Source of the DNA: Betaproteobacteria bacterium
GTDB lineage: Bacteria > Pseudomonadota > Gammaproteobacteria > Burkholderiales > SG8-39
Assembly: GCA_005881595.1 (NCBI GenBank)
Contig: VBBY01000021.1
Coordinates: forward strand, 1 to 39,976
DNA: 39,976 nt
Direction: 5' to 3'
The position numbers and the translations under genes are program-made. Under the pieces are notes generated by a model. That model was not told the DNA's origin, did not search any database, and saw only the letters and a list, made by a program, of their open reading frames with translations. Shown here one piece after another: positions 1-39,976 of this stretch (position 1 is its first letter; each line of letters starts with the position of its first letter).

Positions 1-417
1 TGCGCTGCCCGAGCCGGGCACCTGGGTGCCGATGATCGAGTCGCGGGACGCAAAGGGGACCGGCGGGCTATAGGTATCGGTTTCGTTTCCGTTGACCGGA
101 TCGACGAACAACGCGCCGTGGACACGCACACCCGCGTCGTCGTTCGTGAAGTAATTTTCGTTTCCGGCCTGGTCGCGGATGATCTTGACCTGCGCGCCGT
201 TGAAAGACCTGGTGCCGGCGACCGTCCTGGTCTCGGTGCTGCTGGTGGTGCCGTCGGACACGTTATAGGTCCAGGTGGCGCCGTCGGGGAGCGGAAAATA
301 CGGCGCCGAGGCAAACGCCGCCGCTTGCGTGCTGAACAGGCAGGCCGACAGGATCAGGGCAGCGCGCGCCACCGGCCGCGAACGGCGGCCGTTATTGGTA
401 GCCTTTGAGGTAGTCAT
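1..417 (-). CDS. hypothetical secreted protein, N-terminal part (runs off the window edge)
   Basis: Minus-strand open frame from ATG at 417 to the window edge: MTTSKATNNGRRSRPVARAALILSACLFSTQAAAFASAPYFPLPDGATWTYNVSDG...; signal-peptide-like N-terminus. Absent from the ORF track because no stop lies in the window. Confidence 0.65.
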   Translation of the reverse strand, partial: MTTSKATNNGRRSRPVARAALILSACLFSTQAAAFASAPYFPLPDGATWTYNVSDGTTSSTETRTVAGTRSFNGAQVKIIRDQAGNENYFTNDDAGVRVHGALFVDPVNGNETDTYSPPVPFASRDSIIGTQVPGSGSA

Positions 418-733
418 ATCCTTCCCTTTATCGGTACGACCGCGTTGCGACTATTTCATCGGGGTGACGCTACGCCTCATTGCCCACAGTGGCAATCGGA
501 AGCACGGCGTAGAACTCAGCGGCCCACAACGGTCCAGCAGCAGGTCGGTCTGTACGTCCATTCGGATCATGGCAAGGTAGCCCAAAGTCCACGATACTCG
601 AGTCCTATACTCCCGCGAACGCCTGACATTCTCAAGGGTTTTAGCGGACGGATTTGCGCGGCCGCGATGGTACTCGCCATCAGCTGCGGCGCGCACGCGG
701 CGTCTGACCTGCGCTTCCGCGCCGCTCCTCACC

Positions 734-739
734 TATAAT
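734..739 (+). promoter_or_regulatory. possible -10 box (TATAAT) upstream of the polysaccharide operon
   Basis: Exact TATAAT in 'cctcacctataatggcc'; no convincing -35 at 17 bp; followed by a leader of about 160 nt before the CDS at 903. Confidence 0.35.
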
Positions 740-902
740 GGCCGCGGGTTCCGAATAACAATCCGAACGGAGTTCCCGACCGGCCGCCGGGGGGCGCGCC
801 GTAGAGCAGGCTTTTGCAGGGAGGGAACACTCGATGATGCGTCGTTGTAGGCCGGTTCCCAATGTTCTTCGAGGAATGTAACGGAAATAAGCGAACTCTT
901 TT

Positions 903-1859
903 ATGCGGGCTGCCTGCGTGATTCACGAACTAGCAGAAGTCAAGTCAGTACACGTGGGACCCGGGACTAACATCTGGCAGTTTTGTGTAGTGCTGCAGAA
1001 CGCTGAGATTGGCGACAACTGCAATATCTGCTCACATTGTTTCATTGAAAATGACGTCGTAATCGGTAACAACGTCACGATAAAAAACGGCGTCCACATA
1101 TGGGATGGTGTCAGCATTGAAGACGACGTGTTCATTGGACCTAACGTAACTTTTTCGAACGATCTTTGGCCAAAGTCAAAACAGCGCCCGGAATCATTCG
1201 ACCGTACAGTTGTCAGGAAACAAGCGTCCATAGGAGCTAACGCCACCATTTTGCCGGGCGTTACTATCGGTCAGGGTGCCGTCGTCGGAGCGGGGGCGGT
1301 AGTTACTCGTTCTGTCCCTCCCTATGCGGTAGTCGTGGGAAATCCCGCTCGGATCATTCGTTACGCAAAGACTGACGAAGCCACGCCAGCTCCATTAGCC
1401 GTTCCAGGTCCGATAGAAAATCGCCCAGCGCGACAAGCTGTTTCCGTGGACGGGGTTTCGATTCACTATCTCCCGGTTTTCCGCGATATCCGGGGAGAAA
1501 TTGCTGTAGGGGAGTTCGAGAGAAGCATTCCGTTCTCGCCGCTTCGCTATTTCATAGTTTACGGAGTACCCAGCAAGGAAACCCGTGGCGAGCACGCACA
1601 CAGACAATGCCATCAATTCCTCATTTGCATTCGTGGAAGCTGCGCCATTGTGGCGGACGATGCCAAGCGGCGCATTGAAATACCTCTCGACTCGCCGGAC
1701 AAGGGTGTTCATCTACCGCCAATGACATGGGGCATCCAGTACAAGTATTCGTCTGATGCGATGCTTCTGGTATTCGCATCTCATTACTACGATCCAGCAG
1801 ACTATATCCGCGACTACTCGGATTTCGTCCGAATACGATCACAAGGTACGAGCAAGTAA
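903..1859 (+). CDS. bifunctional sugar N-acetyltransferase (left-handed beta-helix) / dTDP-4-keto-6-deoxyhexose 3,4-ketoisomerase (WxcM/FdtA-like cupin)
   Basis: N-terminal hexapeptide repeats ([31 protein letters not shown]...[12 protein letters not shown]) followed by a WxcM-like domain ([52 protein letters not shown]). Same domain order as FdtD-type enzymes. Confidence 0.88.
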
Positions 1860-1865
1860 ACAGGC

Positions 1866-2966
1866 ATGAAGGTTTCATTTCTCGACTTGCGCGGGCCATA
1901 TCTCGAGCTGAAAGACGAAATCGATCAAGCCATTCACCGGGTCGTCAATTCCGGTTGGTACATCCTCGGAGAAGAGGTTGATGCTTTTGAGGATCTCTAC
2001 GCCAAGTATTGTGGTGCAGCCCATTGCGTTGGCGTGGCGAATGGTTTGGATGCCTTGCACCTTGGATTACTAGCGCTTGGCGTAGGACCCGGCGATGAGG
2101 TGATCGTTCCGTCCAACACCTATATCGCCACGTGGTTGGCAGTCAGCCATACGGGCGCGGTGCCAGTGCCTTCAGAACCGGACAGGGGCACCTGCAACAT
2201 CAATCCTGTCGACATCGAAAGCATTATTACGTCTCGCACCAAAGCTATTATTCCTGTCCACCTTTACGGTCAGCCGGCAGACCTGGATCCGATTCTGGAG
2301 GTTGCACGCCGTTACGGTCTTAAGGTTCTTGAAGACGGCGCCCAAGCACATGGAGCCCGTTACCGAGGGAAACGCATCGGAGCTCACGGTGATGCAGTCG
2401 CATGGAGTTTCTACCCCAGCAAGAATCTCGGCGCTCTCGGTGATGGCGGAGCGATAACAACGAATAGCTCCGAAATCGCCGCGGCAGTCCGTCTGTTGCG
2501 CAATTACGGGTCCAGAAAGAAGGATGGAAATGAGGTGAAAGGCTTTAACAGCCGTCTAGATCCGCTACAGGCGGCGGTGCTTAGCGTGAAACTTAAGCAT
2601 CTCGATGAATGGAATAGCCGCCGTCGATATGTAGCCCGTCAGTACCTTCAGAAACTCGTAGACCTGGACCTGCTACTTCCCAATGTACCGGAGTGGGCGG
2701 AGCCTGTTTGGCACCTGTTTGTTGTGCGTTCAAGAACAAGAGACGAATTGCGGGCGGTGCTTAACGCCAGGGAGATCGCGACTATGATTCATTACCCGGT
2801 ACCGCCTCACCTGCAGCCGGCGTACGCTGACCTCGGTTTTGTGCGAGGTGCCTTCCCCATCTCAGAAGAGGTTCATGAAACGGTAGTTAGCCTTCCTATC
2901 GGGCCGCACGTCACAGACAGCGAGGTCGAAGCAGTCGTGAACGCAGTTCGCGACGCCTGCCTATAA
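1866..2966 (+). CDS. DegT/DnrJ/EryC1 (AHBA_syn) family sugar aminotransferase, FdtB/QdtB-like
   Basis: PLP aminotransferase signature SFYPSKNLGALGDGGAITT; GANVANGLDALHLGL-type N-terminus; adjacent to the ketoisomerase. Confidence 0.9.
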   Translation: MKVSFLDLRGPYLELKDEIDQAIHRVVNSGWYILGEEVDAFEDLYAKYCGAAHCVGVANGLDALHLGLLALGVGPGDEVIVPSNTYIATWLAVSHTGAVPVPSEPDRGTCNINPVDIESIITSRTKAIIPVHLYGQPADLDPILEVARRYGLKVLEDGAQAHGARYRGKRIGAHGDAVAWSFYPSKNLGALGDGGAITTNSSEIAAAVRLLRNYGSRKKDGNEVKGFNSRLDPLQAAVLSVKLKHLDEWNSRRRYVARQYLQKLVDLDLLLPNVPEWAEPVWHLFVVRSRTRDELRAVLNAREIATMIHYPVPPHLQPAYADLGFVRGAFPISEEVHETVVSLPIGPHVTDSEVEAVVNAVRDACL

Positions 2967-2984
2967 CCCACAGCGGCCGACGTT

Positions 2985-4247
2985 TTGTCTCTGGTACGGA
3001 CTAGCTACCTTAACGCAGTAGCGGTACTCGTCCGCATTGCGAGTGCTCTCGTACTCAACAAGATCCTGGCCATATTGGTCGGACCTTCCGGGTACGCTCT
3101 GATCGGTCAAATCCAGAATGTCGTCTCAATAATGGCAGGTATCGCCGGGGGAGCGATTAGCACTGGCGTAGTGAAGGCTACAGCTGAGCATTTCGACGAT
3201 GACACCCGGCAATACGCAATATGGAGAACAGCCTTTCGGTTATCTATCTGGACGACATTGCTTGCAGCAGCCTTATTATTCCTTTTCAGGCGACAGTTAG
3301 GAATTTGGCTCTTTCATCGAGGCGATCTGACAGACGTTCTTGTCTGGCTTGTTTTGGCGTTGCCTGCGATGTGTGCGAACACGCTATTTTTAGCCATATT
3401 AAATGGTAAGAAAGAGGTTGGCGCTTACGTCATTGCCAATGCGTCAGGCACCCTCCTAGCCCTGTCGGTAACTGCAGCAATGACCGCTGCATTCGGAATT
3501 CGTGGTGCGCTCATCGCTGTGGCCATCAGTCCGGCCGTTGCAATTACGGCATCGGTAGTCCTTATTTCACGGACGCCTTGGTTCCGGCCTCAATATATCT
3601 GGGGCCCGACTGATTTCACATCGCTGCGCGAGCTGTCGAAGTATGCGTTGATGATGCTTACGACCGCAGTATGCACGCCGATCGCGCAAACCCTGATACG
3701 AAATCATCTTGGAGAGACAATTGGATGGGAATCAGCCGGATATTGGCAGGCTGTTTCGAAAATCAGCGAGATCTACCTGATGCTGATTATCGGGCCATTG
3801 GCGGTTTATTACCTTCCGAGAATTGCCGAGATTCGGAGATCGGAAGAACTGCGATCGGAAGTTGTAAGGGTTTACCGATTCTCGCTGCCACTTGCGGCCG
3901 GCTTCGCCCTAGGGATTTATCTAATGCGTGACACGTTGGTCATATTGCTGTTCGCGTCCAATTTCCGGCCGATGACCGAATTGTTTGGTTGGCAGCTGGC
4001 TGGCGACGTGGTCAAGATCGCGTCGTGGGTGCTTGGTTATGTTTTGCTTGGAAAGGCAGCCGCTAAAGCATTCATAGCAACCGAAGTATTGTTCAGCATT
4101 TCGCTAGTGATATTTACCTGGCTCCTAACTGGATATTTCGGCTTAAAGGGAGCCACGATGGCTTACTTTGTCAGCTATGTGCTCTACCTGCTTATACTGG
4201 CTTTCGTCGTCAAACGGGTAATACGCTTTCAAACCATGGCGGCATGA
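2985..4247 (+). CDS. O-antigen/polysaccharide flippase (Wzx-like, MOP superfamily)
   Basis: Many TM segments; 'SYLNAVAVLVRIASALVLNKILAILVGPSGYALIGQIQNVVSI' is typical of WzxE-like translocases; TTG start. Confidence 0.85.
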   Translation: MSLVRTSYLNAVAVLVRIASALVLNKILAILVGPSGYALIGQIQNVVSIMAGIAGGAISTGVVKATAEHFDDDTRQYAIWRTAFRLSIWTTLLAAALLFLFRRQLGIWLFHRGDLTDVLVWLVLALPAMCANTLFLAILNGKKEVGAYVIANASGTLLALSVTAAMTAAFGIRGALIAVAISPAVAITASVVLISRTPWFRPQYIWGPTDFTSLRELSKYALMMLTTAVCTPIAQTLIRNHLGETIGWESAGYWQAVSKISEIYLMLIIGPLAVYYLPRIAEIRRSEELRSEVVRVYRFSLPLAAGFALGIYLMRDTLVILLFASNFRPMTELFGWQLAGDVVKIASWVLGYVLLGKAAAKAFIATEVLFSISLVIFTWLLTGYFGLKGATMAYFVSYVLYLLILAFVVKRVIRFQTMAA

Positions 4248-5326
4248 GAATTCTTGTCCCAATCCTGTCTTTTGGGCGCGCCGGCGGATACCGCGTGCTT
4301 TCAGAGCTTGCGAACAACTGGGTCTCTCGCAATCACGACGTGGATTTCCTGAGTCCGGACAGCAGCGATGAACCTTACTTTCCAACAAAAGCGGAGATTC
4401 GGTGGGTAAACGGCGAAGGGGTTGTTTCCGCGCAACGACAGGCGAAGGCGAAGCCAAGCGGACGCTATCATCTTCAGGCTTTGTCGCGCGGCTTGAAAGT
4501 TGTGGGACATGAGTACGACGTCATACTAGCAAATCACTCGCTGACCGCATGGCCCGTTGCGTTGGCGGCGTGTGGTAACGCGAAGAAGTTCTACTACGTG
4601 CAAGCCTACGAGCCCGAATACTATGCCAACAGGCGAACAATCAAAGGATATGTTCTCGCGTTCATGACGGCGCTTTCATATCATTTGCCGATAAAGCGAA
4701 TCGCCAACTCGCCCATATATTTTCGTTACAGAAACTTGCGGACTTCTTGCTTCGTTCCTCCGGGTATTGATCTTTCGATATTCAAGCCAGGGAAAGATGC
4801 CAAGGATTTAGAGCGTGCAGAAAGTATCGTCATAGGCTGTATCGGACGGTATGAGCCCGAAAAAGGAACGATCTATGTACTGCGCGCATTCGAAAAGCTT
4901 CACCAAAGGGACCGGAGATTTCAATTGCGAGTTGCTTACGGCAATCTGCCGGAAGGTTGGAAACATGACGGCTGCGAGATCGTAGTACCGAAGAACGACC
5001 AGGAGCTCGCGAGCTACTATCGCAGCCTGGACATCCTTGTCGCGCCGGGAACTGTCCAGCATGGGGCGCCGCATTATCCAGTTCTGGAGGGCCTGGCTTG
5101 TGGAATTCCAGTTGTTACCACGGGCTACATGGGTGCGACGCCCGATACAGCGTGGATCGTTGGTAATCGAGATGTAAATTCGATCTGCGACGCCATAAGC
5201 CGACTAGTCGCCGATCCACTTACACGACAGCAAAAATCCAATCAAGGGCGCATTGTTGCGCGCGCGTACTCATGGGACAGCGTCGCTGATCAAATGCTAA
5301 CAGTGTTCAACGGTGAGCTGTCCTAG
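4244..5326 (+). CDS. glycosyltransferase, GT4-like (group 1)
   Basis: IGCIGRYEPEKGTIYVLRAFEKL and VAPGTVQHGAPHYPVLEGLACGIPVVTTGYMGA motifs; overlaps the flippase stop (ATGA). Confidence 0.85.
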   Translation: MRILVPILSFGRAGGYRVLSELANNWVSRNHDVDFLSPDSSDEPYFPTKAEIRWVNGEGVVSAQRQAKAKPSGRYHLQALSRGLKVVGHEYDVILANHSLTAWPVALAACGNAKKFYYVQAYEPEYYANRRTIKGYVLAFMTALSYHLPIKRIANSPIYFRYRNLRTSCFVPPGIDLSIFKPGKDAKDLERAESIVIGCIGRYEPEKGTIYVLRAFEKLHQRDRRFQLRVAYGNLPEGWKHDGCEIVVPKNDQELASYYRSLDILVAPGTVQHGAPHYPVLEGLACGIPVVTTGYMGATPDTAWIVGNRDVNSICDAISRLVADPLTRQQKSNQGRIVARAYSWDSVADQMLTVFNGELS

Positions 5327-5455
5327 TTGTCAACCTCAAGTTACTCACCCAAAACTCGACGTGATAATTGCTGCGGAGAGAACATGCGCTTTATACGCAT
5401 TGGAAAACGAATTAGCGTCTAATCTCACTTACCTGGCGGCGCCCGCCGGCATCGA

Positions 5456-6553
5456 ATGATCTATCTCACTGCGTTTTCCATTCTGGCTGTCGCGTTTGGC
5501 CAGATCCACCGCCTGCGAGCGCCCGCGCTGGCGGCTTGCGTGGCAGCCGCGGTGCTAGCGACGATGGCGGCGTTGCGCGGCGCTGATGTCGGCAGGGACT
5601 TCCTCAATTACCAAGAGTGGTATCAGTTCACCACGGAGGACGCGTCCTTTCTGGAGCGTCCCTTCCACCTGGAAGCGATCTACTTCGGCCTCAACGATGC
5701 TCTCTCGTCGGTCGGATTGCCGTTCCGAGCCTTCCTTTGGGGCATCGCCGCCATCTCCATTTTCATCAAGGCGAAAGTGATCCTGAGCTTTTCGAGCCGG
5801 CCGGCAGCGCCAGCCATCGCGCTGCTCGTATTTGCGCTGACCTTCTACCTACTGCATGACTTCAGCCAGGTCCGCGCCGGAGCGGCGGTTGCTCTGCTCT
5901 TCGCCGGACTTCTCGCGCTAGCCAATGGCAGCCGGGCACGATTTCTTTGCCTCGCCATCCTCGCGTGCGGGTTTCACGCTGCGGCAGTGTTCGGTTTGCT
6001 GTTTCTGCTGCCGGCGCACGGACGTCGTTCCAGGGTCGTCGACGCGATCTTTGTGCTTGGCACGTTCGCAGCGCTGGCAAGCGCACTCGCCGACACCCCG
6101 GCGGTGGGGTTCGCGTCGGAGTGGGCCACCGAGCTCGATCCACGGCTCGCAATCTACGTCGAATATTCTCTCACCGGCATCTCGGAAGCGGCCAATCCCT
6201 TTTCGGTTCCCGCCCTTCTGGCGCTTGCTTTGGCTCTGTCCCTGTTCGTCGGGCGGCAGCCGCCGGAAACAGTCGCGACGGGCACTAGAGACCGCGTTGC
6301 CATCACGCATTTGCGCCGCAGCATTCTTGCCGGGGTTTGCTGCCTCGCACTGCTCTATGCGTTCCGGGACATCGGCTTGCGCCTGTACGAGCTGAGCGTG
6401 TCCTTCATTCCGCTCGCGGCTGCCATTCTGTTCTCACGAAAACGAAGAATCCTGCCGAAGTTGCTGCTGGTTCTGTGGTGTGTTGCGACAGCCTACATCT
6501 ACGTCTTCCGGGAAAATCCGCTGGTCGAGCCCTACATGATGAGTCTGTCGTAG
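5456..6553 (+). CDS. EpsG-family polymerase (Wzy-like)
   Basis: Polytopic protein; 'RGADVGRDFLNYQEWYQ', 'FLLHDFSQVRAGAAVALL' resemble EpsG family signatures. Confidence 0.75.
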   Translation: MIYLTAFSILAVAFGQIHRLRAPALAACVAAAVLATMAALRGADVGRDFLNYQEWYQFTTEDASFLERPFHLEAIYFGLNDALSSVGLPFRAFLWGIAAISIFIKAKVILSFSSRPAAPAIALLVFALTFYLLHDFSQVRAGAAVALLFAGLLALANGSRARFLCLAILACGFHAAAVFGLLFLLPAHGRRSRVVDAIFVLGTFAALASALADTPAVGFASEWATELDPRLAIYVEYSLTGISEAANPFSVPALLALALALSLFVGRQPPETVATGTRDRVAITHLRRSILAGVCCLALLYAFRDIGLRLYELSVSFIPLAAAILFSRKRRILPKLLLVLWCVATAYIYVFRENPLVEPYMMSLS

Positions 6554-6558
6554 GCCGC

Positions 6559-7428
6559 ATGGCTGCAGCCCGCGTTCTCGCAGTGGTGGTGGTATTCGGC
6601 AAGGCTCCCAAGGACGTGCCTTGCCTCGCTCAATTGAGGCAATGGCAGTCCGAAGGGCACGAAGGACCGGGATTTCGGCTCTCCCACGTTTTAATTTATG
6701 ACAATAGCGCGGTGTCGTCGGCCGATTTCAAGCCCCTCGTCTCGCAAGACGCGACCTATGTGCACGACCGCGCCAATGGCGGTACACGAGCGGCCTACCA
6801 TTCAGCTCTGCGGCAGGCGCGTGCACTGAAGTGCGACTGGTTGCTGCTTCTTGACCACGACACGGTTTTGCCGGCGGACTATCTGCGCGCTTCGTACGCG
6901 GCCCTGGAGAACAATGCATGCCCGCAAGAAATCGGCGCCATCGTTCCTTCGGTCACCGTGGACGGCCGGGTTGCATCACCGTCCATCATCAAACACTATG
7001 GACGCGTGATACCGGGCCGAGCTGCTCGTGCATCCGCGAGCGGATCTGTAACCGCAATCGCCTCTGCGGCCTTCATACGCACGGAACATATGGCTGACGT
7101 TGCTCCCATCCCGGCCGACTTCGGTCTCGACTATCTCGATCATTGGCTGTTCCGCTCGCTGACTGCACAGGGTCGAAAAATTGCAGTCTCAGGCGCAGAG
7201 GTCAATCATTCATTGTCGGTGTGGGCAATGGAGTCGATGCCGGCGTCCCGCTATCAGAGCATCCTGAGGGCCGAATATCGTTTCCTTCGGGATGCGCCCG
7301 GCTTCGCCGCATCACGTTATTTCGCATGGCACGCGCTCAGAACGTTCAAGATGGCATTGCGCATGCGAACATGGCGCTTGATTCGCACCTGCCTAAAGCA
7401 CTTCGTGACGATCCTCGCGCATCGATGA
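6559..7428 (+). CDS. glycosyltransferase family 2 (rhamnosyltransferase-like)
   Basis: VLAVVVVFGKAP...LIYDNSAVSS...DWLLLLDHDTVLPADYL; start at ATG 6559 rather than the 6337 ORF start, which overlaps the upstream CDS. Confidence 0.8.
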   Translation: MAAARVLAVVVVFGKAPKDVPCLAQLRQWQSEGHEGPGFRLSHVLIYDNSAVSSADFKPLVSQDATYVHDRANGGTRAAYHSALRQARALKCDWLLLLDHDTVLPADYLRASYAALENNACPQEIGAIVPSVTVDGRVASPSIIKHYGRVIPGRAARASASGSVTAIASAAFIRTEHMADVAPIPADFGLDYLDHWLFRSLTAQGRKIAVSGAEVNHSLSVWAMESMPASRYQSILRAEYRFLRDAPGFAASRYFAWHALRTFKMALRMRTWRLIRTCLKHFVTILAHR

Positions 7429-8186
7429 GTCCGCCGCAGCATTCCACCGCCTCGATCGCGATGGCGACATATAACGGCGTCCGATTTTTGGAAGAACAGA
7501 TCCAGTCTGTCCGCTCGCAAATGCAGGCCGGCGACGAGCTCGTCATCGTCGACGACGCTTCGACCGACGGGACGGTGAAGCTTCTCGAGCAGCTGCAGTT
7601 TCCGCGGATGCAGGTCTACCGTAATTCAAAGAACCTCGGCGCGGCAGGGACGTTCGATCGGGCCCTGAGCCTGACCCGTAACGACGTGGTCTTCCTGTGC
7701 GACCAGGATGACGTGTGGCTGCCCGGCAAGCGACAGGCGTTCGTGGAGTCGTTTCTGCGCGATAGGCGATGCAGCGTCGTCGTTTCCGATGCCGAGGTGA
7801 TTGACGCCGTCGGCAGGACTCTGGCTGCGTCATTCATGCAAACGCGCGGCGGATTCAGCGGGTCCTTGTGGTCGACGCTCTACAAGAACCGGTTCCTCGG
7901 GTGCTGCATGGCGCTGCGTCGGGACGTGCTGCGCATGGGGCTGCCTATTCCGCCTACGGTGCCCCAGCACGACATGTGGCTCGGCCTGCTCGGCAGAGAA
8001 ATTGGCAACGTGCACTACCTTTCGGCCGCGTATCTTCGCTATCGGCGGCATGAGAGGAATACCAGCCCTTCGCGCCCTGCCTCGATACCGACCATGGTGC
8101 GCTGGCGTGCATCGCTGCTGTTATTGACGCGGCGGCGACTATGGGAGCATCGGGCGCGGCGGGCGGGTGGCCAAAGCCAGGAGTGA
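7425..8186 (+). CDS. glycosyltransferase family 2
   Basis: ASIAMATYNGVRFLEEQIQSVRSQMQAGDELVIVDDASTDGT, FLCDQDDVWLPGK; ATGA overlap with the upstream gene; start at 7425. Confidence 0.9.
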   Translation: MSPPQHSTASIAMATYNGVRFLEEQIQSVRSQMQAGDELVIVDDASTDGTVKLLEQLQFPRMQVYRNSKNLGAAGTFDRALSLTRNDVVFLCDQDDVWLPGKRQAFVESFLRDRRCSVVVSDAEVIDAVGRTLAASFMQTRGGFSGSLWSTLYKNRFLGCCMALRRDVLRMGLPIPPTVPQHDMWLGLLGREIGNVHYLSAAYLRYRRHERNTSPSRPASIPTMVRWRASLLLLTRRRLWEHRARRAGGQSQE

Positions 8187-8342
8187 CTAGCCGCCTCGGA
8201 TGCACCTCGTTGGCGACGAGTACTAGGTGATGGTCCTCGCACTCTATGGCCAGCCTAGTTACGTCGACGAGCTGCGAGACCTCATGGTTGCGGCGCACTT
8301 GCGCTGTGTGCGCCTGAGCACGTATATAGCCCGTTCGTAGTA

Positions 8343-8373
8343 TTGACAGATGTCCCGCGGCGCGAGGTAAGCT
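8343..8373 (+). promoter_or_regulatory. possible sigma-70 promoter (TTGACA-N19-TAAGCT)
   Basis: TTGACA at 8343-8348, weak -10 TAAGCT at 8368-8373, about 75 nt upstream of the fused transferase gene. Confidence 0.3.
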
Positions 8374-8448
8374 AGTACCTGAGGGTTCGGAGCGGGGTTC
8401 GCGAGGCCCAGGTTCCGCCCGAAGCCTTATTGCAGGGGGGGACTTGGG

Positions 8449-10863
8449 GTGCCCGGCATCGCTATTGCGATAACGGTACTTAGTGCCGCTCTTTCAGCGT
8501 GGGTCGGCGCACGCCTGCTCGCCGGCGGCGCGTGGGTGCGGCAGCCCGGCGTCGACGAGAGCTCGCACAGTCTCCGCAAGGTCCACAGCAATCCCACACC
8601 CCGTGTCGGCGGCATCGCCGTTGCGCTCGGCGTTATCTGGGGCTTGCTCTCGGCCGGGGTCTGGCAAGGGCAGATGACGCTGGGGGTTCTGCTGCTGGTC
8701 TGCATCGCGCCCGGGCTTCTGTGGGGGCTGATCGAGGATCTTTCCAGGCGCGGCGCGGTGCTCGTGCGCCTGGCTTTCACGGGCATCTCGGCGGCGCTGG
8801 GTTTCATTCTGCTCGACACCCGCATTACCGGTGTCGACCTCCCTGTTCTGGACCATCTTCTCGCGATTCCCGCCTTTTCGTTTGCCCTCACCGTAGTGGC
8901 CGTGGCGGGGGTGGCGAGCTCGATCAACATGATCGACAGGCTGAACGGCCTGTCGGGGTTCACGACGCTGCTGGCGGCCCTCGGGCTCGCGCTCGTGGCG
9001 TGGACGGTGAACGACGCGTTCGTCTTCACGGCCGCGTGCGCGGTGGCCGCGAGCCTGGCCGGGTTCGTCCTGGTCAGTTTCCCGCGCGGGCGGATTTTTC
9101 TCGGCGACGGCGGGGCGTATTTCGTCGGGCTGGTGCTGGCGCTGCTTTCGCTCATGCTGGTGCAGCGGAACACCGAGGTCTCGGCGTGGTTTCCACTGGT
9201 GCTCCTCGCCTACCCGATCTGGGAGACGCTGTTCACGATGCTCCGGCGCTGGCGGCACGGAGTGTCGCCGCTGCGCCCGAACGCGCTGCACCCGCACACG
9301 CTCGTGTATCACCGCGTCGTGCGCTGGAAGCGCCGCAGCGCCACCGCCTCGGACACGACGCGCCGCAATTCGACTGCCTCGCTCGCCCTGTGGTGGATAC
9401 CCGCCGTGTGCTTCGCGCTTGCGGTGGCGTTCTGGGACCGCACCGGCGTTCTGCAGCTCGCGTCCATCGGCTTCATCCTCGTCTACGGCTTCATCTACCG
9501 GCGCATCGCGCGCTTCGGCGTGCCGCGGTGGCTGGTGATCCGCGTAAGGCCCGGGCAGGCGCCTGTCAGCCCGGCATCGGCGGGCGCGAAGATCGTTTTC
9601 GTGAACCGGTTCTTCTTCCCCGACCTCTCTGCGACCAGCCAGCTGCTTACCGAGCTGACGCTCGACCTCGCGGAGCGCGCGGAAGTCCACGTGGTGACTA
9701 GCCGGCTGAGGTACGACGATCCCGCCGCGCGGCTTCCGGCCCGCGCGCAGTATCGGGGTGTAACGATTCACCGCGTCTGGACAGCCGGCTTCGGCCGGTT
9801 CTGCCTGCGCGGGCGCGCGGTCGACTACCTGACTTTCTACTTCACCTGCGCGGTGCGGCTGATGTCGCTCGTGCGCAGCGGCGATGTGGTGGTCATCAAG
9901 ACCGATCCGCCGCTGCTGTCGATTGTCGCCGCGCCGATCGTCCTGCTGCGCGGCGCGAGGCTCGTCAACTGGCTGCAGGATATTTTCCCGGAGGTGGTCG
10001 GCGCCGTCGGCATCCGGCTTTTCAGCGGCCGCCTCGGCCGGCTGGTGCAAAGGCTGCGCGACTGGTCGCTTGCGTCGGCGGAGGTCAATGTCGTGCTGGG
10101 CGACACGATGCGCGAGGTGCTGCGCCGGCGCGGGATAGCCGAGCGGCAACTGCGCGTGATCGCAAATTGGGCCGATGGCGCTGCCCTTCGGCCGTCGGCT
10201 CCGGAACAGAACGCTCTGCGCGGCGAGTGGCGGCTCAGCGACCGTTTTGTCGTCGCCTACTCCGGAAACATGGGCCGCGTCCACGAATACGAAACGATCC
10301 TCGGGGCCGCAGAGCTCCTTCGCGCCAGCTGCCGGATTGCTTTCGTATTCATCGGCAGCGGCGTGCGGATGCGTGACCTCAAGGCCGAAGCAAGGCGGCG
10401 CGAGCTGGACCTCAGCTTCATGGACTACCAGCCACGCGAGTCTCTTGCGCAAAGCCTCGGCGCGGCGGACTTGCACCTGGTTTGCCTGCGTCCGCAGGTC
10501 GAGGGACTGGTGGTGCCGAGCAAGTTCTACGGCGCCGCGGCGGTGGGCAGGCCGGTGATCTACATCGGCGATCCTGATGGGGAGATCGGATCCGTCGTTC
10601 GCCGCTTCAATTGCGGCATCGCGGTCAGGAATGGCGACCGCCATGGGCTCGCGAAAGCGATTCGCCACCTGGCGGCGAGCCCGGATCTTTGCCGCGCCCT
10701 GGGCGACAACGCGCGCAGCGCGTTCGAGGCAAACTGGGACCGGACCATTGCCGCCGCGAAGTGGGCCGATCTGCTCGCCGCGGTTTCCGCGCAGGGCCTG
10801 CCGGCTCCGGCCTTCGGCGCCGCAGTCGAGAATCCGGCCGCCGTCCTGGCCGATGGTCCATGA
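8449..10863 (+). CDS. fusion of WecA/MraY-like polyprenyl-phosphate sugar-1-phosphate transferase and WbuB-like GT4 glycosyltransferase
   Basis: N-terminal PNPT motifs (HSNPTPRVGGIAV, INMIDRLNGLSG, IFLGDGGAYFVG, RRWRHGVSPLRPNALHPHTLVYHR); C-terminal GT4 (KIVFVNRFFFPDLSATSQLLTELTLDLAE, NWLQDIFPEVV, VAYSGNMGRVHEYETIL). One uninterrupted 804-aa frame; GTG start. Confidence 0.88.
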   Translation: MPGIAIAITVLSAALSAWVGARLLAGGAWVRQPGVDESSHSLRKVHSNPTPRVGGIAVALGVIWGLLSAGVWQGQMTLGVLLLVCIAPGLLWGLIEDLSRRGAVLVRLAFTGISAALGFILLDTRITGVDLPVLDHLLAIPAFSFALTVVAVAGVASSINMIDRLNGLSGFTTLLAALGLALVAWTVNDAFVFTAACAVAASLAGFVLVSFPRGRIFLGDGGAYFVGLVLALLSLMLVQRNTEVSAWFPLVLLAYPIWETLFTMLRRWRHGVSPLRPNALHPHTLVYHRVVRWKRRSATASDTTRRNSTASLALWWIPAVCFALAVAFWDRTGVLQLASIGFILVYGFIYRRIARFGVPRWLVIRVRPGQAPVSPASAGAKIVFVNRFFFPDLSATSQLLTELTLDLAERAEVHVVTSRLRYDDPAARLPARAQYRGVTIHRVWTAGFGRFCLRGRAVDYLTFYFTCAVRLMSLVRSGDVVVIKTDPPLLSIVAAPIVLLRGARLVNWLQDIFPEVVGAVGIRLFSGRLGRLVQRLRDWSLASAEVNVVLGDTMREVLRRRGIAERQLRVIANWADGAALRPSAPEQNALRGEWRLSDRFVVAYSGNMGRVHEYETILGAAELLRASCRIAFVFIGSGVRMRDLKAEARRRELDLSFMDYQPRESLAQSLGAADLHLVCLRPQVEGLVVPSKFYGAAAVGRPVIYIGDPDGEIGSVVRRFNCGIAVRNGDRHGLAKAIRHLAASPDLCRALGDNARSAFEANWDRTIAAAKWADLLAAVSAQGLPAPAFGAAVENPAAVLADGP

Positions 10864-10913
10864 GAGAATTCCAACCAAGCCTTGAGAGAAGGCGCCGTGG
10901 GGAGAGACCCGGA

Positions 10914-11590
10914 ATGGTTCGCTTGCTCGCAGCAGTTGCATTGGCCGCGGCGCTGCCGCTGGCCGCTTACGCCAACGGGGTGGTCCAGTCGATGAAGGGC
11001 GATGTTCGGGCCGGTCCCGTGGGCCAGACGGCCAGAACGGTGGCTGTGGACCAGCGCCTCACGCCCGGGACGGCGGTGGTGACGGGAGCCGACGCGCAGG
11101 TGGTCCTGCGCTTCGACGACGGCCAGCAGGTCGTGCTCAACCAGAACACCGAGTTCCGCATCGTCGATTTCCGCTATGACGCGAGCGACGCGAAGGTGGA
11201 CCGCACGGTGTTCGACCTGATCAAGGGCGCGCTGCGGATGGCCTCGGGCGCGATAGTCGGGCGCAACCGGCAGGCGGTCGCGCTTCCGTTACCAATGCCG
11301 CAGGCACTGTGGCGCTCGGCGCAGGGACCTTCGGCACCGTCGCCACTTCGGCGGCGCTGGCGACCGCGATCCCGGCTTCGGCGCTGCCGGCGGCCGCTTC
11401 GGCGGCGTTCAGCAGCATGAGCGCCGCGGCCGGCGTCGCCGCGGCAGGCGGCGCGTCCGCGGGTGCGGCCGGAACGGGCGCGGCCGGCGGCGCGGGCGGC
11501 GTCGGCGCGGCCGGGGTCGCGGCGGGAGCCGCGGCGGCGGCCGGGGTCGCGGCGAGCACCAGGAAGTCGAGCACGACCTCGCACCACTGA
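10914..11590 (+). pseudogene. FecR-domain secreted protein, frameshifted / internally deleted
   Basis: Frame 1 from ATG 10914: signal peptide + FecR-like (GVVQSMKGDVRAG...VVLRFDDGQQVVLNQNTEFRIVDFRYD...LIKGALRMASGAIVGRNRQAVAL), then an Arg/Pro-rich out-of-frame tail. The expected continuation (SVTNAAGTVALGAGTFGTVATSAALATAIPASALP...) lies in another frame and ends at 11590. Confidence 0.6.
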
Positions 11591-11621
11591 CCATAGCTGC
11601 CGACCGCGCAATCGCTCAGGA

Positions 11622-11652
11622 AAAGGCCCCCATGCGGGGCCTTTCTCTTTTG
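11622..11652 (+). terminator. intrinsic-terminator-like hairpin overlapping the yjbH-like start codon
   Basis: AAAGGCCCC-catgc-GGGGCCTTT (9-bp perfect stem, 5-nt loop) followed by pyrimidine-rich ctctttt; the loop contains ATG 11632. Confidence 0.65.
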
Positions 11653-14457
11653 GTGGCTTCGCTTTTTCTCGCGGTGCTGCCGGCGTCAGTTCTCGCCGCC
11701 GAGCCGAGCGTCACCGGGCAAACCGGGCTGATCAGCATGCCCGACGCGCGCTTCGCGCCGGAGGGAAGCTGGCGCACCGGCATGAGCTTCATGCGCCCCT
11801 ACCAGGCGCTCTGGACGAACGTCACGCTGTTCCCCTGGATGGAAGGCTCGTTTCGCTATACGCGCATCTACCACGTTCCGGGCTTTCCCGAAGACCAGGC
11901 CATCGGCTACGGCGACTACAAGGACAAGTCCTTCGACGCGAAGCTGCAGCTCGTTCCCGAGCGGGGAGCCTGGCCGGCGATCGCGCTCGGAGCGCAGGAC
12001 GCCGGCGGCGGCACCGGGATCTTCCGCGCGCTGTACGGCGCGGCCTCCAAGCGCGTCGGCGACGTGGACTTGACCCTCGGCTACGGCAGGCAGCGCATCG
12101 ACGGCGTCTTCGGCGGCGCGCGCTGGTCGCCGTCGAGCCTGCCGAGCTGGAGCCTGGTCGCGGAGTACGACGCCTACAACTACCAGCGCGATTTCAGCTC
12201 CGACCTGTCCGGCGCGGCGAATTACAAGAAGGCGCCGGCGGTCGGCATCGAGTACCGCTGGGGCTGGCTCGGCGCGAAGCTCTTCTCCTCGCACGAGCAC
12301 CTCGGCTTCAACACTTACATCAGCGTGCCGCTCGAGCAACGCGAGTTCATCCCGAAGGTCGACGAGCCGGCGCCGTACACGAAGATCAACCCGCGCCCGA
12401 CCGAAGCGCAATGGCAGGAGGACGACCGGCACCGCGCGCGCCTCCTGCGCGCGCTCAGGGAGCAGGACTTCCGGAACGTGCGCATCGGCTACCACAACGG
12501 CCGGCTCGAGGCGAGCCTCACCAATTTCCGCATCTCGTCGATGCCGCGCGCGGTCGGACGGGCAGCGCGCACCATGCTCTCCTTCGCGCCGCTCGAAGTC
12601 CGCGAGCTCCGCATCACCTACCTGGAAGGCTCGCTGCCGGTCACCACGTACACGTTCATCAACGTGCCGCTCCTGCAGCGCTACTTCAACGGCCTCGCCT
12701 CGCGCGGGCAGCTCGCCCCCTACGTGGCGATCGAGTACGCCGGCCCGGACGCGCTGCGCGAGGAAGCCGACCGCGCCGAGACTCTCATCACCTTCCAGGA
12801 GCCGCTGCCGCAGAGCCTGGTGCTGCAGACCAACGAGGCCGACTTCTTCGCGCTGCGCGGCGAGAACGTGGCCGGAGGCCGCGTGTACGTGCGGCCCGCC
12901 TTCTCCAGCTTCTTCAACGATCCGAGCGGCGCTTTCCGCTACGACCTGTCGATCGTAGGCAACTACAGCCGCGCGCTCGCCGAGCAGACCTTCCTGCAGG
13001 CGCAGGCCTACCTGCCGCTCTACGAGAACATCAGCGACGTCACCAGTCCGTCCAACAGCGAGCTGCCGCACGTGCGCTCGGACATCGCCGAGTACCGGCG
13101 CCACAACCACCTCAAGCTGTCGCAGCTCCTGGTCAACCGGTTCTACCATTCCTCGGAGCGGGTCTACGCCAGGCTCTCGGGCGGCATCTACGAGGAGATG
13201 TTCAGCGGCGCCGGCGGGCAAGTGCTGTATCTGCCGCGCGACGGCCGCTGGGGCGCCGACCTCGACGTCAACTGGCTCAAGCAGCGCGACTTCGACGGCT
13301 GGTTCGGCCACCAGCACTACGAGACGGTGACCGCCATCGCCTCGCTCAACTACCGCATGGCGCACGGCGTCACCGGCACGCTGCGGGCCGGGCGCTTCCT
13401 CGCCCGCGACGAGGGCGTGCGCGCCGAGGTGAAGCGGCGCTTCGCCTCGGGCTTCGAGGTCGGCGCCTGGTACACGGTGACCAACGGCAACGACATCACC
13501 TCGCCCGGCTCGCCCTCGAACCCCTACTACGACAAGGGCGTGTTCATGCTGTGGCGCCTCGACACGCTGCTCACTCGCGACACGCAGGCCGTCGCCGGCT
13601 TCTCGCTCTCGCCGTGGACGCGCGACGTCGGGCAGATGGTCGCCTCGCCCGGCGACCTGTACAGCCTGCTTGAGGACCCGGTCTACCGCATGCACTCGCG
13701 CGACGGCCTCTCGCGCTTCGGCGACCGCGACGACGACTACGACCTGCCGTCGCTGGGGACCGGGCGCGACCGCATCTGGCCGGACCTGGTCGCCGACGAC
13801 TTCTTCAGCGGCCTGCGCGCCGCCGGCGAGGTCGACTGGCTGCGCACGGCGGCGCTCGGCACCGGGATCGTCGTCGGCTCGGCGCTGCTCGACCATGCCG
13901 CCTGGCGCTTCGCGGAGCGCCACAAGGACGCGCACTGGATGAAGCAGGGCATCCGCGTGGGCAACGCGCTGCCGGTAGCGGGGCTAGGGCTCTCGGCCGT
14001 CTTCGCGTTCGACAAGTCGCGGCCGCGGCTCTCCGACACCGGGGTGGCGGCGCTCGAGGCGGGCGGCCTGGCGCTGCTGGCGAGCAGCGGGATCAAGTAC
14101 GTCGCCGGGCGCGCCCGTCCGACGGCCGGGGTCGGCCAGAGCGACTTCCACGCCGGCAGCCGGGACGACCGCTTCCATTCCTTCCCGTCGCGCCATGCGG
14201 CGATCATGTGGGCGGCGGTCACGCCGTACGCAAAGGAGTACGGCATGGAGTGGCTCTACGGCGTCGCCGCGCTCACCAACGCCGCGCGCACCGGCAGCCG
14301 CGAGCACTGGCTCTCCGATACCGTCGGCGGCGCCGTGCTCGGCTATGCCATCGGCAGCCTGGCATGGGAAGCGCGCCGCGAATCGCGTCGCGGCAAGAAC
14401 GGGCCGTCGCTGGCGGTCGGACCGGGTACAGTCGGGCTGGCATGGGAGCTGCCGTGA
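11632..14457 (+). CDS. YjbH-domain (WbfB/DUF940-type) outer-membrane exopolysaccharide protein fused to a C-terminal PAP2 phosphatase
   Basis: N-term: EPSVTGQTGLISMPDARFAPEGSWRTGMSFMRPYQALWTNVTLFPWMEGSFRYTRI (YjbH). C-term carries the PAP2 motifs KYVAGRARP, SFPSRHAA, ARTGSREHWLSD. Single frame. Confidence 0.88.
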   Translation: MRGLSLLVASLFLAVLPASVLAAEPSVTGQTGLISMPDARFAPEGSWRTGMSFMRPYQALWTNVTLFPWMEGSFRYTRIYHVPGFPEDQAIGYGDYKDKSFDAKLQLVPERGAWPAIALGAQDAGGGTGIFRALYGAASKRVGDVDLTLGYGRQRIDGVFGGARWSPSSLPSWSLVAEYDAYNYQRDFSSDLSGAANYKKAPAVGIEYRWGWLGAKLFSSHEHLGFNTYISVPLEQREFIPKVDEPAPYTKINPRPTEAQWQEDDRHRARLLRALREQDFRNVRIGYHNGRLEASLTNFRISSMPRAVGRAARTMLSFAPLEVRELRITYLEGSLPVTTYTFINVPLLQRYFNGLASRGQLAPYVAIEYAGPDALREEADRAETLITFQEPLPQSLVLQTNEADFFALRGENVAGGRVYVRPAFSSFFNDPSGAFRYDLSIVGNYSRALAEQTFLQAQAYLPLYENISDVTSPSNSELPHVRSDIAEYRRHNHLKLSQLLVNRFYHSSERVYARLSGGIYEEMFSGAGGQVLYLPRDGRWGADLDVNWLKQRDFDGWFGHQHYETVTAIASLNYRMAHGVTGTLRAGRFLARDEGVRAEVKRRFASGFEVGAWYTVTNGNDITSPGSPSNPYYDKGVFMLWRLDTLLTRDTQAVAGFSLSPWTRDVGQMVASPGDLYSLLEDPVYRMHSRDGLSRFGDRDDDYDLPSLGTGRDRIWPDLVADDFFSGLRAAGEVDWLRTAALGTGIVVGSALLDHAAWRFAERHKDAHWMKQGIRVGNALPVAGLGLSAVFAFDKSRPRLSDTGVAALEAGGLALLASSGIKYVAGRARPTAGVGQSDFHAGSRDDRFHSFPSRHAAIMWAAVTPYAKEYGMEWLYGVAALTNAARTGSREHWLSDTVGGAVLGYAIGSLAWEARRESRRGKNGPSLAVGPGTVGLAWELP

Positions 14458-15137
14458 GAAAAACGTGGTCTGTCCCTGTTTTTCTGTTGTTCGTTTCAAG
14501 CGCGCAAGGTCAAGGCTGCCGCGTGCTCGATCCCGAGCTGCAGGGGAGCTACGCCGGGCCGTGCGTGAACGGGCTCGCCGAGGGTCATGGCAGCGCGAGC
14601 GGGGCGGCGCAATACGAGGGCGGGTTCAAGGCCGGGCGCAAGCACGGCAAGGGCGTGAAGGCCTGGCCCAATGGCGATCGCTACGAGGGCGATTTCGTCG
14701 AGGACCGCAAGGAGGGCGTGGGCGCCTATGCGTGGGGCCGCGGCAAGTGGGCGGGCGAGCGCTACGAGGGCGCTTTCAGCAACGACCGCCGCAGCGGCTT
14801 CGGCGTGTACCGCTGGCCGAGCGGCGATGTCTACGCCGGCCCCTGGAAGGACGACGCCTTCGCCGGGCCGCCGACGCAGATGATGCGGGCGCGCGCGCAG
14901 TTCGAGAAGGAAGCGCGCGCCGCGGTGGCGAAGGAAGGCCAGAAGGTCTGCCGCGAGATGCAGGTGGGGATCGGCGGCCGCGACTGGATCCGGGGCGTGG
15001 TCGTGGCGACCGGCGAGGACCAGGTCGCGGTGCGCATCGACGACGCCGGCCGGCAGCCGCACGTCGTCGCGAACGTCGAAGTCCACAGCGGCGAAGTCGT
15101 CTGGGATGTCCCGCAGGCGTGGACGCCGTGCTTCTAG
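14454..15137 (+). CDS. MORN-repeat periplasmic/secreted protein
   Basis: YEGGFKAGRKHGKGVKAWPNGDRYEGDFVEDRKEGVGAYAWGRGKWAGERYEGAFSNDRRSGFGVYRWPSGDVYAGPWKDD; signal peptide VRKTWSVPVFLLFVSSAQG; GTG start overlapping the upstream TGA (alternative ATG 14442). Confidence 0.8.
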   Translation: MRKTWSVPVFLLFVSSAQGQGCRVLDPELQGSYAGPCVNGLAEGHGSASGAAQYEGGFKAGRKHGKGVKAWPNGDRYEGDFVEDRKEGVGAYAWGRGKWAGERYEGAFSNDRRSGFGVYRWPSGDVYAGPWKDDAFAGPPTQMMRARAQFEKEARAAVAKEGQKVCREMQVGIGGRDWIRGVVVATGEDQVAVRIDDAGRQPHVVANVEVHSGEVVWDVPQAWTPCF

Positions 15138-15577
15138 CTGGGATGCAGGCAGGCGCTCGAGCGCAAGCCGCTCTTCCGCAGGTCGCCCGCGATCTGGTCG
15201 CAGCTCGCCTTCGCCGTTTCCTCCGGTCCGACCACCGCGATGCGCAGGCCGCTCGACACGACCCAGTGCAGCCGCACCGGCTCGCCGCTATGAACCGCCA
15301 GGTCGATCGCCTCGCTCTTGCGCTCGCAGCGCGCGAAGACCACCTTGCACTCCTTGCATTGGTCCTTCACCGGGCCGAGAAAGCGCTCGTTCGCCGCGCC
15401 GCAATCCCGGCGGTCGTCCGTAGGATCCATCAGCGCGGTGTAGCTGACGCCGTCGGGCGAGGCGATCCTCACCACCGGGTAATAGACCTGGCTCGCGACG
15501 TGCATGTACGCCAGCACGCCGCCGGCTGCGATCATCGCCAGGGCGATGGCGGCGTTTTTGACTGCGCTAGCCGCCAC
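15134..15577 (-). CDS. hypothetical membrane-anchored Cys-containing protein
   Basis: MAASAVKNAAIALAMIAAGGVLAYMHVASQVYYPVVRIASPDGVSYTAL...CKECKVVFARCERKS; convergent with the MORN gene. Confidence 0.55.
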   Translation of the reverse strand: MAASAVKNAAIALAMIAAGGVLAYMHVASQVYYPVVRIASPDGVSYTALMDPTDDRRDCGAANERFLGPVKDQCKECKVVFARCERKSEAIDLAVHSGEPVRLHWVVSSGLRIAVVGPEETAKASCDQIAGDLRKSGLRSSACLHPS

Positions 15578-15872
15578 CCCTGCCGCCGCCTTTGCCCGGG
15601 TTGTTCGGGCCTTTCTTGCTCTTGTTGAGGTGCGAGGTGGACGACGAGCCCGCGCTCGCGGCTCTCGCCGCGGCCGCGGCGACGGCCGCCGCGGCTACGC
15701 CCGCGGTGGGACCCCCGGCTGCGGCGCCTGCCGCTCCGCCCACGTTCGCGCCTGCTGCCGTGCCGCCGGCCGCTCCGCCCGCAACCCCCGGAGGCGTGCG
15801 CGGCTGCGCGACGACAAGACCCGAGATAAACAATGCAGACAGCAACAGCCCTGCCTTGCTATAACTTCCCAT
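15567..15872 (-). CDS. low-complexity Ala/Gly-rich secreted protein with basic tail
   Basis: MGSYSKAGLLLSALFISGLVVAQPRTPPGVAGGAAGGTAAG...SSSTSHLNKSKKGPNNPGKGGGRGGG; signal peptide; purine-rich RBS (caggggaaag) upstream of ATG 15872. Confidence 0.55.
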   Translation of the reverse strand: MGSYSKAGLLLSALFISGLVVAQPRTPPGVAGGAAGGTAAGANVGGAAGAAAGGPTAGVAAAAVAAAAARAASAGSSSTSHLNKSKKGPNNPGKGGGRGGG

Positions 15873-15951
15873 GGTTACTTTCCCCTGATTCACGGTATCG
15901 CTAATAATTCGAGCTTGCAACAGGTGTACAGATAATCACCCATTCTGTTCC

Positions 15952-17259
15952 ATGACCAGACCGGTCCTCGAATACCAGAGCGGCTTCGGCAACGTTCATG
16001 GCACCGAGGCGACGCCGGGCGCCCTCCCGGTCGGGCAGAACGCGCCTCAGAAGCCGCCCAAGGGCTTGTATGCCGAGGTGATTTCCGGAACTTCGTTCAC
16101 CGCGCCGCGCGCCGAGAATCTCTCGGCCTGGCTCTACCGGCTGCGTCCTTCGGCGCTGCACGCACCGTTCCGTCGCGTCGACGACCGGGCGATCCGCTCG
16201 GGGCCGTTCGATGAAGCCGAGACGCCGCCCAACCGGCTGCGCTGGAATCCGTTGCCGATTCCCAACGCTCCGGCCGATTTCCTGGACGGATTGATAACTC
16301 TTGCCGGCAGCGGCGAGCCGGCCGCGCAGGCTGGTGTTGCGGTGCACATGTATCGCGCCAACCGCTCGATGAGCGCCCGCTACTTCGTCGACTCCGACGG
16401 CGAGCTGATGTTCGTCCCGCAGCTCGGCGAAATCCTGATTTTCTCCGAGCTGGGAAAAACGTGCGTCGCGCCGGGCGAGATCGGCGTCGTGCCGCGCGGC
16501 ATCAAGTTCAAGGTCGAGCTGCTCGAGAAGCAGGCTCGAGGCTATCTCTGCGAGAACTACGGCGCGCCGTTCCGCCTGCCCGAGCTGGGGCTGATCGGCG
16601 CGCAGGGGCTCGCGCAGGCGCGCGACTTCCTCGCGCCGGTGGCGGCGTTCGAGGACCAGGACGCGAAGTGCGAGGTGATCAACAAGTTCATGGGCGGGCT
16701 GTGGTCCGCCGAATGGAGCCGCTCGCCGCTCGACGTGGTGGCGTGGCACGGCCGCTACGCGCCGTACAAGTACGATCTCGCGCGCTTCATGACGATCAAC
16801 ACGGTGAGCTTCGATCACGCCGACCCGTCGATCTTCACTGTCCTGACCTCGCCTTCCGGGCAACCGGGCATCGCCAACGTCGACTTCGTCATCTTCCCGC
16901 CGCGCTGGCAGGTGGCCGAGCACACTTTCCGCCCGCCGTGGTTCCACAGGAACGTGATGAGCGAGCTGATGGGCCTCGTGCACGGCGTCTACGACGCGAA
17001 GGCGAGCGGCTTTCTGCCCGGCGGCGTCTCGATCCACAACTGCATGGCGGCGCACGGGCCGGACCGCGCGACCTTCGACAAGGCCTCGGCGGCCGAGCTC
17101 AAGCCGCAGAAGATCGAGAACACCCTCGCCTTCATGTGGGAGTCGCGCTGGGTGTGGCGGCCCACCAGCCTCGCGCTGAGCGCCCCCGAGCTGCAGAAAG
17201 ACTACGACAGCGTCTGGGACGGATTCAAAAAGGGGACAGACCCCATTTCTTCCAAATGA
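15952..17259 (+). CDS. hmgA: homogentisate 1,2-dioxygenase
   Basis: [83 protein letters not shown]. Confidence 0.96.
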
Positions 17260-17284
17260 GAAAAATGGGGTCTGTCCCCATTTT
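17227..17284. repeat. inverted pair of GGGGACAGACCCC / GGGGTCTGTCCCC REP-like repeats
   Basis: aaaaaggggacagaccccatttct ... agaaaaatggggtctgtccccatttt; the arms are reverse complements across the hmgA/fahA junction. Confidence 0.85.
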
Positions 17285-18536
17285 GGACGAGACGCACGAT
17301 CCCGGTTTGAAGAGCTGGGTCGAGTCGGCGAACGCGCCTGGCTGCGACTTCCCGATCCAGAACCTGCCGTTCGGCATTTTCAGGCGCAAGAATTCGAAGG
17401 AGGCGCGGCGCGCCGGCGTCGCCATCGGCGACCAGATCTTCGACCTCGCCGCGCTCGGCGTGAAGAGCGGGCCCACGCTGAACGGCCTCGCCGCGATGGG
17501 CCGCCCGGCGTGGAAAAAGCTGCGGAGGGAAATCTCAAAAGCGCTTTCCAGGCCGAGTAAGTTATTCCAAAAGCACCTGGTGCCGATGAAGCGGGCGGAG
17601 CTGTTCCTGCCGGTGGCGGTCGGCGATTACACCGACTTCTACACCTCGGTGTTCCACGCCACCAACGTCGGCCGGCTGTTCCGTCCCGATAACCCGCTGC
17701 TGCCGAACTACAAGTGGCTACCGATCGGCTACCACGGCCGCGCCTCGTCGGTGGTGGTCTCGGGCACTCCCGTGGTACGCCCCAGCGGCCAGACAAAATC
17801 TCCCGACCAGGCCAGCCCTTCCTTCGGGCCGAGCAAGCGCCTCGACTACGAGGCCGAGCTCGCCTTCGTCATCGGCCCGGGAAATGCGCTGGGGAAACCC
17901 ATTCCCCTGCAAAAGGCCCTCGACCACATCTTCGGCGTCGTGCTCCTCAACGACTGGTCGGCGCGCGACATCCAGGCCTGGGAATACCAGCCGCTCGGCC
18001 CGTTCCTCGCCAAGAGCTTCGGCACCACGATCTCGCCCTGGGTGGTGACCCTCGAAGGTCTAGCGCCGTTTCGCTGCCCGGCCTTTGCGCGCGCGGCCGG
18101 CGATCCGCAGCCCCTGCCCTACCTGTTCGACGAAGCCGACTCGCGCGCAGGCGGCTTCTCGATCGAGGTCGAGATGTATCTGCGCACCCCCAAGAGCCCC
18201 GCGCCAGTACGGCTCTCGCACGGCAACTACAACAGCTCCTACTGGACGCCGGCGCAGCTCATCGCCCACCACAGCTCGAACGGCTGCAACCTGCAGCCGG
18301 GCGACCTGGTCGGCTCGGGAACCATCTCCGGCCCGGCGCCGGACTCGGCCGGCTCGCTGCTCGAGCTCACCCAGGGCGGCAAGGCGGCGCTCGAGCTGCC
18401 GAGCGGCGAAGCCCGGACTTTCATCGAGGACGGCGACGAGGTGATCGAGCGCGCCCGCTGCGCGCGCGAAGGCCATGCGACGATCGGCTTCGGCGAGGCA
18501 GCGGGCCGCGTGCTGGCGGCAAGGGAAGAGAAATGA
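17256..18536 (+). CDS. fahA: fumarylacetoacetase
   Basis: [89 protein letters not shown]-terminus MRKMGSVPI is repeat-derived. Confidence 0.95.
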
Positions 18537-18564
18537 GAAAAATGGGGGCTGTCCCCTATTTTCT
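18533..18564 (+). repeat. single copy of the same repeat (ATGAGAAAAATGGGGGCTGTCCCCTATTTTCT) at the fahA/dsbB junction
   Basis: Matches the 17256-17284 copy with small substitutions. Confidence 0.8.
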
Positions 18565-19051
18565 CGGCGCGCTCGCCTGCGCGCTGCTCCTCGGCTTCGG
18601 CTATTACCTGCAGTACGTGCGCGGGCTGGAGCCTTGCCCGCTGTGCCTGGTGCAGCGCGGATTTTTCTACGCCGTTGGGGTCGTTTTCATCATTGCTGCC
18701 TTTCACAACCCCGCCTGGATTGGGGCAGTGCTCTACGCAACTCTGGCTTTCTTGTTTGCCGCGGGCGGCGCGGCGACGGCGTCGCGCCAGGTGTGGCTGC
18801 AGCACCTGCCGCCCGACAAGGTGCCGCAGTGCGGGCCGGACCTGTTCTTCATGCTGGAGAACTTCCCGCTCGCGCAGGCGCTGAAGAAGCTCGTCGCAGG
18901 CAGCGGCGAGTGCGCGGCGGTGGACTGGACCTTCCTCGGCCTGTCGATCGCCGAGTGGTCGCTCGCCTGGTTCGTGGTCCTCGGCTGCTACGCCCTGTGG
19001 CTCGCGGTGCGCGCGATCAGGTCCAGGACCTCGATGTTTCTCGGCGCCTGA
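18533..19051 (+). CDS. dsbB: disulfide bond formation protein B
   Basis: YLQYVRGLEPCPLCLVQRGFFYAVG (CxxC), VPQCGPDLFFMLENFPLAQALKKLVAGSGECAAVDWTFLGLSIAEWSL. Confidence 0.92.
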   Translation: MRKMGAVPYFLGALACALLLGFGYYLQYVRGLEPCPLCLVQRGFFYAVGVVFIIAAFHNPAWIGAVLYATLAFLFAAGGAATASRQVWLQHLPPDKVPQCGPDLFFMLENFPLAQALKKLVAGSGECAAVDWTFLGLSIAEWSLAWFVVLGCYALWLAVRAIRSRTSMFLGA

Positions 19052-19749
19052 CGGAAGACTTCTCCGATCAGGAGCAAGGCAGGCCCGCCCGCGCAACGCG
19101 CGGCAAGCTCGGGCAGCTCGCCGAGCTTGCCTGCGAAAAACCTCTGCTCCGGAGACGAAACGTTTTCGGCGACGGCCACCGGCATGTCGCGCGGCATGCC
19201 GCGGGCGAGCAATTCATTCCTGATGGGCACGGCATCCCCGGCGGCCATGTAGAGCACCGCGGTGTCAGCGGCGCGCACCGCATCGACCCAGCCGGAGGGC
19301 GCCTCGTCCTCGCCGACTCGCGGCGTCGCGAACACCACGCTGCGCGAAATACCGCGGCGAGTAAGAGAGACCTTCGCTTCCGCGCTGGCGGCGAGCGCGG
19401 CCGTGACGCCCGGGACGATCTCCACCGGGATTCGATTCGCGATCAGGAAGCTGATCTCCTCATGGGCGCGGCCGAAGAGCATCGGGTCGCCGCCCTTGAG
19501 CCGCACCACCACGCGGTAGCGATGGGCGGCGTCGGCGAGCCGCTTGTTGATGAAGCGCTGCGCGGTCGAGTGGCGGCCGCAGCGTTTGCCGACCGCGACT
19601 TTTTCTCCCTTGACGAGAGAAAGGATCCCCTCGGGAACCAGGGCGTCGTGGAAGACGATATCGGCCTCGCCGAGCAGCCGGGCCGCGCGCACGGTGAGGA
19701 GGTCGGGTGCACCCGGCCCGGCGCCGACGAGATGGACAGTTCCGTTCAC
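18988..19749 (-). CDS. cobA: uroporphyrinogen-III C-methyltransferase
   Basis: GTVHLVGAGPGAPDLLTVRAARLLGEADIVFHDALV; VVRLKGGDPMLFGRAHEE; VEIVPGVTAALAASA; 3' end overlaps dsbB convergently. Confidence 0.94.
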   Translation of the reverse strand: MNGTVHLVGAGPGAPDLLTVRAARLLGEADIVFHDALVPEGILSLVKGEKVAVGKRCGRHSTAQRFINKRLADAAHRYRVVVRLKGGDPMLFGRAHEEISFLIANRIPVEIVPGVTAALAASAEAKVSLTRRGISRSVVFATPRVGEDEAPSGWVDAVRAADTAVLYMAAGDAVPIRNELLARGMPRDMPVAVAENVSSPEQRFFAGKLGELPELAARCAGGPALLLIGEVFRQAPRNIEVLDLIARTASHRA

Positions 19750-20147
19750 CCTCGCCTGCGGAAGAGCGGCAGGGGCCGCTTGACCGACGCCTGGTAGGAC
19801 TCGCTGAAGTCGTTGAACGCGGCGAGCGCTTCTTCGGCGTCCTCGCCGTCGCGCAGCAGGAAAGCGTCGAAGCCGCAGCTCTCCAGGTAGAAGAGGTGGT
19901 CGCGCCCGACCTGGCCGACGGCGCGCAGCTCGCCCCGGTAGCCGTAGCGCTCGCGCAGCAGCCGCGCGATCGAGAAGCCGCGGCCGTCGCCGAACTTGGG
20001 GAAGTTCACTTCGACGCGCGCGACGCGGCCGAGCCGGTCCGCGACCGACGCCGGATCGTCTGTCGGCTCCAAGCGCAGCACCTCGCCCTGCTCAGGCGAG
20101 GGCGCGCTCTCGCTCGCGATCCGACGCCCTCTGATGAGCGTTGCCAT
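19746..20147 (-). CDS. DUF934 family protein (sulfur assimilation associated)
   Basis: RVEVNFPKFGDGRGFSIARLLRERYGYRGELRAVGQVGRDHLFYLESCGFDAFLL; between cobA and the sulfite reductase. Confidence 0.85.
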   Translation of the reverse strand: MATLIRGRRIASESAPSPEQGEVLRLEPTDDPASVADRLGRVARVEVNFPKFGDGRGFSIARLLRERYGYRGELRAVGQVGRDHLFYLESCGFDAFLLRDGEDAEEALAAFNDFSESYQASVKRPLPLFRRRG

Positions 20148-21774
20148 AAACGCGTTCCTTGAAAGGTTCGATGCCGATGCGCTGCACCACGTCGACGAAG
20201 CGCTCGGCTTCGCTGTCGCGCTGCTCGAGGTAGGTCTCGATGAGGCGCTCGATCACGTCAGGGATGTCAGCACGGGCGAACGACGGCCCTATGACCTTCC
20301 CCAGAGCACCGGGGGCTTGATTCCCTCCGATCTCGACCTGGTACCACTCCTCGCCGTTCTTGTCGACGCCGAGGATGCCGACGTGCCCGACGTGATGGTG
20401 GCCGCAGGCGTTCATGCAGCCCGAGATGTTCAGGTCGAGCTCGCCGATCTCGTGCAGGTAGTCGAGGTCGTCGAACCTCTCCTGGATCGCCTGCGCGACC
20501 GGGATCGACTTGGCATTGGCGAGGGCGCAGAAATCGCCGCCGGGGCAGCAGATGATGTTGGTGAGCAGGCCGACGTTCGGCGTCGCGAGGCCGAGCGCGC
20601 GCGCTTCGCGCCACAGCGCCGCCAGATCGCGCGAGCGCACGTCGGCGAGGATCAGGTTCTGCTCGTGCGAGACGCGCAGCTCGCCGAACGAGTAGCGGTC
20701 GGCGAGGCCGGCGATGGCGTCCATCTGGTCGGCGGTCACGTCGCCTGGCGGCACGCCGGTTTTCTTGAGCGACAGCGTCACCGCCGCGTAGCCCGGCACT
20801 TTGTGCGGGTGCACGTTGCGTTTGACCCACGCATCGAAACCGGGAAGCGGTGGCAAAACGGCGTCTGATTCCAATTTTTCGTATTTCGGGCGAGTGAACC
20901 GTTTTTCGACCCGCTCGATCTCCTCGGGAATCAGCGTCGAAGGGCCGTCCTTCAGGTGCGCCCACTCGGCCTCGATCTCCTCGCGGAACTTGTCGGGGCC
21001 GCGCTCCTTCACCAGGATCTTGATGCGCGCCTTGTTGAGGTTGTCGCGCCGCCCGTAGCGGTTGTAGACGCGCAGGATCGCCTCGAGGTAGGTGAGCAGG
21101 TGCCGCCACGGCAGGAACTCGCGCATCACGTGGCCGATCATCGGCGTGCGCCCGAGCCCGCCGCCGACCAGGACCTTGAATCCGATTTCGCCTTCCGGGT
21201 TTTTCAAGGCATGTAAACCAATATCATGCACCGCGACTGCGGCTCGATCCCCGATAGACCCGTTCACGGCGATCTTGAACTTGCGCGGCAGGTAGCTGAA
21301 CTCGGGGTTGAACGTCGACCACTGCCGGATGATCTCGCACCACACGAACGAGTCGACGATCTCGTCGCTCGCCACGCCCGCGAAGTGGTCGGTGGTGATG
21401 TTGCGGATGCAGTTGCCGGAGGTCTGGATGGCGTGCATCTGCACGCTCGCGAGCTCGGCGAGGATATCGGGGACCTGCTCCAGGCGCGGCCAGTTGAGCT
21501 GCAGGTTCTGGCGCGTCGAGAAGTGCCCGTAGGCGCGGTCGTACCTGCGCGAGATGTCGGCGAGCTTGCGCAGCTGCCGCGTCGAGAGCAGCCCGTAGGG
21601 GATCGCGATGCGCAGCATCGGCGCGTAGCGCTGGATGTACAGGCCGTTGCGCAGCCGCAGCGCGCGGAAATCGTCCTCGCTCAGCTTGCCGGCGAGGAAG
21701 CGCCGCGTCTGGTCGCGGAACTGCTTCACGCGCTCGTCTACGATGCGCTGATCGATAGGGTCGTAGAGGTACAT
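20092..21774 (-). CDS. cysI: nitrite/sulfite reductase, hemoprotein beta subunit-like
   Basis: AYGHFSTRQNLQLNWPRLEQVPDILAELASVQMHAIQTSGNCIRNITTDHFAG; C-terminal cysteines CCPGGDFC and GCMNACGHHHVGHVGILG (siroheme/4Fe-4S). Confidence 0.93.
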   Translation of the reverse strand: MYLYDPIDQRIVDERVKQFRDQTRRFLAGKLSEDDFRALRLRNGLYIQRYAPMLRIAIPYGLLSTRQLRKLADISRRYDRAYGHFSTRQNLQLNWPRLEQVPDILAELASVQMHAIQTSGNCIRNITTDHFAGVASDEIVDSFVWCEIIRQWSTFNPEFSYLPRKFKIAVNGSIGDRAAVAVHDIGLHALKNPEGEIGFKVLVGGGLGRTPMIGHVMREFLPWRHLLTYLEAILRVYNRYGRRDNLNKARIKILVKERGPDKFREEIEAEWAHLKDGPSTLIPEEIERVEKRFTRPKYEKLESDAVLPPLPGFDAWVKRNVHPHKVPGYAAVTLSLKKTGVPPGDVTADQMDAIAGLADRYSFGELRVSHEQNLILADVRSRDLAALWREARALGLATPNVGLLTNIICCPGGDFCALANAKSIPVAQAIQERFDDLDYLHEIGELDLNISGCMNACGHHHVGHVGILGVDKNGEEWYQVEIGGNQAPGALGKVIGPSFARADIPDVIERLIETYLEQRDSEAERFVDVVQRIGIEPFKERVYGNAHQRASDRERERALA

Positions 21775-21860
21775 GCCGGGGCTTTCCCTGGGGCCATGCT
21801 AAAAGCCCGGCTTATTCTTTCAAAAGACTAATGTGTTAGGATGTTATGCGTATATAGCAT

Positions 21861-22805
21861 ATGAAGCTCCAGCAGCTGCGCTGCCTGACGGAAGTCGCCC
21901 GCCGCGGCCTGAACGTCTCCGAGGCGGCCGAGGCGCTGCATACCTCCCAGCCCGGAGTGTCCAAGCAGATCAAGGCCTTGGAGGACGAGCTGGGGATCCA
22001 GGTGTTCGTGCGCCACGGCAAGCGCCTGGTCGCGGTCACCGAGCCGGGGAAGGCGGTGGTGGTAATTGCCGAGCGCATCCTGTCGGAGGCGCAGAACCTG
22101 CGGCGCGCCGGCGAGGAGTTTGCCAACGACAAGCTCGGCACGCTGACCATCGCCGCCACCCATACCCAGGCGCGCTACGCGCTGCCCAACGCCGTGACCG
22201 CGTTCAAGCGGCGCTACCCGAACGTAAAGCTGGTCATTCACCAGGGCAACCCGACGCAGATCTGCGAGCAGGTGCTGGCGGGCGAGGCGGACTTCTGCGT
22301 GGCAACCGAGATGATCGCGCTCTACTCGGACATCGTCTCGATGCCGGTCTACCAGTGGAACCGCTGCGTGGTGGTGCCGCCGAAGCACCCGCTGCTCAAG
22401 GCCGGACCGCTCACGCTGGAGAAGCTGGCGCAGTACCCGATCGTCACTTACGACTTCGCTTTCGCCAACCGCTCGCTGGTGCAGAAAGCCTTCGAGGCGA
22501 AGGGGCTGAATCCGAACGTGGTGCTCACGGCGCTGGACGCCGATGTCATCAAGACCTACGTCGAGCTGGGCCTGGGAATCGGCATCCTCGCCAAGATGGC
22601 GTTCAACCCCGCGCGCGACCGCACGCTGCGCGCCATCGACGCGAGCCACCTGTTCGAGTCGAGCACCACGCGCCTGGGAATCAAGCGCGGCGCCTACCTG
22701 CGCCGCTACGCCTACGAGTTCATCGAGCTGTTCGCCCCCCACCTGCCGCGCAACATCGTCGAGCCGGCGGTCATGGGGGAAGAGGGCTCGCGCTACGAGC
22801 TCTGA
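21861..22805 (+). CDS. CysB/Cbl-like LysR-type regulator
   Basis: [56 protein letters not shown]; divergent from the sulfite reductase gene. Confidence 0.92.
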
Positions 22806-24472
22806 AAGGCGGCCTTTTTCTCGTCGCGCAGCGCGCGGCGCAGGATCTTGCCGACGTTGGTCTTGGGCAGCTCGGCGCGGAACTCGACGTACTTCGGCCG
22901 CTTGTAGCCGGTGAGCTCCTTCCTGCAGTGCTCGAGCACGTCCTGCTCGGTGAGCTGCGGGTCCTTCTTCACGACGAACACCTTGGGGACTTCGCCCGAA
23001 TGCTCGTCGGGGACCCCGATCACGGCGCACTCGAGGACCCCGGGAAGCATGGCGACCACCTGCTCGATCTCGTTCGGGAACACCTTGAAGCCCGACACCA
23101 CGATCATGTCCTTCTTGCGGTCGACGACGCGGATGAAGCCTTTCTCGTCCATGACGCCGATGTCGCCGGTATGGAGGAACCCGTCCTTGCCGAGCACTTC
23201 CGCGGTCTCGGCCGGGCGCTGCCAGTAGCCGGCCATCACCTGCGGCCCGCGAATGCAGATCTCGCCGGCCTGGCCGAGCGGCAGGTCGCGGTTGTCGTCG
23301 TCGCGCAGCACCACCTCGGTCGAAGGCATCGGCACGCCGATCGCGCCGGTGAACGTGGTGACGTTGAGCGGGTTGGCGGTCGCCGACGGCGCGGTCTCGG
23401 TGAGGCCGTAGCCTTCGATGATCGGCGAGCCGGTCACCTGCTTCCAGCGCTCCGCCACCGCCTTTTGCACCGCCATGCCGCCGCCAACCGCGAGCCTAAG
23501 GGCGGAGAAATCCAGCCGGGCGAAGTCCGGATGATTGAGAAGGGCGTTGAACAGCGTGTTGACGCCCGAGATCATGCTGTACCTGTGCTTGGCGAGCTCC
23601 TTGACGAAGCCGGGGATGTCTCGCGGGTTGGTGATCAGCACGTTCTCGCCGCCGACCACCATCATCACCAGGCAATTCACCGTCAGCGAGAAGATGTGGT
23701 AGAGCGGCAGCGCGGTGATGATCACCGCGCGCTCCTCGCCCATCAGCGGGGAGAGCCACGCCTTGTACTGCAGCAGCGCCGCGATCACGTTGCGATGGAG
23801 CAGCATCGCGCCCTTCGAGACGCCGGTGGTGCCGCCGGTGTACTGCAGGAACGCAATATCGTCGTGGCCAAGGGCGGGCGTATCGAGCGGTTTGTCCCTG
23901 CCTTCATTCAAGGCATTTTTGAAGGAAATGGCGCCCGGCAGCTCGTACGCGGGAACCATCTTCTTCAGCTTGCGGACCACCAGGTTGACGAGCAGGCCCT
24001 TCAGCCCCAGCAGCTCGCCGAGCGAGGTCACCACGATGTGCCGGATCGGCGTGCGCGCCAGTACCTCCTGCAGCACGTGGGCGAAGTTCTCGAGGATCAC
24101 GATCGCCTCGGCGCCCGAATCCCTGAGCTGATACTCGAGCTCGCGCGCGGTGTACAGGGGATTGACGTTCACCACCGTATCGCCGGCGCGCAGCACGCCG
24201 AACATGGCGACCGGGTACTGCAGGCAGTTCGGCATCATCAGCGCGACGCGCGCCCCTCTGGGGAGGCCGCGCGCCTGCAGCCAGGCGCCGAAATCGCGCG
24301 ACATCCTGTCGAGCTCGGCGAAGCGAATCGTGCGGCCCATGTTGTTGAACGCCGGGCGCTCGCCGTACTTGCCGACGCTGGTCTCGAACAGCTCGACCAG
24401 CGACTTGTATTCGTCCGGGTTGATGTCCGCGGGAACGCCGGGGGGATAGCTCTTCAGCCAGATGCGTTCCAT
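22793..24472 (-). CDS. long-chain fatty acid-CoA ligase (FadD-like)
   Basis: [75 protein letters not shown]. Confidence 0.94.
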
Positions 24473-24480
24473 GTCTTCTC

Positions 24481-25656
24481 CTACAGGCGCGCGCTGCCGA
24501 TTCTAGCCGAGCGCGCAACGAGGGGTGCGGCCAGGCAGCCGGCGCCGATCGCCGCATAGGCGATTGCCCAGGAAGCGAGCTTGCCGGCGCCGCCGGCGAC
24601 GTCGAGCGCTGCGCCGAAGACCACCGGACCGAGCATGCCGCCGGCGAACCCGGCGAGCGAGTACAACCCCATCGCCGCGCCGCGCAGCTCGGCCGGCGCG
24701 GCCGCCACCAGGCCTGCGGTCAGCGTCGCCGATTCGGCCATCACCAGCATCGAGTAAAGGACGAGAAGGCCCAGCACGATGACCCAGTGCCACGGCGCCG
24801 CGAGGCCAAGCAGGATGCCGCTCGAGCCCGAGCCTGCCATCGCGACCAGGATCCAGCGCCGCCGCCCGATGCGCAGCGCAATCTCGTTGCCGAGGATCGA
24901 AGCGGGCACGGCGACCAGATTCACCACCGCGGCGACGGTGGCAAGCTGCAACGGAAAGGTTGCAGTCGCGTGAAAGCTCGAGGAGAAGGCGAGAAATGCC
25001 ACCATCCAGGCGCGCGAGCCGAACAGCTCGAGGCAATGCGCTGCGTAGCCAAGCGTGTAGCCGGCCGACGCGCGGTTGGCCATCACGCGCCGCCAGGCAG
25101 CGAAAGGAAAGGGCGTCGTCAAGGAAAAAGATTTCTCTCCCGAAGCTTGTTTTTGCAAAGGCTCGACACAGACGAACACGAGCACGCCCGCGAGAAGCGG
25201 GCCGAGCGCAGAAAGCAGAAATGCCGTGCGCCAGCCGGCGAGCGGCGCAATCAAACCGGCCAGCGCGAGGGAAAGCGCGGTGCCGATGCCGAAGAACGAA
25301 GTGTAGAAAGCGATATAGCGGCTCTGCGCCGGGCCCGAAATTCGCTCGGAGAGTAGCCGCAGGCCGGGCATGTAGGTCGCCGCGATGCCGGCACCGAGCA
25401 GCCCCTGGCACAGCACGGCGCCCGCGAAGCCCTCGGCCATCCAGCCGAAGCCCGCGCTGCCCGCCGCGGCGAGCAGGCTGCCGGCGAGGTACACCTTGCG
25501 GGCGTCGTGCCGGTCGGTGAGCGCGGTCCAGTACGACACCGTGGCGACGTAGCCGGTGAAGAACATGCCGCCGATGACGCCGGCTTCGACGTTGGAGAGC
25601 CGCCACACATCGCGCAGCTCCGGCAGCAGCGCGGCAAAAGTCGCAAAGCCCAGCAT
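24481..25656 (-). CDS. MFS transporter (start uncertain; N-terminus disturbed by a repeat)
   Basis: [71 protein letters not shown]; about 12 TM segments. The frame stays open through the hairpin repeat upstream without an obvious start codon. Confidence 0.8.
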
Positions 25657-25680
25657 CGACAGGATGTGGGCCGCGAGGAG

Positions 25681-25747
25681 AATTCGGGGACGGAGCCCTA
25701 ACTCCGTAAGCTGCGCGTCGCTGGAGTTAGGGCTCCGTCCCCGAATT
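25681..25747. repeat. 25-bp perfect inverted repeat with 17-nt loop
   Basis: AATTCGGGGACGGAGCCCTAACTCC (25681-25705) and GGAGTTAGGGCTCCGTCCCCGAATT (25723-25747); followed by further CCGAATTCCG and CTGTCCCCATTTTCTT units to about 25782. Confidence 0.93.
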
Positions 25748-25781
25748 CCGCGTCCCCGAATTCCGCTGTCCCCATTTTCTT

Positions 25782-26552
25782 CTATCGATTCTTGAAGACG
25801 GGCTTTCTCTTGTCGAGAAACGCGGCCATGCCTTCCTTCTGGTCCTCGAGCGCGAACTGCGAGTGGAACACGCGGCGCTCGAACAGCACGCCCTCGGCGA
25901 GCGGCGTCTCGTAGGCGCGGTTGATCGATTCCTTGATCATCATCACCACCGGGGCCGAGTAGCCGGCGATTTTCTCGGCCACCGCCATCGCCTCCTCCAT
26001 CAGCTTGGCGAGCGGCACGACGCGCGAGACCAGGCCGGCGCGCTCCGCCTCCTGCGCGTCCATCATGCGCGCGGTCAGGCAAAGGTCCATCGCCTTCGCC
26101 TTGCTGGTGAAACGCGGCAGCCGCTGCGTGCCGCCGAAGCCCGGCATGACGCCGAGGTTGATCTCGGGCTGGCCGAACCTGGCGTTGTCCGCGGCGATGA
26201 TGATGTCGCACTGCATGGCGAGCTCGTTGCCACCGCCGAGCGCGTAGCCGGCGACCGCCGCGATCACCGGCTTGCGCACCTTCCGCCAGTGCTCCCAGGA
26301 GGTGGCGTAATCGCCCAGGAAGGCGTCCATGTAGCTGAAGTCCTTCATCGCGGCGATGTCGGCGCCGGCGGCGAACGCCTTGTCGCTGCCGGTGATCACG
26401 ATCGCGCCGACGCCGGCGTCGGCGTCGAACTCGAGCAGCGCCTTGCCGAGCTCCTGCATGAGCTGCGGGCTGAGCGCGTTCAGCTGCCTGGGCCGGTCGA
26501 GCGTGATCAGGCCGACGCGCCCCTTCTGCTCCACCTTGATGAATTCAGGCAT
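25782..26552 (-). CDS. enoyl-CoA hydratase (PaaF/crotonase family)
   Basis: [35 protein letters not shown]...[11 protein letters not shown]...[46 protein letters not shown]. Confidence 0.93.
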
Positions 26553-26596
26553 GTCTGGAATGGACTTTGGGCACCGCGAAATTGTAAGCTTTTCCC

Positions 26597-27382
26597 ATGT
26601 CATCGATCCTTGTTTCGCAGGCAGCCGGCGTGCTGACCCTCACGCTCAATCGCCCCGAGAAGCTGAATGCCTTCAATCCGGAAATGCACTCGCTGCTTCG
26701 TCAGGCGATCGAGCGCGCCGCGGACCAGGCCGACATCCGCGCGGTGCTGCTCACTGGGTCTGGGCGCGGGTTCTGCGCCGGGCAGGATCTCGCCGAGCGC
26801 GACGTCAGCCCTGGCGCCGCGCCGATCGATCTTTCCGTTTCCATCGGCTCGTACTACAACCCGCTCGTGCGCCGGCTGCGCGAGCTGCCCAAGCCGGTCG
26901 TGTGCGCAGTCAACGGCGTCGCCGCCGGCGCCGGCGCCAACGTCGCGCTCGCCTGCGACCTGGTGCTCGCCGCGCGCTCGGCGAGCTTCGTCCAGTCGTT
27001 CGCCAGGCTCGGCCTGGTGCCCGATTCGGGCGGCACCTATTTCCTGCCGCGGCTGGTCGGCACCGCGCGCGCGATGGGCCTTGCGCTGCTCGGCGAAAAG
27101 CTCTCCGCCGAGGATGCCGAGCGCTGGGGCCTCATCTGGAAAGCGCTCGACGACGACAAGCTGCCCGCCGAGGCGAATGCGCTTGCGCGCGCGCTGGCAT
27201 CCGGGCCGACGAAGGGCTACGGCCTGGTGAAGAGGGCGATCTACGCCTCCGCCGGCAACTCGCTCGAGGCGCAGCTCGATCTCGAGCGCGACCTGCAGCG
27301 CGACGCGGGATTCTCCGCGGACTATCGCGAAGGCGTGTCGGCCTTCATGGAGAAGCGCGAGCCGCGCTACCAGGGCAAGTGA
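26597..27382 (+). CDS. paaG: crotonase-family 2-(1,2-epoxy-1,2-dihydrophenyl)acetyl-CoA isomerase-like
   Basis: [58 protein letters not shown]...[51 protein letters not shown]; adjacent to paaK. Confidence 0.88.
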
Positions 27383-28635
27383 ACGCCTTTGCGCTCGAGC
27401 CGATCGAAAAGGCGCCGCTGGCCGATCTGAAGAAGCTGCAGTTGCAGCGGCTGCGCTGGACGCTGCAGCACGCGTACGACCACGTGCCGCATTACCGCAG
27501 GAAGTTCGACGCCGCGGGGGTGAAGCCGGAGGACTGCCGCTCGCTTTCCGACCTGGCAAAGTTTCCTTTCACAACCAAGGCCGACCTGCGCGAGACCTAT
27601 CCGTTCGGCATGTTCGCGGTGCCGATGGACAGGATCGTGCGCATCCACGCCTCCTCCGGCACCACCGGCAAGCCGACCGTCGTCGGCTACAGCGCGAAAG
27701 ACATCGATACCTGGGCGGGCGTCATGGCGCGCTCGATCCGCGCCGCGGGCGCGCGCCCGGGCGACAAGGTCCATGTCGCCTACGGCTACGGGCTGTTCAC
27801 GGGCGGCCTGGGCGCGCACTACGGCGCCGAGCGGCTGGGGCTCGCAGTGATCCCGCTGGGCGGCGGCATGACCGAGCGGCAGGTGCAGCTCATCGCCGAC
27901 TTCAAGCCCGAGATCATCATGGTGACGCCGAGCTACATGCTGGCGATCGCCGACGAGATGGAACGCCAGGGCATCGACCCCGCGAAGTGCTCGCTGCGCC
28001 TCGGCATCTTCGGCGCCGAGCCCTGGACCAACGAAATGCGCGCGAACATAGAGAACAGGCTTTCCATGGAGGCGTTCGACCTCTACGGCCTGTCCGAGGT
28101 GATCGGGCCGGGCGTGGCGCAGGAGTGCGCCGAGGCGAAGGACGGCCTCACCATCTGGGAAGACCACTTCTATCCCGAGGTAGTGGACGCGGCGAGCGGC
28201 AAGCCGCTCGCCGACGGCGAGAAAGGCGAGCTGATACTCACCTCGCTCACCAAGGAGGCCCTGCCCGTCATCCGCTACCGCACCCGGGACCTGACGCGCC
28301 TGCTGCCCGGGACCGCGCGCGCCATGCGCCGCATGGAGAAAGTCACCGGCCGCTCCGACGACATGCTGATCATCCGCGGCGTCAACCTGTTCCCGTCGCA
28401 GATCGAGGAGCTGATCCTCAGGCAGCCAGGGCTCAGCCCGCATTACGCGCTCGAGATTTCCAGGGACGGGCCCCTCGACCACCTGACCGTCCTGGTGGAA
28501 GGAAACGACACGGCGATGGCCAGCCTGCAGCACAGCATCAAGGCCTACATCGGCATTACCGTCGATGTGCGAGCCGGCTCGATCGAGCGCTCGATCGGCA
28601 AGGCGAAGCGCGTCATCGACAAGCGGCCCAGATGA
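27379..28635 (+). CDS. paaK: phenylacetate-CoA ligase
   Basis: IHASSGTTGKPTVVGYSAKDIDTWAGVMARSIRAAGARPGDKVHVAYGYGLFTGGLGAHYGAERLG; FDLYGLSEVIGPGVAQECAEAKDGLTIWEDHFYPEV; GTG start overlapping the paaG stop. Confidence 0.95.
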   Translation: MNAFALEPIEKAPLADLKKLQLQRLRWTLQHAYDHVPHYRRKFDAAGVKPEDCRSLSDLAKFPFTTKADLRETYPFGMFAVPMDRIVRIHASSGTTGKPTVVGYSAKDIDTWAGVMARSIRAAGARPGDKVHVAYGYGLFTGGLGAHYGAERLGLAVIPLGGGMTERQVQLIADFKPEIIMVTPSYMLAIADEMERQGIDPAKCSLRLGIFGAEPWTNEMRANIENRLSMEAFDLYGLSEVIGPGVAQECAEAKDGLTIWEDHFYPEVVDAASGKPLADGEKGELILTSLTKEALPVIRYRTRDLTRLLPGTARAMRRMEKVTGRSDDMLIIRGVNLFPSQIEELILRQPGLSPHYALEISRDGPLDHLTVLVEGNDTAMASLQHSIKAYIGITVDVRAGSIERSIGKAKRVIDKRPR

Positions 28636-28655
28636 AAGGCCTCACCGGCGCGGCA

Positions 28656-29258
28656 TCAGAATAGCGCGCGGTACGCGCCGAAGGTTGACCATCCCAGCAA
28701 CGCCCCTGCCGGCAAGTCGATCACGTAGTGCTGCTTGGTAAAAAGGCACGAAAGCGCGATCAGCACCGGGAAGGCGAAAGCCGTCGCTCCGAGGTGCGGC
28801 AGCAAGTGCAGGGCCGTCAGCATCGCGACCGATACGTGCATGCTCGGAAAGCTGTTGGAGCGCGCGTCGAAGCGCTGGACCAGCGCGAGAAAGCGCTCGG
28901 ACAGGCCGCGCTCCCGGTTGTAGCCGCGCCAGTGTGCGGGGGTGGTCACAGGAAACAGCACGAAGAACAGCATCTGCAGGCCGAGCAGCAGCATGTAGCT
29001 GGTCGCCACGTGCGTGAAGTGACGCGCCGAGTCGATGATGAAGTTGAGATAGAGGATGATCGGATAGTAGATGCAGCTGTAGACCCAAACCCAGCTCGGC
29101 CAATACGGTATCCAGTCGTCAATGCGCAGCTTGAGCTCGCGCGGGGTGGCCAGATGATTGCGCTGGCACCAGAAGTAGAACTGGTACACGCCGACGATCA
29201 GCACCAGGCTCAGAAGCAGGTTGATGGCGTAGTCGGTAATTTTCATGGCGTTGATCAT
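28656..29258 (-). CDS. PAP2-superfamily membrane phosphatase
   Basis: NSFPSMHVSVAMLTALHLLPHLGATAFAFPVLIALSCLFTKQHYVIDLPAGALLG; several TM segments; start overlaps the upstream stop. Confidence 0.85.
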   Translation of the reverse strand: MINAMKITDYAINLLLSLVLIVGVYQFYFWCQRNHLATPRELKLRIDDWIPYWPSWVWVYSCIYYPIILYLNFIIDSARHFTHVATSYMLLLGLQMLFFVLFPVTTPAHWRGYNRERGLSERFLALVQRFDARSNSFPSMHVSVAMLTALHLLPHLGATAFAFPVLIALSCLFTKQHYVIDLPAGALLGWSTFGAYRALF

Positions 29259-29974
29259 TTGTTCACGTCCTGGAATACGAGCATCTGAGCCAGGCGCTGC
29301 TCGCGCCCGGGGTGGTAGCCGCATTGCGCAGTAAAGCGGTCCGTTTCCTTGAAGGTGCCGAACAGCCGGTCCCACCATGTGATATCACCGAAATTGTAGT
29401 AATGGACGTCGAGCTGGTGATGGATCGAGTGCTGCTCGGGCCGCTGCAGGAAGTACCCGGTCCAGCGGGGAGTCTTGACGTTCATGTGGTAGTAGAACTC
29501 CCCAAGCGCCGCAAACACGCTGTACCAACCGACGGCCTCGACCGATGCACCTAGGAACACGAAGATGATCGTGCTGGAGAGGATCGAGTTGATCGCGATT
29601 TCGAGCGGATGCTTGTAGAACGACGTCAGCGTTTCGATGCGGCTCGCGCTGTGGTGAACCTGGTGAAGCCGCCACAGCATGTCGAACGCATGCCGAGCGC
29701 GATGCCACCAGTAGAACACGAAGGTTCCGACGAACCAGCACAGGAAGCCTTGCGCGATCGCCGGCAGCTGAGCGTCGATGTGCAGGAGCGATGGCCCCTG
29801 TAGCCAGACGCTCCACGTGTGTCCGCCGAGCACCACGATGCCGAGCTGAGCTGCGTTCAGAGCCGCGGCCCGTGCGAACCAGCCCTTCGTTGCGGGCAAT
29901 GCACGGCCCGGCCGCAGGCGCTCTATCGCCAGCAGGGCGCCACCGAGGACGACAATGAGTGCGTATCCGTTCAT
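29255..29974 (-). CDS. sterol desaturase / fatty acid hydroxylase family protein
   Basis: His clusters HRARHAFDMLWRLHQVHHSASRIE...FYYHMNVKTPRWTGYFLQRPEQHSIHHQLDVHYYNFGDITWWDRLFGTFKE. Confidence 0.92.
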   Translation of the reverse strand: MNGYALIVVLGGALLAIERLRPGRALPATKGWFARAAALNAAQLGIVVLGGHTWSVWLQGPSLLHIDAQLPAIAQGFLCWFVGTFVFYWWHRARHAFDMLWRLHQVHHSASRIETLTSFYKHPLEIAINSILSSTIIFVFLGASVEAVGWYSVFAALGEFYYHMNVKTPRWTGYFLQRPEQHSIHHQLDVHYYNFGDITWWDRLFGTFKETDRFTAQCGYHPGREQRLAQMLVFQDVNK

Positions 29975-30174
29975 ATAGCCTCCCTGTTTTGAACCCCTCG
30001 AAGGACGATCCAAAGCGCCATTGCCGCCAGCAGCGCCATGAAGACGAGTCCCATAGCGCCTACCACGATGAACGGAATATTGGACAGCACGTCAGCCGCG
30101 TTCTCCATCCCCAGAAGAGCGCGCCCGTCGGCGAAGCGGTGGTAGTCCTGGTCCTGGCGAATAGGACGGATCAT
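29971..30174 (-). CDS. 67-aa ceramidase-like membrane protein fragment
   Basis: MIRPIRQDQDYHRFADGRALLGMENAADVLSNIPFIVVGAMGLVFMALLAAMALWIVLRGVQNREAI; the N-terminus resembles the start of alkaline-ceramidase-family membrane proteins; ATGA overlaps on both sides. Confidence 0.6.
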   Translation of the reverse strand: MIRPIRQDQDYHRFADGRALLGMENAADVLSNIPFIVVGAMGLVFMALLAAMALWIVLRGVQNREAI

Positions 30175-30833
30175 TTTCCGATCACCCATCCTGCGAGCTG
30201 GTCGGCGCAGGCGTCGGCCGCTTCGCGCAACTCGCTTTTCAGCAGTTCGCCCTGGTTGGCCACGAGCGCGGCCCTGGTGCGCGTTGGGCCGGCCTTGCCG
30301 GGTACCAGATCGTGGCAAGTGGCTTCCCACAGCACGCTCGAGTCCGCGAGGCGTACCAGGCGCGCGCGCGCGGAATAGCGGGCGCGATTGTTGTCGATTC
30401 CCCACTTGACGGTGCGCACGTCGAGCACCAGGCCGCTCTCGAAGTCCCGCTTGAGGGTCTCGATGTCGTCGTCCCGCAGTGGCGCCGATACCGCGGTCAT
30501 GTTCGTGAGCTTGAGCCTCGATTCGAGCGAGCTCACCAAACGTTGCTTCATACGTGAGACCGGGTCTTCGAGTGCGAACTCGCGCTTCAGCTCATCGCCG
30601 TCGGCCGTAGCGGCCAGAAAGACGAGCGGCGTTGGGAGCAGCACCGCGGCAACGATATAGCCGGTGCTCTGCACCGAGAATGCACGCTGCGGTTCGTGGT
30701 GCACGGCGTGGATCTGCGGCTGCAAGGAGAGCGAGAGCTCGTCCTCCTTCATTGGAGCCGGGCGCTGGGCCGCGCAAGCGGCCAGCAGCGCCAGCATTGA
30801 AAGGCTCATCGCGGCTTTGGCAATGGCGGTCAT
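30171..30833 (-). CDS. hypothetical lipoprotein
   Basis: MTAIAKAAMSLSMLALLAACAAQRPAPMKEDELSLSL; lipobox LAAC; a TTG start at 30848 would overlap the upstream stop. Confidence 0.7.
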   Translation of the reverse strand: MTAIAKAAMSLSMLALLAACAAQRPAPMKEDELSLSLQPQIHAVHHEPQRAFSVQSTGYIVAAVLLPTPLVFLAATADGDELKREFALEDPVSRMKQRLVSSLESRLKLTNMTAVSAPLRDDDIETLKRDFESGLVLDVRTVKWGIDNNRARYSARARLVRLADSSVLWEATCHDLVPGKAGPTRTRAALVANQGELLKSELREAADACADQLAGWVIGK

Positions 30834-30840
30834 GGTGGCT

Positions 30841-31059
30841 CTAGACAACGTCAGGGTTGAGAAGCATCCGCAGCTGGAACGCCCGCCAGACCGCCGCGCG
30901 CGCGGAGTGGACGTCGAGCTTGCGATAAAGGTTCTTGATGTGGCTCGCCACCGTATGCAAGGACACGCCCAGCCGGTCGGCGATCTGCGTATAGGAGCAG
31001 CCGCGCGCCAGCAGGCGCAGGACGTCGATTTCCCGTGGAGTCAGTGGCAGCGTGTCCAT
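30841..31059 (-). CDS. 72-aa LuxR/GerE-type HTH-only regulator
   Basis: MDTLPLTPREIDVLRLLARGCSYTQIADRLGVSLHTVASHIKNLYRKLDVHSARAAVWRAFQLRMLLNPDVV: complete GerE HTH, no receiver or sensor domain. Confidence 0.85.
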   Translation of the reverse strand: MDTLPLTPREIDVLRLLARGCSYTQIADRLGVSLHTVASHIKNLYRKLDVHSARAAVWRAFQLRMLLNPDVV

Positions 31060-31084
31060 TCGCTTGCTCCTTCTCTTTCGCTTT

Positions 31085-32248
31085 CTATTCGACGACGACG
31101 GAGACATTGGTCTTGCGATAGCTGTAGAAGCCGATGCTCGAGTTGTTGCGCTCGAGCGATGCGACGAGCGACACGTCGTGGTCTCTCCAGCGCCAGCGCT
31201 TGTTACCCACGGACAGTTCGAGCCGGCGCTTCGTATCCACGCGCCGCTCGCCAAACATCGGATCGGTGGCGGCGTATTGCCGCGATCCGACCGAGGCACG
31301 CGCCCCCACCATGAGGGTCCATTCGGGCCAGAAGCTGTCGATTCCGGGTCCCAGGTCCCAGCCGTAGTAGGAATACGGCCGCTCCTTCGCGCTCGAGTTC
31401 TCCAGGGACGCGCTCAGGGTGACGGTGGCGTTGCTCGATACGAGCTTGCGCGCGGAGACCGCTGCACTCGTATTGGTGGCATCGAGGTAACCGAAGTCGG
31501 CGAATTTGACCTTGCCGACCTTGAGCTCGCCCGTCAGGCGTGAGGTATTCGTCTCCGCCAGCACCGCATCCAGACCGATGTAGGGGAAGCGGTACAGGCG
31601 ATGGCCGCCGAACGCGCCGAATTCCATTCCCGGCTTGACCCGGATGCGCCCCGACGAAGTGAGGTTCTTGACGCCGCCGACATCGAGCGTCAGGCGATCG
31701 AACTCCTCGCCCGGATAGTCCGCGTACGAGGCCGCGAGGTAACCGGCCCCGCCGATCGGCTCCAGCGGCAGCCAGCCGCGCGCCGAGTAGCGCAGCCCGT
31801 GCATTTTTTGGGGTGCTTCAGTCGGTGTGACGCGCAGATCGCCGATCGCGAATTCCTTCTGTGCGGCGAGGCTGCGCGGATTGGAATCCGTCACCACGGT
31901 CATGCCGAACTTCAGGTAACCAGTTCGCTCCTCGATGTCGCGCACGAAGTGCGCGATGTTGTCGCGCACCCGCCAGGGCGTATCGGCCTGCTTTGACACT
32001 TCCGAAAAAAGCGGCTTTGCTTCTGCGTACTTGCCCTCCAGGTAAAGCGTGCGCGCAAGCTCGAGCTTCACCCGCGGCGCGTTCGTTGCCTTGAGCAGGT
32101 CCCGAAAGGCCGATTCCGCGTGCGCGAGATCCCCTGCCTCCTGCGCCTGCATGGCTTCGATGAACGCCCGCTGCAGCGCTTCGCCCTCCGACTCGGCGAG
32201 ACAGGGAGCAGACACTGCAAGCAGGAGCGCTAGCGCGAGGCGTCGCAT
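31085..32248 (-). CDS. surface lipoprotein assembly modifier (Slam/DUF560-like): TPR + outer-membrane beta-barrel
   Basis: Signal peptide, TPR-like region (AFIEAMQAQEAGDLAHAESAFRDLLKATNAPRVKLELARTLYLEGKYAEAKPLFSEVSKQADTPWRVRDNIAHFVRDIEERTG) followed by 'LKFGMTVVTDSNPRS' and an amphipathic beta-barrel with terminal aromatic strands. Confidence 0.82.
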   Translation of the reverse strand: MRRLALALLLAVSAPCLAESEGEALQRAFIEAMQAQEAGDLAHAESAFRDLLKATNAPRVKLELARTLYLEGKYAEAKPLFSEVSKQADTPWRVRDNIAHFVRDIEERTGYLKFGMTVVTDSNPRSLAAQKEFAIGDLRVTPTEAPQKMHGLRYSARGWLPLEPIGGAGYLAASYADYPGEEFDRLTLDVGGVKNLTSSGRIRVKPGMEFGAFGGHRLYRFPYIGLDAVLAETNTSRLTGELKVGKVKFADFGYLDATNTSAAVSARKLVSSNATVTLSASLENSSAKERPYSYYGWDLGPGIDSFWPEWTLMVGARASVGSRQYAATDPMFGERRVDTKRRLELSVGNKRWRWRDHDVSLVASLERNNSSIGFYSYRKTNVSVVVE

Positions 32249-32256
32249 GGCTGTGC

Positions 32257-33360
32257 CTATCGCTTCCCGCCGTACGCGCCGGTGAACGTCTCGACCGTCT
32301 TCGGTGAATTTACGGTGAAGACGCCGCCGAGCTCGTTTGCCGTGGGGCCGTAAAACTGGCCCTTGGACGATCCGCTCATCGTTCCGCCGGCGTTCGTCAA
32401 CGTTCCGCTGAATCCGTTGGTGCCTGGCGCATACGTGAGCGTGCCGCCCAGGTTCAGGTTCGGCGCGGCGGTAGCGGTTGCGAGATCCCGCGTAATCCGG
32501 GAGTTGGACGAACTGAAGCTCAGCGAGCGCTCGCTGAAGTTCGCGTTGACGGCCAGGTCCGCGGTCGCGATCGATCCCTGCCCGCCCGGCGCGACATAAA
32601 ACCCTGCGAGCTTGCCCGTGAAGAGGGCGCTACCTGCGGTGGGCAGGCCTGCGGCTGGCGTTGCGCTCCCGAACGAGAGGGAGTAGATCGACTGGTGACC
32701 GGTGAGTCTCGCGTCGTTCCACACCCCAAAGGACTGGTAATCCCATTTCTGCGCCGCCTGGTCGGCGACCACCACGATTTTTGCCGCGCTGGAAGTGGTA
32801 AACGCACTTCCGGTATCCGAGCCCCAGCCGCTCTGTAGGTCGACCAGAATGTTGGGCTGACCGGTCGCTGCGAGATTGACTAGATCGGCGCGGGGCCCGA
32901 TGGAGAACGAAGCTCCCGTAAGCGGTTGCCCGCCTTCCGACAGCTGCCCCGACCAGTATCGACTGTAGGTGCTTCTTGGCAGGGTGCCACTGACGGCGTC
33001 CCCGGCGGTGATATAGCTCAGCTCCGCCGCGGTGGTATCGAAGCTCGTTACTGGAATCTCAGTGCTCTTAGTGCTGCTGACAGGCAACGGGGTCGACCAC
33101 GGAGATATCGGGTTCGACGACTGCGGCGAGTCGCTCATCGCCGCGTCGATCGCAGCACGTTGCGACGGGACGCATGGGACGGGGTATCCGTACAGCCGGC
33201 CGCACGGGCTTGGCTCATAGCCGGGGCGCAGCGGCGCGTCGGCCGGAAGGACGGACACGGTCGGCCCGCTCCAGCCGCTGCCACCGCCGCCGCCCGCGCA
33301 TCCGGAAACCGCAGCCACCATCGTTAAAGCCACCATCGCCTGCAGTTGGTCTTTCATCAT
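32257..33360 (-). CDS. TbpB/HpuA-like surface lipoprotein (candidate Slam substrate)
   Basis: Lipobox VSGC followed by glycine tract CAGGGGGSG; C-terminal barrel motif GQFYGPTANELGGVFTV; located immediately upstream of the Slam-like gene. Confidence 0.8.
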   Translation of the reverse strand: MMKDQLQAMVALTMVAAVSGCAGGGGGSGWSGPTVSVLPADAPLRPGYEPSPCGRLYGYPVPCVPSQRAAIDAAMSDSPQSSNPISPWSTPLPVSSTKSTEIPVTSFDTTAAELSYITAGDAVSGTLPRSTYSRYWSGQLSEGGQPLTGASFSIGPRADLVNLAATGQPNILVDLQSGWGSDTGSAFTTSSAAKIVVVADQAAQKWDYQSFGVWNDARLTGHQSIYSLSFGSATPAAGLPTAGSALFTGKLAGFYVAPGGQGSIATADLAVNANFSERSLSFSSSNSRITRDLATATAAPNLNLGGTLTYAPGTNGFSGTLTNAGGTMSGSSKGQFYGPTANELGGVFTVNSPKTVETFTGAYGGKR

Positions 33361-33399
33361 GTGGGCTCTCCCTTGTTTGTGTGTCCCGAGCCTTACATG

Positions 33400-33415
33400 A
33401 GCAGCGTCCGTGCCA
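33400..33415 (-). promoter_or_regulatory. sigma-54 (-24/-12) promoter in front of the lipoprotein/Slam operon
   Basis: Minus strand TGGCACGGACGCTGCT against consensus TGGCACGNNNNTTGCW: one mismatch, correct GG-N10-GC spacing; about 40 nt from the start codon at 33360. Confidence 0.78.
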
Positions 33416-33483
33416 CTTTCCTAAGTGGCTGTTATCAATATCAATTGCCATTTATCGGTGGCATAGCTTGGTGCTCCGACTAG

Positions 33484-33514
33484 CATTTAATGATTCGACG
33501 ACATACATTTAATG
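33484..33514 (+). promoter_or_regulatory. paired palindromic 9-mers CATTTAATG spaced 22 bp (candidate regulator binding sites)
   Basis: CATTTAATG at 33484-33492 and 33506-33514, directly upstream of and abutting the regulator start at 33516. Confidence 0.45.
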
Positions 33515-33515
33515 C

Positions 33516-34976
33516 ATGCCCCAAGCTCGACTTACGGCCGCAGATCGCGAGTTCTTCGCGGCGCTCGCCGATGTCGTTTTCGGCAATCCGTTCACGCCGC
33601 AGCGCGCGGAGCTGATCCTTCGGCTCGTTCCCGGAGCGTCGCTTGGCGATCTCACGCGCGACCGGGAAGCGCTCCCGCGGGTGGTGGCGCCGCGCTTGCA
33701 GCGGTTGCAGGATCAGCACCTCGGCGAGGAAGAGCGGCGTCTACTGGAAGCCGCACTTTGGTACGTCTGCTACCACCGCGCCGTGCCGCAGCTCGACGCG
33801 CTGATCGAGCAGCAGGCGAAGCAGGCCGGCGCTGCGCTCGCGGTGACGTTCGCCGACGACGTGATCGCCGAGCTTCTGCGCGGCGGCTTGTCGGAAGAGC
33901 GTGCGCTGCGCATCTTCGCGTTCTTCTTCCAGCTGCGGCGCGCCTTCTACTTCATCGAGCGCTCGCTGGCCGGCGAATGCGAATCGATGCGCCGTTTGCG
34001 AGAGGCGCTGTGGAACAACGTCTTCACGCATGACATGCGGGGATACGAAGCGGGGCTCTGGAACCGGATGGAGGATTTCTCCACCCTGCTGCTGGGCGAG
34101 ACCGGCACCGGCAAGGGTTCCGCCGCGGCGGCGATCGGCCGCTCGGAGTTCATCCCGTACGCTGCCGGGGAACGCCGCTTCGCCGCCAATTTCACCGACA
34201 CCTTCATCGCGATCAACCTGTCGCAGTTTCCCGAGACGCTGATCGAGTCCGAGCTGTTCGGCCACCGCAAGGGATCCTTCACGGGCGCCATCGACCATCA
34301 CCAGGGCGTGTTCGAGCGCTGCAGCGCGCACGGCGCGCTGTTCCTCGATGAGATCGGCGAAGTATCGATGCCGGTGCAGATCAAGCTGCTGCAGGTGCTG
34401 CAGGAGCGCACCCTTACGCCGCTCGGCGGCCACGAGAAAAAGCGTTTCTCCGGCCGCGTGATCGCGGCAACCAACCGGCGACTGGCCGACCTGCGCCGCG
34501 GCGGGCGGTTCCGCGACGACTTTTTTTACCGGCTGTGCTCGGATGTGATCGAGGTTCCGACGCTGCGCCAGCGGATCGCGGAATCCCCCGGCGAGCTGCC
34601 CCAACTGGTGCGGCTGATGGTCGCGCGCATCATCGGTACCGAGTCGAACGAGCTGGTCGCCGCGGTCCTGGAAGCCCTCGAGGAAAACCTGCCGCGCGGC
34701 TATCCCTGGCCCGGGAATGTGCGCGAGCTCGAGCAGGCCGTGCGGCGCGTGCTGCTCACCGGGCGGTATGCGGCCGACCTCGCCCAAGGGGCGCCGGACG
34801 ACGAGGCGTCGTTGATCGAAAAGCTGCGCGCCGGCGAGCTCACCGCCGCGCAGCTGCTATCGCGCTACTGCGGCCTGCTTTACCGGCGCCTGGGCACTTA
34901 TGCCGAAGTCGCGAAGCGCACCGGGCTCGATCCGCGCACCTCGCGCAAGTACGTCGACGGCGCAAAAGATGGATAG
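33516..34976 (+). CDS. sigma-54-dependent enhancer-binding transcriptional regulator with unassigned N-terminal domain
   Basis: Walker [24 protein letters not shown] (GAFTGA-loop variant); [11 protein letters not shown] Walker [21 protein letters not shown]-terminal HTH-like [23 protein letters not shown]. Confidence 0.93.
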
Positions 34977-36684
34977 CGGCGTCGATGCGCCGCAGATCGT
35001 GGTAAGCCAGGAGGTCTCGGTTGGAGCGATGGCACGCGTCGCCCGCCGCGACCCCGGCCTGGTCGGCGGCGGAAACGGCGGCACGGGCACTTCGATCAAC
35101 TACGACGACGGCAATCTGAATTACGGCCGTGGCCTCACCTCGCTCGGCATTCAGGGCAGAACCCTCGTCGACGGCCGATCGAGCACTAGAGAGCTCAGGA
35201 TCGAAGCGGTTTACTTCTACGACTTCATCAATGCCGACGGCAGGACCGATTTTCGGCCGCTGAGCGGGGACGCGCGCAACCGGGCCGGGCGCAACCTCTA
35301 CCTCAACGACGCCTATGTCGGATTCAACGGCATTCGCCTCGGCAACCAGATCCTGCGCTGGAGCGAAAGCCCGTCATTCGGCCACAGCATCGCGCCGGTC
35401 AATCCGGTGACCTATTCGCGGCGTTATCAACCCGGCAACACTGCCAAGGACCTGTATGTGGCGCTTCCCATGCTCACCGCGAAGCTCGAATCCGCGAGTA
35501 AGCGAACGCTGCAGGGTTTTTATCAGCTCGCCTTCAAGCCGACCGAGCTGGAGGCGGCCGGCACGTTTCTGAGCGGCAACGATTACTACTCGCCGGGAGC
35601 GCGCTTCCTCCAGCTGGGCCAGGGCTCGCCCTTGGTTCCCGACGCGGACGTCTCGTTCGTCACTCCGGCGACGCCGTTCGGCTCGAAAGTGCCGCGCGCT
35701 GCCGACCGGCGACCCAATCCCGCCGGTCAGTATGGCGCGAGAATCGAGACGCCGGAGCTGGGAGCGGCCAAGCTCACGCTCGCTGGTTATGCCATGCGTG
35801 TGCACAGCCGCGAGCCGATCGTCAGCGTGCGAACCGGCACGCTCGGCGGGTTGCAGCGCATAGCGGCACCGGACTACACCTCGAGCGGCAGCTATTTCCT
35901 GGAATACGTACCGAACGTAACGGTGCTCGGCAGCTCGGCACGGCTGGTTCCGGCATCCGGCACTCGCCTCACTCTCGATTACTCGATGCGCCTGCGGCAG
36001 CCGCTGCAGATCGACGACGATACTGTCATCACCGCGGGCCTTGCGCCCGCGGCCGCGGTGGGCGCATGCGCGCCAGATCCGGCGAGCCCGACCTGCGCAG
36101 CGACGTTGGCGGCGCTGAACCGAAACCCGCTGATCGCGTCGCGAGGCGGTATCACGGCGGCCAATGCGGCGAGCTTTTTCTCGACCGAGCTAAGCGGATA
36201 CGAGCGCTTCAACGTATCGCAGTACGCGGCGTCGATGGTGCAGGGCTTACCGCCAATTCTCGGCGCGAGGCAGTGGTCGCTGGCCGCCGAGCTTGGCGGC
36301 GTCTACATCCACGGGTTCAAGGACGGATTGCTGGACGCCAGCGTCAGCATCCGGCCGGACGCCGCCGGCGGCAGAAGACAGGGCCTCGCCACGCGCTCGG
36401 CATGGGGATACCGGCTCTCGACGCGATTCGACTATGCTGACCTCATGGGGATGCAGAGCGTTTCCCCTTCAGTCACGTGGATTCACGACGTGAAAGGCAA
36501 TGCCCCGATCACCCTGGGAACGCTGCTGGAGGAGAGCAAATCGCTGATCCTGGCGACCGACTTCGCCATCGACAAATCCCTCGGCGGGCGCCTGTCCTAT
36601 CGTTCCTACCTAGCGAAAGGAAGCAATGCCGACCGGTTCAGCGACCGCGACTTCGTCGCCTTCTCGCTGACCAAGAAGTTCTAG
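34969..36684 (+). CDS. DUF1302-family outer-membrane protein, lacking an evident signal peptide
   Basis: RDPGLVGGGNGGTGTSINYDDGNLNYGRGLTSLGIQG...FYDF...NLYLNDAYVGFNGIRLGNQILRWSES is DUF1302-like; best start ATG 34969 overlaps the regulator stop and gives [12 protein letters not shown] with no signal sequence. Confidence 0.75.
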   Translation: MDSGVDAPQIVVSQEVSVGAMARVARRDPGLVGGGNGGTGTSINYDDGNLNYGRGLTSLGIQGRTLVDGRSSTRELRIEAVYFYDFINADGRTDFRPLSGDARNRAGRNLYLNDAYVGFNGIRLGNQILRWSESPSFGHSIAPVNPVTYSRRYQPGNTAKDLYVALPMLTAKLESASKRTLQGFYQLAFKPTELEAAGTFLSGNDYYSPGARFLQLGQGSPLVPDADVSFVTPATPFGSKVPRAADRRPNPAGQYGARIETPELGAAKLTLAGYAMRVHSREPIVSVRTGTLGGLQRIAAPDYTSSGSYFLEYVPNVTVLGSSARLVPASGTRLTLDYSMRLRQPLQIDDDTVITAGLAPAAAVGACAPDPASPTCAATLAALNRNPLIASRGGITAANAASFFSTELSGYERFNVSQYAASMVQGLPPILGARQWSLAAELGGVYIHGFKDGLLDASVSIRPDAAGGRRQGLATRSAWGYRLSTRFDYADLMGMQSVSPSVTWIHDVKGNAPITLGTLLEESKSLILATDFAIDKSLGGRLSYRSYLAKGSNADRFSDRDFVAFSLTKKF

Positions 36685-36739
36685 CCTGGACGCAAGATTC
36701 GGATAGTACGCAGCATCATCTGACGTTACATTAGCGCTC

Positions 36740-37561
36740 ATGGAAACAGCGGTCGAAAAAGCCAAGACCTACCTCGACGCGCGCCGCGGCGAGCGCGTCA
36801 CGCTGGTGGAGCTCGCGCGCGCGGTGGGCGCGAGCCCGTTCCACCTGCAGCGCCGCTTCAAGCAGGCGTTCGGCATCTCGCCGCGCGACTACCAGGACGC
36901 GCATCGCCTGGAGGCGGTCAAGTCCTCGCTCAAGAACGGCAGCCGCGTGACCGAGGCGTTGTTCGACGCCGGCTACGGCTCGACCTCGCGCTTCTACGAA
37001 AAGGCGGCCTCCAGCCTCGGCATGGCGGCACGCCGCTACCGCGCCAGCGGACGAGGCGAGAGAATCCGGTACGCCGTCTTCACCCTGCCGATCGGCAGGA
37101 CACTGGTCGCGGCGACTTCGCGCGGCCTCTGCGCGGTCAAGCTCGGCGAAGACGAGGCGAAGCTGCGCCGGCTGATCGGCGAGGAGTTCAGCGCGGCGGA
37201 GCTGATCGAGGATCCCGCGGCGCTGGGAGAAATTCGCGACCGCATCGCTTCCTTCCTGTCGGGAGAAGGCGATCTCTCGCGGGTCCCGGTGGACATCCGC
37301 GGCACGGTGTTCCAGCGCCGCGTGTGGCGGGCGCTGAGCCGCATCCCGCGGGGCGAGACGCGCACTTACGCCCAGATCGCGCGTGCCATCGGCAACCCGG
37401 CCGCCGTGCGCGCGGTGGGCAGCGCGTGCGGCGCGAACCCGGTGGCGCTGGTCGTCCCCTGCCACCGCGCGGTGCGCACCGACGGCGGGCTCGGCGGCTA
37501 CGCCTGGGGCATCGCGCGGAAGAAACGACTCCTGGAGCTGGAGAAGCCGACGAAGAAATGA
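36740..37561 (+). CDS. Ada-like AraC-type HTH + methylated-DNA-protein-cysteine methyltransferase
   Basis: AraC-type HTH (FHLQRRFKQAFGISPRDYQDAHRL...YGSTSRFYEKA) + MGMT domain with active site VVPCHRAV; no N-terminal Cys-zinc Ada domain. Confidence 0.94.
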   Translation: METAVEKAKTYLDARRGERVTLVELARAVGASPFHLQRRFKQAFGISPRDYQDAHRLEAVKSSLKNGSRVTEALFDAGYGSTSRFYEKAASSLGMAARRYRASGRGERIRYAVFTLPIGRTLVAATSRGLCAVKLGEDEAKLRRLIGEEFSAAELIEDPAALGEIRDRIASFLSGEGDLSRVPVDIRGTVFQRRVWRALSRIPRGETRTYAQIARAIGNPAAVRAVGSACGANPVALVVPCHRAVRTDGGLGGYAWGIARKKRLLELEKPTKK

Positions 37562-38406
37562 GGGCCGCCGATTTCGGGCGGCTCGTCGCGCTCGCCGCGA
37601 TCTGGGGCGCGTCCTTCCTGTTCACCCGCATCGTCGCGCCGGTCCTGGGCCCGGCGCTGACAGCGGATCTGCGCATGCTGGTCGCCGGCGTCGCGCTGGT
37701 CGCGTATTTCCGTCTCGTCGGATTCGATCCGGATTGGCGGCGCTGGGGCAGCAAATACGCTTTCGTCGGGCTGCTGAATTCTGGGCTGCCCTTCCTGCTT
37801 TACGCGTATTCGGCGCTTTATCTCTCCGCCGGGCTGATGGCCGTGCTGAACGCCACTGCCCCGATGTGGGGTGCGCTTCTCACGGTGCTGCTGCTCGGCG
37901 AGCGGCTGACCGGGCGGCGCGCGGCGGGCCTCGCTCTCGGCGCCGTCGGCGTCGCCGTGCTGTCGCGGCCGGATGCAGGCACCACGCGGGCTTTCCTCGC
38001 CATCGCCGCGTGCCTCGCCGCCTCGTTCCTGTACGGCCTCGCCGGCGTATACATGAAGCGCTGGGCGGGCGAGGTGCCGGCCCGCGGCATGGCGGTCGGC
38101 ACGCAGGTCGCCGCCGGCTTGCTGATGCTCCCCCTGATCCCGTTCTCGCCGCCGCCGGCGGGAGTTACCGTCCTGGTCGCGGCCAGCGTGCTCGCGCTCG
38201 GCCTGCTCTGCGGCGCGGTCGCATACTTGCTGTACTTCCGCCTGATCGTCGACATCGGGCCCGCAGGCGCGTTGACGGTCACCTACCTGATTCCGCTGTT
38301 CGGGGTCCTCTGGGGCACGCTGTTTCTCGGTGAAGCCCTGTCCATCACGATGCTGGCGGGCGGCGTGCTGGTCGTGCTCGGCACGGTCTTCGTTTTACGA
38401 AACTGA
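37558..38406 (+). CDS. EamA/RhaT-family (DMT) transporter
   Basis: LAAIWGASFLFTRIVAP...; duplicated EamA repeat, about 10 TM; ATGA overlap. Confidence 0.9.
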   Translation: MRAADFGRLVALAAIWGASFLFTRIVAPVLGPALTADLRMLVAGVALVAYFRLVGFDPDWRRWGSKYAFVGLLNSGLPFLLYAYSALYLSAGLMAVLNATAPMWGALLTVLLLGERLTGRRAAGLALGAVGVAVLSRPDAGTTRAFLAIAACLAASFLYGLAGVYMKRWAGEVPARGMAVGTQVAAGLLMLPLIPFSPPPAGVTVLVAASVLALGLLCGAVAYLLYFRLIVDIGPAGALTVTYLIPLFGVLWGTLFLGEALSITMLAGGVLVVLGTVFVLRN

Positions 38407-38420
38407 GTACACTACCGCGC

Positions 38421-39386
38421 ATGGGGACCGTCGTGGTTCTGGCCGCGCAGGTGGGCGGCGCAAAGCTTGCCGATGGCCTGTACCGGCTGCGCGGAATGGA
38501 TCTCGCCGTGGTGGTCAACACGGGCGACGACTACCGGCATCTCGGCCTCGCCTTCTCGCCCGATCTCGACACCACGCTCTTCACGCTCGCCGGCATCGCG
38601 AGCGCCACGGCGGGCTGGGAACCCGAGGGCGAGACGCGCGCGCTGCAAGGCATGCTGAAGCGGCTCGGCGGACCCGACCGCCCGCTGCTGGGCGACAAGT
38701 CGCTCGCCGCGCCATTGCTGCGCGCCGAGGGCCTGGCGAACGAGCGCCGCCTTACCGAGATCACCCTCGACTTCTGCCGGCGCCTGGGCATCGAAGCGCT
38801 GGTGCTGCCGATGAGCGACGACCCGGTGCGCACCAACGTGCTCACCGACGACGGCGCGATGACGTTCCAGCAGTACTACAACGAGCTGGGCTGCGACCCC
38901 GCCGTGCGCGGCTTGCAGTACGCGGGGGCCGCTGAAGCGCGCATCTCCGACGAAGTGCTCGACGCGCTGCACGCGGAGGACCTGGAAGCGGTGGTGATCG
39001 GCCCGGCCAATCCGTACCACGGCATCCGCCCGATCCTCGAGCTGAACGGCATGCGCGAGCTGCTCCGCAAGCGTGGCGCGCCGGTGGTCGCCGTGACCCC
39101 GGTCGTCGGCGGCAAGGCGCTGCAGGGCTCGGCCGGCAAGATGATGCGCGAGCTGGGGCGCGAGCCGACCGCGCTCGGCGCGGCGACCGAATACCGCTCG
39201 CTTGCCGACGGCTTCGTCATCGACCGCGAGGACCTCGCCTTCGCTGAAGGCGTGCGCTCGCTCGGCATGCGGGTGCTAGCTGTACAGACCGTGATGCGCA
39301 CGATCGACGACCGCGTGGCGCTGGCGCGCTCGGTGCTCGAGTTCGCGCGCTCGATCCGCGAGGCCCGCGCCCTCGAAGTCGAATGA
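38421..39386 (+). CDS. cofD: 2-phospho-L-lactate transferase (CofD/FbiA-like, coenzyme F420 biosynthesis)
   Basis: LAAQVGGAKLADGLYRL...VVVNTGDDYRHLGLAFSPDLDTTLFTLAGIA; MSDDPVRTNVLTDDGAMTFQQYYNELGCDP; VIGPANPYHGIRPIL. Confidence 0.93.
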   Translation: MGTVVVLAAQVGGAKLADGLYRLRGMDLAVVVNTGDDYRHLGLAFSPDLDTTLFTLAGIASATAGWEPEGETRALQGMLKRLGGPDRPLLGDKSLAAPLLRAEGLANERRLTEITLDFCRRLGIEALVLPMSDDPVRTNVLTDDGAMTFQQYYNELGCDPAVRGLQYAGAAEARISDEVLDALHAEDLEAVVIGPANPYHGIRPILELNGMRELLRKRGAPVVAVTPVVGGKALQGSAGKMMRELGREPTALGAATEYRSLADGFVIDREDLAFAEGVRSLGMRVLAVQTVMRTIDDRVALARSVLEFARSIREARALEVE

Positions 39387-39733
39387 AAGTTGTTCTTGGA
39401 GCAGTCCTGTTCGCTACCGTGCAGGTTTGCGCGGCAGATCCGACTGAACAAGCGGTACGTCGAGCGCTGATCGAGCGCGACCAGCAGTCGGCCGAGTTTG
39501 CGGCCCGGCTGCAGGGACGCAGCCTCGATGCGCTGCATGCCAGGCAGCTGCTGGAGCCTGCATCGCAGTTCCCCGACTACGACCGCTCGCGCATGGCGCA
39601 GGAGCGCGAAGCAGTGCTGCAACTGCCGCCGCCCGTGGTCAGGGTACCGGGAAAGCCGGACGCGCCGCTACCGCTCCCAGGGGGGCCGCGTCCCGGGGTC
39701 GATCCCGTAGCGCCGCAAAGCCTCGGGCAATAG
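39383..39733 (+). CDS. hypothetical secreted Pro-rich protein
   Basis: MKVVLGAVLFATVQVCAADPTEQAVRRALIERDQQSAEFAARLQG; ATGA overlap with cofD; 3' end overlaps aceE. Confidence 0.55.
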   Translation: MKVVLGAVLFATVQVCAADPTEQAVRRALIERDQQSAEFAARLQGRSLDALHARQLLEPASQFPDYDRSRMAQEREAVLQLPPPVVRVPGKPDAPLPLPGGPRPGVDPVAPQSLGQ

Positions 39734-39976
39734 CGGGCTCTCCAGGGCGGCGAGCGCCGCCACCGCGATATTGCGGGCATCCACTTCGAAGAAGGCGCGC
39801 AACGCCGCGCGCGTATCGCTGCGGCCGAAGCCGTCGGTCCCCAGGGCCACGAACCTGCGCGGCACGTAAGGCCGGATGAGGTCGGCCACCGCGCGAACGT
39901 AGTCGCTTGCGGCGACTACAGGACCCTGGGTTTTCGACAGGCATTCTTCCGCCCAGCTCGCGTCGGAGCCGCCGAA
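39668..39976 (-). CDS. aceE: pyruvate dehydrogenase E1 component, C-terminal part (runs off the window)
   Basis: FGGSDASWAEECLSKTQGPVVAASDYVRAVADLIRPYVPRRFVALGTDGFGRSDTRAALRAFFEVDARNIAVAALAAL. Confidence 0.92.
   Translation of the reverse strand, partial: FGGSDASWAEECLSKTQGPVVAASDYVRAVADLIRPYVPRRFVALGTDGFGRSDTRAALRAFFEVDARNIAVAALAALESPLLPEALRRYGIDPGTRPPWER

Follow-up and report, generated by a model that had tools for sequence, protein, structure and literature searches.

A start codon inside a terminator-like hairpin: a probable leaky terminator between a FecR/YjbE-like gene and a YjbH-PAP2 gene

In a 39,976-nt stretch of contig VBBY01000021.1 from a Betaproteobacteria bacterium (hereafter the window), a hairpin resembling an intrinsic terminator follows a FecR-domain gene, and its loop carries the ATG of the next gene, a YjbH-PAP2 gene. 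This arrangement raises the question of whether the hairpin is a terminator of the ordinary kind, a cover over the initiation region, or a switch in which termination and initiation exclude one another, as a reading made from the sequence alone (the sequence-only reading) had proposed. The features concerned are listed in Table 1.

Table 1. Positions in the window of the hairpin and of the features around it
Feature	Position	Strand	Remarks
FecR-domain gene with YjbE-like Ala/Gly/Ser/Thr-rich tail ending TTSHH	10914..11590	+	Pfam FecR 3.8e-05, translations, alignment with L032
Shine-Dalgarno-like AGGAAAAGG	11618..11626	+	5' foot of the hairpin; predicted to be mostly paired in the folded RNA (pairing probabilities)
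Candidate intrinsic-terminator hairpin	11622..11644	+	9 bp, loop CATGC; arms kept in L003
YjbH-PAP2 gene	11632..14457	+	likely ATG start within the loop; signal peptide MRGLSLLVASLFLAVLPASVLA, judged by eye to be cut before AEP
U-rich tail CTCTTTT	11645..11651	+	C-interrupted; also serves as signal-peptide codons

The hairpin, AAAGGCCCC-CATGC-GGGGCCTTT, has a perfect stem with 6 GC pairs, and 5 of the 7 nucleotides of its tail are T. Its fold energy in the folding model is -15.4 kcal/mol alone and -18.2 kcal/mol with additional pairing of the Shine-Dalgarno side and the tail. The existence of the hairpin and the ATG in its loop are confirmed. The window has two perfect stems that reach 9 bp or more, close on a loop of 3-8 nt, and run into a T-rich tail: this hairpin and a repeat element at 17262-17284. 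Sixty dinucleotide shuffles of the window gave 0.15 such stems on average. The combination AAGGCCCC-N3-8-GGGGCCTT has one occurrence in the entire 3.79-Mb genome. A terminator scan of 5-20 kb placed the hairpin first in its list of 19 terminator-like sites. Among 85 terminator candidates in 206 kb of the genome, the hairpin alone overlaps a called start, a base rate obtained with a loose terminator scan and a rough home-made gene caller, so that many of the candidates are likely chance matches inside genes. The features that mark an intrinsic terminator are present: a U-rich tract directly after the stem (unbroken in the same-genus relative described below), a GC-rich stem of at least 5 bp with a short loop, and a location after a gene's stop codon. 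No curated Rfam family matched; the one terminator-like hit, at 17.2 bits, stayed below the threshold of 50. The claim of the sequence-only reading that the hairpin has the look of an intrinsic terminator serving the FecR gene is supported.

The ATG at 11632-11634 opens an open reading frame (ORF) of 941 residues with YjbH (3e-139) and PAP2 (2e-12) domains, and no in-frame ATG, GTG, or TTG lies between the preceding stop and 11632. Its product begins with the leader given in Table 1 followed by AEPSVTGQTGL, which by eye is a standard signal peptide. Two Shine-Dalgarno-like motifs precede the codon, AGGA (11618-11621) 10 nt upstream and AAGG (11623-11626) 5 nt upstream. Because the signal peptide is complete and these motifs lie upstream, ATG 11632 is likely the best start of the gene, which agrees with its earlier placement in the 5-nt loop. 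Most orthologues at the order level have YjbH and PAP2 in a single fused protein, whereas matches at the class level stop near residue 690 without PAP2. Two loci (L101 and L102) encode longer YjbH-PAP2 proteins (open frames of 1415-1533 aa), in which the part that matches residues 231-378 is present once more, after the part that matches up to residue 679.

On the upstream side, the Pfam FecR match is just above the cutoff, and alignment with the near-identical relative L032 revealed a 94-bp frameshifting deletion near 11282, which takes away the end of the FecR domain. The shifted frame stops at 11418-11420, and the ancestral stop is the TGA at 11588-11590. The deletion is either a real mutation or an assembly error. 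In the window, the FecR reading frame is thus not intact up to the hairpin. In relatives, the product of the gene before YjbH is either small and YjbE-like or a FecR protein whose C-terminal tail resembles YjbE (L005, L007-L011, L013, L016, L036, L038, L039, L041, L042, L044-L047, L053, L055, and L056); the latter looks as if it were a FecR-YjbE fusion.

We collected orthologous loci by genome searches, scanned their upstream gaps for terminators, and picked the YjbH starts by eye from the signal peptides. In 23 loci, the window and L032 included, the upstream gene ends in a YjbE-like tail (ending in H). A terminator is located between the two genes or at their junction in 19 of these: (i) in 16, all more distant relatives, it lies 17-107 nt upstream of the YjbH start; (ii) in the same-genus relative L003, it abuts the start; and (iii) in the window and L032, it overlaps the start. 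No clear terminator was found in the upstream gap of the other 4 (L005, L044, L053, and L056). L032, the sole relative obtained by a scan of genome contigs, is 95% identical over 130 residues and has the hairpin and ATG unchanged, an identity that is uninformative because the relative is too close. Its contig (QIAN01000044.1), about 93-96% identical to the window, lies in a metagenome-assembled genome labelled Acidobacteria and is possibly misbinned. L003, the only other genome of the genus in which the gene was found (69% identity), keeps both GC arms (AAGGCCCC and GGGGCCTTT) with different flanks, has the loop TGACC without an ATG, and continues into an unbroken T tract; its YjbH start is probably a TTG immediately before or after the hairpin. 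The loop ATG therefore occurs only in the window and L032, and is absent in L003 and the 16 others. Because the stems of the distant orthologues are wholly unrelated, what is conserved is the putative terminator after the FecR/YjbE-like gene by its position, not by its sequence. In five loci (L042, L046, L013, L036, and L041), only 17-30 nt separate the terminator from the start, too short a distance to accommodate a promoter; we infer that polymerases must often arrive at YjbH by reading through. A sigma-70 scan found no promoter at 5000-20000 of the window, and for want of a promoter-like sequence we abandoned the idea that YjbH transcription starts internally or on a leaderless mRNA.

Taken together, the hairpin is probably a conventional Rho-independent, leaky terminator of the FecR/YjbE-like gene, into which the YjbH start has moved in this lineage. 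The terminator would end transcription of the upstream gene, with a fraction of the polymerases passing on to YjbH-PAP2; such partial read-through would keep the product of the upstream gene, most likely a cell-surface polysaccharide gene, in excess over the outer-membrane YjbH protein. Against this reading, the interrupted tail may terminate weakly, and 4 of the 23 loci have no clear terminator. The start appears to have shifted into the terminator in this species and one near-identical relative, where the GGGGCC arm and the U tract would double as signal-peptide codons (CGG GGC CTT TCT CTT TTG, R-G-L-S-L-L). A terminator can merge into a signal peptide in this way because U tracts encode Leu and Phe, that is to say, the hydrophobic leader would tolerate terminator-derived codons. 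The hairpin would also enclose the ribosome-binding region, and terminated transcripts would hardly start a stop-less YjbH fragment. Read-through transcripts would likewise be poorly translated, with the initiation region enclosed. The folding model puts the price of opening that region at about 23 kcal/mol, so very low YjbH translation is expected unless something opens it, which also counts against the reading. The overlap with the loop ATG is most likely lineage-specific, burying the initiation region as well, and is either selected or a by-product.

A doubtful elaboration of the leaky-terminator reading is that the overlap was selected: the stem would protect terminated transcripts, which would otherwise offer an AUG but no stop codon, from non-stop translation, and its stability would combine with read-through to determine how much YjbH is made. 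We consider it unlikely that the terminator is weakened by its interrupted U tract and that the hairpin is mainly a translational seal keeping YjbH low. The tail CTCTTTT set against the unbroken T tract of L003 would fit a seal, as would the predicted pairing of most of the Shine-Dalgarno side in the read-through RNA; against this, the terminator scan still accepts the T tail and ranks the site as its top match, a seal would require initiation to be the limiting step, and L032, with its identical hairpin, is too close a relative to inform. A start at TTG 11650, GTG 11653, or another codon, which would leave the hairpin merely a leader terminator, is very unlikely, even though most orthologues start downstream of the terminator and L003, without the ATG, may start at a TTG just past the U tract. 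The two downstream codons, named as alternatives by the sequence-only reading, are disfavored: they yield leaders of 15-16 residues that lose the only basic residue and hence the charged n-region, and they have no Shine-Dalgarno sequence at proper spacing, whereas ATG 11632 gives the complete signal peptide.

Highly improbable, finally, is the proposed switch. In that reading, a ribosome that loads on AUG 11632 would block the hairpin and transcription would continue, and transcription would stop when none loads. The Shine-Dalgarno-like sequence and the AUG do overlap the stem, and 30S binding and the hairpin would be physically exclusive. However, the stem is conserved in L003 without the ATG, and in 16 relatives the terminator is separate from the start. 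The sequence-only reading had set against its own switch the case in which orthologues start downstream and the stem is kept only as a terminator, and its proposed comparison of stems gave largely this picture. In the folding model, no competing antiterminator lies within 12 kcal/mol, and the best terminator-free fold is 12.1 kcal/mol worse. Li et al. (2015; PMC4824070) measured a loss of only about 10% in termination when an active AUG preceded the terminator by 30 bp; in their explanation, the first ribosome cannot yet catch up with RNA polymerase so near the start of a gene. From the usual footprints, only a few nucleotides past the AUG would have emerged when polymerase is at the U tract, and a seated 30S subunit is unlikely. 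In experiments with tR2 in Escherichia coli, a ribosome halted at a stop codon ceased to interfere once the terminator lay more than 27 nt downstream, and termination was then fully efficient (PMC4824070; review PMC7858274). Here the distance from the ancestral FecR stop to the stem is 31 nt, and from the A of the ATG to the end of the U tract 20 nt, so that little control of the terminator is expected from the upstream ribosome or from the initiating one. A regulatory switch therefore finds little support.

Among known systems, the leaky terminator suggested here most resembles intrinsic terminators with partial read-through between operon genes, with which it shares the GC-rich stem, the U-rich tail, the location after a stop codon, and a position conserved in orthologues. 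Unlike an ordinary intergenic terminator, it has the start codon of the next gene in its loop and a C-interrupted tail. In the tR2 W48 construct (Li et al. 2015; PMC4824070), the beginning of a downstream ORF likewise coincides with a terminator; that construct is plasmid-borne and its terminator follows the AUG by 30 bp, whereas the present hairpin has the AUG within its loop. Ribosome-mediated attenuators of the trp and pyrBI type share a terminator near a translated start; by contrast, neither a comparable antiterminator fold nor an overlap of start and terminator kept in orthologues was found here.

The E. coli K-12 yjbE-yjbF gap contains a similar hairpin, ATAACCACACTCCGGTGTGGTTAT, which also follows the gene of a small Ala/Ser/Thr-rich secreted protein and precedes the remainder of the operon; yjbE and yjbF are described as one operon (Ferrieres 2007, as cited in PMC3599342). 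It differs in its 10-bp stem, its sequence, its poor T tail, and its location shortly before the yjbF start, and at the present locus yjbH follows directly and is fused to PAP2. A literature search for a link of yjbEFGH to a terminator returned nothing relevant, and the main text of an E. coli 3'-end mapping paper makes no mention of the yjbE 3' end. Many relatives of this organism thus seem to share, between their YjbE-like and YjbH genes, a probably leaky terminator whose position is conserved and which in this lineage appears to have been absorbed into the first signal-peptide codons.

A palindromic repeat, GGTCTGTCCCC, was also checked and is not the same element as the hairpin. Its AAAATGGGGTCTGTCCCCATTTT and GGTCTGTCCCTGTTTT forms have 36 matches in the genome, both strands counted. 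In the window, the repeat occurs at 14467-14482 and at 17262-17284, and supplies the first codons and the beginning of the signal peptide of the gene after YjbH (VRKTWSVPVFLLF). It is also present in the start region of L004 (genome G037), where it supplies the same parts of YjbH itself (MRKMRSVPICFLFL).
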